Below, in pieces: positions 1 through 44,590 of a stretch of 44,590 bases of DNA. The stretch comes from Erysipelotrichaceae bacterium (GTDB taxonomy: Bacteria > Bacillota_I > Bacilli_A > Erysipelotrichales > Erysipelotrichaceae). The notes beneath the pieces are model-generated. The model saw only the letters and a list, made by a program, of their open reading frames with translations, was not told the origin of the DNA and ran no database searches. The position numbers and the translations under genes are program-made. The DNA lies in the NCBI GenBank assembly GCA_021209625.1, contig JAJOHZ010000004.1:1-44590 (forward strand), read 5' to 3'. Numbering within the stretch: the first letter of the stretch is position 1; the number at the start of each line of letters is the position of its first letter.

Positions 1-152
1 CGCCAGCCAGGAACGTCAGGACTAACAGAAACGAGCTATGGACCAAGCGACGGGAATCTCGAACAGTCATTGCTGAAACCCCTATCGGGTTACTGATAGA
101 GAATCGCTTTTTTGAGGCTTGGCGGTTCATGAGAGTACAAATGGCTAACGAT

Positions 153-597
<445 letters not shown>

Positions 598-828
598 TTT
601 TTTCACCGGACGATGAGCCATGCACCACTACCAGCGAGGGGCGGGCATCGATCATGGTTTTGGTGTTTTATTTACGGGAAAACATCGAAACAGGGCGGCT
701 GGTAGTGGTTGTCATGACGCGGCTAGTTGAACGAAGCCGCTTCGCGGCGGGGGGGGTCGGAGGTTGGTCCCTTCTTTCCTCGTTCCTTGAGATTTTGTTG
801 ATTCATTCCTGCCTCCACTCAGCCATTT

Positions 829-873
829 GAGTTCATCGGGGCGCCGGGTGGTCCGGTCGCCCGTCATGAACTC
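829..873. repeat. Strong inverted repeat GAGTTCATcGGGGCG...CGCCCgtCATGAACTC upstream of the recombinase; possible element end
   Basis: 8-bp (GAGTTCAT/ATGAACTC) plus 5-bp (GGGCG/CGCCC) complementary arms read directly. Confidence 0.5.
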
Positions 874-908
874 GATCTTATAACTTAATTATTTCAGTAT
901 GAATATAA

Positions 909-1787
909 AAAAAGTCTGTTTTTTCGTCTCTCAGCCGCTTTGCTGACGACCTGAGTCTCCTGTCCTTTTCCGACAGAACCCGCGAGGCTTATTATAACAA
1001 TATCCGTCAGCTCAGCGAATATTTTGAGGCCGATCCCGCAGTCCTTTCTCCCGACCAGATTCGGCAGTATTTCATTTTTCTCAAGGAGGAAAAGAAACTG
1101 GCCCGTCAGACCGCCACTCAGGCCATTTGTGCTGTCAAACTCTTCTGGGAAAAATCCCTTCATCGCACCTGGCCATTGGAGTTGTCCATTGCCAGAGCCG
1201 ATGCCCGGTTCAAACTCCCCGTCATTCTCACTGCCCGGGAAGTCCGCCATATTCTCAGTCTGGTTGAGGGCATGGGACACTATACAGCTCTTTTAACCAT
1301 ATATTCCTGCGGTCTCAGATTGGGCGAAGGTCTGAACATCGAGGTGGAGGATATTTGTGATGATCGTATGGAGATCACCATCCGCTGCGGAAAGGGCAGC
1401 AAAGACCGGCGTGTTCCCATGCCCCGGAATACCCTCCTCAAACTCCGGGAGTATTGGAAAACTCACAGGAATAAAATACTGGTTTTTCCTGCCCGCGGGA
1501 GGGGTGGGATTCATGCCCCGGTGTCCAGAGTGCCGATGAGTCATTCAAGTATTCAGCTGGCTTTTAGAAAAGCTCTCAAAAAATCGGGTATTACGAAGTC
1601 GGCTCATATACATACACTCCGGCACTCCTATGCCACACATCTTCTGGAACAGGGTGAAAATCTCAGACAGCTTCAGCTGAACCTGGGGCATTCCTCACCC
1701 AATGCCACGGTTATATATACACATCTGACCAATCTGTCCAACTCACAGCATCATAAACGGCTGAACCGCTTCATGGGCGATCTCTGA
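909..1787 (+). CDS. tyrosine recombinase / phage-type integrase
   Basis: SAM-like N-terminus (SFSDRTREAYYNNIRQLSEYF...) and catalytic motifs CGLRLGE, HTLRHSYATHLLE, LGHSSPNATVIYTHL; the TTG start listed at 1176 truncates it; true N-terminus unclear. Confidence 0.85.
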   Translation, partial: KKSVFSSLSRFADDLSLLSFSDRTREAYYNNIRQLSEYFEADPAVLSPDQIRQYFIFLKEEKKLARQTATQAICAVKLFWEKSLHRTWPLELSIARADARFKLPVILTAREVRHILSLVEGMGHYTALLTIYSCGLRLGEGLNIEVEDICDDRMEITIRCGKGSKDRRVPMPRNTLLKLREYWKTHRNKILVFPARGRGGIHAPVSRVPMSHSSIQLAFRKALKKSGITKSAHIHTLRHSYATHLLEQGENLRQLQLNLGHSSPNATVIYTHLTNLSNSQHHKRLNRFMGDL

Positions 1788-1791
1788 ACCG

Positions 1792-2412
1792 GATGCTCCC
1801 ATCCGGCCGGATCCGTCCGGGGACTGCAGGGACAGCCTGACTTTCCATCAGGCACTGACCCGCTATGCCCCGAAGTACCTGGAGACATTCGCTAAAACCA
1901 TGCCCGTCCGACACAGCATGGTTCTGCGGAAAGTTCTTCAATGCCGCACCCCAGCCATGGGTGGCAGTCTCTTCGTGTGCCCGGATTGTGGCAATCACCA
2001 CTATGCTTGTCATTCCTGCAATGACCGTCATTGTCCGCAATGTGGCACTCAGGACGGTGAGAAGTGGCTGGAGAAAAACCGCCGCGATCTGCTCCTGCCT
2101 GTCCCATGGTATCTTGTGACCTTCACTCTGCCGGATGCACTGCGCCAGTGGATACGGAAAAATCAGAAGGTCGGGATAAAGCTTCTGTTCAAATGCTCCA
2201 GTCGGGCCCAGCAGGATCTGGCGTCGAACCCGAAACACTTCGGTGGTCAGTTGGGCATGATTGGTTTTCTTCATACTTGGTCGCGCAAGCTGATATACCA
2301 TCCCCATATACACTACCTGATCCCGGCCGGGGCATTGAGCCGTGATGACAGCCATTGGGTGCCATTCCGATATCAGAACTTTCTTCTTCCAGTCAAAGCG
2401 CTGGGGAAAAGG
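1792..2412 (+). pseudogene. IS91-family transposase, N-terminal part only (truncated)
   Basis: LTFHQALTRYAPKYLETF...RHSMVLRKVLQCRTPAMGGSLFVCPDCGNHHYACHSCNDRHCPQCG Zn-binding domain and HPHIHYLIPAGALS motif, then coherence lost after LPVKALGKRF. Confidence 0.85.
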
Positions 2413-3281
2413 TTCCCTCCTTCTATGATGCTTTAATGAGTTTTAAAGACGATGTCAAACTCGCTTTTGATGTGAATGTCTTAAGAAAACATGTTTCAAG
2501 TTTTCAATCAACGTTTGAAGCGATAGTGAAACACTATGAAGATAAAGAAAACATCTTGTTTCCTATGCTTGAGAAACGTGGTGATTTCATTATCCCTAAA
2601 GTCATGTGGGGTGTTGATAATAAAATACGCAAAAGCATTAAAGAAAGTCTTCAATTATCACAGGAGGATGTTGCATTCAAGAAGTTGCAAACTCAATGTG
2701 GTAAAACCATTCAACTCATTGAAGACATGATTAGCAAAGAAAACAATGTGTTGTTCCCTATGTTATTAGAAAAGCTAAATCAAGCTGACTTGAAAGTCAT
2801 TGCGCAAGCTCGTGAACAACACACACCAGATACAACTTATGAATCCGTTAATGAACCTAACACTGAAATCAGGGATGAAGCCTTAAACATGAGCATGGGA
2901 TACTTAACCCATGAACAAGTGAACGCTATTTTCAATACAGTACCTTTCGATATGACTTTTGTGAATGCTGAAAATAAAGTGACTTTTGTGACACAAGGTA
3001 AAGAGCGAATCTTTGAGCGTCCAATCTCTGTCATTAATCGCAGTGTAGACATGTGTCATCCTCCACAAAGTGTGGATATTGTGATGGGAATCGTAGATGA
3101 TTTGAGAAGTGGACGAAAAGATCATGAAGACTTTTGGATTAACTTTCGAGGAAAACGTGTTCATATCCGCTACTATGCCATCAGAAATGAAGAAAATGAG
3201 TACCTAGGAACCTTAGAAGTCACTCAGGATATCAGTGAAATTCAACATTTAGAAGGTGAAAAACGTTTAGTTAACGTATGA
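2412..3281 (+). pseudogene. DUF438-type hemerythrin/PAS protein, N-terminally truncated by the junction
   Basis: Hemerythrin-like HVSSFQSTFEAIVKHYEDKENILFPMLEK and PAS segment NTVPFDMTFVNAENKVTFVTQGKERIFERP...; the first ~19 aa of the listed ORF 2355..3281 come from out-of-frame IS91 DNA. Confidence 0.75.
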
Positions 3282-3655
3282 GACACCCCATAAGTTTCTT
3301 TCTAGGTTTTCTCTTCTTTATCTTAGGTTCCATAGGCATACTCCTTCCCTTACTACCAACGACCCCTTTCTATCTGGCCAGTGTAGGGTGTTTCATGAAA
3401 TCTTCCCCTTCCTTTGCGTCACGCATCATGAAAAACCCTACATTTGGTCCTATGATCAGTGACTATCAACACCATCGTTGTGTTAGACCTCATATCAAGA
3501 AGAAGGCCATCCTTGTTTTATGGCTTAGTCTCTTAATGAGTGTTATTATTGCACCGTTGATACTGGTTAAAATAAGCCTTGTGTTCATAGGCTTAGGGTG
3601 CACATTCATGATTCAAAAACTTAATGAAAACCCGCAAACATTCACATCAAAGTGA
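3278..3655 (+). CDS. YbaN/DUF454 family membrane protein
   Basis: FLGFLFFILGSIGILLPLLPTTPFYLASVGCFMKSSP is typical of DUF454. Confidence 0.85.
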   Translation: MRHPISFFLGFLFFILGSIGILLPLLPTTPFYLASVGCFMKSSPSFASRIMKNPTFGPMISDYQHHRCVRPHIKKKAILVLWLSLLMSVIIAPLILVKISLVFIGLGCTFMIQKLNENPQTFTSK

Positions 3656-3664
3656 ATGTTTTTT
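3637..3664 (+). terminator. intrinsic terminator after DUF454 gene
   Basis: ACATTCACatcaaaGTGAATGTTTTTT. Confidence 0.8.
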
Positions 3665-3666
3665 AT

Positions 3667-3682
3667 GCGACAATATCCGACT
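3667..3682 (+). promoter_or_regulatory. GCGACAATATCCGACT motif, exact copy also at 8292; tandem 0A-box-like half-sites
   Basis: Exact 16-mer in both glycerol/DHA control regions; lies just upstream of candidate -35 TTGCAT(3698)/-10 TACAAT(3722). Confidence 0.6.
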
Positions 3683-3726
3683 GTACATTCAATTCTTTTG
3701 CATAAAGACTGCTTTTAGGACTACAA

Positions 3727-3740
3727 TGAAAGCGTATACA
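3727..3740 (+). promoter_or_regulatory. candidate CcpA cre site
   Basis: TGAAAGCGTATACA, 13/14 to TGWAARCGYTWNCW, overlaps end of -10. Confidence 0.6.
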
Positions 3741-3779
3741 CATCTGTGTATCATGTTCTGTTGATCAAAAGGAGGAACC

Positions 3780-4771
3780 ATGAAAAAGATTCTGAACAGA
3801 CCAGAAGACGTCGAGAAGAAATGATTAATGGCCTAGTTGCCACTCACGAAGATATCGTGCACCGCGTCAGTGACACTCGTGTTGTCGCTCGTAACTACGA
3901 AGGAAAAGGTAAAGTAGGTCTAGTTTCTGGGGGTGGAAGTGGACACGAACCATCTCATGCAGGTTTTGTAGGTAAAGGTATGTTAAGTGCTGCCGTCTGT
4001 GGTGATGTATTCACCTCTCCAACCGTTGATCAAGTGTATGAAGGAATTAAAGCAGCAGACAAAGGCGCTGGTGTATTCTTAGTTATTAAGAACTATACTG
4101 GTGACGTCATTAACTTCACCATGGCGAAAGAAATGGCTGAAGAAATGGACAACATTAAAGTAGACTTCGTTATCACTAATGATGACATCGCCGTTGAAGG
4201 TTCTACATGGACTGAAGGACGTCGTGGTGTTGCAGGTACAGTGCTTGTCCATAAGATTCTTGGCGCATTGGCAGAAAATGGGGCAAGCCTTGAAGAAGTC
4301 AAAGCTGAAAGCGAAAAACTCATTAAAGAAATGGCTACTCTTGGCTTAGCTTTAACTCCAGCGATTGTTCCTCAAGCAGGCAAACCTGGATTTGAATTAG
4401 GCGAAGATGAAATTGAATTTGGTCTTGGTATCCATGGTGAACCAGGCTATCGTCGTGCAAAACTACAACCTTCTAAAGTAATGGCAAAAGAATTCATTGA
4501 TAAGATTGTTGCAGAACTCAAACTTACTGCTGGTGAAAAAGTGGTTGCGTTTGTGAATGGTTTAGGTGGTACACCACTTATGGAACAATATGTCTTCATG
4601 AATGATGTATTGAATATCCTAAAAGAACACAAAATTGATGTGACTCGTAAACTCATTGGTAATAAAATGACTTCCATTGAAATGCAAGGCATCTCATTAA
4701 CCTTATTACGTGTTAAAGATCCTCGCTGGGTTGAATATCTTGATCAAGATGTGAAAGTGGCGGCTTGGTAA
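3780..4771 (+). CDS. dhaK: dihydroxyacetone kinase subunit DhaK (N-terminal frameshift)
   Basis: GLVSGGGSGHEPSHAGFVGKGMLSAAVCGDVFTSP; expected start MKKILNRPEDV at 3780 (SD AGGAGG) is -1 out of frame with MINGLVATHEDIV from 3821. Confidence 0.93.
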
Positions 4772-4772
4772 A

Positions 4773-5363
4773 ATGATGACTCCACTCGCATTTACCCAAT
4801 GGTTTGAAGTGTGGTCAAAAGACATTCAGACGCATAAAGAATACATGAGTGATCTTGATAATGCGATTGGTGATGGTGATCATGGATTCAATATGGCGAA
4901 GGGCGTCAATGCATATCAAGAAACCCGTCAAGCCAAACAAGAATTATCAATCAGTGAAGAGTGTAAACTCATTGGTATGACCTTACTTAGCAAAGTCGGA
5001 GGAGCTTCTGGACCACTGTATGGTTCAGCATTCCTTGCGATGGCCAAAGTGTTTGGTGATGCTCAAGAGATTTCTTATGACCAACTTGTCACTGCGCTTC
5101 AAGCTGGAGTAGATTCCATCATGATGCGTGGTAAAGCTATCCGACATGAGAAGACCATGATTGATGTATGGATGCCTGTCATCGAAGCCTTGAAACGAAA
5201 TGAACTCAATGAATCTCTTGTAGATCGTTACGTGAAAGACACAGCACCACTTAAAGCAACCAAAGGACGAGCAGCCTACTTAGGTGATCGCTCCATTGGT
5301 CACATTGATCCAGGCTCATTCTCTTCTGGATTACTCTTTAAAGCCTTACTCAAAGTCCTATAA
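4773..5363 (+). CDS. dhaL: dihydroxyacetone kinase subunit DhaL
   Basis: LDNAIGDGDHGFNMAKG and GGASGPLYGSAF motifs. Confidence 0.93.
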   Translation: MMTPLAFTQWFEVWSKDIQTHKEYMSDLDNAIGDGDHGFNMAKGVNAYQETRQAKQELSISEECKLIGMTLLSKVGGASGPLYGSAFLAMAKVFGDAQEISYDQLVTALQAGVDSIMMRGKAIRHEKTMIDVWMPVIEALKRNELNESLVDRYVKDTAPLKATKGRAAYLGDRSIGHIDPGSFSSGLLFKALLKVL

Positions 5364-5368
5364 TAAAC

Positions 5369-5397
5369 AAAAGCAATCATTCATCATGATTGCTTTT
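5369..5397. terminator. bidirectional terminator between dhaL and dhaM, overlapping dhaM 3' end
   Basis: AAAAGCAATCAttcatcaTGATTGCTTTT. Confidence 0.8.
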
Positions 5398-5772
5398 AAG
5401 TTTGCCTACTTCTCTTACTATCGCTTCGTGACTTGGATCAACTAAGGTTTGCACAGCAGCCACAAAGGCGCCTTCAACGATAGGTGCATCCAGATAGAAG
5501 CATTTTTCTTTTAAGGAATCATCAATCATGTCTAACACCATTTCAATGCTCATGATAGAGCTACCAATATCACCAAACAAATAGATTCGCTCACTTGCTT
5601 GATGCTCTTCGATCAATGATTGAATGAGTAATGGATCTGTTCCAATTTCTTTATCATGGGTTCCCCCTGCTGCTACCACGCTCACGTTAGTGCTTGGAAC
5701 CATTTGAGTCACCAAATCAACAATACCTTCACTGATTTTATAACTATGCGATACAACAATAAGTGTTATCAT
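5377..5772 (-). CDS. dhaM: PTS-dependent DHA kinase phosphotransferase subunit DhaM (EIIA-only, 131 aa)
   Basis: MITLIVVSHSYKISEGIVDLVTQM...AAGGTHDKEIGTDP. Confidence 0.9.
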   Translation of the reverse strand: MITLIVVSHSYKISEGIVDLVTQMVPSTNVSVVAAGGTHDKEIGTDPLLIQSLIEEHQASERIYLFGDIGSSIMSIEMVLDMIDDSLKEKCFYLDAPIVEGAFVAAVQTLVDPSHEAIVREVGKLKSNHDE

Positions 5773-5798
5773 ATATCCTCCTTGTGTTCACTTGAATT

Positions 5799-5831
5799 AA
5801 AAAACGTAGGAGCAAGCTCCATACGTTTTTT
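5799..5831. terminator. terminator hairpin between glpK and dhaM
   Basis: AAAAACGTAGGAGcaagCTCCaTACGTTTTT with A/T tracts on both sides. Confidence 0.8.
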
Positions 5832-5851
5832 CATCCAAGATGAGGGAAATA

Positions 5852-7363
<1,512 letters not shown>

Positions 7364-7403
7364 TTATGTTTTTGTGACCATGGTAGTCACAATAATTCCT
7401 CGA

Positions 7404-7745
7404 TTAGAATAAATAGAATGATAAGAATAATCCGCCTAATACGCCACCAACTAAAGCAGCAACTAAATTAGGAACAGCTTTAGAGAAGCTTCCACCACGA
7501 ACAACAGAAGCAACAAGAAGACCAGATGCAGCTGCAAACGCCATATCGACCCATGCACCATCTGCAGATTGAGTAATCATACCAGTACCATGGTTAAGAG
7601 CCCAAGTAGTACCAACGATGAACGCAGCAGCCATCCAACCACCAAACGTTCCAAAATTATCAACTAGTTTTCCCCAAAGTAAACGGATTAAGAATGGGAA
7701 GATTGCTGCGCCAACTACGGTCGCAATTGCTTGTTGAATTGTCAT
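7404..7745 (-). CDS. Lin0368-like putative glycerol transporter subunit
   Basis: Small membrane protein paired with a similar one upstream of glpK; layout resembles Listeria lin0368-type genes. Confidence 0.65.
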   Translation of the reverse strand: MTIQQAIATVVGAAIFPFLIRLLWGKLVDNFGTFGGWMAAAFIVGTTWALNHGTGMITQSADGAWVDMAFAAASGLLVASVVRGGSFSKAVPNLVAALVGGVLGGLFLSFYLF

Positions 7746-7750
7746 AATTC

Positions 7751-8110
7751 TTAGCCCTCCATGCTTTCTTCGACTTTAGCGGCAAGGAATCCCCCGATAA
7801 TGCCTCCTAAAATCACTAAACCTAATGTTGGTAATGTAGCGATAAGTGGATCAACTGAACCTGCACCGAATACATCGCGCATAACCCCAGCAACACCAAT
7901 ACCAGCTGCCATATCAACGAAACCTGAATCTGATTCGTGTGGAATCAATCCAACGAAATGGTTTAAGAACCACATTGGACCGATGATTGCAAATGCTGCA
8001 AACCATCCACCGATAATTCCAAACGACTCTAAAGACGCCATTGGACCCCATACAGACATAACGAACATACCTGCGATGGCGTATCCTAGAACACTTCTAA
8101 GAAACTTCAT
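7751..8110 (-). CDS. second Lin0368-like putative glycerol transporter subunit
   Basis: MKFLRSVLGYAIAGMFVMSVWGP...; shares GGWFAAFxIxGxxWxLNH/DMA pattern with the adjacent gene; SD AAGAGG upstream of 8110. Confidence 0.65.
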   Translation of the reverse strand: MKFLRSVLGYAIAGMFVMSVWGPMASLESFGIIGGWFAAFAIIGPMWFLNHFVGLIPHESDSGFVDMAAGIGVAGVMRDVFGAGSVDPLIATLPTLGLVILGGIIGGFLAAKVEESMEG

Positions 8111-8260
8111 AATAACCTCTTTCCTTTCCATAGCTTTCGCTATCTATGTTGACTTGTTGTAAGAGCTGCACAATGGATGAGGTTGTGAAACTCAAACTTC
8201 AAAGTTCAATCCTTGTGAATATTTTGGGTATCTAACATGTCCCCACGTTTAATTTTAAAT

Positions 8261-8274
8261 TAAAAGCGCTTACA
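8261..8274 (-). promoter_or_regulatory. candidate cre site upstream of glycerol transporter-glpK
   Basis: Minus strand TGTAAGCGCTTTTA, 13/14 to consensus. Confidence 0.6.
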
Positions 8275-8291
8275 TTGATACCCTTTGAGGA

Positions 8292-8350
8292 GCGACAATA
8301 TCCGACTAGCTGTGAAAGATTGATGAAACTCAGCTAAAGGATACTGTCGC
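8292..8350. promoter_or_regulatory. GCGACAATATCCGACT motif plus inverted partial copy forming a long imperfect palindrome
   Basis: GCGACAATATCC(gac)TAGCTG...CAGCTA(aa)GGATACTGTCGC; first 16 nt identical to 3667-3682. Confidence 0.6.
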
Positions 8351-8375
8351 GAGGGAAATACGGCTCACTCTGACA

Positions 8376-9176
8376 CTAGGAGTGAGAACGATACATGTCT
8401 TCTTTTATTTTTTCTAATATCATACCAATGTACTCAGAATTGGATGGTTTACGGTGTGGATCCTTGTAATTCATGGATGTCAAGAACGCTGTTAAACGAG
8501 CATTATTTTGCTCATACGCCAGTGTTAAACTATGACGCATGGCTTTATCCACATTTCCACTGCTTGTTTTGCATACTTCTGCCACATAAGGATAAATTGA
8601 TTTTGTGATTGAAAATACTTCAATGGACTCATTGAGAATATGCTCTATAGCAAGTCTAAAATACTGATATCCAAAGGTGTGAGATGGTAACCCACTGTCC
8701 ATTAAATGCTTACTAACATGGGTTTGAAGGGTCGGATGTTGATTGACTTCATTATCTCGCTCGAAAGTTAATATACGTAAGCGCTCAATTAAGATTTGGG
8801 AAGTAAATGGTTTGAATAACACAAATTTAGCTCCCCAATTCAAAGCTTGTTCAATGACATTTTCATCTTGAATTTCGGATAAAACGATCACTTTGGTGTT
8901 GTTTAATAGTTTGTCAAAATAGGCTTGTTTAAGAAATCCTAATCCATCACATTTTGGCATAAATAAATCTAATAAGATGATATCAACGTGTTGACGTTTA
9001 AGAATGGCTAATGCTTCATAACCATCTTTTGCTTTTGCTGTAACTTTAAAGTCTGCTACAGAATCAAGCATTTCACTTAATTTCTTCAAACCAAAATGAC
9101 TATCATCTACCACCATGACGTGCTTGATTTCTTTACCCATCGCAACGACTTCTTTTGAACGAGCTTGTACTGACAT
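8376..9176 (-). CDS. Spo0A-like response regulator (CheY receiver + Spo0A C-terminal DNA-binding domain)
   Basis: Receiver VMVVDDSHFG...ILLDLFMPKCDG...VIVLSE...FKPF; C-terminus GLPSHTFGYQYFRLAIEHIL...KSIYPYVAEV...VDKAMRHSLTLAYEQ...KPSNSEYIGMILEK. Confidence 0.85.
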   Translation of the reverse strand: MSVQARSKEVVAMGKEIKHVMVVDDSHFGLKKLSEMLDSVADFKVTAKAKDGYEALAILKRQHVDIILLDLFMPKCDGLGFLKQAYFDKLLNNTKVIVLSEIQDENVIEQALNWGAKFVLFKPFTSQILIERLRILTFERDNEVNQHPTLQTHVSKHLMDSGLPSHTFGYQYFRLAIEHILNESIEVFSITKSIYPYVAEVCKTSSGNVDKAMRHSLTLAYEQNNARLTAFLTSMNYKDPHRKPSNSEYIGMILEKIKEDMYRSHS

Positions 9177-9547
9177 TAATGAACACGCTCCATACTTCTT
9201 GAGGCAATGATATCCACATCAAGTCCACATACATTCTTAATAATCACTTCATTCATAGCAACAGGGGCAACCACTTCAACGTGTGCCAATGCTTTCATGA
9301 CTTCAAACATCTTCCCTTTAGGAATATCTGAAGAGGTAATCACAGGTAAGCGATCATACAATGCTCCCGAGATTTTCACAGTACTTGTTAACATGCGTGT
9401 AGGATTAGTCAATTCTTTACGAGCATAGACATCTCCACGATTACAAGAATTTCCTGTGACATTCAGAACTTGTCCTGCATCATCTAAATCAACTTCAAGA
9501 TGACAACTCATTGGACATACAATACATATCATTTCATGTTTCTTCAT
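9176..9547 (-). CDS. DUF1667 domain protein (cysteine-motif partner of flavoprotein oxidoreductase)
   Basis: MKKHEMICIVCPMSCHLEVDLDD...GNSCNRGDVYARKELTNPTRMLTSTVKI; ATGA overlap with upstream gene. Confidence 0.85.
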   Translation of the reverse strand: MKKHEMICIVCPMSCHLEVDLDDAGQVLNVTGNSCNRGDVYARKELTNPTRMLTSTVKISGALYDRLPVITSSDIPKGKMFEVMKALAHVEVVAPVAMNEVIIKNVCGLDVDIIASRSMERVH

Positions 9548-10803
9548 GCGACGTCCTCCACAACTTCGATACTTAAGGATTGTTGACATAAAGCCACATC
9601 AGAGGCTTTAAGGATCACTTTCTCCATTTCAGCTGGAGCTAAGTGTTTTTTCTTAATCACACGTAAAACTTCATCATCTTTTTTAATGACTAGTTCCACA
9701 TTCTTATATTGCTTGCGCACTCTAAACATTAATTCAATCGTTTTATCTAAGTTAACAGGATGAATCATTTGAGGAACAATGTATCCAATCCCTTCTTTAG
9801 CAACTGTATGAATCACATTTCCTGTGTTGAGTTGATCATTAATGTATTTAGCTGCTGCAATTCCTGTCTTACGACCTTCTTCGGCCACAAAATCCACTAA
9901 ATCATGAACATGAAGAACATTACCACAAGCAAACACACCTTCAAGTGATGTTTGATAGGATTCATCCACTTTAGGACCACGTGTTTTTGGATCCATTTCA
10001 ATGTTGGCTTCTTCACTGAGTGCATTTTCAGGAATGAGACCAATCGAGAATAACACGGTATCCACATCAAAGGTTTTTTCCGTACCAACGATCGGTTGCA
10101 TTCTATCATCAACTTGCGCAATGGTAACCCCACTCACTCGATCCAATCCATCAATCTTAGTAATGGTATGGCTTAAGAAAAGTGGAATATCAAAATCTTC
10201 AAGACATTGTTTGATGTTACGAGGTAGTCCATTTGAATATGGCATGATTTCTGCCACACCCTTCACTTCAGCTCCTTCAAGGGTTAAGCGACGAGCCATG
10301 ATTAATCCAATGTCACCACTACCTAGAATGAAGATTTTCTTCCCTACCATGAACCCTTCCATGTTAAGGTAGCGTTGTGCAGTCCCTGCACTCCAAACAC
10401 CAGATGGGCGATAACCTGGAACAGCGATTGCTCCACGGGTACGTTCACGACAACCCATAGCTAAAATGATTGCCCCAGCTTTAATTAAGACATATCCTTC
10501 ATCTGGACTGACGTATTCAATGGTTTTATTGTCATTCATGTGAATGACCATAGCATTTAATTTATAAGTAATGTATTTTTGATGAACTAAGTTGACAAAA
10601 CGTTCTGCAAATCCTGGACCAGATAGTTCTTCTTTAAAAGTATGAACACCAAATCCATTATGAATGCATTGTTGGAGGATTCCTCCTAGTTCTTTATCTC
10701 TTTCAAGGATTAAAATGTCTCTAACCCCATTATCATAAGCACTAACGGCAGCAGCTAGTCCTGCACTTCCACCGCCAATGATGACTAAATCAAAGTGTTT
10801 CAT
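9544..10803 (-). CDS. NAD(P)/FAD-dependent oxidoreductase
   Basis: DLVIIGGGSAGLAAAVSAYDNG...LERDKELGGILQQCIHNGFG. Confidence 0.88.
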   Translation of the reverse strand: MKHFDLVIIGGGSAGLAAAVSAYDNGVRDILILERDKELGGILQQCIHNGFGVHTFKEELSGPGFAERFVNLVHQKYITYKLNAMVIHMNDNKTIEYVSPDEGYVLIKAGAIILAMGCRERTRGAIAVPGYRPSGVWSAGTAQRYLNMEGFMVGKKIFILGSGDIGLIMARRLTLEGAEVKGVAEIMPYSNGLPRNIKQCLEDFDIPLFLSHTITKIDGLDRVSGVTIAQVDDRMQPIVGTEKTFDVDTVLFSIGLIPENALSEEANIEMDPKTRGPKVDESYQTSLEGVFACGNVLHVHDLVDFVAEEGRKTGIAAAKYINDQLNTGNVIHTVAKEGIGYIVPQMIHPVNLDKTIELMFRVRKQYKNVELVIKKDDEVLRVIKKKHLAPAEMEKVILKASDVALCQQSLSIEVVEDVA

Positions 10804-12240
10804 GCAAGGTTCTCCTTTGTTTCTCCAACAAGTATCGTAGATTCATCCGAATCAAGTAAAACCTGGGTCGGTTTAATCTTGAGTTCGCGTGCTAAAATTG
10901 CAATGACACGTGGTTCACAGAAACCACCTTGGCATCGACCTGCACCTGCTCTTACACGACGTTTAACTGCTTTAACAGTTCGTGCACCCGCATTACGATG
11001 GATCACATCCACAATTTCACCTTCACTGACAAGTTCACAACGACAAATCATTTGACCAAACTTCGCATCTTTTTCATACATGTTTTGTTTTTCTTCAACA
11101 CTCATGCGGTTAAGAATAATCCAAGGACGACGAGGTGTTCTTGGTTCACTCTTTGGTTTAAGAGGAATCAACTCTGAAAGAATATTGGTCACATACTCAG
11201 CAATCGCTGGAGCAGAGGCAAGTCCTGGAGAATCAACACCAATTAAGTTAATGAAGTTTTTAACATCATTTGCTTCTTCAATCACAAAATCATAATCCAA
11301 ATGTGATGGACGAAGTCCTACATAAGTACGAATGATCGTGTGCATAGGAATATTTTTTAACTGTTTTAGCAACTTGCTCTTTCACATAAGCCAATGCATC
11401 CGCTGTGTTGTCTTTACCTTCTTTATCAGAAATGATGTCAGAGTTAGGACCAATTAAAATATTGTCATGGATGGTAGGAACAACTAAAACTCCTTTTCCT
11501 TTTTCAGATGGAAGTGGATAAATGGTTCTTGATACCACTGGTTTCACTGCACGGTCCAGTACATAGTATTCACCACGACGTGGTGTAATCTTGTAATGAG
11601 TTTGCTTAGACACCATGGCATAAATCTCATCAGAATAAACCCCTGCCGCATTAATGATGACTTTGGTTTGGAAGACAGCTTTTGGAGTTGTCACATCAAA
11701 ATAACCATCCTTACGATCAATATTAACTACTTTATGATTGAGGAATAGATGTAATCCATGATTAATGGCATCTTCAACAGCAGCAATGGTCACTTCCCAA
11801 GGAGAAACAATCCCTGTAGATGGTAAATCCAATGCTTCTACAACGGCATCACTCAAATTAGGCTCTAATGCAATAGCTTCCTCACGATTGATAAGTCGAC
11901 TTGGAACACCTCTTTCTTGCGCTTGATCATATAACTCTTTAAGTTTACTGCGCTCTTCATCATTCACGGCGACAACAAAAGCACCATTACGGATAAAGTC
12001 CACTTTCAATTCTTCACATAATCCTTCCCACAACTCATTACCGCGAACATTAAGTTTCGCTTTAAGTGTGCCTGTTTTTGGATCATGTCCAGAGTGGATA
12101 ATGGCACTGTTAGCAGCAGTGGCTTCATTAGCTACATCATTATCTTTTTCTAGCAACGCAACCTTAAGATCAAACTTAGATAAGCGTTGTGCTAATAGTC
12201 CACCATTAATCCCTGCGCCGATAATCACTACATCATACAT
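10800..12240 (-). CDS. GlpA-like FAD-dependent oxidoreductase with C-terminal BFD-like [2Fe-2S] domain (frameshifted)
   Basis: ORF 11290..12240 (DVVIIGAGINGGLLAQRLSKFD) continues in another frame in ORF 10800..11372 (NIPMHTIIRTYVGLRPS...MICRCELVSEGEIVD...GAGRCQGGFC); break at an A6 run. Confidence 0.85.
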
Positions 12241-12263
12241 GCGTGGTCCTCCTTAAATAAAAA

Positions 12264-12301
12264 ACACCAAAATAGAATCTGTGAAATTGCTACTCTGGTG
12301 T
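12264..12301 (-). terminator. leader terminator / GlpP antitermination candidate upstream of GlpA-like gene
   Basis: Minus strand ACACCA...TGGTGTTTTTT immediately before the SD, preceded by CACAAGAGA. Confidence 0.5.
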
Positions 12302-12376
12302 CTCTTGTGTGTCTATTAACTTGTAACTACATTATAACGTATGACATATGTTCATGCAATGTCTTTTTTTCACATA

Positions 12377-12390
12377 TTTAAGCGTTTACA
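12377..12390 (-). promoter_or_regulatory. candidate cre site
   Basis: Minus strand TGTAAACGCTTAAA, 13/14. Confidence 0.5.
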
Positions 12391-12433
12391 TCGTCACATT
12401 TGTCACAAATAAAGACATTTTGTGACAAATTAT

Positions 12434-13034
12434 CTATTCGTGCATGGATTCGCATAAACACAAATCACTGACCGTAAATGCCATGCATCCTGCTTCAAGT
12501 CCTTGTAGTATGTCTTCTTTTGTTTTTAACAATCCCCCACCAATGAGTGGCATACTAATCTTAGATTTGATGTAAGGAATAATCTTGTAGGCAATGGCAG
12601 GCATCACTTCCACAATATCAGGTTGTGATTTTTGCAGTGTTTCTATGCCTCGCTCAATGGATTTACTGTCGATTAAAAACATGCGTTGAATCGCGATTTT
12701 TTTATTCTTCTTTGTGGTTTCAATGATTCGAGTCTTACTTGAAATCACTCCATCGGCTCTTAAACGCTGACATAAAAACTCAGCACCATGTTCATCACTG
12801 GAGATCCCATGTACCATATCAATATGTACCAATGCTAACTTATTATTATCGTGCAGTGTTTTAATCATATGTTCAAGCAATGAAATATGAATGTCTTGAA
12901 GAATACACACGATTAAATCTGACTCAATGAATTTCTCAAGTCGTTTCATGCTAGGGACAACAGGAACACAGATTTGTTTTTTTTAAGATGTCGATCATAG
13001 GTTGAATCTCTTTCATGTTGTCAACATTATACAT
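12434..13034 (-). CDS. glpP: glycerol uptake operon antiterminator GlpP (frameshifted near N-terminus)
   Basis: LALVHIDMVHGISSDEHGAEFLCQRLRADGVISSK...AIQRMFLIDS...IVEVMPAI...PLIGGGLLKTKED; removing one A from an A8 run extends to MYNVDNMKEIQPMIDILKKQICVPVVPSMKRLEKF. Confidence 0.85.
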
Positions 13035-13050
13035 GATTTTCTTCCTTTCA

Positions 13051-14141
13051 TTAACGTCGATTTGCTAAAGCAGGCAAAATCATCGTGGTGGTAACATCCT
13101 TTGCAATCGCTGGTGCACTTGCAATGCCTGGAGATTCTATGCCTGCTAACGTAAAGAAGTTAGGAACATGAGGATGTTCTTGAATAATGAAATCATCTTG
13201 ATTGACTCGAGGTCTGAAACCAACAAAGCGTTCCACTTCTTTTTCATAAGGAATATTAGAAAGCAGATGATTCATTTTCACTTTTCATGTCTTCGATTGC
13301 TTCATCTTGAATGGGTTGAGGAATAAACGACTCAACATCCACCGCATTTGGACCAACTAAGCTTCTTCCACTGATGGTAGGTACATATAAAACACCTTTG
13401 CCTAAAGGAGACGGAACTGGATATATGATGCGTGAAGAAACTAATGGAAGATCTTCAGATAGGACAAGGTATTCTCCTTTTCGGTATTCAAGATTAAAGG
13501 ATGGTTCACCTAACAATGCTTCAATCTTATCCGCATACAACCCTGCACAATTAACCACCACTTTAGTTTGGTAAATACCACGATTGGTAGCAACTTCAAA
13601 ATGATCTCCTCTTGATTGAATAGAAACAATGCTTTCTTCAAAATGGGCCATACCCCCTTGTTCTACCCCTTTATTAACTGCTTGTGAAGCTAAGTGGGTT
13701 GGATCCACAATGGCTGTGGTTGGCATGTCCAATACTGCAATCACATTAGGATTAAGGTTTGGCTCTAACATCATAGCTTCATGCACACTGTAACGAACAA
13801 CTGGTATCGATCGCTCTTTAGACTCGTTGTTCTAAAACATCCAAATGCTTACATTCTTCTTCATTTTTTGCTACCACAAAAGCCCCTATACGTTTGAATG
13901 GTGTTTCTAATTCTTTCGCATAGTCTTCATACATGGCTTGTCCCATAAGATTATACTTAGCTTTAAGGGTATTAGAGAGTGGATCGACCCCGCTATGGAC
14001 TATGGCACTATTGTGCCCACTGACTTCTAAACCAGGCTTATGATTCTTCTCAAATAGATGGACGTTTCTACTCTGTTTAGTACATTCATAAAAAACAGTG
14101 CTGCCAATGATACCAGCACCGATCACGATAATATCGATCAT
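13051..14141 (-). CDS. GlpO/GlpA-like FAD-dependent oxidoreductase, no BFD-like tail (two frameshifts)
   Basis: ORFs 13818..14258, 13256..13786 and 13051..13281 are consecutive pieces: MIDIIVIGAGIIGSTVFYE..., MLEPNLNPNVIAVLDMPTT..., YEKEVERFVGFRPRVNQDDFIIQ... Confidence 0.85.
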
Positions 14142-14165
14142 GATTGATCCTCCTTCCAATGACAA

Positions 14166-14186
14166 AAAACGCTTCAGAAGGGTTTT
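14166..14186 (-). terminator. leader terminator-like hairpin upstream of GlpO-like gene
   Basis: Minus strand AGAGAGCAAGAGAAAACcCTTctgAAGcGTTTTTTG. Confidence 0.45.
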
Positions 14187-14238
14187 CTCTTGCTCTCTAC
14201 CCAAGATTAACTTTGATTTCATTGTACATGAGGATGAA

Positions 14239-14252
14239 TGTAAGCGCAACCA
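14239..14252 (+). promoter_or_regulatory. candidate cre site upstream of GlpO-like gene
   Basis: TGTAAGCGCAACCA, 13/14. Confidence 0.5.
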
Positions 14253-14318
14253 AACCACTCAAACTTGTGAAAGAAATTAAAAGGTTCACGTTTTATAATT
14301 AAAAAAGTAATCCAAGGA

Positions 14319-14711
14319 TTACTTTTTAAGTGAAGCTGCAATGTCTCTGAGAAGTAAAACTTCCTCTGTTGGTTGAGGAGGAGCACTTGGTGCTACTGCT
14401 TCCTTCTTCTTTAATGAGTTCATCATCTTAATAATCAAGAATAAGACTAAACCAACAAGTACAAAATCGATGATGCTTTGTAAGAATGACCCAAGTAAGA
14501 CAGCTACTTCAGGGGTAGTTTCATTGCCTTCAACTAGCACATATTTTACTGTTGATAAATCCACTTGGCCCATCACTAATCCAAGTAAAGGCATAATCAC
14601 ATCATTAACAAGTGATCCCACAATGCGACCCATGGCACCCCCAATAATCACCCCAACCGCTAAATCAAAGACGTTTCCTCTTAGAATAAATGCTTTGAAT
14701 TCTTTAATCAT
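14319..14711 (-). CDS. mscL: large-conductance mechanosensitive channel
   Basis: MIKEFKAFILRGNVFDLAVGVIIGGAMGRIVGSLVNDVIMPLLG. Confidence 0.96.
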   Translation of the reverse strand: MIKEFKAFILRGNVFDLAVGVIIGGAMGRIVGSLVNDVIMPLLGLVMGQVDLSTVKYVLVEGNETTPEVAVLLGSFLQSIIDFVLVGLVLFLIIKMMNSLKKKEAVAPSAPPQPTEEVLLLRDIAASLKK

Positions 14712-14784
14712 AGGTTTCTTCTCCTTATTTACTACTATTATACCATGTCCAATAAAAAATGGAGTTTCCTCCATTTTATTTCAA

Positions 14785-16302
14785 TTAAGCTGTAACTTGT
14801 TCTTCTTTAGGATCCTTAAGATAGTTCATCACCACAAACACTAAAGCCATCACCAAATAGCCTAATGCAACTTCAGGAGCAGCACCTACTTTGATTTCTA
14901 CCGCATGGACAAATCCAAAGAAGGCTAAACCACCTGTGATGAGTGAATACACGGCTGCTCTCATGAATTTGCGATCAATGACGTAAATCGCAATGGAACA
15001 GATAAGCATACCCACTAAGATATCTCCACCTGCTAGACGTTCCCATCCCAACAGTGGAACCCCACTCGCTTCTAAGGCAGCATAATCTTTCACTGCACCT
15101 AAAGCTCCAATGGTTGAATTGATCTTTAAGACCACAAATCCCGCAATGAGTGGAAGGAAGGATAAAGCAACGGCAGGCATATGACGTTTCTCAGTAACCG
15201 AGAAAGCTTGAGCAGTAATAACCATACCGATATACACTAAGATAGGAAGCAATGCAACAAGTGGTATTACACTTAGAATCAATTGCATTAAACCAGTAAA
15301 GGCTAAGACCAAGACCGCAACACCAGTCACCCATGAGTAACCAATACGTGCGCCTGTGCTCTTCCATCCTGGGTGTCCAATATAAATGATGGTAGGGAAT
15401 GGTGAACCTAACACCGCACCAATCATAGTTAATACACCAGGAATCAACATAGCACGAGTGATATTGTAATGCTCTCCCGCCGCAGCTGCAGATTCTAGGT
15501 TGTCTAAGGACTCTAAGAAATCATAAATCGCAAGTGGAATGGCAGCCGGTAAGAATGGAGCAATGGTCGCAAACCCTGAAACCATTAAATCACCAAAGAA
15601 ACCAGGGAAAGCTAATCCAAAACTTGAAATGGAATCACTCACACTTTGTGGATTCATGTATCCCGTTAACCATGCAAGGATAGTTCCCACTAAAATCGCA
15701 AATGCACCAGCAGGAATTTGAAATGGCATTTTCTTAAGGGCTAACCAACCCACTAAGATGATCGCAAATGAGAGTAAACCAATGTAAGGCGTTGTAAAGA
15801 CAGAACCAATTGGATTCATCGCGATGTAAGTGATCGCAAGTCCGGCTAAGGAACCTAACATCGCACTGCGAGGAATATACTTATTAATCCAAGGTCCAAT
15901 CACCGCCCCAATGGTCATGATGATCCCTTGAACCATGTTCCAGGCTAAACCAGTTCCTAACGCAACCATCCAATCTTGAGTTGCACCATATACCACCGCA
16001 ATCACCCCAAAGGCTACCGCAAAGTAGTGAGGAACACTGAGGCCATATGGCATAGCAGTGACTTCCATGTTGTTGGTTTTAATCGATAAACGTTTGGCTT
16101 GAATCGCAAGTAGGATACCACCAAACCCTACGATCACCGCTGTGGCAGGAACCACATTGCCAAACACGATATTGTTTGGCATACCAATCACTAGCAGCAA
16201 TCCAATTGCGGCTAAGAAATTGGTTAAGACGTTAGAAAATAATCCGAAGAAACCATTAAGGTCTCCCTTGACCCACCACTTTGCTCCTAATTTATAGTTC
16301 AT
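14785..16302 (-). CDS. NCS2-type (xanthine/uracil-like) permease
   Basis: ~505 aa polytopic; NGFFGLFSNVLTNFLAA, ESLDNLESAAAAGEHYNITRAM. Confidence 0.8.
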   Translation of the reverse strand: MNYKLGAKWWVKGDLNGFFGLFSNVLTNFLAAIGLLLVIGMPNNIVFGNVVPATAVIVGFGGILLAIQAKRLSIKTNNMEVTAMPYGLSVPHYFAVAFGVIAVVYGATQDWMVALGTGLAWNMVQGIIMTIGAVIGPWINKYIPRSAMLGSLAGLAITYIAMNPIGSVFTTPYIGLLSFAIILVGWLALKKMPFQIPAGAFAILVGTILAWLTGYMNPQSVSDSISSFGLAFPGFFGDLMVSGFATIAPFLPAAIPLAIYDFLESLDNLESAAAAGEHYNITRAMLIPGVLTMIGAVLGSPFPTIIYIGHPGWKSTGARIGYSWVTGVAVLVLAFTGLMQLILSVIPLVALLPILVYIGMVITAQAFSVTEKRHMPAVALSFLPLIAGFVVLKINSTIGALGAVKDYAALEASGVPLLGWERLAGGDILVGMLICSIAIYVIDRKFMRAAVYSLITGGLAFFGFVHAVEIKVGAAPEVALGYLVMALVFVVMNYLKDPKEEQVTA

Positions 16303-16315
16303 TGTTCTTTCCTCT

Positions 16316-16975
16316 TTATTTTAATACCTTAAGTAAATGATCTGAGGTGGTGGTCCAACCAAAGATACCACCTTGTTGATTAATCATACGAATCGCTGCT
16401 TCTTGATCTGCTGGATCAAAAGCGGCTGTTCCATCTTCCATCATGAGGCATTCATACCCACGATCATTGGCTTCACGAATGGTGGTATGAACACATACAT
16501 GCGTGGTGACTCCACACACAATTAAGCTTTCAATGCCTTTGTTTTGAAGAATCAGTTCTAAATCAGTTTTGTAAAATGAGCCCTTCCCTGGTTTATCAAT
16601 CACAGGTTCTCCTACTAAAGGTTTGAGTTCTTCCACAATGTCATGACCCACTTCACCACGTATCAGAATACGTCCCATTGGTCCATCTTCTCCAATGGCT
16701 TTAGAACGGCGAAGTTTAGAAGGTGGACAATCACTCATATCAGCACGATGTCCTTCACGAGTATGAATCACAAACATACCTTTGGCTCTTGCGGCTTCCA
16801 AAATCGTTTTCACCGTTGGGATAATGCTCATGGTTGGAGTCACATCATTGCCTAAGGCTTCTCCAAATCCACCACGAGCACAGAAATCACGTTGCATATC
16901 AATGATTAATAAAGCCGTTTTTTCTAAATCAAAATCAAAAGCAAATGGTTTCGCATCTACGACAAATTTTCTCAT
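16316..16975 (-). CDS. cysteine hydrolase, isochorismatase-like
   Basis: TALLIIDMQRDFC, VIDKPGKGSFYKTDLE, CGVTTHVCVHTTIREANDRGYE. Confidence 0.9.
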   Translation of the reverse strand: MRKFVVDAKPFAFDFDLEKTALLIIDMQRDFCARGGFGEALGNDVTPTMSIIPTVKTILEAARAKGMFVIHTREGHRADMSDCPPSKLRRSKAIGEDGPMGRILIRGEVGHDIVEELKPLVGEPVIDKPGKGSFYKTDLELILQNKGIESLIVCGVTTHVCVHTTIREANDRGYECLMMEDGTAAFDPADQEAAIRMINQQGGIFGWTTTSDHLLKVLK

Positions 16976-18492
16976 CCAAATTTCTCCTTTTTACTTGTTA
17001 CTAGATCATATAAATACAATATCACACCGACACCTAAATACCCTAAACTCATTGAAGGATGCATGTTAAGTCCCACTCCTGCACTGTGAATGATGCCAAA
17101 GAAAGAGAGTATTCCGGCTAAGAATGCCGTGATACTGGCCGCTTTGAAGCGTTGATCAATGATAAAGACGGTTAAGCTACCTAACACCATCCCTACAATG
17201 ATTGCTCCTTGTCCTAACACAAACATGCCTTCATAGTTGAGTCCATTGATGTTAAGGAGTTGATACCCCACATCTAGTGCACTCGTATTGGCACTGCTTA
17301 AAGCAATATCAACCGCATTACGTGTCCAATCCGCTAAGGAAGGAACAATTGCCATCACCACAGCAGGCGCATATTTATGCTCGTTTGCACTGAAAGCTTG
17401 AGAGGTAATGACTAAACCAATGTAGAGAAGAATAGGAAGTACCCCAACGACAGGAATAATGTTCAGTAAAACTGAAATGATTCCGAGTGAAGTGAGCACC
17501 AATACTCCAAATCCTGACGCAACTGAATATCCAATTCTTGCACCTGCTTCTTTCCAACCCGGGTGTCCAATGAAGATTGCGGTCGGAAATGGGCTTCCAA
17601 AGAAACTGCCTAAGATCGACGTTAACCCATCTGCAATCATGGCTTCCTTAGTGTTGTATTCATCTCCTGCAGCTGCAGCACTTTCACAGTTATCAATGGT
17701 TTCTATGAAATTATAGATACCTAATGGAATAGCTGCAATCAAGAATGGGGCTGCGCTACTGAAACCATCCACCCATCTCATGAATGAAGGAACTGGAAGT
17801 GAAAACGCTAATCCATCAAATGAGGCTATCAAGACATCCAGTTGCATGACTCCGGTGCTCCATCCTAAGATGACAGCCACAAGAATCGCAACCAGTCCTG
17901 TAGGAACATTGAAGGGCATTTTAACTTTTCCAATGAATCCCAATAAGACAATCGCAAGTGAAACCAGCCCAATGTAAGGTAAGGCAAAGATACTGAAGGC
18001 GGGATTAAGCGCAATGAAGGTTAAGGACACCCCAGCTAAGGATCCCAACATGGCTGCTCTTGGAATCCATTGACGCATCTTAGCTCCAATAAGTGATCCA
18101 GCCAATTCAATCACTCCCTCAGCAAGTGACCAAACAAGTCCTGCTGACCATGCTAAAGTAGCGTTACCTGTACTCCAATAAACAGGACCTATGATTAAAA
18201 ATACAATGAGGAACATGTGAGGAACACTGGTTCCTGAAGGAAGCGCTGTCACATCATCACGACCTGTTTTCTTAGCAAGAGCCATGGCCATTTTTGTATA
18301 ATATGCACTAGCTAAGAAAATCGACAATCCAACAGCAGGAAGAATACGACCATACACAAGATCAAAAGGTAAACCAACAACAACCGAGAGCAAACTAGCC
18401 ATGACTAAAAGGTTAGTTAGATTGTTACTAAACAAGCCAAAGAAACCATTCCAGTCACTTTTTACCCAGATTTTCATGTCTCCTCCTATCAT
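16972..18492 (-). CDS. second NCS2-type permease, paralogous to 14785..16302
   Basis: NGFFGLFSNNLTNLLVMASLL, ETIDNCESAAAAGDEYNTKEAM; ATGA-type overlap with hydrolase. Confidence 0.8.
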   Translation of the reverse strand: MIGGDMKIWVKSDWNGFFGLFSNNLTNLLVMASLLSVVVGLPFDLVYGRILPAVGLSIFLASAYYTKMAMALAKKTGRDDVTALPSGTSVPHMFLIVFLIIGPVYWSTGNATLAWSAGLVWSLAEGVIELAGSLIGAKMRQWIPRAAMLGSLAGVSLTFIALNPAFSIFALPYIGLVSLAIVLLGFIGKVKMPFNVPTGLVAILVAVILGWSTGVMQLDVLIASFDGLAFSLPVPSFMRWVDGFSSAAPFLIAAIPLGIYNFIETIDNCESAAAAGDEYNTKEAMIADGLTSILGSFFGSPFPTAIFIGHPGWKEAGARIGYSVASGFGVLVLTSLGIISVLLNIIPVVGVLPILLYIGLVITSQAFSANEHKYAPAVVMAIVPSLADWTRNAVDIALSSANTSALDVGYQLLNINGLNYEGMFVLGQGAIIVGMVLGSLTVFIIDQRFKAASITAFLAGILSFFGIIHSAGVGLNMHPSMSLGYLGVGVILYLYDLVTSKKEKFG

Positions 18493-18497
18493 TTACA

Positions 18498-18546
18498 TGT
18501 AAAGTGTAAAACAATGCGTTATAATTGTATTCAGCAACACTTTACA
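18498..18546. promoter_or_regulatory. 10-bp inverted repeat TGTAAAGTGT/ACACTTTACA flanking TATAAT in the permease-pucR divergent region
   Basis: Arms 18498-18507 and 18537-18546 read directly. Confidence 0.5.
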
Positions 18547-18607
18547 AAACGAAGCGGTTACAATTGTTTTATTTTACAACTAAGCACACAAATATGGGAG
18601 AAAACAC

Positions 18608-20170
18608 ATGGAAATCACATTAAAGCATCTGATTGATCGTAATGTCTTTGAAAAGATTGAAATCCATTCAGGAGCATCACAACTTCATCGAGTGGTTAAG
18701 AGTGTTTCCATTATGGAAACACCCGATTTTGACAAATATATTCTAGAAAAGACTCTGGTCCTTACCACCCTTTACCCCATCAAGAATGATGTGGATCGTT
18801 TTCTTTTACTTTTGGATTCACTGCATGAAAAACAAGCATCAGCATTGATTGTGAAGGTTAAGCGCTACATTGATCGTATTCCCGAAGTGATCATCGAGAA
18901 AGCCAAAGCATTGGAATTTCCCATCATTACCTTAGAGTATGATGCTAATCTTTCATTGTTATTTGATTCCATCATTGCGGAGGTTCATTACGCTCAATAC
19001 AGCACTCATAACTTTAATGCTTTATACACAACCTTACTTCAAGACATTGTACAAAAGCCATCAACTAAAGCACTCATCACAGCTCTCAAATCTATTCCTG
19101 ATATTGAAGTGTTAATCCTTAATCTTTTCAACAACAACATCCATTCCACCTCCGACAACATCCTAAAGGTTTATCAAGATCATCCATTAGCTCAATCTTC
19201 GTACCATATATTGGAAGATAACCTTATTATCAATGAAGTCATTAACTACGATGGAGTTGATGTGTATCGTTTAATGGTCATGACACCTTATGAGCAACGT
19301 CACATCATTTATAACTATATTGAAATCATTAAACTCATGATCATTCTCATTTACCAAAAGAAACAAGAGAATGCTCTCAAACAAAACCAATTCCTTATGG
19401 ACTTTGTCACCAACATGACCTCCAACTATCAATCCAACATGCAAGTGAAAGAAGCAGGAAAGATTTTCAATTGGCACATTACCTTTCCTATCATGCTCAT
19501 GATGATTGACTTGAAAGAAACGATCATTAAGGCGTATCAGCCGATGATCTTATCTCAAATCAAAAATGAAGTGGTGAATGTCTGTCACATTCATGAAAGT
19601 GAATTAAGACTGATTCTTTTGAATCATCATGTGTTAATCATTGCCAACTTGAAACAACCTCTCTTATATAAAACCATGATGGTATCACTTCATGAGTCTC
19701 TTAAAAATCATTTTCAAGATGCCTTTGTGCGTGCTGCTTATTCTACCCCAATTCAAGAAGCTTCTGACATTCCTACCACATACACTTCCTTATTTGAAAC
19801 CCTTAATCACGCCAGCAAAAATCAACTCACGACCACGCTCATTCATGATCATCATGTAAGAATGGTGAATGTATTAAAGAAATTAGATACAAGCATGCTT
19901 TTAGAGTATGCTCGTAGTGTTCTCAAACCTCTCCTTGAATACGAAGAGAAACACGATTTACCTTTAATCAATACCTACTATCATTACATTGAATGTCAAT
20001 TCAATGCCAAAGAAGCAGCTTCTAGACTCTTCATCCATTACAACTCACTTCGTTATCGACTCAATGTGATTGAATCGTGTGGTTATCCCATCTTTAATCA
20101 TCATGAATCTCACTTTGAAGTTTATTTTGCTTTAACGATTTACCTCTACTTCTTCAAACAAAAAGATTGA
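18608..20170 (+). CDS. PucR-family transcriptional regulator
   Basis: 520 aa; C-terminal LLEYEEKHDLPLINTYYHYIECQFNAKEAASRLFIHYNSLRYRLNVIE is the PucR/CdaR-type HTH. Confidence 0.85.
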   Translation: MEITLKHLIDRNVFEKIEIHSGASQLHRVVKSVSIMETPDFDKYILEKTLVLTTLYPIKNDVDRFLLLLDSLHEKQASALIVKVKRYIDRIPEVIIEKAKALEFPIITLEYDANLSLLFDSIIAEVHYAQYSTHNFNALYTTLLQDIVQKPSTKALITALKSIPDIEVLILNLFNNNIHSTSDNILKVYQDHPLAQSSYHILEDNLIINEVINYDGVDVYRLMVMTPYEQRHIIYNYIEIIKLMIILIYQKKQENALKQNQFLMDFVTNMTSNYQSNMQVKEAGKIFNWHITFPIMLMMIDLKETIIKAYQPMILSQIKNEVVNVCHIHESELRLILLNHHVLIIANLKQPLLYKTMMVSLHESLKNHFQDAFVRAAYSTPIQEASDIPTTYTSLFETLNHASKNQLTTTLIHDHHVRMVNVLKKLDTSMLLEYARSVLKPLLEYEEKHDLPLINTYYHYIECQFNAKEAASRLFIHYNSLRYRLNVIESCGYPIFNHHESHFEVYFALTIYLYFFKQKD

Positions 20171-20230
20171 TTCATCACTTTACCTCATGAAAAAACATGG
20201 TATAGTAGAGATAACCTTGGGAGGGAAAAC

Positions 20231-20302
20231 ATGTTATTTCTAGAAATCATTTTGTTTATATTTTTAATTTTCTTTAACTATTTTCATTCGTATCGATTAT
20301 GA
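20231..20302 (+). CDS. 23-aa hydrophobic micro-ORF MLFLEIILFIFLIFFNYFHSYRL
   Basis: TATAGT -10 (20201), SD GGGAGGG, ATG; ATGA overlap with next micro-ORF. Confidence 0.45.
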   Translation: MLFLEIILFIFLIFFNYFHSYRL

Positions 20303-20415
20303 AAAAAAGAGGAAAGAAACGCTTGTTTGGTCACTTCATTCATACCTTCTTCAATAAAGACTTATATGATGAATATGATCAATACAAGGAAAACTCATCA
20401 TCACTATCTGAGTAA
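20299..20415 (+). CDS. 38-aa micro-ORF MKKRGKKRLFGHFIHTFFNKDLYDEYDQYKENSSSLSE
   Basis: ATGA overlap with preceding micro-ORF; followed by terminator at 20422. Confidence 0.45.
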   Translation: MKKRGKKRLFGHFIHTFFNKDLYDEYDQYKENSSSLSE

Positions 20416-20421
20416 ACAAAC

Positions 20422-20445
20422 AAGCACTGGTTCACACCAGTGCTT
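20422..20445. terminator. terminator hairpin (shared between micro-ORFs and ndk)
   Basis: AAGCACTGGttcacaCCAGTGCTT. Confidence 0.75.
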
Positions 20446-20449
20446 ACTT

Positions 20450-20898
20450 TTATGCTTCATTAAACCACAAATCACATTCAAACTCAGCTGCCTCAACCGA
20501 ATCTGACGCATGAATAAGATTTCGAATCATCCGAGAAGATGTTTTTGCTAAAGCTAGTGAATCTTCACCATATCGACCTCGAATACTGCTTGGATCAGCC
20601 AAAGAAGGATCAGTAGCTCCAATTTTAGTTCTGATGTGTTGAATAAGTGATTCATCATCACTCTCACATTCTAAGATAATTACTTTTTGATCTTTAAACT
20701 CATTAAGAATCATCTCTTTAAACCCTGGAAGTTAAGTCGTACAATCACTTCATGATAGTGTTTAAGAATTACTTCTTCTTTAACCACCACTTCTTTCATC
20801 TTACTGATAACACAAGGCAATGACTTCAACTCATTTAAAATGACATGTTCTAGTCTTCGCTTCATTGCGTCAGGCTTGATTAACACAAAACTCTTCAT
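20450..20898 (-). CDS. ndk: nucleoside diphosphate kinase (frameshifted)
   Basis: MKSFVLIKPDAMKRRLEHVIL... and GATDPSLADPSSIRGRYGEDSLALAKTSSRMIRNLIHASDSVEAAEFECDLWF in two frames. Confidence 0.85.
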
Positions 20899-21809
20899 CG
20901 ATCACTCACAATACGGGTACCTGTTTCACCCTTTAATGCTTCTGAAGCTTTATCAAGTAAGGTGATGATGGTGGTTTTATCTTTCGCACCACTCACAAAG
21001 CTTAATGCTGCTTCCACTTTAGGTAACATGGATCCTGGCGCGAAGTGGCCTTCTTGAATAAATTGTTTGGTTTCTTCAATGCTCATGCTAGCTAACCATT
21101 GTTGTTTTGGAGTGCCATAGTAAACGGCTACCTTCTCAACAGCAGTTAAGATAAAGAGCACATCCACATCCAATTCTTTCGCAAGTAAAGCACTTGCACT
21201 GTCCTTATCAATGACCGCTTCTACCCCAACATACCCTTGATCTGTCGCAATGACCGGGATACCACCTCCACCAGCACACACCACCACATGATGTTGGTTG
21301 AGGGCATCTTGAATCGAGGTTAAGTTAGTAATATGTTGTGGCTTTGGAGAAGCCACGACACGTCGATAACCACGTCCTGAATCTTCCACTACAGGAATCC
21401 CTTCTTTAACTAAAGCTGATGCTGTGGCTTCATCCATGAAACCACCTATCGGTTTAGTTGGATGGGTGAAGGCAGGATCCTTTGGATCCACTTCAACCAT
21501 GGTTAACACATAATCAACAGGCACATTAACACCATGCACAGTGAGCGCATGTTGAAGCTTACGGGTCAAGTCAAACCCAATGTACCCTTGACTCATCGCA
21601 ACACTCACATACAAAGGAATATCCAGTTGAGTGTTCATCACTTGATGAATCTTCCCCACTTGTGGTCCATTACCATGAGTAATCAGGACATCATGACCTT
21701 GTTGAATGAGGGATGCAATGATATCTGCACTATGGGTTAATGCACTTTCTTGTTCTTTCAAATCATTTCCTAATGCGTTGCCTCCTAAAGCAATGACAAT
21801 TTTAGCCAT
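20895..21809 (-). CDS. arcC: carbamate kinase (ArcC/AllK-like)
   Basis: MAKIVIALGGNALG, LITHGNGPQVGKI, CAGGGGIPVI, IDKDSASALLA. Confidence 0.93.
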   Translation of the reverse strand: MAKIVIALGGNALGNDLKEQESALTHSADIIASLIQQGHDVLITHGNGPQVGKIHQVMNTQLDIPLYVSVAMSQGYIGFDLTRKLQHALTVHGVNVPVDYVLTMVEVDPKDPAFTHPTKPIGGFMDEATASALVKEGIPVVEDSGRGYRRVVASPKPQHITNLTSIQDALNQHHVVVCAGGGGIPVIATDQGYVGVEAVIDKDSASALLAKELDVDVLFILTAVEKVAVYYGTPKQQWLASMSIEETKQFIQEGHFAPGSMLPKVEAALSFVSGAKDKTTIITLLDKASEALKGETGTRIVSDR

Positions 21810-23208
21810 GTGATTTCTCCTTTAATTGTTGATAAGATGCAAGTAAAGCTTGATTGAAACAAGCCATAGGTGGTGTTACCACACCTGCACCAATTTGGCC
21901 TACCCCAGCTTCTTTATGCGCAATTCCTGTATTAATAATAGGTAAGACATTGCGTTTCACCACTTTGACCACATCAATCCCTGTTGGGGTTCCCATGAAG
22001 TTAAGGGCTGGTAACGCAAAAGATGTATTTTCTCTCATGGTAATATTGAACATGCTGTGAGTGTAATTCATCGCATCATCCACATTACCTCCCACAAACT
22101 GCGTGATGGCAGGCGATGCACCCATCGCAAATCCTCCAATACCACATGTTTCCGTGATGGTAGAATCCCCTAAGTCTAGATTTGCATCTTCATCACTGTA
22201 TCCCGCAAACAATAATCCTTCCACAAAATTGGCAGGAGCAACAAACCATGATTTGACTCCACTTCCACTGACTCGTAATCCAAAGTCAACCCCATTACGC
22301 GCCATGGTGGTCACCAAAGTTGAATAAGGGATACCATGAGCAGCTTCCATGATGGACTTGGTTGCTGGCATGGATAAGTTTAAGAAATAATGATCATTGG
22401 TTTGAATGAAGCGAATGACACGTTCAATTTGATCATGTTTGAATGGTGTTTTAAGTATGCTTGGTACCACTTCTTTAAAGAATAAAGAGGTAGCTGCTTT
22501 GTTACGATTATGACATTCATCCCCCATTTGTAACGCTTGGGCAATCAATGATTTTAAATCAATGCCTTCATCATACATAAAGATAGCTGCTTTCATCACA
22601 GGAAGAAGTTCTTCTTTAATCCAGTTAAGACGATGAATCACACTTTCATCATAAGCACCAAAACGTAGAACTTTACCCAATCCTTCATTCACTGTACAGT
22701 ACGCTTTATTTCCATAGGGCTTGTTTAACACTACATGCACTGGCATGGAAGCAGAAATCACCCCTGCCATTGGACCAACCGCATTATAGTGATGAGCAGG
22801 AGCAAATTCAATCTTACCACTGGATGCCAATGCTTTGGCTTCTTCAACACTGTTGGCTTTCTTTTCAAAAAGAAGTGCCCCAATAATCGCTCCTTGCATC
22901 GGTCCACACATGCGATCCCATGTGATAGGAGGACCAGCATGTAAAATAAGATTGTCATGATATCCTTCAATCATGTCTTTAGCTAATCCCATATCAATCA
23001 GATATGGATGACCTGATAACACAATGTTGACGGCTTTTTCATTCGCAGCTTTAACACGCTCATCATGGGATAACCCATCAATGGCTTCAATTAATGCTTT
23101 GTCTCCTCCCGCAAGTGGAGCCCAATTCACTTGAGTTACCTTTTGATTTTGAAGCTTTAAATCATCATAAAACAAGCGTGTGCCTATGTTTAGAAAATGT
23201 TGACTCAT
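21802..23208 (-). CDS. DUF1116 protein, AllG/YlbE-like
   Basis: WAPLAGGDKALIEAID, GPPITWDRMCGPMQGAIIGALLFE, context with FdrA and carbamate kinase. Confidence 0.85.
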   Translation of the reverse strand: MSQHFLNIGTRLFYDDLKLQNQKVTQVNWAPLAGGDKALIEAIDGLSHDERVKAANEKAVNIVLSGHPYLIDMGLAKDMIEGYHDNLILHAGPPITWDRMCGPMQGAIIGALLFEKKANSVEEAKALASSGKIEFAPAHHYNAVGPMAGVISASMPVHVVLNKPYGNKAYCTVNEGLGKVLRFGAYDESVIHRLNWIKEELLPVMKAAIFMYDEGIDLKSLIAQALQMGDECHNRNKAATSLFFKEVVPSILKTPFKHDQIERVIRFIQTNDHYFLNLSMPATKSIMEAAHGIPYSTLVTTMARNGVDFGLRVSGSGVKSWFVAPANFVEGLLFAGYSDEDANLDLGDSTITETCGIGGFAMGASPAITQFVGGNVDDAMNYTHSMFNITMRENTSFALPALNFMGTPTGIDVVKVVKRNVLPIINTGIAHKEAGVGQIGAGVVTPPMACFNQALLASYQQLKEKSHG

Positions 23209-23209
23209 C

Positions 23210-24727
23210 TTATTTTCCCTCCTTCATAAGGTTGGCAACGCGAGCACAGGCATCTAAGTTGCTTGTTGCTACGTGAACTCCAATGGTCTGTAATGCTTGA
23301 ACACTGGATTGATATCCTTGTTTATCCTTGTCTGTGGCACAGACATAGGCCACCACATCAAATGAGCGATGAGACGCAAGTTTAAACGCTTCTTGAAGTG
23401 TTTCAAGACTTTCTTCAACCGCTTGTGGATGGGCACCATATCCTAAAACAAAGTCAAGCAACAACACACGTGTGCTTTCTTCTTTCGCGGCTTTAAGAAT
23501 CCAATCATTTCTTAACGTTGGTTCAATCATTGGATGTGGACGACCATTAGTAAACTCATCATCACCTAAATCAAGCAGTGTATGGTGTTGTCCACTGATG
23601 TCATGAATCGCATGTTCGTTGTGATGCAGATTGCTTTGAATGAGTCCTAATGGAGCGAGTTGATCTAATGCTTCATAACACAAGGTTCCTCCACAATACA
23701 ATCCCACAAAACGGTTATCTTTAAGCTCTTGTTTCTCTAGATTGAGTGGTTTGAATGGCTCTAAGTTTCCATTAAAGGAAGGTGATAATGACACCGCTTT
23801 ATGAGCTGCTTCACTTAAACTGGACGCATAATGAAGATTGCCTTCATCTTTCATCACTTCTTTATTTCCTAAGAAACACACCACACTTGGTTTATCAATG
23901 CCCTTCAGGGTTTGAATCATAAGTTCTTTCACTTCTTTTGCGGGTGGTTTTGAAACACAGACAATCACTTTGGTGGCTTCATCATGGGCTAAACGACGTA
24001 ACCCTTCTCTCATCATTAAACCTTGAACGGCTAAGGATAAGTCACGACCTCCTGTACCAATCGCATCGGTGATTCCTCCACCTAAGCGGTCAATTTGAAC
24101 CATCACTTCTTGTGAACCCGTTCCACTTGCGGCCACAATGCCAATATCTCCACGTCTCACTTCATTCGCAAAGCAAAGGCCCACTCCACCCAATACCGCT
24201 GTTCCACAATCTGGTCCCATCACAAGCAATTGATGATCAAACGCGTATTGTTTCAAAGCCACTTCTTCTTCAATGCTCATGTTGTCAGAGAAAATCATGA
24301 CATCCATACCTTCTCTTAAAGCTTGCATGGCTTCCTTCGCAACGTATTGTCCAGGAATGGAGAAGATAGCTACAGTGGGCTTAACCCCATCTTCTATCAC
24401 ATCATCAATGGAGGTGTACACTTTCTCTTCATTGGATGAAGAAGAGGACTTACTCCCTCCAGAAAGTTGTTCTTGAATGTGATTAAAAGCTTCTAGAACA
24501 CGCTCTTCACTTTGGGCAATGACTCCAATGATCAAATCATTGACGGAGGTGCTTTCCACTTCAGGAGTGGAAAGACCTACTTGCGCAATAATGGCTTTGT
24601 TCATGTCCGTTGCCATCGCAATGACCACTTCTTGTATGCCTTCTTGTTTCTTCACTTTAGCTGCGAGTGACATTAAACTGACTGAATCAATGTAACGATT
24701 CTTAAATACTTGTGTTGATTGATGCAT
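23210..24727 (-). CDS. fdrA: FdrA-family protein (AllF-like; succinyl-CoA-synthetase-like)
   Basis: YIDSVSLMSLAAKVKKQEGIQEVVIAMATDMNKA, VMGPDCGTAVLGGVGLCFANEVRRGDIGIVAASGTGSQEVM; start at MHQSTQ (24727) with SD. Confidence 0.88.
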   Translation of the reverse strand: MHQSTQVFKNRYIDSVSLMSLAAKVKKQEGIQEVVIAMATDMNKAIIAQVGLSTPEVESTSVNDLIIGVIAQSEERVLEAFNHIQEQLSGGSKSSSSSNEEKVYTSIDDVIEDGVKPTVAIFSIPGQYVAKEAMQALREGMDVMIFSDNMSIEEEVALKQYAFDHQLLVMGPDCGTAVLGGVGLCFANEVRRGDIGIVAASGTGSQEVMVQIDRLGGGITDAIGTGGRDLSLAVQGLMMREGLRRLAHDEATKVIVCVSKPPAKEVKELMIQTLKGIDKPSVVCFLGNKEVMKDEGNLHYASSLSEAAHKAVSLSPSFNGNLEPFKPLNLEKQELKDNRFVGLYCGGTLCYEALDQLAPLGLIQSNLHHNEHAIHDISGQHHTLLDLGDDEFTNGRPHPMIEPTLRNDWILKAAKEESTRVLLLDFVLGYGAHPQAVEESLETLQEAFKLASHRSFDVVAYVCATDKDKQGYQSSVQALQTIGVHVATSNLDACARVANLMKEGK

Positions 24728-24737
24728 TATTTTCTCC

Positions 24738-25567
24738 TTATTTGTGAGTGTATCCATATACCGCAACCCCAACCATAAAATCAGTGCCTGATGTATGACC
24801 AATCCGTTGACACACATCAGCTTTCTCTTTCACCTTATGAGGTCGACTCAGTGAAAGAATTAAATCTTGGTGAACTTCATTAAATTGTCCTTCAAAGGCT
24901 TGTCTTAACATCATTGACTGACCTGCGTTGTTTGATTCAATAAAGGTTCACAACTATGCCTTAATACTTGAATGAATCCTAAATGATAACAACTCCATGC
25001 CAGTGCTAACATGCCCACTAACACATCATCCCCACTTGGGGTTTGTCCAATACCACATCCAATGAGCTTAGGAAGCAATTGAATGTCATGAGAGCGAATA
25101 TACTCTTTAAGCAAGGTTACCAAGTGTTGAGAAAAGACATCATGAGGGGTTGAAAACAAACGTATGGCCCCGTCATGGTGGGAATGTTGAATTAACCATT
25201 TTGTCAAGGATTGATGACCTAAGCGAATGCTTTCAAGATCAGGATAACATCCAATCACGTGATCCAATAAAACGGTGGAGGCCTGTGATAAATCAACAGA
25301 CAATGAACCCATGTGTAAGGTATGCCCTAAACTGTACACAGGCATTCCTTGGTTGAGTTGAAGGTTTAAGAAGGATTGAAGGTCACACACACACGTTAAA
25401 GGAGCTTTAGGTTTATCTTGACTAACCAAGGTAATCATCCCAAGATCATTACTCAAGTTCAGTGCATGATCATACACACTGTGCACCTTTAAATTCCCAT
25501 GATTAAGATAGGTTTTGAGTTGTTGATCCACCCATAGAGCTTCTACCACATGACCACCACCTTTCAC
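24738..25567 (-). CDS. DUF2877 protein, AllH/YlbF-like (frameshifted near 24930)
   Basis: LIGCGIGQTPSGDDVLVGMLAL; C-terminus MMLRQAFEGQFNEVHQDLILSLSRPHKVKEKADVCQRIGHTSGTDFMVGVAVYGYTHK is in another frame. Confidence 0.75.
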
Positions 25568-25620
25568 ATTAAAAGTGTAACACTCACACTATGAGCCTGT
25601 CTTTATCACTTTTGCATAAG

Positions 25621-25634
25621 ATGAAGCGCTTTCT
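25621..25634 (-). promoter_or_regulatory. weak candidate cre site upstream of AllFGH-K operon
   Basis: Minus strand AGAAAGCGCTTCAT, 12/14. Confidence 0.3.
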
Positions 25635-25654
25635 ATTGTGACATTCGCACAATA

Positions 25655-25680
25655 AAAAAAGAGAGTTACCTCTCTTTCAT
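25655..25680 (-). terminator. terminator after PTS EIIA gene
   Basis: Minus strand AAAGAGAGgtaaCTCTCTTTTTTT. Confidence 0.8.
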
Positions 25681-26126
25681 TCATACGTTATCACAACATC
25701 ATCAATGCTCATATCTCGTGCATCATCATGAAGCGTGAGGTTCACTTCCTTTGGTTTGTCTGAAATGACCATCATGGTGTCTGTGCTCAGATGATGGGCT
25801 TGAATCGCTTTGATGTCACATTCAACACACAGTTGATGACGTTTCACCACATCTCCTTCTTTGATGAAGGCCTTGAAATGTTTCCCATTCAGTTTGACTG
25901 TATCAATGCCAATATGAATCAAGATATCCATCCCATCACACTGAATACCAAAGGCATGATTTGTGGGGAAGACCATGGTAACAACCCCATCACATGGGGC
26001 TACAATGCGTCCATCACTTGGAGTAATCGCAATTCCTTCACCAAGCATTCTTTGCGAAAAAACGGGATCACTCACTTCTTTCAAAGGTTTAAGTGTGCCA
26101 TTGACACATGCTGTTAGTGTATTCAT
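25677..26126 (-). CDS. PTS glucose-type EIIA protein
   Basis: ITPSDGRIVAPCDGVVTMVFPTNHAFGIQCDGMDILIHIGIDTVKLNGK. Confidence 0.93.
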   Translation of the reverse strand: MNTLTACVNGTLKPLKEVSDPVFSQRMLGEGIAITPSDGRIVAPCDGVVTMVFPTNHAFGIQCDGMDILIHIGIDTVKLNGKHFKAFIKEGDVVKRHQLCVECDIKAIQAHHLSTDTMMVISDKPKEVNLTLHDDARDMSIDDVVITYE

Positions 26127-27175
26127 TGTTTCTCCTTAATGAGTTTTAGTTTCATGCCAGGAAGACATCGATTAAGTAAATCTAAATCATTCACTTGTCC
26201 AATCACATTGACACGATCATCAGCTTCTAAATCCTTTTTAAGGATCTGTACTTCACCACTGTAACGTAGGTAATTTTCATTATCAAGTGTGATACTTCCA
26301 CGATGACGACTAACGGTATGTTGAGGACTGATTTTTTGTCCCGGCGTAGCATAAAGACGAGATTCCAATAAGCGCAAAACTTGCTTTGGTGAATCACTAC
26401 GAATGGTCATCACAGAAGATAGATCAAGATGAGATGGTGCATTATAAGCGCACTCCACAGTGATGATCCCTTCATTGATAAAGGTAAGGCACGCTTCATT
26501 CGCAACTGAAGAGAGTGTTCCATCCCCTACCACAATGATATCAATGCCTGTACTGATCAGATCAATGCAACCAACAAGAGGAGCTGTATAACGATGGAGT
26601 TCACAGGTTGGTAGTCCTTCATGAATGGGACCACGTTTCATTCCATCTGATGGAATGAAGGCAGCCACAGGTATGTTGTTTTCAATGAAGATACGATTCT
26701 TTTCAATCAGTTGATCCAAATCAAGTCCTGTTTCTGGTCGTGGATAAAAATTATGCATTGCCATCAAAGAGTGCGTGATTAATGATTTGAGTTCAATCAA
26801 TCCTTCCTCATTCATGGATGCATTGACACATAGATCAACGTATTGACCCATCTTAACCATGTCCTCAAAACTAAAACCAAAATCAGTGCGCAACACATCA
26901 AGATGACACTGATTGACAAGTGTTTTAAAGTCATTGACGTTTAACGCTTCTAAGGAGCGAGGTGAAACATCCGCAATGATGCGAAAGCCTATGGTTTTTA
27001 ACTCCTTCAACATGCCCAATGCTTTGGTGCGATAATCAGGTTGTTTGATTTCTTCTTCAATGTGCAGGGAAGTAAAGATAAAACTTCCCTCACTGTAAAG
27101 TGAGGAAAGTTGATCTTTGATGGAATCCCATGTACTGACATACACGGAATACCCTAATGCTTTAGACTTCCGCAA
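26123..27175 (-). CDS. mupG: MupG-type (DUF871) 6-phospho-N-acetylmuramidase
   Basis: LGYSVYVSTWD, FTSLHIEE, IADVSPRSLEAL; located in murQ/murP operon. Confidence 0.85.
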   Translation of the reverse strand: MRKSKALGYSVYVSTWDSIKDQLSSLYSEGSFIFTSLHIEEEIKQPDYRTKALGMLKELKTIGFRIIADVSPRSLEALNVNDFKTLVNQCHLDVLRTDFGFSFEDMVKMGQYVDLCVNASMNEEGLIELKSLITHSLMAMHNFYPRPETGLDLDQLIEKNRIFIENNIPVAAFIPSDGMKRGPIHEGLPTCELHRYTAPLVGCIDLISTGIDIIVVGDGTLSSVANEACLTFINEGIITVECAYNAPSHLDLSSVMTIRSDSPKQVLRLLESRLYATPGQKISPQHTVSRHRGSITLDNENYLRYSGEVQILKKDLEADDRVNVIGQVNDLDLLNRCLPGMKLKLIKEKQ

Positions 27176-28604
27176 CGGTTTTATCCTTAATCACGAAGGT
27201 TGTAATGATGAACCCTGCAACATAAGACACCACTAAACCAATAAAGTAATGAATGATGCTTTGTGACTGCATGAGTGGTAAGGCAACCAGTCCTGATGGA
27301 CCCCATGCATTCGCCATGACTTTCATCAGCATGACATACGCTCCACCAAAGCCTGCGCCTAAACCGGCGGTAATGAATGGTGTAAACATGGGTAGTGTTA
27401 CCCCATAAATGAGTGGTTCACCAATGCCTAAGAATCCTGCTGGTAATGCACCTGCAATAACCTTCTGCATACGTTTGTTTCCAGTGCGTTTAGCTTTAAG
27501 ATAAATCGCAATAGCAGCCCCTACTTGACCTGCTCCAGCCATAGCTAAGACCGGGAATAAACTAACGCCTCCCATTTCAGAAAGTTGAATCGCATAGATA
27601 GGGATAAGTCCATGGTGTAATCCTAAGAGCACCATTGGTAAGAATAACGCTGATAAGAGGTATCCACTTAAAATACTGACCGCTGGAATTGGTGAATCAA
27701 TGATGACACTTAATCCACGAACCAAGGCATCAGAGACAAAACCTGTGGCTGGCATAATCACAAAGACAAGTAAAATTGAAACGATGAGCATGGTTACAAA
27801 TGGCGTCACCACTAAATCTAACACATCAGGCACGTTCTTACGAACCCATTTTTCAACTTTTGCTAAGACCCAAACAGCTAAGATAACCCCAATAATCCCA
27901 CCTTTACCTGTCGTTAACACAGAACGTAATGGCGTTTCTTCGTTGAATAATCCAAAGATTTTTGAGATTTCTACGATGTTTGCTCCAATAGAAATTCCCC
28001 CAATCATTCCCCCTAATCCTTCAGTTGCACCAAATTGTTTGGCTGCATTGATCCCTGTGTAAATGGCGAAGTATCCAAGGAAAGCTCCACCAATAAGAGC
28101 AAAGAGTAAACGTGTGGTTAACCAGAAACCAGTGGCTTCTAAGATTCCTTGACCTTGTAAGGTTTGAATGAGTGATGCGAATCCATTGAATAATCCAGCA
28201 GCAATAATCGCTGGAATTAAAGGAATAAAGATTTCCGCAATCGTACGAATCGCAGCTTTGAATGGACTTTGTTTTTGAAGTGTCTTCATTGCGGCTTTGT
28301 TGTCTTCCCATTCTCCTGTTTCAAGAGCAACACGTGGAAGATCAAATTTCTCTACCGCTTCATCTGTAACTTTCTTCGCTTTACCTGGACCTAAAACCAC
28401 TTGTAAGGTTGGACCATCTTCCACTAATCCTAAAACACCTTCTAAACCTTTAAGGTCATCAAGTTGTGCTTTTGATGAATCCTTAAGTGTAACTCTCATG
28501 CGAGTCATACAGTTTGTAATCTTGACCACGTTGTCTTTACCACCGACAAGGTCAATCAGACGAGAAGCAAGCTCTAGATTGTTCATGTTACCTCCTACGC
28601 TCAT
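27162..28604 (-). CDS. murP: PTS EIIBC, MurNAc-specific type
   Basis: LIDLVGGKDNVVKITNCMTRMRVTLKD; GIGEPLIYGVTLP; adjacent murQ. Confidence 0.87.
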   Translation of the reverse strand: MSVGGNMNNLELASRLIDLVGGKDNVVKITNCMTRMRVTLKDSSKAQLDDLKGLEGVLGLVEDGPTLQVVLGPGKAKKVTDEAVEKFDLPRVALETGEWEDNKAAMKTLQKQSPFKAAIRTIAEIFIPLIPAIIAAGLFNGFASLIQTLQGQGILEATGFWLTTRLLFALIGGAFLGYFAIYTGINAAKQFGATEGLGGMIGGISIGANIVEISKIFGLFNEETPLRSVLTTGKGGIIGVILAVWVLAKVEKWVRKNVPDVLDLVVTPFVTMLIVSILLVFVIMPATGFVSDALVRGLSVIIDSPIPAVSILSGYLLSALFLPMVLLGLHHGLIPIYAIQLSEMGGVSLFPVLAMAGAGQVGAAIAIYLKAKRTGNKRMQKVIAGALPAGFLGIGEPLIYGVTLPMFTPFITAGLGAGFGGAYVMLMKVMANAWGPSGLVALPLMQSQSIIHYFIGLVVSYVAGFIITTFVIKDKTVAEV

Positions 28605-28606
28605 GA

Positions 28607-29503
28607 CTATTGCTTCACACAGGCACGGATATGGCCTTGTGCTTGTTCAAGCATGGATAATGCTTGAGATTCATCACACTGCATGAGTATCATCGTGATG
28701 GCGACCTTCACTTTCCCATGAGCTAGAGCAAGAGTTGTCTTCGCTTCTTCTTGGGTACAGTTGGTTGCGCTCATAATGATATTCTCTGCGCGTGTAATTA
28801 ATTTTTGATTGGTGGGCATCACATCCACCATTAGGTTTTGGTAGACTTTTCCAAGTCCAACCATGCTGGCGGTTGAAATCATGTTAAGCACCAGCTTTTG
28901 TGATGTTCCCGCTTTTAATCGTGTTGAACCGGTTAAGACTTCAGGTCCACAAACCAGTTCAATCGCAAGATCAACTTCCTTCGCCATTTCAGAATCAGCA
29001 TTGTTCGCAATGGACACGGTTTTACACCCTAAGCTTTTCGCATAGCGCAAGCCATGAATGACATACGGTGTTCGTCCACTTGCGGCAATTCCAATCACAA
29101 TGTCTTTCTCATTCACATGAATGGCTTGCATTTCTTCTTGAGCTAAAGTTGAACTGTCCTCAGCCCCTTCAATGGCTTTCACGAAGGCTTGTTCTCCTCC
29201 TGCCAGTAATCCCACCACGGTGTTGTGATCAACTCCAAAGGTAGGTGGACATTCTGCCGCATCCAATAAACCTAAGCGGCCACTGGTTCCAGCTCCAAGG
29301 TAGATAATACGACCTTGATGTTGGAGGGAGTGTGTGCTCCATTCAATGACTTGAGCTATCTTGGGTAATTCCTTTTCAATGGCTTTAATTACATGATAAT
29401 CTTCTTGATTCATGAGGGTAATAATGTCTAAGGGTGTCATTTGATCCAAATTCATTGAACGTGGGTTGCGTTGTTCTGTGGTAAGCTTGTGTAAGTTAAT
29501 CAT
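28607..29503 (-). CDS. murQ: N-acetylmuramic acid 6-phosphate etherase
   Basis: LTTEQRNPRSMNLDQM, GRIIYLGAGTSGRLGLLDAAECPPTFG. Confidence 0.96.
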   Translation of the reverse strand: MINLHKLTTEQRNPRSMNLDQMTPLDIITLMNQEDYHVIKAIEKELPKIAQVIEWSTHSLQHQGRIIYLGAGTSGRLGLLDAAECPPTFGVDHNTVVGLLAGGEQAFVKAIEGAEDSSTLAQEEMQAIHVNEKDIVIGIAASGRTPYVIHGLRYAKSLGCKTVSIANNADSEMAKEVDLAIELVCGPEVLTGSTRLKAGTSQKLVLNMISTASMVGLGKVYQNLMVDVMPTNQKLITRAENIIMSATNCTQEEAKTTLALAHGKVKVAITMILMQCDESQALSMLEQAQGHIRACVKQ

Positions 29504-29511
29504 AAGGACCT

Positions 29512-30360
29512 CTATTCTTGAGTTGATTTATCGATGTGTGTCATCTTAAGTTGTTTAAGACTATCATCAAAGTGTTGATTCACATAAGCAGCATACAGAA
29601 TATCAATGATATTGAGTTGAGCAATGCGTGAAGACATCGCTCCACTGCGAAAGATGAATTCTGTAGCGGAAACTGAAAGATTGTAGTCAGCGAGTTTAGC
29701 TAAAGGATTTTCTTCAAAGCGCGTAATAGCAATGACTTTTGCTCCCTTTTCTTTCGCTGCTTTAATGCATTCAATGACTTCTTTAGTCATACCAGAGTAA
29801 GAAATAGCAATCGCTAAGTCTTCACTGATCATGTTACGTGCTTGAAGAAGTTGAGCATGCCAATCATCGTTGATGATGCATGGTTTATTGATGCGTAGGA
29901 ATTTAAGATAAGCATCTTTGGCAACAAGCAGCGAAGCTCCCATCCCAAACAAGCAAATGCTTCGACTCTGTAACATCAAATCCACACACGCTTTAACTGT
30001 GTTGTCATCCATTAGTTTTGCGGTGTTATCCAAGGACAGAATGTTTTTTGAAGTCACTTTTTCAATGATGTCGTGTAAGCTGTCTTGAAAGGTAATCTCT
30101 TTGCCTTTTTCTTTCAAATCCAGATCCAGTAAAGCCAGTTCATACACTAATGATTGATGAAACTCTTTGTAGCCATCAAACCCTAATTTGCGACATAATC
30201 TCACCACACTGGAAGGAGAGGTGTACGATGCCTTTGCACATTCATGGATGGTCAGACCTACCATGACTTTAGGATCATGAAGGATAAATTCTATGATTCC
30301 TTTTTCAGCTCCACTCGCATGCTTCAGATATTCATTGAGACGAACAATCACATTTTTCAT
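29512..30360 (-). CDS. MurR/RpiR-family regulator
   Basis: HTH SYTSPSSVVRLCRKLGFDGYKEF and SIS domain. Confidence 0.9.
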   Translation of the reverse strand: MKNVIVRLNEYLKHASGAEKGIIEFILHDPKVMVGLTIHECAKASYTSPSSVVRLCRKLGFDGYKEFHQSLVYELALLDLDLKEKGKEITFQDSLHDIIEKVTSKNILSLDNTAKLMDDNTVKACVDLMLQSRSICLFGMGASLLVAKDAYLKFLRINKPCIINDDWHAQLLQARNMISEDLAIAISYSGMTKEVIECIKAAKEKGAKVIAITRFEENPLAKLADYNLSVSATEFIFRSGAMSSRIAQLNIIDILYAAYVNQHFDDSLKQLKMTHIDKSTQE

Positions 30361-30392
30361 CGTTTTCTCCTCTGGCTTGAAAACTGTGCCAA

Positions 30393-30406
30393 TGTAACCG
30401 CTTTAC
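30393..30406 (+). promoter_or_regulatory. candidate cre site upstream of murR
   Basis: TGTAACCGCTTTAC, imperfect. Confidence 0.35.
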
Positions 30407-30564
30407 TTAGGACTATTATAGGGTTTTGACACATTTGTTTTCAATATTATTTCTATTTATGAAATATTATTTCATAGTTTGACTTAAAAACCAAGATGAT
30501 ACCCTTTTTAATGCTTTAATTTGACATTTTTAAACAAACTCATTGCATCTAAACAAAAGTAGTG

Positions 30565-30600
30565 TATAATAAGCATATGCTTACATAATAAGCGTATATA
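30565..30600 (+). promoter_or_regulatory. psuK promoter with overlapping palindrome TAAGCATATGCTTA and partial repeat TAAGCGTATA
   Basis: TATAAT at 30565, palindrome 30570-30583, repeat at 30589. Confidence 0.6.
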
Positions 30601-30613
30601 AAGAAAGGATCTT

Positions 30614-31693
30614 ATGACACAACGTGAAAAAGAAATCATTGAGATACTCAAGGTTGAACCAACCATCTCACAGGAAGACTTAGCCACTCGTCTTAACATT
30701 ACCCGATCTTCTGTTGCGGTTCATATCACTAACCTTATTAAAAAGGGAATGATTCTTGGCAAGGGATATGTGGTTAAAGATGAACCGTATGTCTTAGTCA
30801 TTGGAGGTTCTAACATTGACATTCAAGGCATTCCTCATTCACCTCTTATTCATCAAGACTCCAACATTGGTCATGTGAATATTTCATTTGGAGGGGTTGG
30901 ACGCAACATTGCGGAAAATTGTGCCCGTCTTAACTGCCCTACGCGTTTGTTGAGTGTGGTGGGATCGGATGTGTATGGTCAAAGCATGTTGGCGCATGCC
31001 AACAGCATTGGTTTATCCATGAGTGATACTTTAGTTTTATCCAACCAAAAAACATCGACCTACCTAAGCATCTTAGATCATGAACATGATTTAGCTTTGG
31101 CCATCAATGCCATGGACACCATGAATGCTTTAACCAAAGACGTAGTTTTAAGTAAACGAAGATTACTTGAGTACGCTCAAGTGATTGTGATTGACACCAA
31201 TGTCAGTGAAGAAGTGATTGAGACCATCTTGATGTGTGCTAAAAACACACCGATTTTTGTGGACACTGTATCCATCACTAAAGCCATTAAGATTAAACCT
31301 TACCTCAATCAAATTCATACCCTAAAACCTAATAAAGCTGAACTGTATGCACTTGTGGATGAATCACAGCATCTCACACTCGAAGAATGTGCATTAAGGT
31401 TACCAGCGCCATATGCCTTCATCTCACTTGGTGCACAGGGGGTGCTCATTAAAGATCATCATACCTTAACACATCTTCCTGCACCACCCATTGAGGTTGT
31501 GAATGCAACCGGAGCAGGCGATGCTTTCATGGCTGGACTTGTGTACGCCTACATGAAAGATCAAACGCCACTTCAAAGCGCAAAACTTGCCATGGCTGCT
31601 TCTCGCATTGCCTTGCGCAGTGAAACCACCATCTCAGACTTAATGAATGAAACCAAATTACACCACACCTTAAAGGAGATAACTCATGCTTAA
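30614..31693 (+). CDS. psuK: pseudouridine kinase-type PfkB kinase with N-terminal winged HTH
   Basis: [38 protein letters not shown] then PfkB fold with [13 protein letters not shown]; adjacent psuG. Confidence 0.88.
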
Positions 31694-32606
31694 AGAACAT
31701 TTACACATTCATCCAGAAGTAGCCTTAGCCCTTAAAGAAGGCAAACCTGTTGTTGCATTAGAATCCACCATTATTTCTCATGGTATGCCTTATCCACACA
31801 ATGTCGCTATGGCCAAAGAAGTTGAAAACATCATTCGCTCTCATGGGGCTGTTCCTGCCACCATAGCCATTTTGCATGGAAAACTTAAAGTTGGACTCAC
31901 TGATGATGAATTAGAACTGCTTGCGACATCCCATGACATCACCAAAGCTTCACGTCGTGACTTAGCTTTCTTAGTGGCTTCAAAATCACATGGTGCAACC
32001 ACCGTGGCTTCCACCATGATCATTGCTGATCTTGCTGGCATTCGTGTCTTTGCGACCGGAGGTATTGGTGGTGTTCATCGTGGTGCAGAAACCAGTTTTG
32101 ATATTTCTGCTGATTTGATTGAATTATCTCAAACCAATGTTGCGGTCATTTGTGCTGGAGCTAAATCCATCCTTGATATTGGTTTAACCCTTGAATACTT
32201 AGAAACCCATGGTGTTCCTGTGGTTGGATACCAAACCAAAGAACTGCCTGCTTTCTATACATCCAAGAGTGGATTTGGTGTCGATTATCAACTTGATACT
32301 TCCCATGATATTGCCTTAGCTCTTAAAACCAAATGGGATTTAGGACTTCAAGGGGGTGTCATCATCGCTAATCCGATTCCAAAGGCCTATGAAATGGATG
32401 CCGATGTCATCAACAATGCCATTACCACAGCCGTAAAACTGCAAGAAGAAGCAGGCATTAAAGGAAAAGAAAGTACACCATTCCTTTTATCCAAAGTCAA
32501 AGAACTCACGGGTGGAGACAGCTTAGCTTCCAATATTCAACTTGTATACAATAATGCCCACTTAGCAGCTCAGATTGCAGTGGATTACGCCAATTTAAAG
32601 AAATAA
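31686..32606 (+). CDS. psuG: pseudouridine-5'-phosphate glycosidase
   Basis: [33 protein letters not shown]. Confidence 0.96.
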
Positions 32607-32660
32607 CACGGCTTGTCGTGTTTTTCTTTACAATAAAAAAGATCATATCTATGATCTTGA

Positions 32661-32999
32661 TTAGTATTCTTTATTCCTGATTGTCTTCTTCACCACATCC
32701 ACCAGTTCTTGTTCAGCTCCCCATGAGAAGTTAAACACAGCCCCTTGACTTCCCCCTGCTCCAATCGCAATCACATGGGTGTTACGACCATCTTCAATCA
32801 CGGTTAAGGTCAAACTAGCGCGAGAACTGTTTCTCATGAAATACTTGTCATAGACTTTGGTTGTTACTTTCAATGGTGATGCCACATAAACACTTTCCTC
32901 AACCACTCTCATAGAGATTCCACTGTTTAGAATATCACTTTCTAGTTCAGCTACCAAATAGGGATGATGACCCAAAAGGGTTTGTTCAAATTTAGCCAT
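32661..32999 (-). CDS. DUF6054-like small protein
   Basis: 112 aa; SD and terminators on both sides. Confidence 0.55.
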   Translation of the reverse strand: MAKFEQTLLGHHPYLVAELESDILNSGISMRVVEESVYVASPLKVTTKVYDKYFMRNSSRASLTLTVIEDGRNTHVIAIGAGGSQGAVFNFSWGAEQELVDVVKKTIRNKEY

Positions 33000-33209
33000 G
33001 ACTTCCTCCTATTATGAATTAGCATATCATAACGACTCATCAATAAATAGGATAATTTCCTTTACTTATCATTCGTAAACAACAGATGTATCTACAATCA
33101 TCAATGCTCATTATTGCTTTACATTTGTGAAAGTGGTGAATACTAAACAAAGTGCACAGATAAAGTAATAGTTTATGTTAGAATAGGTAAGACACACTTT
33201 GGAGGATTT

Positions 33210-34010
33210 ATGGCCATACTACATACCAATTTCTTGTCTCAAGCGTTAGGAAGACAAGTCACTTTCACCGCAATTATTCCTACGTATTCCGTCGAAGATG
33301 CTTTCAAACAAAAAGAAGACGTTTATGCTCCTAAGAAGTTTAAAACCTTGTGGTTGCTTCATGGTTTCTCAGGAGATGAACATGATTATCTTTATTACAC
33401 CAACGTTGCTTTGTATGCACAGAAGCATCAAATCGCTGTCATCATGCCACCGGCTTGTAATCAAGGCTACAGTGATGATCCAGATGGATCAAAACACTTT
33501 AGTTTCATCACTAAGGAAATGTTAGAAGTGGCTCGTTTTCTGTTTCCCCTAAGCGATCAAAGAGAAGACAATTTCATTGGTGGTTTATCCATGGGGGCAT
33601 TAGGAGCTATGAAGATTTCGTTAGCTTATCCTCACTATTTCAGTAAAGTGTTACTGATGTCAGGATGTGCCATGGAAGTCAGTGGACAATCCCATTCAGT
33701 CAAATGGTTTGGACCTCATGCTCATGCGTATGGTGGACGCATCATGGGAAATGAACTTCGTTACAAAGAAACACTTGAAGACGCTTATTATATGATGAAG
33801 CAAAACAAAGAGAACAATCAACCTCTTCCTGAGTTCTTTATGACCATAGGAAGCTTAGATTATTTACTTGAGCGTTGTCGTTATGCGAAAGAAAAGTTTG
33901 AGTCATTGGATTATCCCCTACGCTATGAGGAAATTGAAGGTTATGGACACAATTGGGATTTCTGGGAATTAAAACTGAAAGAAGCCTTTGAAACCTTTTT
34001 AACTAAGTGA
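33210..34010 (+). CDS. alpha/beta hydrolase, EstA/FGH-type esterase
   Basis: LLHGFSGDEHDYL, FIGGLSMGALGAMKISLAYP, GYGHNWDFW. Confidence 0.9.
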   Translation: MAILHTNFLSQALGRQVTFTAIIPTYSVEDAFKQKEDVYAPKKFKTLWLLHGFSGDEHDYLYYTNVALYAQKHQIAVIMPPACNQGYSDDPDGSKHFSFITKEMLEVARFLFPLSDQREDNFIGGLSMGALGAMKISLAYPHYFSKVLLMSGCAMEVSGQSHSVKWFGPHAHAYGGRIMGNELRYKETLEDAYYMMKQNKENNQPLPEFFMTIGSLDYLLERCRYAKEKFESLDYPLRYEEIEGYGHNWDFWELKLKEAFETFLTK

Positions 34011-34030
34011 GTGATTCACTTAGTTTTTTT
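34001..34030 (+). terminator. terminator overlapping esterase stop codon
   Basis: AACTAAGTGAgtgaTTCACTTAGTTTTTTT. Confidence 0.8.
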
Positions 34031-34072
34031 AATGAGCTTGGTATACTGTGATTATAGAAAGAAGGAACAGTT

Positions 34073-34462
34073 ATGTTAGAAACGGTTACGATGACGTCCC
34101 CTCACATTTTTGAAGAAACAACTGATGCATTGAAGACTGCCTTCATGTCCATTGGTTTTGGTACTCTGTGTAGCATTTCCCTTAATGAGCGTTTTGAAGC
34201 AAAAGGCCTTCATTATGATGACAAAATCACCATCTTAGAAGTCTGCAATCCTTTTGAAGCTTTAAGTGCCCTCAACATCGATCCCGACATTGCATATTTC
34301 CTACCGTGTAAAGTCTTAATCAAAGAGGTTAAAGGTGAAGTGAGTGTCACCATGATAAAACCTACCTCCTTCATTACACTCTTAGATCATGATCATCTCA
34401 ATGAGTTTGCGATTAAGATAGAAAAAGCTTTACTCCAAGCCATTGAATCACTTTCAAACTAA
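34073..34462 (+). CDS. DUF302 domain protein
   Basis: FGTLCSISLNERFEAKGLHYDDKITILEVCNPFEALSALNIDPDIAYFLPCKVLI. Confidence 0.88.
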   Translation: MLETVTMTSPHIFEETTDALKTAFMSIGFGTLCSISLNERFEAKGLHYDDKITILEVCNPFEALSALNIDPDIAYFLPCKVLIKEVKGEVSVTMIKPTSFITLLDHDHLNEFAIKIEKALLQAIESLSN

Positions 34463-34495
34463 ACAAAACCGAATCATTTGATTCGGTTTGCTTGT

Positions 34496-34972
34496 TTATT
34501 TAACTTTTTTGAACGAATGACGATCCATGTGTTTCATCTTAGGATGTCGCTCTTCCATGAGTGATTCTAAGAAAGTGGTTAGCTGTGTCGCATCATTCAT
34601 ATGATCAAGGTGACACCAATACCGTCCCTTTAATAATGAAGCTTCATTGATTCGAACATAAAGACGTCGACCTCGTGATAACTTCCTTACATTAATGCGA
34701 GTGATGTCCTTAAATTGATACTCATGGGTTCGTTTGAAGGCATGAAATTGAATGGAGGTGTCTGTCAAGGTCACAGAAGTCGGGTGTGAAAGAGCAACCC
34801 CATGATCAAAGAGCAGTACACTACCTAAGATAAACAATGATCCATACCAAGAAACTTGATCACCTGAAATCAATCCAAAGAGTCCATAAAGTGAGGTGAT
34901 GGTATACACCCCCATCGGAGCGATGATGGCTAAATAAGCATGTCCCTTTTTCACATGAAACTGATGCTTCAT
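34496..34972 (-). CDS. hypothetical membrane protein, possibly PH-like
   Basis: Two hydrophobic segments then beta-rich tail; immediately downstream of PTS EIIC. Confidence 0.6.
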   Translation of the reverse strand: MKHQFHVKKGHAYLAIIAPMGVYTITSLYGLFGLISGDQVSWYGSLFILGSVLLFDHGVALSHPTSVTLTDTSIQFHAFKRTHEYQFKDITRINVRKLSRGRRLYVRINEASLLKGRYWCHLDHMNDATQLTTFLESLMEERHPKMKHMDRHSFKKVK

Positions 34973-34977
34973 GCAGG

Positions 34978-36309
34978 TTATTTTTCTCCCTTAAGAATGC
35001 GAACGCGGTTAAGGTAAGCCATACCAGCTGCGATAACAGCCAAGACAGCGATACCAACATAACGAAGTTCAAAGAGTTTCACAAATGCCCAGCTTAATGG
35101 TGAAGCACCATCCGCAATGGATGAAATAAGGCTTGCACCTACAGGCATGGTGAATTGTGCGTCAATGGCTGCTTGGGTAAGCAGTGGCGCAATATCAGAA
35201 GCAATCCATAAACCAGACACAACGATGAATAAACCAACGATGAGTGTTCTGAAGAGATCACCTTTAGTGATAGGAACCACAAGCACAAACAAGAATGGTA
35301 ATACGGCTAAGTCAGCGAAAGGTAGGAAGTTGTTTCCAGGTAAAACGACCGCAATAAGCACTGAAAGAGGGACTAAGATAAGTGATACAGCCAATGTGGT
35401 TGGATGTCCAATACCAACAGCCGCATCAAGTCCAATGTAAATCTTCGTGTTTGTTTTAAGACGTTTGTCCACAAACTCACTTGCTGCATCAGAAATAGGA
35501 AGTAGACCTTCCATAAGCAGTCCAGCCATACGAGGGATTAACACTAACGCTGCACCCATAGTGATAGCTAAGTTTAATGCACCACCTAAATCGTATCCAG
35601 CTGCAAATCCAATGATCGCCCCTAATACGGTTCCCACAAGAATAGGTTCACCAAATAAACCAAATCGTTTTTGAATCATTTCCGCATCAATGTTGATCTT
35701 ATTGATACCAGGAATATAATCTAAAATCTTATTGATTACTAAAGCGATAGGAACGAAGGCAACAGATAATCCATGAGGAATGGAAACCCCTTGAAGTCCT
35801 AATTGTTCTTCAACACCTTTAGCAGTCCAGTCAGCTAACACAAGCGTCATAACGGCTTGAATAACGGCTGCTACAACACCAAAGACAAAACTGTCAGTTG
35901 CGAAAGTGACCAAAGCACCAGTAAAGGCATAGTGCCAGAAGTTCCATACGTCAATGTTGATGGTTTGAGTGGTCTTTGTTAAGATCATGACCACGTTAAC
36001 CGCTAACGCAATAGGAATAATGACGGCACCAACACGGGATGCAAACGCGATGGCTGCTGCTGCAGGCCAACCCACGTCGATGACTGTTAAGCTTAAACCA
36101 TAGTTGGAAACCATTTGTTGAACTGCAGGTCCTAAGCTTCCACCTAACATACCAATAACTAGATTGAGTCCAATGAAACCAACACCGACTGTTAAACCAG
36201 CACGTAATGCTTTACCAAAGGACGCTCCCATAATTAAACCAATAAGGGTAATAATGATTGGCATCATGACTGATGCGCCTAATCCGACGATGTAATTAAT
36301 AATGTCCAT
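34978..36309 (-). CDS. PTS galactitol-type EIIC
   Basis: IITLIGLIMGASFGKALRAGLTVGVGFIGLNLVIGMLG. Confidence 0.88.
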   Translation of the reverse strand: MDIINYIVGLGASVMMPIIITLIGLIMGASFGKALRAGLTVGVGFIGLNLVIGMLGGSLGPAVQQMVSNYGLSLTVIDVGWPAAAAIAFASRVGAVIIPIALAVNVVMILTKTTQTINIDVWNFWHYAFTGALVTFATDSFVFGVVAAVIQAVMTLVLADWTAKGVEEQLGLQGVSIPHGLSVAFVPIALVINKILDYIPGINKINIDAEMIQKRFGLFGEPILVGTVLGAIIGFAAGYDLGGALNLAITMGAALVLIPRMAGLLMEGLLPISDAASEFVDKRLKTNTKIYIGLDAAVGIGHPTTLAVSLILVPLSVLIAVVLPGNNFLPFADLAVLPFLFVLVVPITKGDLFRTLIVGLFIVVSGLWIASDIAPLLTQAAIDAQFTMPVGASLISSIADGASPLSWAFVKLFELRYVGIAVLAVIAAGMAYLNRVRILKGEK

Positions 36310-36324
36310 AGAGTTCTTCTCCTT

Positions 36325-36618
36325 TTATAAGTCAAATCCAAGTGATTCAAAGATGTCTTTAATCACTGGTTCAGTACCACGACCAATGAGGAATGCAATG
36401 CCCATAATGACTTTGACTGGCATCACCTTATTCACCTGCGCTGTGGTGATAATCAAATCATAATTCTTGGCTTTTGATTCCATCTCAGCCACGGTACAAG
36501 TTGATAATTCAACCTTATCCCCGTACCCTCTATCCTTAAAAATCGTTTCTAACTTCTTGGCTACAGCCACCGAGGTTGCTACCCCTGTGCCGCACGCAAC
36601 GAGTATCCGCTTCTTAAT
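36325..36618 (-). CDS. PTS galactitol-type EIIB, probable ATT start
   Basis: In-frame upstream residues (I/M)KKRILVACGTGVATSVAVAKKLE contain the conserved P-loop cysteine; SD AGGAGGTGATGGT then ATT. Confidence 0.8.
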   Translation of the reverse strand: MKKRILVACGTGVATSVAVAKKLETIFKDRGYGDKVELSTCTVAEMESKAKNYDLIITTAQVNKVMPVKVIMGIAFLIGRGTEPVIKDIFESLGFDL

Positions 36619-36633
36619 ACCATCACCTCCTAT

Positions 36634-37092
36634 CTAATGGATATGTTCATTCAAAACTGTTAACAGTTCTGATTGGGACCGAATTGATTTTAGCTTCTGA
36701 AGTAAGGCTTCATCTTGAATGACACCCATGAGTTGACTCAAGACATTCACATGAGCATACCCATCCTTCAAAGCTAACATGAAGAGTATTTCGACATCCA
36801 GGGTTTCATTATGATTCCCCATCATCTTAAACTCCACTGCTTTCTTACATACACCCACCGCAATCGCATTCTCATTCACATGGTGTGAATCCGCATGAGG
36901 AATAGCCACATTGACTCCTTCTCCTGGTAGTCCAGTAGCGAAGTTTTTCTCTCGCTCAACCAAGGCTTCAAAGAATGTTTCTTTCACATAACCTTGCTTA
37001 TACAAAGCATCCGCCATGGTTTTAAGTACATCCTCACTGTGTTGGGGAGTGAGATCTAAGAGAATTAGTGATTCATGCAGTAGTGTTGACAT
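36634..37092 (-). CDS. PTS EIIA (fructose/galactitol type)
   Basis: GLPGEGVNVAIPHADSHHVNENAIAVGV. Confidence 0.88.
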   Translation of the reverse strand: MSTLLHESLILLDLTPQHSEDVLKTMADALYKQGYVKETFFEALVEREKNFATGLPGEGVNVAIPHADSHHVNENAIAVGVCKKAVEFKMMGNHNETLDVEILFMLALKDGYAHVNVLSQLMGVIQDEALLQKLKSIRSQSELLTVLNEHIH

Positions 37093-37095
37093 AAT

Positions 37096-39051
37096 TTACT
37101 CCTTATTGGTTTGAAGATGGCACAAGTCATCATTGAGCTTCTGTGCCAAAGATAAGCTATCAGTAATCATCAGGTTATGATGCTCCCATGATTCATCTTC
37201 CAGATGATTCATCAGATTATGCATCAATTGAATATGAATCGCTTCATCTTCTTGAGTTGATGCGATAAGCATGAGTTGTTGGATGGATTCATTCATTGCC
37301 CAAATCATGGGTTGAGCTAGTCTCACCCAAAGGGTGACACTTTGATTCACATGCTTGGCTTCCCCATGAGGGATGGCTAAGGTTGAACTAATCAATGTTG
37401 GACCCAACTGCTCACGATTAAGGATGGATTGAAGATAGTCTTCATTCACATAGCCTTCTTGAAGCAGTTGTTCTGCCATCAGATGAAGGAGTTCTTCTTT
37501 ACTGCTCACGTCCACATCAATCCAAACATGATGGGGTAAGAAGCGCATGCCAGGTAGAGGTTGATTCTTCACGTCCACTAAGGAATGCTTAATCATAGAG
37601 ATATCATAATCACTTAAGAGAGGACTGATCACAATGGTCTTAATGGATGATTCAAGTGGAATGGTTGAGATAATCAAATCAATGTCTTTCTCTTTATAAT
37701 AAGAAACATCAAATGAGGCAATCACATCCACAATCTGCAAGTTATTGAAGGTACGCTTCAGTTTTGAAACAATCAGCTGGGAAGTGCCTAAACCACTCGC
37801 ACACATCACCAATGTTCGAATCATGGTCACATTGCGCTCCTTAGCTGCCGCAAAATGCAACACCAGATAAGCAATCTCATTGGGTGGAATATGAATGTGA
37901 TACACTTCATTGAAAAGATGAGAGTGTTGTTCAACAGCACTGTAGATGCTTGAGTAATTAAACTTGATTTCTTCATACAATGGGTTTTGTAAAGATAAAC
38001 CATACATCAAACGATTGATGGTGGGCTTTAAATGAAGTAGTAAACTGTTGAATAAAGCTGCATCATTTTCTAAGAAGAGACCCATGGAAGATTGCACTTT
38101 ACGAATAAAACGTGTGATGGTGTCTTCCAACGCTTGGGTATCCGAAGAGATGGATAACTGTTTAAGTTGGAGTTCTTTGATGCGTTTAGCTCCAAGGAAA
38201 TGCAAACACAAGTAGATGGTTTCAGATGAGGACAAGGTGACATCAAAGTGTCTTTCAATGCGTTGAGCAATCACTTTCGCAATGTCATATTCTTTTTGAC
38301 TGGACAATGCACTAAATAAGTCGTCACTTAAGGTAACATCAAATCCTTGTTTTGCTCGCTGAATCGCAATCGCAATATGAACAATCAAATTCAATGAAGC
38401 TTCTGTTGAGAAGGTGTAACCCAGTTGATGTTGAGCTTCATTCACAATCATCTCAATTTCATTGAAATCCAAGTTAAGCACATCATTGAAACGTTCAATG
38501 AAGATTTGCTTGCTTTTTTGACTACCATCCATGACATACTCAACTAAAGGTTCAAGTGGTCCAAAGTGAGCCATCACTTGACGTTGATGCGTTTCATCCC
38601 CCATGAGTTGTAACCCATGGGTCTTATCAAACACAATCTCACATTGAAAGGCTTTGAGCGATTCATTAAGTGTGGCGATGTCCGCATGGATGGTGGCTCG
38701 TGACACATAATAGTCGAGTTCTAAATCCTTCATGCGTTGTGATGATTTATTAAGCAGCAAGGATTGCAACAAGTGTTGGCGTCGTTGTTCAGGTGTATAC
38801 GTGGAGTGGGGGGAAGGTTGTTTGAGGGTATTGAGTAGTTGTTGTTTATCAAAGAAATCTCCTTCAAGATAAACACCGACTCCGGGTTTACGAACTAATC
38901 TCACATGATGTTGTTCAATGAGGGGTTCAAGAAACACTAAATCATTACGAATGGTTTTCGTTGAAGTCTTACAGTGTTTTGCGATGGTTTCCACGCTCAC
39001 AAAATCATTGGCTTGTAAGATGATTTTAACGACTTCCTCTTTACGATTCAT
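37096..39051 (-). CDS. BglG/MtlR-type transcriptional activator with PRDs, EIIB-gat and EIIA domains
   Basis: HTH, PRD histidines, CASGLGTSQLIVSKLKRTF (EIIB), STLAIPHGEAKHVNQSVTL (EIIA). Confidence 0.9.
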   Translation of the reverse strand: MNRKEEVVKIILQANDFVSVETIAKHCKTSTKTIRNDLVFLEPLIEQHHVRLVRKPGVGVYLEGDFFDKQQLLNTLKQPSPHSTYTPEQRRQHLLQSLLLNKSSQRMKDLELDYYVSRATIHADIATLNESLKAFQCEIVFDKTHGLQLMGDETHQRQVMAHFGPLEPLVEYVMDGSQKSKQIFIERFNDVLNLDFNEIEMIVNEAQHQLGYTFSTEASLNLIVHIAIAIQRAKQGFDVTLSDDLFSALSSQKEYDIAKVIAQRIERHFDVTLSSSETIYLCLHFLGAKRIKELQLKQLSISSDTQALEDTITRFIRKVQSSMGLFLENDAALFNSLLLHLKPTINRLMYGLSLQNPLYEEIKFNYSSIYSAVEQHSHLFNEVYHIHIPPNEIAYLVLHFAAAKERNVTMIRTLVMCASGLGTSQLIVSKLKRTFNNLQIVDVIASFDVSYYKEKDIDLIISTIPLESSIKTIVISPLLSDYDISMIKHSLVDVKNQPLPGMRFLPHHVWIDVDVSSKEELLHLMAEQLLQEGYVNEDYLQSILNREQLGPTLISSTLAIPHGEAKHVNQSVTLWVRLAQPMIWAMNESIQQLMLIASTQEDEAIHIQLMHNLMNHLEDESWEHHNLMITDSLSLAQKLNDDLCHLQTNKE

Positions 39052-39191
39052 GGCGCTCCTTTGAATGTACCATCCTTGATCACCTTCATTGTACCAAAGG
39101 TTTCCACAAGTTACCTAATGTGTGTGTCACATTTTTTTCCACATTAAGGATAAAAAGACTAACACCAAAAGAAAACGTGTCTTTCGACACG

Positions 39192-39710
39192 CTACTTTTG
39201 ATTTAATACTCCAATGATGGCTTTCACATAATACGGTAAATCTGCTGGTCGACGTCCTGAGACTAAATGTCCATCCACCACCACAGGTTGATCTACCCAT
39301 GTGGCTCCCGCATGCATGAGATCATGCTTGATGCCTGGGGTTGAAGTGACCGTTTTTCCTTTAAGGATATCCGCAGATGAACATACCCATCCCGCATGAC
39401 AGATTTGACCAATCACTCGCTGATTGGCTTCCATGAACTTCACAAAATCAAGGACTTGATCAAAGCGACGAAGTTGATCGGGTGCCCACCCTCCAGGAAT
39501 CAATAAGGCATCGTAATTACGAATATCCACTTGATCAAAGGTGAGATCAGGTTGAATGGAAAGTCCATACTTACCATTCACTTTGTTGAGGGTTGCGGCA
39601 GCCACATGGATGGTGTACCCCTCTTCAGTGAGTCTTAAAATCGGATAATGGCATTCTAAATCATCGTAGTCTGCAGAAACAATCGTTAAGATACGTTTAC
39701 TCATTGACAT
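39192..39710 (-). CDS. DJ-1/PfpI family protein
   Basis: YDALLIPGGWAPDQLRR, VIGQICHAGWVCSSADILKGKTVTS. Confidence 0.93.
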   Translation of the reverse strand: MSMSKRILTIVSADYDDLECHYPILRLTEEGYTIHVAAATLNKVNGKYGLSIQPDLTFDQVDIRNYDALLIPGGWAPDQLRRFDQVLDFVKFMEANQRVIGQICHAGWVCSSADILKGKTVTSTPGIKHDLMHAGATWVDQPVVVDGHLVSGRRPADLPYYVKAIIGVLNQK

Positions 39711-39841
39711 ACCTCCTTAATGTTATTGTATCATAGCCTAAGTCGTCTCACATGTTAGTGTGCACCTAGACTCGAATATTATCATCTTAAAATGATTCAA
39801 TCTTATCCTTTAGAAAATGGTAAAATAACACTGAGGTTATT

Positions 39842-40723
39842 ATGAACATTCAATTAATCCATTTCCCAATGAAGTATGGTTGTAACACACCTGGAGCTGA
39901 TGAAGCCAGTGAAGCACTGAACTCAAGTCAATGGTGTGACCACCATCAAATTAAAACCCACTCTATTCCCATTACTCAAGTATCAGATTCCACCTTACCC
40001 AATGACAACACCATCATGAATGCTGCCAAGCTTCATCATGATGTGGTTTTATCCATCTTACAAAAAGGGGATTTTCCTTTGTCCTTTGGAGGGGATCACA
40101 CCTGTGGAATTGGGGGATCTTGGGCGGCCATGCAGGCTTATCCAGAGGATGTGACCATTCTTTGGCTCGATGCTCATGCGGATACCCACACTCAACACAC
40201 CTCTCCATCGAAACACATTCATGGGATGCCTTGTGCCATCCTTCAAGGGTGTTGTGATGAACCTCTTAAGATTGATTGTTCTCCCCTACTAACAAAACAC
40301 ATGGTGTATGTGGGACTTAATTCCTATGAAGAGGCAGAAATTAATCATATACACAACCAAGGCATTGCTCATTTAAATGCGACAATGATTCAATCTATTG
40401 GTATCAAGGAAACCCTCAATTGGATACGATCTCACATTAAAACCAAAGCGTTGTATGTTAGTTTTGATTTGGATGTGCTTCATCCTGATGTCTTTTACTC
40501 CGTTAACGTGAACATGGATCAAGCGTATACGACAGGACTTGGACTTCAACTTGATGAGGTTAAAGCCATCCTAACCATGTTAATCAGTGAATATCAGTGT
40601 GTAGGCATGGATGTGGTTGAATACAACCCACGATTGGACACCAACAATCAAGACTTTAATCAGATGATCGCCTTGTTAGATCATATCGTTCACCTTGTGA
40701 AGGAGAAAACACATGAATCGTAA
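39842..40723 (+). CDS. arginase-family ureohydrolase
   Basis: SFGGDHTCGIG, LDAHADTHT, HIHGMPCAIL, VSFDLDVLHPDVF, GMDVVEYNP. Confidence 0.92.
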   Translation: MNIQLIHFPMKYGCNTPGADEASEALNSSQWCDHHQIKTHSIPITQVSDSTLPNDNTIMNAAKLHHDVVLSILQKGDFPLSFGGDHTCGIGGSWAAMQAYPEDVTILWLDAHADTHTQHTSPSKHIHGMPCAILQGCCDEPLKIDCSPLLTKHMVYVGLNSYEEAEINHIHNQGIAHLNATMIQSIGIKETLNWIRSHIKTKALYVSFDLDVLHPDVFYSVNVNMDQAYTTGLGLQLDEVKAILTMLISEYQCVGMDVVEYNPRLDTNNQDFNQMIALLDHIVHLVKEKTHES

Positions 40724-42128
40724 CCTTTCTGATTATTTCCCAGATGCTCCATCCATTGAATTCATGGATGTGAAGACCAGTTCCAATGAGATTCAACCTC
40801 ATGATTTGTTTGTCTGTATTCAAGGAGTCAGTGTGGATCGTCATGATTTTCTACCCCAAGCCGCTTTAGCCAATGCGGCAGGAGCCATTGTCTCAAAAGA
40901 TGTCAACACACCTTTACCTGTATATAAAGTGGCAAATCCTAATGAGACCCTGGTAGAACTGGTCAAGAAAGCCTATCCTCATGATCAACTTCGATTAGTG
41001 GGTGTCACAGGGACAGATGGAAAGACAACAATCTCCACAATCTTAGGATCATTTCTTAATCATTTAACTTCTGCGGCCGTCATTGGTACCAATGGGGCTT
41101 TTAGCCCTAATTATGCGGAAGCCACAAAAAACACCACTCCAGCCATTGAACATCTGTATCGCTTACTTCATACCTTCATGATAAAAGGTGACAGTATTGC
41201 GATCATGGAAGCAGGTTCTGAAGGACTTCATTATGGAAGAACACAAGGGCTTGAGTTTGATGTTTCCATCTTCTCTAACCTAACACCGGAACATCTTAAT
41301 ACTCATAAAACGATGGAAAACTATTTTGATGCGAAATCGATGTTGTTTAAACAGACCAAAACAACAGGAACAGCCATCATCAACATTGATGACCCTTATG
41401 GTCAAGCATTTAAAGACTTATGTCGATGCAAGGTCATCACGTATGGACAAAGTGAATCAGCGGATATTCGCTTATCCAACATCATGGTACATCATGATCA
41501 TACTTCTTTTACCATCCATCATCTTGGTAAAACTAAAACACTCACCACCAACTTACTAGGTGAATTCAATGCTTATAATCTAGCCGCAACCTTTGGAGCT
41601 ATTCATGCTTTAGGGTATTCGTATGAATGTGTGTTTACTAAACTGCGTGACCTTAATGTCTCTGGGCGTTTACAACGTGTAGAACTTGGACAACCCTTTA
41701 AAGTATTGGTGGATTATGCTCATACTCCCAATGGTTATCTTTCCTTATTTAAATACATGAAAGCATTAAAAATGAATCGATTAATTGTGGTGGCCGCCAG
41801 TGCTGGCGGACGCGATCATGATAAACGTCCAACCATGGGTAAGATATTAAGTGATGAAGCCGATGTGGTGGTCATTACCAGTGAAGACCCTCGCTTTGAA
41901 GATCCCATGGATATTGCAACCATGATGATGCGTGATGTCACACAAAAGAATGTTCAAGTCATTCTTGATCGTTCTGAAGCCATACATCGTGCCATCCTCA
42001 TGGCAACCCATGATGATTGTATTTTAATCTTAGGTAAAGGGGATGAAAATTATCAAGTCATTAAAGATCAACGTATTCCATTCAATGATATTGATCAAGC
42101 CAAAGCTGCTATTCTTGCTCACCATTAA
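40713..42128 (+). CDS. murE: MurE-like UDP-MurNAc-tripeptide synthetase
   Basis: GVTGTDGKTTISTILG, NTTPAIEHLYRLL, VSIFSNLTPEHLNTH, VDYAHTPNGYLSLF, AGGRDHDKRPTMG. Confidence 0.88.
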   Translation: MNRNLSDYFPDAPSIEFMDVKTSSNEIQPHDLFVCIQGVSVDRHDFLPQAALANAAGAIVSKDVNTPLPVYKVANPNETLVELVKKAYPHDQLRLVGVTGTDGKTTISTILGSFLNHLTSAAVIGTNGAFSPNYAEATKNTTPAIEHLYRLLHTFMIKGDSIAIMEAGSEGLHYGRTQGLEFDVSIFSNLTPEHLNTHKTMENYFDAKSMLFKQTKTTGTAIINIDDPYGQAFKDLCRCKVITYGQSESADIRLSNIMVHHDHTSFTIHHLGKTKTLTTNLLGEFNAYNLAATFGAIHALGYSYECVFTKLRDLNVSGRLQRVELGQPFKVLVDYAHTPNGYLSLFKYMKALKMNRLIVVAASAGGRDHDKRPTMGKILSDEADVVVITSEDPRFEDPMDIATMMMRDVTQKNVQVILDRSEAIHRAILMATHDDCILILGKGDENYQVIKDQRIPFNDIDQAKAAILAHH

Positions 42129-42135
42129 TGAAAAT

Positions 42136-42164
42136 CAAGAAATGAGTCACTCATTTCTTTTTTT
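42136..42164 (+). terminator. terminator after murE
   Basis: AAGAAATGAGtcaCTCATTTCTTTTTTT. Confidence 0.8.
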
Positions 42165-42180
42165 GGGCATATAGGTTGAA

Positions 42181-42202
42181 ATTATTTCGAATTCGAAATA
42201 AT
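42181..42202. promoter_or_regulatory. 22-bp perfect palindrome ATTATTTCGAATTCGAAATAAT, MhqR-like operator
   Basis: Perfect dyad read directly, 27 bp upstream of the dioxygenase start. Confidence 0.75.
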
Positions 42203-42228
42203 ATAGGGTTATCTTAAGGAGAACAATT

Positions 42229-43218
42229 ATGAAACAACTGTTAGGAATACACCATGTGACTGCCATCACAAGCAGTGCTGAAAGAAATTATGAATTTTTT
42301 ACTTATGTCTTAGGCATGCGATTGGTCAAGAAAACCATTAATCAAGATGACATTCATACCTACCATCTCTTTTTTGCGGACAATGAAGGTAGTGCAGGAA
42401 CTGACATGACCTTCTTTGATTTCCCTGGCATGAACAAAGGGTTAAAAGGAACCAATGAGATTTCTCGAACTGGATTTAGAGTCCCTAATGACGCCGCTTT
42501 AGAGTATTGGATCAAACGTTTTAATCATTACAAGGTGAAACACGAACCCATTAAAACTTTATTTGATAAAAAAATGATCTTTTTCAGTGACTTTGATGAT
42601 CAAGACTATGCTTTGGTGTCTGATGAACATGATCATGGCATCAAAAGTGGTACACCATGGTTACTTGGACCCGTTCCTAATGAATATGGCATCACAGGAC
42701 TTGGACCTATCTTTTTCAGAGTCAATGATTTAAAACGCATGATTTCTATTCTTGAAGAAGTGATGATGATGCGGTTGGTTGGTAGTGATGATCATTACAC
42801 CCTCATTGAAATGGGAGAGGGTGGCAACGGAGCCAGTGTGATTCTTGATTATCAACCCCTTCTAAGACAAGCATATCAAGGTTTTGGTGCAGTGCATCAT
42901 GTTGCCTTTAGAATAGAAGACAAAGCTCATTTGGATGCTTGGATTGATCGTCTCAACAGTTTTAATGCAGGTCACTCTGGATTTGTGGATCGCTTCTACT
43001 TCAAATCACTGTACACTCGTTTGTATCCTCACATTCTCTTTGAGTTTGCGACAGAAGGCCCTGGTTTCATTGATGATGAAGAAGACATCACGATTTTAGG
43101 AGAAACTTTAGCCTTGCCACCACGTTTTAGATCACAACGTGAACTGATTGAAAAACAAGTGCGTCATTTTGATACGACACGTAGCAACAAATCGTTTGAA
43201 AAAGAATACTATGACTGA
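42229..43218 (+). CDS. MhqO-like ring-cleaving dioxygenase (glyoxalase fold)
   Basis: GIHHVTAITSSAERNYEFFTYVLGMRLVKKTINQDD, FGAVHHVAFRIED. Confidence 0.9.
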   Translation: MKQLLGIHHVTAITSSAERNYEFFTYVLGMRLVKKTINQDDIHTYHLFFADNEGSAGTDMTFFDFPGMNKGLKGTNEISRTGFRVPNDAALEYWIKRFNHYKVKHEPIKTLFDKKMIFFSDFDDQDYALVSDEHDHGIKSGTPWLLGPVPNEYGITGLGPIFFRVNDLKRMISILEEVMMMRLVGSDDHYTLIEMGEGGNGASVILDYQPLLRQAYQGFGAVHHVAFRIEDKAHLDAWIDRLNSFNAGHSGFVDRFYFKSLYTRLYPHILFEFATEGPGFIDDEEDITILGETLALPPRFRSQRELIEKQVRHFDTTRSNKSFEKEYYD

Positions 43219-43621
43219 CTTAAAAACCATCACTATCCTTTTTAGAGCTACCAACACATTAACCCAAGAGATCGCTCATCAAGTGAATGAGTTAGGTCTT
43301 TCACTCTCCTCATTCATGGCATGTGAAGCACTTTATCATAAAGGTCCTTTAAGTGTTGCTCAGCTACAAAGCAAAGTCTTGATTGCCAATTCTTCATTGA
43401 GTTATGTGATTGAACAACTCAAAGAGAAAGGCATCATTGATATCAACCATGACGAAAACGACAAACGCATTCGCCTTTGCTCATTAACACAACGTGGACA
43501 AAATATGATGAGTGCGGTCTATGAGAAGCATGTCTCGGCACAACGGGTAAGACTTGATCGATTAACACCTCATGAGGAAATCCTTCTTCAGCATTTACTG
43601 AAAAAGATTGGATTAGACTGA
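43211..43621 (+). CDS. MarR/MhqR-family regulator
   Basis: Start at 43211 overlaps dioxygenase stop; KVLIANSSLSYVIEQLKEKGIIDINHDENDKRIRLCSLTQRG wHTH. Confidence 0.88.
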   Translation: MTDLKTITILFRATNTLTQEIAHQVNELGLSLSSFMACEALYHKGPLSVAQLQSKVLIANSSLSYVIEQLKEKGIIDINHDENDKRIRLCSLTQRGQNMMSAVYEKHVSAQRVRLDRLTPHEEILLQHLLKKIGLD

Positions 43622-43645
43622 AGGGAGACTTCCCTTCTATTTTTT
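43620..43645 (+). terminator. terminator after MarR-family gene
   Basis: GAAGGGAgacTTCCCTTCtatttttt. Confidence 0.75.
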
Positions 43646-43757
43646 AAATTAGAATAGAATTCAAACTCATAATCTAGCAAAATAGAATTGTTAAACATTG
43701 GATAGATATCTCACTTTAATGGGTGTATAATGTTCAAATATGTAAGGCAGGTATATC

Positions 43758-44590
43758 ATGGATCAAATTCATCAACTTAAAGATCATAAAATTAGCGCAC
43801 TGATTTGGCGTTTCTCCATTCCCGCAATGGTAGGGATGATCATCAATGCTCTCTACAATATCGTCGATCGCATCTACATTGGTAATGCACCAGATTTAGG
43901 TGCCAATGGATTGGCTGCTTTAACCATTGCTTTCCCAATTATGCTTATTGTCTTAGCCGTAGGGGTTTTGTTTGGAATTGGTGGAGCAACCTTATTTTCC
44001 ATTCGTTTAGGTCAAAACAAACCCAACGATGCGAAAGATGCTTTAGCAACCTCATTTTTCCTTGTGGTGGTTGTAGGACTGATTATCTCTGTTTTAGGAC
44101 TCGTGTTTCTGGATGATATACTTTTAATCTTTGGTGCCTCTGAAGTGATTTTACCTTTTGCGAAAGACTACATGGGAATTATCTTTTTTGGAACAACCTT
44201 TCAAATGATTGCTTTAGCCATGAATAACTTTATTCGTGCTGATGGACGTCCAAAAATGGCCATGATGACCATGCTTTTAGGAGCAGTAACCAACATTATC
44301 TTGGATCCTATTTTCATTTTTGGTTTCAATATGGGGATTGCGGGAGCGGCGTATGCCACCATCATTGCCCAAGCCATTTCAGCATTATGGGTAGCTTCTT
44401 ACTTCCTTCATGGTAAAGCCAATATTCCTTTAAAACTTAAAGAAATCAAACCTCATCCCCTCATTATTCCAACCATTTTGAGTTTAGGTTTACCTGGCTT
44501 TAGTTTACAATTGGCTGCGAGTGTGTTGAATGCTTTCATCAACCGTACTTTGTTTGCGTATGGTGGCGATATTGCGGTTTCTGGCATGGG
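43758..44590 (+). CDS. MATE-family efflux transporter, truncated by window end
   Basis: MDQIHQLKDHKISALIWRFSIPAMVGMIINALYNIVDRIYIG...; open to window end. Confidence 0.9.
   Translation, partial: MDQIHQLKDHKISALIWRFSIPAMVGMIINALYNIVDRIYIGNAPDLGANGLAALTIAFPIMLIVLAVGVLFGIGGATLFSIRLGQNKPNDAKDALATSFFLVVVVGLIISVLGLVFLDDILLIFGASEVILPFAKDYMGIIFFGTTFQMIALAMNNFIRADGRPKMAMMTMLLGAVTNIILDPIFIFGFNMGIAGAAYATIIAQAISALWVASYFLHGKANIPLKLKEIKPHPLIIPTILSLGLPGFSLQLAASVLNAFINRTLFAYGGDIAVSGM

Follow-up and report, generated by a model that had tools for sequence, protein, structure and literature searches.

The glpFK and glpD genes of Bacillus subtilis are controlled by GlpP antitermination and by CcpA. In Bacillus and Clostridium, Spo0A joins a receiver to a Spo0A_C domain and acts at the 0A box (TGTCGAA), of which it reportedly contacts G2, C4 and G5 (PMC3485338), and positively regulated genes of the Spo0A type are reported to carry their sites upstream of the −35 region (PMC4168254). 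According to part of one account of Clostridium pasteurianum (PMC4690370), Spo0A is a global sporulation regulator whose status alters growth on glycerol, and the putative 0A boxes described there belong to the sol locus rather than to genes of glycerol metabolism. Here we analyse a 44,590-nt stretch of DNA from an Erysipelotrichaceae bacterium (the window), for which we determined computationally the sites and their conservation, what the regulator is and how strictly the sites go with it, its place in the operon, the cre sites and the contrast between promoters. Like the B. subtilis glp genes, its glycerol/DHA locus has a glpP-like gene, a terminator-like leader before glpO and cre-like sites; unlike them, the transporter–glpK and dhaK promoters appear to add Spo0A-type boxes. 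It shares with the Bacillus/Clostridium Spo0A system a receiver–Spo0A_C protein, the box core and tandem boxes ahead of promoters with a weak −35, but the regulator here is encoded in a glycerol operon and apparently serves just two glycerol/DHA promoters; its recognition helix has diverged, its Spo0A score is below the cutoff, and the genomes that encode it have no other Spo0A_C protein.

The first-pass annotation had reported an exact 16-mer common to two glycerol/DHA control regions, read it as two CGAC half-sites 10 bp apart, and placed a Spo0A-like gene between the two copies. The 16-mer, GCGACAATATCCGACT, is indeed present on the forward strand at 3667–3682 and at 8292–8307, and its CGAC cores are 10 bp apart, in TGCGACA (3666–3672) and TCCGACT (3676–3682). 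The gene had been misplaced: it lies just outside the pair, adjoining the second site, 68 bp beyond it and immediately upstream of the transporter operon (Table 1). The motif points with transcription at dhaK and against it at the transporter operon, which is transcribed on the reverse strand. Allowing up to three mismatches, the window holds three matches to the 16-mer against 0.18 expected from dinucleotide shuffles; allowing up to two, the 1.12-Mb assembly holds no third copy. This assembly is 60% complete and has several broken frames, and the sites were confirmed in independent genomes. Frames are broken in dhaK (3780–3830), glpO (11290–11372) and a second glpO-like gene (13786–13818), likely through assembly errors, because dhaK and glpO are intact in relatives. 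A transporter role for gtA and gtB is suggested by their position next to glpK.

Table 1. Coordinates of the glycerol/DHA locus in the window
Feature	Position	Strand	Details
Tandem 0A-like half-sites upstream of dhaK	3666..3682	+	10-bp period; from sequence and conservation
Inferred dhaK promoter	3698..3727	+	Weak −35 TTGCAT 3698–3703, 18-bp spacer, −10 TACAAT 3722–3727
Cre-like (CcpA) site over dhaK −10/start region	3727..3740	+	TGAAAGCGTATACA; conserved in relatives
dhaK	3780..4771	+	TIGR02363; frame broken near start here, intact in relatives
dhaL	4773..5363	+	TIGR02365
dhaM, PTS-type phosphoryl donor	5377..5772	-	TIGR02364
glpK, glycerol kinase	5852..7348	-	FGGY family
gtB, putative glycerol transporter subunit	7404..7745	-	DUF6905
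gtA, putative glycerol transporter subunit	7751..8110	-	DUF6905; start picked by alignment
gtA promoter core	8252..8274	-	Cre-like TGTAAGCGCTTTTA 8274–8261; inferred −10 TAAAAT 8257–8252
Tandem 0A-like half-sites upstream of gtA	8292..8308	-	AGTCGGATATTGTCGC on the reverse strand
Distal inverted partial motif copy	8339..8350	-	GCGACAGTATCC
Regulator (receiver + Spo0A_C)	8376..9176	-	Proposed activator of both operons
glpO–FAD oxidoreductase–DUF1667 operon, regulator last	9176..12240	-	glpO frame broken here
glpO upstream region	12241..12400	-	Cre-like site and GlpP-type terminator/antiterminator-like leader

The product of 8376–9176 matches the Pfam receiver (PF00072) and Spo0A_C (PF08769) models above cutoff, and the solved structures closest to it are those of Spo0A domains (1lq1, 1fc3). 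The receiver pocket (D24, D25, D70, S100 and K122) is invariant in the alignment, as in a receiver able to accept a phosphoryl group; no partner kinase is encoded near the regulator. Against the Spo0A equivalog model TIGR02875 the protein scores 146.4 bits, below the curated cutoff of 200 bits. Its orthologs, at 45–79% identity, occur in the genus of the window and in a second genus of the family (the named records are metagenome-assembled genomes labelled Erysipelothrix sp., Erysipelotrichaceae or Bacillota/Firmicutes), and they form a supported clade separate from the ordinary Spo0A of the same family, with the recognition helix NVDKAMRH in place of the RVERAIRH of Spo0A. The proteins of L075–L077, 31–33% identical and with an ordinary Spo0A helix, were rejected as clade members. 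In all loci examined the regulator is the last gene after glpO, the FAD oxidoreductase and DUF1667, and in nine regulator-bearing genomes it is the only Spo0A_C protein. SpoIIIAE, a sporulation marker, was found in none of the regulator carriers; it is uninformative within the family, because Spo0A-bearing members also gave no match. The protein is very probably a regulator of the Spo0A family that serves glycerol/DHA operons specifically, in bacteria that lack an ordinary Spo0A.

On the other strand, the bases of the 0A box that Spo0A is reported to contact are the C, G and C within CGAC, and every half-site of the tandem pairs retains them. The half-sites of the window all keep CG-C and depart from TTCGACA only at non-contacted positions, which makes this degenerate-looking motif a credible 0A variant. 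Three congeners keep the 16-mer at both promoters with at most one mismatch, amid intergenic sequence that varies. Further out, the full Spo0A consensus appears: the sites are TTCGACAATATTCGACC (dhaK) and AACGACAATATTCGACT (gtA) in L067, and TTCGACAATTTTCGACA (dhaK) and CTCGACAAAATTCGACT (gtA) in G128, whose dhaK site, read from the opposite strand, consists of two perfect boxes (TGTCGAAAATTGTCGAA); a second genus, g8, has the tandem GTCGAAAATTGTCG at dhaK. All of these lie outside the closest relatives of the window. A half-site pair is present in 22 of the 22 regulator-positive promoters (12 of dhaK and 10 of the glycerol transporter), or 21 of 21 when the dhaK promoter of G143, whose genome, 65% complete and from the same genus, did not yield the regulator, is set aside; in dinucleotide shuffles the pair arises at a frequency of at most 0.006 per promoter. 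Regulator-negative promoters (three of dhaK and four of gtA) have no pair in a small set of seven from five genomes. Besides the contacted core, the sites have the tandem period of about 10 bp expected of 0A boxes in activated promoters, exact in 18 of the 22; the other four, the gtA promoters of g8, carry an inverted TTCGACA-N16-TGTCGAA.

Could the motif be the operator of some other regulator, its linkage to the Spo0A-like gene coincidental? The divergence of the recognition helix leaves room for this reading, and for the same reason recognition of the box by this protein is something that we infer. A different DNA-binding protein is nevertheless hard to reconcile with sites that, in relatives, match the canonical 0A box at every position and keep the 10-bp tandem spacing, and with a presence that tracks the regulator so strictly, even in G128 and g8, where separate contigs carry the regulator gene and dhaK with its pair. 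We regard this alternative as very improbable. The Spo0A-type reading of the sites proposed by the first-pass annotation is thus supported by the canonical boxes and the regulator association, and the loss of the motif from relatives that keep gene and operons, which it had named as a refutation, was not seen in any of the 22 regulator-positive promoters.

The second copy of the motif also forms an arm of an imperfect inverted repeat of 59 bp (8292–8350; GCGACAATATCC...GGATACTGTCGC), which folds far better than shuffled sequence (z = −4.7) and whose inner stem positions change in step among aligned relatives. The element upstream of gtA might on these grounds be a structured RNA, such as a riboswitch, a terminator or a GlpP target, in which the motif would supply one strand of the stem. 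The repeat, however, has no Rfam match and lies upstream of the inferred gtA promoter, the dhaK site has no hairpin (z = −0.7), and the distal arm, which the window shares with its three closest relatives, is absent from L067 and L068, which keep the motif. With neither an Rfam match nor a counterpart at dhaK, an RNA element was rejected as the main explanation, and we give it almost no weight. The distal copy at 8339–8350 could promote looping or serve as an additional weak site.

We next consider how the Spo0A-type sites are placed relative to the promoters. They lie upstream of the −35 region, with a gap to the inferred −10 of 38–40 bp at dhaK in the group of the window, 45–46 bp at dhaK in g8, and about 33–35 bp at gtA in clear cases; both orientation and −10 distance differ between the dhaK and gtA promoters. 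The dhaK −10 is kept as TACAAT or TATAAT in all aligned relatives, and the gtA promoter of the window has no recognisable −35. A perfect TTGACA −35, with a 17-bp spacer, is present in four of four regulator-negative gtA promoters versus none of the ten regulator-positive ones, a contrast that favours activation standing in for the −35 contact; at dhaK it is not seen, the regulator-negative promoters there also having a weak −35. The earlier proposal of an activator gains support from this comparison of gtA promoters. Spo0A is known as both activator and repressor, and the regulator might instead bind and repress, or modulate transcription cooperatively with CcpA. Repression is possible but less likely given the site position, which is that reported for positively regulated Spo0A-type genes (PMC4168254), and it also fits poorly with regulator-positive gtA promoters that are without the −35 of their regulator-negative counterparts; overall we consider this reading unlikely.

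Activation would operate alongside catabolite control. Binding sites for CcpA follow the cre consensus TGWAANCGNTNWCA. The cre-like site at dhaK matches it in full by eye and that at gtA nearly so, and both are conserved; their location on or next to the −10 makes CcpA repression of both operons likely. A further cre-like site precedes the glpO operon, upstream of GlpP-type leader elements comprising TACAAGTTAAT and then a terminator-like element (AGAGACACC...GGTGTTTTT) that resembles GlpP targets and is kept across both genera. Before this operon lies an open reading frame (12434–12949) that we take to be a glpP-like gene, for which a profile-model search gave no match. The glpO promoters have no half-site pair in any of 11 genomes, and autoregulation through them was rejected on that basis.

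We hold with considerable confidence, from the sequence evidence, that the 16-mer represents tandem Spo0A-type boxes through which the regulator would bind and activate dhaKL and transporter–glpK at promoters without a good −35, with CcpA repressing and a GlpP-type leader tuning the regulator; binding, phosphorylation, activation and the GlpP step are what we infer. In the proposed mechanism, the regulator, probably as a phosphorylated dimer, would place one DNA-binding domain on each half-site, on the same helix face, about 45–67 bp upstream of the dhaKL and transporter–glpK start sites, and would recruit sigma-A RNA polymerase to these promoters. CcpA would repress both from the cre sites, which overlap or adjoin the −10. 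Because the regulator ends the glpO operon with its GlpP-type leader, rising glycerol-3-phosphate would yield more regulator and, in turn, more uptake and phosphorylation of glycerol/DHA.

The Spo0A/0A-box architecture is known; the comparisons support, as the new element, a family member apparently dedicated to glycerol/DHA use. Our search of the open-access literature, with subscription papers outside its scope, found no description of such a regulator. If the proposal is correct, lineages with no ordinary Spo0A retain the Spo0A output module in the form of a small switch that responds to carbon source. The regulator–operator set, with its natural positive and negative promoters, would lend itself to the study of −35 substitution by Spo0A-type activators and of how recognition helix and box evolve. 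More tentatively, the protein may be Spo0A itself in a new role: once sporulation was lost, the last member of its family in these Erysipelotrichaceae would have entered the glpO operon and come to act solely as a GlpP-induced activator of glycerol and DHA genes at about two promoters, while the ancestral 0A box was kept. Alternatively, the clade may descend from an old paralog.

A narrow target set is what genome-wide searches returned. In seven genomes, exact matches to NCGACAATATNCGAC are confined to these promoters and a second, end-of-contig copy of dhaK in G080, and the exact inverted site of g8 occurs once per genome, upstream of gtA, in three genomes; pattern search found no further exact sites elsewhere in the genomes. 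The second dhaK promoter copy of G080 (L047, contig C49) resembles those of the window and G143 and not the G080 promoter itself, which suggests that G080 includes a stray contig.

Two minor observations concern other sequences. The gtA leader (8110–8245, reverse strand) contains a strongly conserved GGATTGAAC block and, in most relatives, a GCGAAAGC hairpin close to the ribosome-binding site; it has no Rfam match, and post-transcriptional control is possible. A weak, partly conserved 0A-like pair precedes a DJ-1/PfpI-like gene (about 39755–39785 in the window; L139–L142), reading GACAATATTCAACT in G080 and GACAAAATTCGACG in G128, and may mark a third target.
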